Below are positions 1 through 10,753 of a stretch of DNA of 10,753 nt, piece by piece (positions within the stretch are counted from its first letter, which is position 1; the number at the start of each line of letters is the position of its first letter). The stretch is from Desulfobacterales bacterium (lineage in GTDB: Bacteria; Desulfobacterota; Desulfobacteria; Desulfobacterales; C00003106): contig JAUWMN010000026.1 in the NCBI GenBank assembly GCA_030613165.1, positions 1 through 10,753 on the forward strand, written 5' to 3'. The notes below the pieces were generated by a model that did no database searches, was not told the origin of the DNA, and saw only the letters and a list, made by a program, of their open reading frames with translations. Both the position numbers and the translations under genes were made by a program.

Positions 1-1249
1 CCCGGCGGGCCAGCCCACCAAGCTGATTCTGCTCCCACAATTCTACCTCATGTCCTCGCTGACTCGCCATTATTGCCGCCTGAATTCCGCTGGGCCCGCC
101 ACCGATCACCAGCACCCTCTTTTTCTCCGAAGCAGGTGAAACCTTCCAGGAATATTCACGACCTGCAAAGGGATTCACCGCGCAGCATCTTCCCACTCCC
201 ACGACACCTTTTTCCGCGCAATCTTGCAGACAGTATATGCACCCTCTGATGTCATCTACCATACCGGATACGGCTTTTTGCGGGAGATCAGGGTCAGCAA
301 TCAGGGCTCTGGCCATGGCAACAAAATCGGCTTTCCCGTGGCCAATGATCTCATTAGCCATATCAGGACTCTTTATCTTGCCTATGGCAACAACAGGTAT
401 GCTGACCGAGGCCTTTATCTGGGCAGCCAAACCGATCAGTGGCCTGGGAGGACTATAGTGGGAAGGGATGGTGATGAATTTTGTGGACTTGTTGCCCGCG
501 TTGGCCACGATAGCATCAGCTCCCGCGTGTTCCACGAGCCCGGCGATCTTCTTCCCGTCATCCACATCCAATCCACCCGGAACAAACTCATCACAGACCA
601 GTTTTACCATTACCGGAAAATCATGGCCCGCCGACTCCTTTACCTTTCGAATCAATTGAGTGAGGAAACGTGCCCGATTCTCTGTAGACCCTCCCATCTT
701 ATCGTTACGTTTGTTAAGAAGGGGGGAAAGGAGTTGGGCAATGAGATCGCCATAGCTTGCCTGGATTTCCACTCCATCATAACCAATCTCCCGTGCCCTT
801 TTGGCGCCGTTGGCCATGATTGCCAGTATTTCATCTGCCTCATCAAGAGACATTGCATTCGCTAGGGAGACTATCCACACATCTCCTTTTTTCTTGGCGC
901 CAACAATCTCTTTCTTAAAAGTCCTTTCTTTGGGATAATTGAGCTGCATAAAGGCCTTAGAGCCTTCAGCATGAATGACGCCTATGAGTTCTGTTACGCC
1001 CCTGGCATAGTCTTCCCGATCAAAACGAAGCTCATGGGGGCCTTTATATGCCCTGGGGTAATCCAGACAGGGGCAGTCAAGGACAATCAATGCGACACCT
1101 CCTCTTGCCCTTGCCCTATAAAACTCGATTATCTTCGGATTAACCCTGCTCTCTGTAGCGTATTTTGTGGGAAAAAGGGGCATGATGATTCTGTTCTTGA
1201 GAGAGCATTCGCCAATTTTGCCCGATGAAAAAAGATGAGGAAAGTTCAT
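1..1249 (-). CDS. NADH:flavin oxidoreductase / 2,4-dienoyl-CoA reductase-like Fe-S flavoenzyme, C-terminus cut by window edge
   Basis: Cytoplasmic flavoenzyme of the Old Yellow Enzyme/FadH family, which reduces activated C=C bonds using FMN, a [4Fe-4S] cluster and FAD. 416 codons are visible and the gene continues past base 1. The N-terminal TIM barrel (about residues 1-335) has the family start (LFSSGKIGECSLKNRIIMP), MQL near 100, and SPLLNKRNDKMGGSTENRARF near 174-194. Cluster ligands fit the family spacing C-x2-C-x3-C-x11-C: C337, C340, C344, C356, followed by VNP. An FAD Rossmann fold begins at 379 (VLVIGGGPSG) with E406 ending beta-2. The start ATG is at 1249, with GGAGG 6 nt upstream on the minus strand (1256-1260). 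Oddity: the usual HxxHGY (OYE) or SEGY (E. coli FadH) active-site segment reads QASYGD at 163-168, so the substrate is probably not that of FadH. The family is certain; the substrate is unknown. Confidence 0.93.
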   Translation of the reverse strand, partial: MNFPHLFSSGKIGECSLKNRIIMPLFPTKYATESRVNPKIIEFYRARARGGVALIVLDCPCLDYPRAYKGPHELRFDREDYARGVTELIGVIHAEGSKAFMQLNYPKERTFKKEIVGAKKKGDVWIVSLANAMSLDEADEILAIMANGAKRAREIGYDGVEIQASYGDLIAQLLSPLLNKRNDKMGGSTENRARFLTQLIRKVKESAGHDFPVMVKLVCDEFVPGGLDVDDGKKIAGLVEHAGADAIVANAGNKSTKFITIPSHYSPPRPLIGLAAQIKASVSIPVVAIGKIKSPDMANEIIGHGKADFVAMARALIADPDLPQKAVSGMVDDIRGCIYCLQDCAEKGVVGVGRCCAVNPFAGREYSWKVSPASEKKRVLVIGGGPSGIQAAIMASQRGHEVELWEQNQLGGLARR

Positions 1250-1263
1250 TTTTTTCCTCCATA

Positions 1264-1425
1264 TTTGATGATTTCGTAAAAAGTCTTCAGACACCCTATG
1301 TCGTCATTCCCGCGAAGCTTGTCCTCGGCCTGATTGGGGAGCGGGAATCCAGTAATATCAGCTTGTTCTGGACTCCCGCCTACGCGGGAGTGACGGAAAG
1401 CCGGACTTTTTACGAAATCATCAAA
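1264..1425. repeat. MITE-like palindromic element A (22-bp perfect terminal inverted repeats)
   Basis: The left end 1264-1285 is the exact reverse complement of 1404-1425 (22/22; core TGATGATTTCGTAAAAAGTC). Two further inverted repeats are nested inside: 1302-1314 with 1383-1395 (12/13; CGTCATTCCCGCG) and 1341-1352 with 1368-1379 (11/12; GCGGGAATCCAG). There is no ORF with transposase features and no obvious target-site duplication. The structure fits a non-autonomous mobile element or dispersed intergenic repeat; its RNA could fold strongly and act as a terminator between the two minus-strand genes. The left boundary is 14 bp upstream of the oxidoreductase start codon, and the right TIR supplies the stop codon of the next gene. 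From memory, CGTCATTCCCGCG-type repeats are frequent between genes in Desulfobacterota; this was not searched. Confidence 0.85.
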
Positions 1426-1912
1426 CCTGAAAGAGTGTTGTTTGGTCTTCTATGATTTTCTTGTTAATCATTGAAGTGTTTATGTCTAATGCGGGATACG
1501 TGCCGCAGACTTCAATGGTTTGACACATTTGAGACCCCTTGACGCGAAGTCCAAAATCCTTGAGTCTCGAAAAAAAATTTTTGTTGGTGGCAGGACGTGT
1601 TTCAAGACAAAGCCGATATTCATGAGGTAAGTGGTATATATGAGCGAAATGATGTGCAAGAATATAAAAACAAGCGGCGGAAAGGTACTTGGATTCGGTC
1701 TGTTTATAGAGATCCGGCCAAAACTTACCCACATGAATTCGTTTTGAATAGTTGTCTAAAGAGAAAACAACGGCGTACGAGATTTCTTCTCCCGTGTCTT
1801 TGTCAGTGATGAAATATTCAACACAATTGTCCTCCCTGTAGTACGAAAGCGCATACCTATTCAAAAGAAGCAGTATCTTCTCTTTCGCGAAATTTGATTC
1901 GGGAGAAGTCAT
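1421..1912 (-). CDS. hypothetical protein, 163 aa, stop codon within element A
   Basis: I do not recognise this protein. The start ATG at 1912 has a strong Shine-Dalgarno AAGGAGG (1920-1926, minus strand) 7 nt upstream, which argues that it is a real gene. There is no signal peptide or membrane helix, so it is probably cytoplasmic. Visible features are a KxxLxLLNRYALSYYR helix at the start, a beta-rich stretch (VEYFITDKDTGEEISYAVVF, 31-50), a His/Tyr-rich segment AHHFAHIYHLPHEYR (86-100), and SRLKDFGLRVKG (115-126), loosely like the end of a GNAT fold but without a clear acetyl-CoA signature. The TGA stop at 1421-1423 lies in the terminal repeat of element A, so the original C-terminus may have been replaced or shortened when the element arrived. 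It is flanked by elements A and B. Confidence 0.7.
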   Translation of the reverse strand: MTSPESNFAKEKILLLLNRYALSYYREDNCVEYFITDKDTGEEISYAVVFSLDNYSKRIHVGKFWPDLYKQTESKYLSAACFYILAHHFAHIYHLPHEYRLCLETRPATNKNFFSRLKDFGLRVKGSQMCQTIEVCGTYPALDINTSMINKKIIEDQTTLFQV

Positions 1913-1998
1913 GTTGGGACCTCCTTATGCAAGGTTCGTGATGAGTCTGGCGTGAAGATCGGGTAAGGGAGATGTATTGGAAAATCTTGTCATATATT

Positions 1999-2004
1999 AT
2001 TATA
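1999..2004 (-). promoter_or_regulatory. candidate -10 box for the 163-aa minus-strand gene
   Basis: On the minus strand 1999-2004 reads TATAAT, a perfect sigma-70 -10 box, inside a strongly AT-rich stretch (about 1985-2020). It lies about 87 bp upstream of the start at 1912. No good -35 box is seen at 16-18 bp (the sequence there reads like AAATAC), and any AT-rich tract gives such matches by chance, so this is a weak call. Confidence 0.3.
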
Positions 2005-2043
2005 TATTACATTATTAATCTGTATTTTGGAAGGTTTTTATAA

Positions 2044-2156
2044 TTTGATAGTTTCGCAAAAAGTCCAAAACACCCCGTCCCTCTCCCTTGATCGTCGACC
2101 CACCTGTCGAGAGGCTCTATAGGGGTGGAGAGGGACGGCTTTTTGCAAAACATCAA
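2044..2156. repeat. MITE-like palindromic element B, diverged relative of element A
   Basis: The left end 2044-2065 matches the left end of element A at 19 of 22 positions (shared TTTGAT..TTTCG.AAAAAGTC). The right end (CTTTTTGCAAAACATCAA, to 2156) is its imperfect inverted complement. An inner perfect 12-bp inverted repeat pairs 2075-2086 (CCGTCCCTCTCC) with 2127-2138. Like A, it has TIRs plus nested GC-rich arms, but the inner arms differ in sequence, so it is a degenerate or sister family member. It may act as a bidirectional barrier between the divergent units. Confidence 0.7.
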
Positions 2157-2348
2157 GGTTATATTTTGTTGTCATAGTAACAAGTTACAGGAGGAATCCG
2201 GCCCTTCGTAAAATTATCATTAATTTAGTTAATAAAATAGAGAAAGTGGTCGATAGGATCATAAGTTACACAGCAGCATACATAAACATAAAGAAAATCG
2301 GTCGTACTGATATTCTCTACTTAAGGGTACATTCTTTACCTAAAGCAT

Positions 2349-2356
2349 GGGAGGAG
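2349..2356 (+). promoter_or_regulatory. ribosome binding site deciding the start of the 150-aa lipoprotein
   Basis: GGGAGGAG with a 6-nt spacer to ATG 2363. It selects this ATG over an upstream in-frame start at 2246, which would put 39 polar residues before the lipoprotein signal peptide. Confidence 0.85.
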
Positions 2357-2362
2357 AACACT

Positions 2363-2815
2363 ATGAATCGCAAAACCAATCTCTTATTCTTACTTGTCAT
2401 TACATTAGTCCTTGTGGTTGTGGGTTGTTCACCAAAGATATACGGCACGCTCCAGCTCATGGACCCTCATATGAAGCCAGTTGTCGGGGAGAGCCCCCAA
2501 GGTACCGTGGTGAATATGATCAACACCACTGCCACCTTGGAAGATGCCTCTTATTCGGTGAGTGTTGATGAAGAAGGAAAATTTGAGTCCGAAGAAGATG
2601 CACTAACACCAGGGACGTACAAGGTGGAGGCGAATAAAATCGGTTATGTGACGGAAACACAAACTGTGGAATTAGGGAGTTGCACAAGCACGGAATTGGA
2701 GTTCAAGCTCAAGAAGATTCATGAAGGGAAACGCAGGTCCATTGAAGGGTCCAAGACCGACGCCGATAAGATAGTAAATCCTGGAGAAGTGAATATTCGG
2801 CCTCCCATGATGTAG
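2363..2815 (+). CDS. small lipoprotein with carboxypeptidase-regulatory-like domain
   Basis: A 150-aa exported lipoprotein. A type II signal peptide (NRK basic end, hydrophobic 7-20) ends in lipobox VVVGC with the lipidated Cys22. Position +2 is Ser, not Asp, so outer-membrane sorting would be predicted under the E. coli Lol rule. Residues about 26-117 form one beta-sandwich of the carboxypeptidase-regulatory/CRD type: EEGKFESEED, then TPGTYKVEANKIGYVTE and a final VELGSCTSTELEFKLK strand. The C-terminal 30 residues are basic and probably disordered (HEGKRRSIEGSKTDAD). It contains no catalytic motif; such domains are usually structural or binding modules. It is the first gene of the plus-strand group and shares its domain type with the next gene, 145 nt downstream, which suggests the two lipoproteins work in one complex. 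A specific function is not recognisable. Confidence 0.88.
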   Translation: MNRKTNLLFLLVITLVLVVVGCSPKIYGTLQLMDPHMKPVVGESPQGTVVNMINTTATLEDASYSVSVDEEGKFESEEDALTPGTYKVEANKIGYVTETQTVELGSCTSTELEFKLKKIHEGKRRSIEGSKTDADKIVNPGEVNIRPPMM

Positions 2816-2884
2816 CGGTCGACCCACATACAACTACTATCATTATATTTAAGAGACGTTCGGGTGAAATAGAAAGTCAGGGTT

Positions 2885-2926
2885 GGGCATGAAGCCGTGC
2901 CCCGTGTGGGCACTAAAGCTCCCCAC
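2885..2926 (+). promoter_or_regulatory. leader with mutually exclusive hairpins before the 860-aa lipoprotein gene
   Basis: TGCCC (2898-2902) can pair upstream with GGGCA (2885-2889) or downstream with GGGCA (2908-2912; the full downstream stem is GTGCCC/GGGCAC with a 5-nt loop). GTGGG (2906-2910) can instead pair with CCCAC (2922-2926). At most some of these stems can form together. The segment lies 35-76 nt before the ATG at 2961. I do not recognise a known riboswitch class; there is no U-tract, so it could be a stability or translation-control element, or chance. Confidence 0.35.
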
Positions 2927-2960
2927 TTGTTACGTACGTTATTTTTAGGAGGCATATACC

Positions 2961-5543
2961 ATGGCCAAACAAACGGTAAAAGTCTTTTTTGTTCTGTTTT
3001 TGTCGATTATGCTTTTTGCCTGTTCGGGCGGAAAGGACCTCGAGCTTGAGGTAAAAGTCCGCATGGATGGAAATCCGGTGGCCAAGGCCAAAATCCTTGT
3101 TGACGGAGTTGAAGAAGGGACTACGGATGACGATGGCCACTTTTCAAAGGTAATTAAGAGAAAACCTGGGACAGAAGTCGCCCTGTCGGTAGCCAAAAAA
3201 TCTGAAGGATACCGAATCGAGCCCCATGAGGAATCCTTTATTGTGAAGGTGCCCGAAAAGGGAGCGGTGGATCGGTATTCGTTCGAGGTCGATCTCAAAG
3301 CCACAAAGTATTGTACCTTTGTTGTCACAGAAAAGGGAAAACCGGTTGAAGGCGCCGCCATCAAAGTAAAAGGTAAGAATATCGGTAAAACCGATGAAAA
3401 GGGCGAATTCGTATATAATTATAAGGCCCTGCCCAAGAAGGGCGTACGCGTTATCGTCACCAAAAAAGGGTATGCGAGGTGGGACAAGACCCGCAAGATA
3501 GCACCCGGGCAAAGCTTGGAGGTGGCTCTTTCCCGGAAAGCGGTCATCTCTGTTGCCATACTCACTGATGAATATGGTCGAACAAGGGGGCTTCAGGGTG
3601 CAGTAGTACGTATCAATAACAAAAAGGTCGGAAAGACGAACGCCAAAGGAATGTATACATATGTCTATAAGGGCAAACCCGGAAAGAAGGTTCGACTTAC
3701 CGTATCTGTTCCGGGGTATATTCCGTCAGAATGGGAAAAAACGATCGTCTTGAAAGGTCGGCGCACTGTTAAAAAGTTTTTTTATCCGACCAAGCCAAAG
3801 CCGATCAGAGTAGGAATATATGATTACGTGAACAACACTCCTGATGAAGACGTCACAAAAGCCCTGAGCCGGATCAAAGAAGCAGTAAACAATAATCTTT
3901 TCAGCTACTTGATCTTCAGAGAAGTGCAAAGCGACACGCTTCACGAGAAAATGAAGGAAACAAAGCTCACCTTAGAGACCATTACGACAAAGGGCTGGCA
4001 GGGAACAGGACTCATTAGAACAGTTGATATGATCATCCTTGGGAGTGTGGCAAAGGATGAGGATGGCCTAACAATTGAGACAAAGGTCTATGCATCCGGC
4101 GGCAAGTTAATCTTCAGTCAAATAAATACCGCAAAACGCGAAAAAGATATCAAGAAGACCGCCAAGGCCATAGTGCGCAATATCATAGATCGATTCCCTT
4201 TTGAAGGTACGGTGGTTTTGGTTGAAGATCAGCTCCACTACCGTATTAATCTGGGAAAATATGACTACAAGATACGGAAGGGTATGCAGTTTGCGCTTAT
4301 GGCCCCCACAACGGACAAGACGGGGAGAATACAAGGCTACCGAGACATAGGCATACTCAAGGTAAGAAAGGCGAAAAAAACAGAATCAGCCTTGGAGATT
4401 CTCAATATAAAAGAGGGGGAGAATATTGCTATAGGCGATAAGGTAGTCCGACTAATATACCGCCAGGAGGAAATGAAGGCTGCCAAGAAGTCCTTTGTCC
4501 TGTTGGCTAAGGGAGGATTACCGCCCGATGTATCGCCGTTAAGCGGCGTGAATGTTTATCTCGATAACATGTGGGTCGGGACGACCGGGTCGAACGGCGC
4601 CTGCGCAATACCGGTACGCCTGAGAAAAAGTTATGATATCGTACTCTATCGGCACAACTATCAGCGGGTAAGCGAGGAGATACGAATAGAAGAGGACAAG
4701 GAGGTCAAGGAATTTGCTCTTACAGTCAACAACTCCCTGTTCAAGGTGGAATCACAACCATCAGGATCTGACGTATTCATTGACGGCGAAAATATTGGAG
4801 AAACTCCTCTTCTGGAAGGTAAGTTGGTAAACTTTGGATTCCACACACTCAAGCTATCGGCAAGCGGTGACTACCGTGACTGGGAAGAGGTGGTCGAGTT
4901 CAACAACAAAATAGAAGACCGTACGGGAAACAATAAAATAGTCTTTTACAAGGACTACCTAAGAATCGGAAAACGAGCTGAAGTGAACGGGGACGTTGAC
5001 GCTGCTATGGAGGCATACCGGAGTGCGGAACGGGGACATCCTGATTATTCAAATGCACGCCGCAAGCTGGCACGACTCTATATGGATGAGAAGAACGACT
5101 ATGACGCCGCTATCCGTGAGTTCGAGAATGTACTGTCGCTACCCGAAAACCGGCAACTTATCTATAAGCAGTTTGCCGTGACCTATACCAATTTAGGACA
5201 TGCCTATTATGAGAACGGAGACCATCTGATACAAAAAGATAGGGAAGCCGCTGCTCAACACTTTGCAAAGGCAATACAAAACCTCCAGAGAGCAAAGCAA
5301 AACACGCGATTCTTCCCGAACCTCCACTACGACGAGGCAGTGCATGACACTTACTACTACCTGGCTTTGTCGTATCACAAGCTCTATCTGGTTACGAGAC
5401 AAAGCACTATCCTTGATAGCGCTGATCTGGCGTGGAGAGAGTACTTTGACTTTTTCCCCAACGGGCTCAAAGGTAACAGTGCCTTTGTACAGATCAGTGA
5501 ATCGGCGGAACAGTACTGGACTCAGATTAAGGACCTGATGTAG
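2961..5543 (+). CDS. large modular lipoprotein: CRD repeats, CsgG/FlgT-like region, PEGA domain, TPRs
   Basis: An 860-aa envelope lipoprotein. The start ATG has AGGAGG 8 nt upstream (2947-2952). Type II signal peptide with lipobox LFAC, lipidated Cys21, Ser at +2 (outer-membrane type). In order: three CRD-like beta-sandwiches (about 27-113, 116-192, 193-276), the second and third near-duplicates with an 82-residue period (GKTDEKG at 142, GKTNAKG at 224); a CsgG/TolB-N-like alpha/beta region from RVGIYDYVNNTP (283) to about 413; a FlgT-C-like beta region (415-498, FEGTVVLVEDQLHYRINLGK to IGDKVV); a fourth CRD-like repeat (528-588); a PEGA domain (593-650, SQPSGSDVFIDGENIGETPL); and about four TPRs (666-835). 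It contains no enzyme motif. The likely role is an outer-membrane-anchored periplasmic scaffold. The next gene starts 22 nt downstream, implying co-expression. The domain calls are by eye; the CsgG/FlgT assignment is the least certain. Confidence 0.9.
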   Translation: MAKQTVKVFFVLFLSIMLFACSGGKDLELEVKVRMDGNPVAKAKILVDGVEEGTTDDDGHFSKVIKRKPGTEVALSVAKKSEGYRIEPHEESFIVKVPEKGAVDRYSFEVDLKATKYCTFVVTEKGKPVEGAAIKVKGKNIGKTDEKGEFVYNYKALPKKGVRVIVTKKGYARWDKTRKIAPGQSLEVALSRKAVISVAILTDEYGRTRGLQGAVVRINNKKVGKTNAKGMYTYVYKGKPGKKVRLTVSVPGYIPSEWEKTIVLKGRRTVKKFFYPTKPKPIRVGIYDYVNNTPDEDVTKALSRIKEAVNNNLFSYLIFREVQSDTLHEKMKETKLTLETITTKGWQGTGLIRTVDMIILGSVAKDEDGLTIETKVYASGGKLIFSQINTAKREKDIKKTAKAIVRNIIDRFPFEGTVVLVEDQLHYRINLGKYDYKIRKGMQFALMAPTTDKTGRIQGYRDIGILKVRKAKKTESALEILNIKEGENIAIGDKVVRLIYRQEEMKAAKKSFVLLAKGGLPPDVSPLSGVNVYLDNMWVGTTGSNGACAIPVRLRKSYDIVLYRHNYQRVSEEIRIEEDKEVKEFALTVNNSLFKVESQPSGSDVFIDGENIGETPLLEGKLVNFGFHTLKLSASGDYRDWEEVVEFNNKIEDRTGNNKIVFYKDYLRIGKRAEVNGDVDAAMEAYRSAERGHPDYSNARRKLARLYMDEKNDYDAAIREFENVLSLPENRQLIYKQFAVTYTNLGHAYYENGDHLIQKDREAAAQHFAKAIQNLQRAKQNTRFFPNLHYDEAVHDTYYYLALSYHKLYLVTRQSTILDSADLAWREYFDFFPNGLKGNSAFVQISESAEQYWTQIKDLM

Positions 5544-5550
5544 CGATTTC

Positions 5551-5557
5551 AAGGAGG
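5551..5557 (+). promoter_or_regulatory. ribosome binding site supporting a TTG start
   Basis: AAGGAGG, 8 nt before TTG 5566. There is no ATG/GTG in frame nearby that would keep the signal peptide, so the rare TTG start is chosen. Confidence 0.8.
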
Positions 5558-5565
5558 TTGGTGGT

Positions 5566-7326
5566 TTGAAGCTCAGGTGGAGGTGGCGGGGCGTAGGGCG
5601 TGCCCTTCTTGCAGCGTTATTGATTAATAGCATAGGTATTGCTTCTGATGGCCCCCTGTCGCATGATATCGCACATACGACAGACCACGAGATTGCGGAT
5701 ACACAAACGCATGAGGGAGATAACATAAATGAAACAGGAACGGATAGGGAACGCGAAGAATATGAATCGCATGGACTTGCGGAAGGAATAGGGCCTGAAA
5801 ATAATAATCTTACCGCAATTGACGAAGAGATACAACCTGCGGCGGTCGCGGATGAATCGATTGAGGAAGAAAGCCCGTCCACGGAAGACAGACCTCATGA
5901 AGTTGTGGTGGGACAGGATGTTAAGGTAGAGGAGCCGATCGGCGCTATAGAAGGCTCATCACCTCCGGAAGATACGCCACATGAGGGAGAAGAAAAACGA
6001 GAGGCCATGAAAACCGAATTCATTGAAATAACAGTAGGCAGTGAAATCGACGATGACGCATTGAATGCAATCATGGACGACATAATTTCTGGGGGCAACG
6101 AGCTGTTTGAAGCCGTAACAGAGGAAGAACGCAAACGAGGCGCCTCTGACACAGGAGCAGAAGAAGTTCAGGAGAGCGAGCTGGTTGAGGTTGTGGTGAA
6201 AGAAGGAACTCAAGAAGGTAGCGTAGATACTGTGGACTATGCAGTAAAACCAGAAGAAAAAAAGCCGGATGCGATAGCGCCCCTATATGTTCGTGAGCTT
6301 ATCGGTATCGAGGCCGGCCGCAATGATTCTAATCCTGCGTGGTCTCCCACCGGACAGATGATCGCCTTTGAACGGAGTAAGGGTGACAAGAAGGAGATTC
6401 TGATCGCACGGCTCGATGGCACGATTGTAGAGAAAGTGTACTTTCGGTTGCCTGAAGAAGATAATGAGATGAATTTTTTCTTCCCCGGCATATGTGAGGA
6501 TGTGAGTTATAATGCCGGGGTAAGCTGGTCGCCGGTTGGAGACCGGTTTGTATTTATGAGCAATGGTGGAAGCGGCAACTATGATCTCTACCTCCGCGAA
6601 CTGGGGAACAACACAACAACAAGACTTACGGAACATGGGGAGAAAGACGGTCAAGCACGGTGGTCGCCGGTAGCTGATCAGCTCCTTTTTGTGTCAGGTC
6701 GTAGGGGGAAAGCGGACATTTATCTCATGAACCTCGCAGACAATGCAACCACACTCATGACGAACGGGAACAAATCATATTTGTACCCTCAGTGGTCTCC
6801 CGATGGCGCGAAGGTTGTGATGATCTATGGAAGCAACGAAAATCACGATATCTATCTTATTGATGATGTGCGAAGACCCACGGAGACATGTGAGGCGCTT
6901 ACCACGTGGACCTATGACGATTTGAGACCGGTATGGTCTCCCGACGGCAAGAAGATCGCTTTTTACTCCAACTATAATTCGGAAAATGATCCGAAGGTAT
7001 GGTGTATTATGGTGATTGCCGCAGATGGTTCAAGCCCCACGGAAGGCGATGGACTTGTTGCGAACGTTGTGGCAACAGATGTTATTCCCAACATTGAGCG
7101 TGGACCTGCGTGGATGCCGGACAGCTCCAGAATCGTGTACGTAAAAAACGACCGGCAGGCATATAATCCAATCTACCTTGTTGACATCGACGAACGCATC
7201 GATCTCCCTCTCAGGACGGAGACAAAGATGAACTACGACGTGGTCTGCTCAGCCGACGGCACCATTGCATTTCGTTCCCAGGTTGAACAGTGGGATCATA
7301 TTTATATTGCGAAGTTGAGGCAATAA
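5566..7326 (+). CDS. exported TolB-like PD40 beta-propeller protein with long acidic linker
   Basis: 586 aa from a TTG start. An N-terminal basic and hydrophobic segment (RWRWRGVGRALLAALLINSIGIAS, 4-27) looks like a Sec signal peptide with cleavage near residue 27; there is no lipobox. Residues 28-240 are a very acidic, low-complexity linker with repeated PHE/THE motifs (SPSTEDRPHE at 103, SSPPEDTPHE at 131) and no recognisable fold. From 252 to the end come seven PD40/WD40-like blade motifs, with the WSPxG core at W259, W321, W366, W410, W457, W516 (MPDS) and 561 (CSADG), the propeller type of TolB. It differs from true TolB: that N-terminal domain is missing, the length is well over TolB's (about 430), and no Pal or TolA gene is nearby. 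The likely role is a periplasmic binding or scaffold propeller partnering the lipoprotein encoded 22 nt upstream. Confidence 0.9.
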   Translation: MKLRWRWRGVGRALLAALLINSIGIASDGPLSHDIAHTTDHEIADTQTHEGDNINETGTDREREEYESHGLAEGIGPENNNLTAIDEEIQPAAVADESIEEESPSTEDRPHEVVVGQDVKVEEPIGAIEGSSPPEDTPHEGEEKREAMKTEFIEITVGSEIDDDALNAIMDDIISGGNELFEAVTEEERKRGASDTGAEEVQESELVEVVVKEGTQEGSVDTVDYAVKPEEKKPDAIAPLYVRELIGIEAGRNDSNPAWSPTGQMIAFERSKGDKKEILIARLDGTIVEKVYFRLPEEDNEMNFFFPGICEDVSYNAGVSWSPVGDRFVFMSNGGSGNYDLYLRELGNNTTTRLTEHGEKDGQARWSPVADQLLFVSGRRGKADIYLMNLADNATTLMTNGNKSYLYPQWSPDGAKVVMIYGSNENHDIYLIDDVRRPTETCEALTTWTYDDLRPVWSPDGKKIAFYSNYNSENDPKVWCIMVIAADGSSPTEGDGLVANVVATDVIPNIERGPAWMPDSSRIVYVKNDRQAYNPIYLVDIDERIDLPLRTETKMNYDVVCSADGTIAFRSQVEQWDHIYIAKLRQ

Positions 7327-7377
7327 CGAGTTTGACTTCGCACAACGTTTTCGAGAAATGGAACGATTATATTTGAC

Positions 7378-7382
7378 AGGAG
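7378..7382 (+). promoter_or_regulatory. ribosome binding site deciding the start of the 493-aa TPR protein
   Basis: AGGAG with a 5-nt spacer to ATG 7388. An earlier in-frame ATG at 7358 lacks a comparable site and would add ten residues before a textbook signal peptide. Confidence 0.75.
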
Positions 7383-7387
7383 TGGAT

Positions 7388-8869
7388 ATGAAACGAGTTG
7401 CGTTGTTTTGTGTCATGATTTTCTTTCTGACGTCGCCGTCGTATTCTGCAGATGACCCTATGCAACGTGGCATGGAGCTTTACAAGAAACACCACTACGA
7501 AGAGGCAGCTCGAATGCTCCACTCATATCTCTCTTCTGTCCAACCCGGCAAGAAGAGTGCCATGTGCTTAAGTCTGGGTATGATCTGTTTCAAAAACGCT
7601 GAATTATACCGCCAATTGTACCAGGCATCATTATCGGTCAATCTAGACTATCTTAAAAGGCTTTCCGCCGTTAAGGGAAAGGCGCGAAGCCGTTTTGTAA
7701 AACTCTATATGGGTGAGGCATTCTTAGAAGCGGGGAATCCTCGGAAGGCGGCATCCTGTTTCAGGGAATTTATTGCTGATAAACAGATAAGCACAAAGCA
7801 CAAAGCCATTGCACGGGTGGGCCTGGGGCTCGCTCATTATAGGGAGGGGAAAAAGCAACAGGCACTTGATCTTTGGTCCGGCATTAAGATGAGCGCCCCG
7901 GAGGTATTATCCGAGCTTGCCGCAGCATACAGCACGGCGGGGCTCACGAACAGGAACCCATCAGTGATGTGTGAAAAGGCCCTTGCATCGGTGAAAAAGG
8001 CTGGGCAAGAGCCGTCGATAAGAATACTGAAAAATGTTATCGGGGTCTATGCCCGAACAGGGCTCATCAAAAAGGGACTCGATCTGGTCAGGCACGCGGA
8101 TATGAAAGGGTTTTCATATGAAGAGGTGCTTGTTAAAAACAAGACAATCCGCTTCTACGATTTCGCACTCCTCAACAACTTGTCAATGTTTTACGGAAAG
8201 GCGAGTCTGGGTTATCTGAAAGAGGCGGCAGCGGACCCCAAGGTCAAAGATGCGGCGCATTATTACTTGGGTGAAGCGCATGCCCTGTTCGGCAACATTG
8301 ACCAGTCAATCAAGGTGACCGATTCGTTTCTGTCATCTTCACGGATGCCGCGGCAGTATAAGGATAAAGCAACGGTGCGGCAGGCCGCCAACCGTTATCA
8401 AAAAGGGCATAAGACAGAAGCAATAAACTTTTTGAACAACCTCTCACGGCAAAAGGCTGCACCCGATCTCCTCGCGGAGGTCCTCTTTACGTGCAGCAGG
8501 CTTCATTGTGAATGCCCGGAAACAGTTGCAAAGGCAATGGCTTTGGCTGAGTCAGGAGAAGGGAAAAACCTGTCCAGCGTCAATTGTGCGCTCGGCACCT
8601 ACTATCTGTGGCAGAAGGACTACGGGAAGGCGGTCTTCTACATGGAAGCAGGGAGAGACAAGAGCAATAAAAACAGGATTGAGCAGAACGACCCTTTGAC
8701 GCTTACCAACCTGGCTGAAGCTTATTACCGCACCAAGAAATTTTCTGAGGCCCTGGAGATATATTTTGAAATGAGCAAGCATTTTCCGGCGTTACGACAG
8801 ATTCAGGTTGCAATGCAGGGCGTCTATTCAATGGAACAGAAAAGTGCGGGAGACGTTAAGGTCTTTTAG
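7388..8869 (+). CDS. periplasmic TPR-repeat protein
   Basis: 493 aa. The signal peptide MKRVALFCVMIFFLTSPSYSA has likely cleavage near residue 20-21; there is no lipobox, so it is predicted to be soluble in the periplasm. The rest is almost wholly helical TPR-type repeats: about 23-54, 101-135, 139-166, 173-188, 289-321, 331-355, 397-424 and 437-467, the last two being the most canonical (ALGTYYLWQKDYGKAVFYME; NLAEAYYRTKKFSEALEIYF). The middle (190-285) is degenerate helical repeat. No catalytic residues are apparent; TPR solenoids typically bind peptides or partner proteins. It sits 61 nt after the propeller gene and shares TPRs with the 860-aa lipoprotein, which supports a joint complex. 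The precise family is not recognised. Confidence 0.88.
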   Translation: MKRVALFCVMIFFLTSPSYSADDPMQRGMELYKKHHYEEAARMLHSYLSSVQPGKKSAMCLSLGMICFKNAELYRQLYQASLSVNLDYLKRLSAVKGKARSRFVKLYMGEAFLEAGNPRKAASCFREFIADKQISTKHKAIARVGLGLAHYREGKKQQALDLWSGIKMSAPEVLSELAAAYSTAGLTNRNPSVMCEKALASVKKAGQEPSIRILKNVIGVYARTGLIKKGLDLVRHADMKGFSYEEVLVKNKTIRFYDFALLNNLSMFYGKASLGYLKEAAADPKVKDAAHYYLGEAHALFGNIDQSIKVTDSFLSSSRMPRQYKDKATVRQAANRYQKGHKTEAINFLNNLSRQKAAPDLLAEVLFTCSRLHCECPETVAKAMALAESGEGKNLSSVNCALGTYYLWQKDYGKAVFYMEAGRDKSNKNRIEQNDPLTLTNLAEAYYRTKKFSEALEIYFEMSKHFPALRQIQVAMQGVYSMEQKSAGDVKVF

Positions 8870-8895
8870 ATATGAGATTAATACTATCATACCAG

Positions 8896-8922
8896 AAAGG
8901 ACGTATGATTAAGAGTGTTTGA
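8896..8922 (+). other. possible mini-ORF (MIKSV) in the leader of the solute-binding protein gene
   Basis: A GAAAGGA ribosome-like site (8896-8902) precedes ATG 8905 by 2 nt, and the frame closes at TGA 8920-8922 after five codons. It lies 32 nt before the SBP start. The spacing is shorter than ideal. It could couple translation or be chance. A 10-nt imperfect direct repeat (CGTATGATTA at 8902, CGTACGATTA at 8929) overlaps it. Confidence 0.2.
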
Positions 8923-8943
8923 ATAAATCGTACGATTACCTGG

Positions 8944-8949
8944 AGGAGG
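8944..8949 (+). promoter_or_regulatory. ribosome binding site deciding the SBP start
   Basis: AGGAGG inside a GGAGGAGGAG run, 5 nt before ATG 8955. It favours this ATG over an in-frame TTG at 8919, which has no comparable site and would place twelve polar residues ahead of the signal peptide. Confidence 0.85.
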
Positions 8950-8954
8950 AGCTT

Positions 8955-10574
8955 ATGAAAAGGTTAGCGGGTGTTCTGTTTCTTATTGTCTTAATTACGT
9001 TGGTCGTTATAGTGCCCCCGTCAGAGGCGGCACCGAAGAATAACGGGAAGTCGGATGGAGGGACGCTGAATTACGGTGAGTACGGCAGGCCGGCCACGCT
9101 GGATCCCATTACCAGCAATGACATGATCTCCCTACGTATTACCGAACTTATCTTTAACGGTCTTGTAGGGATCAATGAGCGGCAGGAGATCGTGCCTGAG
9201 CTGGCGGAACGGTGGGAGATATCCAATGACGGCCGTACGTATACCTTTTACCTGAGGAGTGATGTGACATGGCATCCCAGGGAAGACGAAGAACTTCGGC
9301 CGTTTACCGCGGATGATGTTGTGTTCACATACAACATTATGACGCATCCTAAAACCATCACCTCTCTTAAGGTCAGGTATGAGTTTATAGGGGGCGTCAC
9401 GAAACTTGATGACTACACAGTGGAGTGTAAACTCAAAAGGCCGGTTCTTAACGCACTCGCCAAGTTCAGCTTCAAGATTATACCACAACATGGACCGAGC
9501 ACGCCCGAGTACCTTACAAGGGAAGACCCCTTTGTACACAAACCGATCGGGACAGGGCCCTACATGCTGAAGAACCTCACTGCCGACCGTGAGGTTGTAC
9601 TCGTCGCAAACGAAAACTATTTTAACGGCCGTCCTCACGTAGACAAGTTTGTTGCCAAACCTTTTGCGGACCAGAATATTATGACGCAAGCGCTCATGTT
9701 TAATGCTATTGACATGGTTGTGTTGGTAAACCCCAGAAATATACCCGAGCTCCAGGGTGACAAGCGCTTTGTTCTGCAGCCGTACAACGCCTTGTCATAT
9801 TCATTTTTTGGCTACAACATGCGAAATCCGTTGCTTGCCGACAAGCGCGTGCGCAAGGCGATAGGCTATGCAGTGAATCGTCAGGAAATGCTCGATGCGT
9901 TCTTTAATGCTCAGGGGACGATAATCTCCGGCCCTTTCGCTCCCGGGAGTTGGGCGTATAATCTGGATGTGCGGCCGTTGCCGTATGACCCTCAAAAGGC
10001 ACGCGATCTCTTGCAAGAGGCGGGTTTTGTTCAGGGAACCGACGGTATCATGGAGCAGAACGGCGAAAAACTCTCCCTGACCCTTAAGGTGCCCATAGAA
10101 AAGGAGAACGAGGCTGTCAAGCGCGTAGTGCTTGCCTTTAAAAGCTATCTTAAGAAAATAGGTGTGGATATCAAGGTGGAATTTAAGGAATGGTTGTCCT
10201 GGAAAGAAAGCGTTTTTCTGAAGCACGACTATGACATTATATTCGCCTCATGGGTCTTTGACGATTCCGCCGATATATCGTCACTTTTCCATTCAGCAGA
10301 AATCGGCCCATGGAAGAATAACTTTGGCGCTTACTCCAATCCCGAGGTGGACAGTCTTATTGTGGAAAGCAAACTCACGCTCGACCACGAAAAACGGAGA
10401 ACCATAAATCGAAAACTTCACGCTCTTATCGCAGAGGAGAGTCCTTATACCTTTCTCTGGACCCTCACGAACTATGCAGCTTACAATAAGAAATTGAGAC
10501 ACGTTGCGATTCACCCGTACAAGTTCTTTTCGTTCGCTGACCATTGGTTCATTCCCGAGGAAGAACAGAAATAA
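8955..10574 (+). CDS. ABC transporter substrate-binding protein, family 5 (peptide/nickel, Dpp/Opp type)
   Basis: A 539-aa periplasmic binding protein that captures a solute, typically oligopeptides, and in some family members nickel chelates or sugars, and delivers it to an ABC permease. The signal peptide MKRLAGVLFLIVLITLVVIVPPSEAA has cleavage near 25-26 and no lipobox, so it is soluble. SBP_bac_5 landmarks, in order: LNYGEYGRPATLDP (38-51), LVGINERQEIVPELAERW (70-87), FTADDVVFTYN (117-127), the signature PIGTGPYMLK (197-206), RVRKAIGYAVNRQEML (298-313), YDPQKARDLLQEAGF (344-358), and YSNPEVDSLI near 460. The length is typical for the family. The substrate cannot be read from sequence. A hairpin and the start of a probable permease gene follow, as in Dpp-type operons. 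Confidence 0.95.
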   Translation: MKRLAGVLFLIVLITLVVIVPPSEAAPKNNGKSDGGTLNYGEYGRPATLDPITSNDMISLRITELIFNGLVGINERQEIVPELAERWEISNDGRTYTFYLRSDVTWHPREDEELRPFTADDVVFTYNIMTHPKTITSLKVRYEFIGGVTKLDDYTVECKLKRPVLNALAKFSFKIIPQHGPSTPEYLTREDPFVHKPIGTGPYMLKNLTADREVVLVANENYFNGRPHVDKFVAKPFADQNIMTQALMFNAIDMVVLVNPRNIPELQGDKRFVLQPYNALSYSFFGYNMRNPLLADKRVRKAIGYAVNRQEMLDAFFNAQGTIISGPFAPGSWAYNLDVRPLPYDPQKARDLLQEAGFVQGTDGIMEQNGEKLSLTLKVPIEKENEAVKRVVLAFKSYLKKIGVDIKVEFKEWLSWKESVFLKHDYDIIFASWVFDDSADISSLFHSAEIGPWKNNFGAYSNPEVDSLIVESKLTLDHEKRRTINRKLHALIAEESPYTFLWTLTNYAAYNKKLRHVAIHPYKFFSFADHWFIPEEEQK

Positions 10575-10600
10575 GGAATCATTGCGACGCTATCTTCTTA

Positions 10601-10642
10601 AAAGGAATGCCGCGTATCTTCAAAAGAACCCGGCATTCCTTT
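10601..10642 (+). terminator. strong hairpin between the SBP and permease genes (attenuator or mRNA-protecting stem)
   Basis: A perfect 12-bp stem AAAGGAATGCCG (10601-10612) / CGGCATTCCTTT (10631-10642) with an 18-nt loop, 27 nt after the SBP stop. There is no U-tract after the stem, so full Rho-independent termination is doubtful. In many SBP-permease operons such stems lower downstream expression or protect the upstream mRNA 3' end, giving excess binding protein. Confidence 0.6.
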
Positions 10643-10659
10643 AAGAGTCATTCTGAATC

Positions 10660-10753
10660 ATGAAACTTTCTGCCATTAGACCTATAACACTCCTGTTAGC
10701 CAAGGAACTGGTTATCACCGCATTTTTGCTCCTGGGAGTGAGCTTTGTGGTAT
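10660..10753 (+). CDS. start of a membrane protein, probably DppB-like ABC permease (3' truncated)
   Basis: 31 codons are visible from ATG 10660. The protein begins with a short polar N-terminus (MKLSAIRPITLLLAKEL) and enters a hydrophobic segment VITAFLLLGVSFVV ending at the window edge. The LLGVSxxVF-like first helix and the position just after a family-5 SBP suggest the DppB/OppB-type inner-membrane permease. No good Shine-Dalgarno precedes this ATG (only AAGAG about 11 nt away), so the true start may differ. Too little is present to exclude another membrane protein. Confidence 0.5.
   Translation, partial: MKLSAIRPITLLLAKELVITAFLLLGVSFVV

Follow-up and report, generated by a model that had tools for sequence, protein, structure and literature searches.

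A lipoprotein and TolB-like propeller module encoded in one operon with a predicted Opp/Dpp-class peptide importer

Introduction

The locus described here raises the question of which envelope function is served by four adjacent genes, A to D, that encode two lipoproteins and two exported proteins. The genes lie in a 10,753-nucleotide stretch of DNA (here called the window; positions 1 to 10,753, forward strand, of contig JAUWMN010000026.1, assembly GCA_030613165.1) from Desulfobacterales bacterium (C00003106), the genome of which is 67% complete. An initial sequence-only reading took the four products for an outer-membrane-anchored periplasmic complex with a scaffold role analogous to that of PorE in type IX secretion. 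According to excerpts of one report, PorE (PG1058) fuses TPR, propeller, CRD, and OmpA-like domains in one lipoprotein (PMC5053529); excerpts of a 2025 paper describe it as a CpoB-TolB-CRD-Pal fusion and question its direct role in secretion (PMC12204202). Here, we report that A to D are followed, in several phyla, by the genes of a predicted peptide importer.

In Gram-negative bacteria, an ABC importer is generally taken to reach no further outward than its periplasmic binding protein. If the reading preferred below is right, some importers would be envelope-spanning complexes, in which a peptide importer is joined to a dedicated outer-membrane lipoprotein scaffold. The operon also offers a natural example of PorE-, TolB-, and CpoB-like parts that may act in uptake, a point relevant to the role of PorE itself.

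Results and discussion

The window contains genes A to E complete and the first codons of F, all on the plus strand. Upstream of these, an Oxidored_FMN gene (old-yellow-enzyme type; 2-1294, minus strand) runs off the window, and an unassigned 163-aa open reading frame lies at 1421-1912 (minus strand). The window held no tRNA and no Rfam match at gathering score, and promoter- and terminator-like sites were not commoner in it than in shuffles.

Gene A (2363..2815, plus strand) encodes a CRD-like lipoprotein of 150 aa, the C-terminal tail of which is conserved (DxDKIxNPGEVNIxPPxM). Gene B (2961..5543, plus strand) encodes an 860-aa lipoprotein with CRD/Ig-like domains in its N-terminal part, a TolB-N/FlgT-like domain (in the model, residues about 280-434), further beta domains including PEGA (residues 595-649), and C-terminal TPR (residues about 660-860). 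A profile search of B against PDB sequences returned TPR matches only; the B model, with a fold related to CsgG, matched FlgT 3w1e (Foldseek E value, 1.8e-10). Strands in residues 280-412 were at most 10 residues long in this monomer model; a CsgG-type pore has long membrane hairpins. FlgT belongs to the flagellar H ring of Vibrio; in B, however, the domain sits within a long multidomain lipoprotein, and no flagellar protein was found among the nine genes of the operon described below. Gene C (5566..7326, plus strand) encodes an exported protein whose long N-terminal stretch varies in length and whose C-terminal part is a TolB-like PD40 beta-propeller, and gene D (7388..8869, plus strand) encodes an exported TPR superhelix that drew generic TPR matches in fold searches. 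The last residues of D (SAGDVKVF) are well conserved, yet are modeled with a pLDDT below 50.

The four genes, their gaps (145, 22, and 61 nt), and their modules were all confirmed as first described from the sequence, and the domain listing for A to D likewise bore out the lack of an OmpA-like or Pal part; nor did it list any peptidoglycan-binding, wall-cleaving, or sensor domain. Two lipoproteins accompanied by propeller and TPR proteins can fairly be read as a periplasmic assembly anchored in the outer membrane.

Relatives of B numbered 392 (E value, ≤1e-3) among 7,996 candidates scored; among the 120 matches listed, those other than B itself were 53 to 70% identical to it, nearly all over at least 95% of its length. 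Nine gene families were mapped with tblastn in 57 loci and follow the order A-B-C-D-E-F-G-H-I on one strand. All nine are present in order at 30 loci, a count made up of 27 from the first mapping, raised to 29 when each family's best hit was taken separately, and one further locus (L037) with its I gene at 20605-21606. Another 24 loci hold a contiguous run that breaks off at the contig end or no more than about 1 kb from it; three are exceptions, and no locus has the genes in a different order. One exception (L075), in a Gammaproteobacterium MAG, consists of a distant B-like protein alone (28% identity; 1522-4197), with the rest of the operon missing. The other two are single-contig MAGs with broken operon copies, one with A, B, and part of C (L077) and one that runs from the end of B through C and D into the start of E (L079). 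By its coordinates, L077 is the B locus of genome G140, which carries other C and G pieces far away; breakage or misassembly is likely there.

Apparent absences of C (L056), D (L034), and I (L037) were artifacts of the ORF picker, and each gene was present on closer mapping. Long antisense ORFs in GC-rich loci (clusters c9, c15, c22, and c24, among others) were artifacts of the same kind. With these and A to I set aside, no ORF cluster occurred in more than 10 of 59 sequences (the 57 loci, the window, and L002).

By record title, with taxon labels and titles being the submitters' own, the 57 loci come from Desulfobacterales/Deltaproteobacteria, Nitrospirae, Rokubacteria, Beta- and Gammaproteobacteria, Gallionella, Gemmatimonadetes, and others, with Bacteroidota named in none. 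The titles describe 54 loci as MAGs and the other three as bins; none points to a cultured strain. A, B, and C are present at each of two loci (L051 and L054) of a single MAG (JABXJZ contigs 118 and 110), so some genomes may carry two operon copies.

The mapping bears out the expectation that A to D are conserved together in relatives, but the module is bigger than four genes, with A to D as the first part of a nine-gene operon in several phyla, the composition of which is strongly supported. No description of this operon was found in the open-access library searched with the terms used, and a scaffold and a complete peptide importer in one operon appear to be undescribed.

Gene E (8952..10574, plus strand) encodes a family-5 (Opp/Dpp) solute-binding protein (SBP_bac_5, 2.3e-86). 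Gene F (10660..10753, plus strand), inside which the window ends, gave a 50-bit tblastn match to the F family of ABC permeases. A domain scan of a relative (locus L027) identified F and G as BPD_transp_1 permeases and H and I as ABC_tran proteins with oligo_HPY. The components of an Opp/Dpp/App importer are thus all found, the family-5 binding protein in the window and the two permeases and two oligo_HPY ATPases in relatives. We assign E to I to the Opp/Dpp class, with peptide transport itself a prediction from sequence. Two lipoproteins, a TolB-like propeller, and a TPR protein in the same operon set it apart from known importers of this class.

The nearest PDB relatives of E are AppA (the best match), 8efz, and DppA; they also include the periplasmic murein-peptide-binding proteins 4toz and 3o9p, which score below AppA and DppA. 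Asp437 of E, an Asp in all 37 aligned E sequences, aligns with Asp408 of DppA, which we take to be the residue that binds the amino end of the peptide. This suggests that E binds a ligand with a free alpha-amino group, i.e., a peptide; the residue is suggestive rather than proof, because AppA has Ser at this place in the alignment. E is also the most conserved of the nine proteins (mean pairwise identity, 0.74; minimum, 0.65; n = 37), a further difference from known importers. The other means are 0.55 (A), 0.48 (B), 0.52 (C), 0.40 (D), 0.64 (F), 0.70 (G), 0.64 (H), and 0.67 (I), with n ranging from 19 (H) to 52 (C) after ORFs outside set lengths were dropped. Such conservation across phyla suggests either a constant ligand or an E protein fixed in a complex.

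Co-occurrence was scored in 193 genomes of the window's order, for which at least 80% completeness was asked and among which the window's own 67% complete genome is included. With analyst-chosen cutoffs (E values of ≤1e-20 for B, ≤1e-25 for C, and ≤1e-90 for E) applied to the first candidates scored per genome, strong matches numbered 10 for B, 10 for C, and 9 for E, all in the same genomes. The sole genome with B and C but no E is G140, in which the operon is fragmented. The operon's G permease was found in 9 of the 10 genomes (the query's own at 100% identity, seven at 74 to 87%, and G140 in part), and other permeases listed in those 10 genomes were at most 41% identical; in the window's incomplete genome it was not found at an E value of ≤1e-40. 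These genomes overlap with the 57 loci (for example, G024 is L027 and G140 is L077), so the two lines of evidence are partly shared. Since most genomes of the order (all but about 5%; present in 10 of 193) are without the system, it is accessory. An earlier sample of 58 relatives gave a strong B match in seven and none in two of the three congeners of the window.

Trees were built from the 28 loci (27 of the 57 plus the window) in which B, C, D, and E all fell within set length limits. Their tree distances were correlated (r, 0.84 to 0.93, with none of 500 permutations as high), a pattern that genes merely travelling together would also produce. That A to I are one functional unit is well supported. 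We reject chance proximity of the ABC genes on the basis of conserved gene order, the presence of B and E in the same genomes, and the correlated trees.

Our best reading is that A to D form a physical link between the outer membrane and peptide import, as parts of an envelope-spanning uptake system; we hold it tentatively, at a probability of roughly 0.45. A and B would be lipid-anchored in the inner leaflet of the outer membrane, with B as a multidomain arm reaching into the periplasm (from CRD/Ig-like through TolB-N/FlgT-like and PEGA domains to the C-terminal TPR). The C propeller and the D superhelix would complete the scaffold, and docking would likely involve the conserved tails of A and D. 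The scaffold would position E, the periplasmic peptide-binding protein, to catch peptides that come in across the outer membrane and cell wall or are set free there, and E would hand them to F to I in the inner membrane for uptake with ATP. Whereas gene make-up and order, co-occurrence, correlated inheritance, and domains are observed directly, we infer the physical coupling and the ligand. Several points count against such a machine. No outer-membrane pore or receptor is recognized in the operon, which leaves the crossing of that membrane unexplained; AppA differs from E at the Asp; three loci break the operon pattern; the window's genome is incomplete, with the window ending in F and the G permease not found; and the system is accessory. 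In a bolder version, which we consider improbable, the operon encodes an import machine of a new class that spans the two membranes of diderms: a split TolB-like and CRD scaffold would couple an ATP-driven inner-membrane peptide importer mechanically to the outer membrane, making it the ABC-powered equivalent of the TonB and Tol systems.

A role in cell-wall turnover is a rather unlikely alternative: E to I would import murein peptides from peptidoglycan remodeling, and A to D, as a Tol-Pal- or CpoB-like scaffold, would couple this import to maintenance of the outer membrane and wall. The operon shares with Tol-Pal a TolB-N fold (B), a TolB-like propeller (C), and TPR proteins, and murein-peptide binders are among the relatives of E. 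Excerpts of one paper report that YejBEF-YepA, a peptide-type ABC importer, recycles murein fragments in Agrobacterium (PMC9790009). However, the N-domain and propeller of TolB are on different proteins here rather than in one chain, neither TolQ, TolR, TolA, nor Pal was found among the nine genes (A to E in the window and F to I in L027), and the domain listing for A to D includes nothing that binds peptidoglycan or cleaves the wall. AppA and DppA outscore the murein-peptide binders against E, and a patchy spread (10 of 193 genomes) is odd for wall housekeeping. All 10 operon genomes also keep a separate TolB_N protein elsewhere (frames of 441 to 489 aa; 3 of 14 controls matched), and in view of these proteins of TolB-like length we reject a replacement of Tol-Pal by the operon.

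Peptide sensing, in which A to D and E to I would detect an extracellular or periplasmic peptide and take it up for signaling rather than nutrition, strikes us as unlikely. Conservation of E above the other eight proteins would suit it. Some loci of Nitrospirota and Betaproteobacteria have, upstream of A, ORFs of two clusters that resemble response regulators with diguanylate-cyclase motifs (by eye, one member each); ORFs of a third cluster, with a PilZ domain in its one scanned member, lie there in six loci. Yet the genes upstream vary by lineage and are absent at most loci, and A to D have no listed sensor domain.

The PorE comparison is fair as far as the parts go. TPR, PD40 propeller, and CRD modules and a lipid anchor are common to both, whereas in the operon they are spread over separate proteins, lack an OmpA-like domain, are linked to an importer, and are joined by a TolB-N/FlgT-like domain and PEGA that PorE does not have. 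A PorE/type IX scaffold role as the function, the other half of the sequence-only reading, is unsupported, and we reject it from the operon context, since with three exceptions the operon runs into the Opp/Dpp-type importer up to each contig's end. A search for SprA, the type IX core translocon, matched 0 of 10 operon genomes but also 0 of 14 controls. That A to D are the scaffold of some secretion machine with the ABC genes as mere neighbors is very unlikely, despite the module types shared with PorE in the excerpted report (TPR, propeller, CRD, lipoprotein; PMC5053529), given that several phyla keep the five ABC genes immediately downstream, B is present in nine of nine genomes with E, A to D lack an OmpA part, and no secretion component is recognized among the nine genes. 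On present evidence, the PorE-like parts are tied to a peptide importer and not to type IX secretion.

Outside the coding regions, a hairpin upstream of A (window positions 2050-2155) folds with −47.8 kcal/mol (2040-2165; z, −5.2 versus dinucleotide shuffles). Partial matches to it of up to about 42 nt occur elsewhere in two same-genus genomes, so it is perhaps a terminator or repeat element. A lipoprotein-like ORF lies upstream of A in 10 loci (L070:8801-9343 and L037:8642-9313, among others); it appears coiled-coil by eye and had no Pfam match in one scanned member. The gap between E and F (10575..10659, plus strand) contains a stem-loop (−25.5 kcal/mol; z, −3.9 versus mononucleotide shuffles), and in relatives 13 of 28 E-F gaps fold with a z of less than −2.5 (mononucleotide shuffles). 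This share exceeds those of the A-B, B-C, C-D, D-E, and H-I gaps but not that of F-G (four of eight). The E-F stem-loop may determine how much binding protein is made relative to permease.
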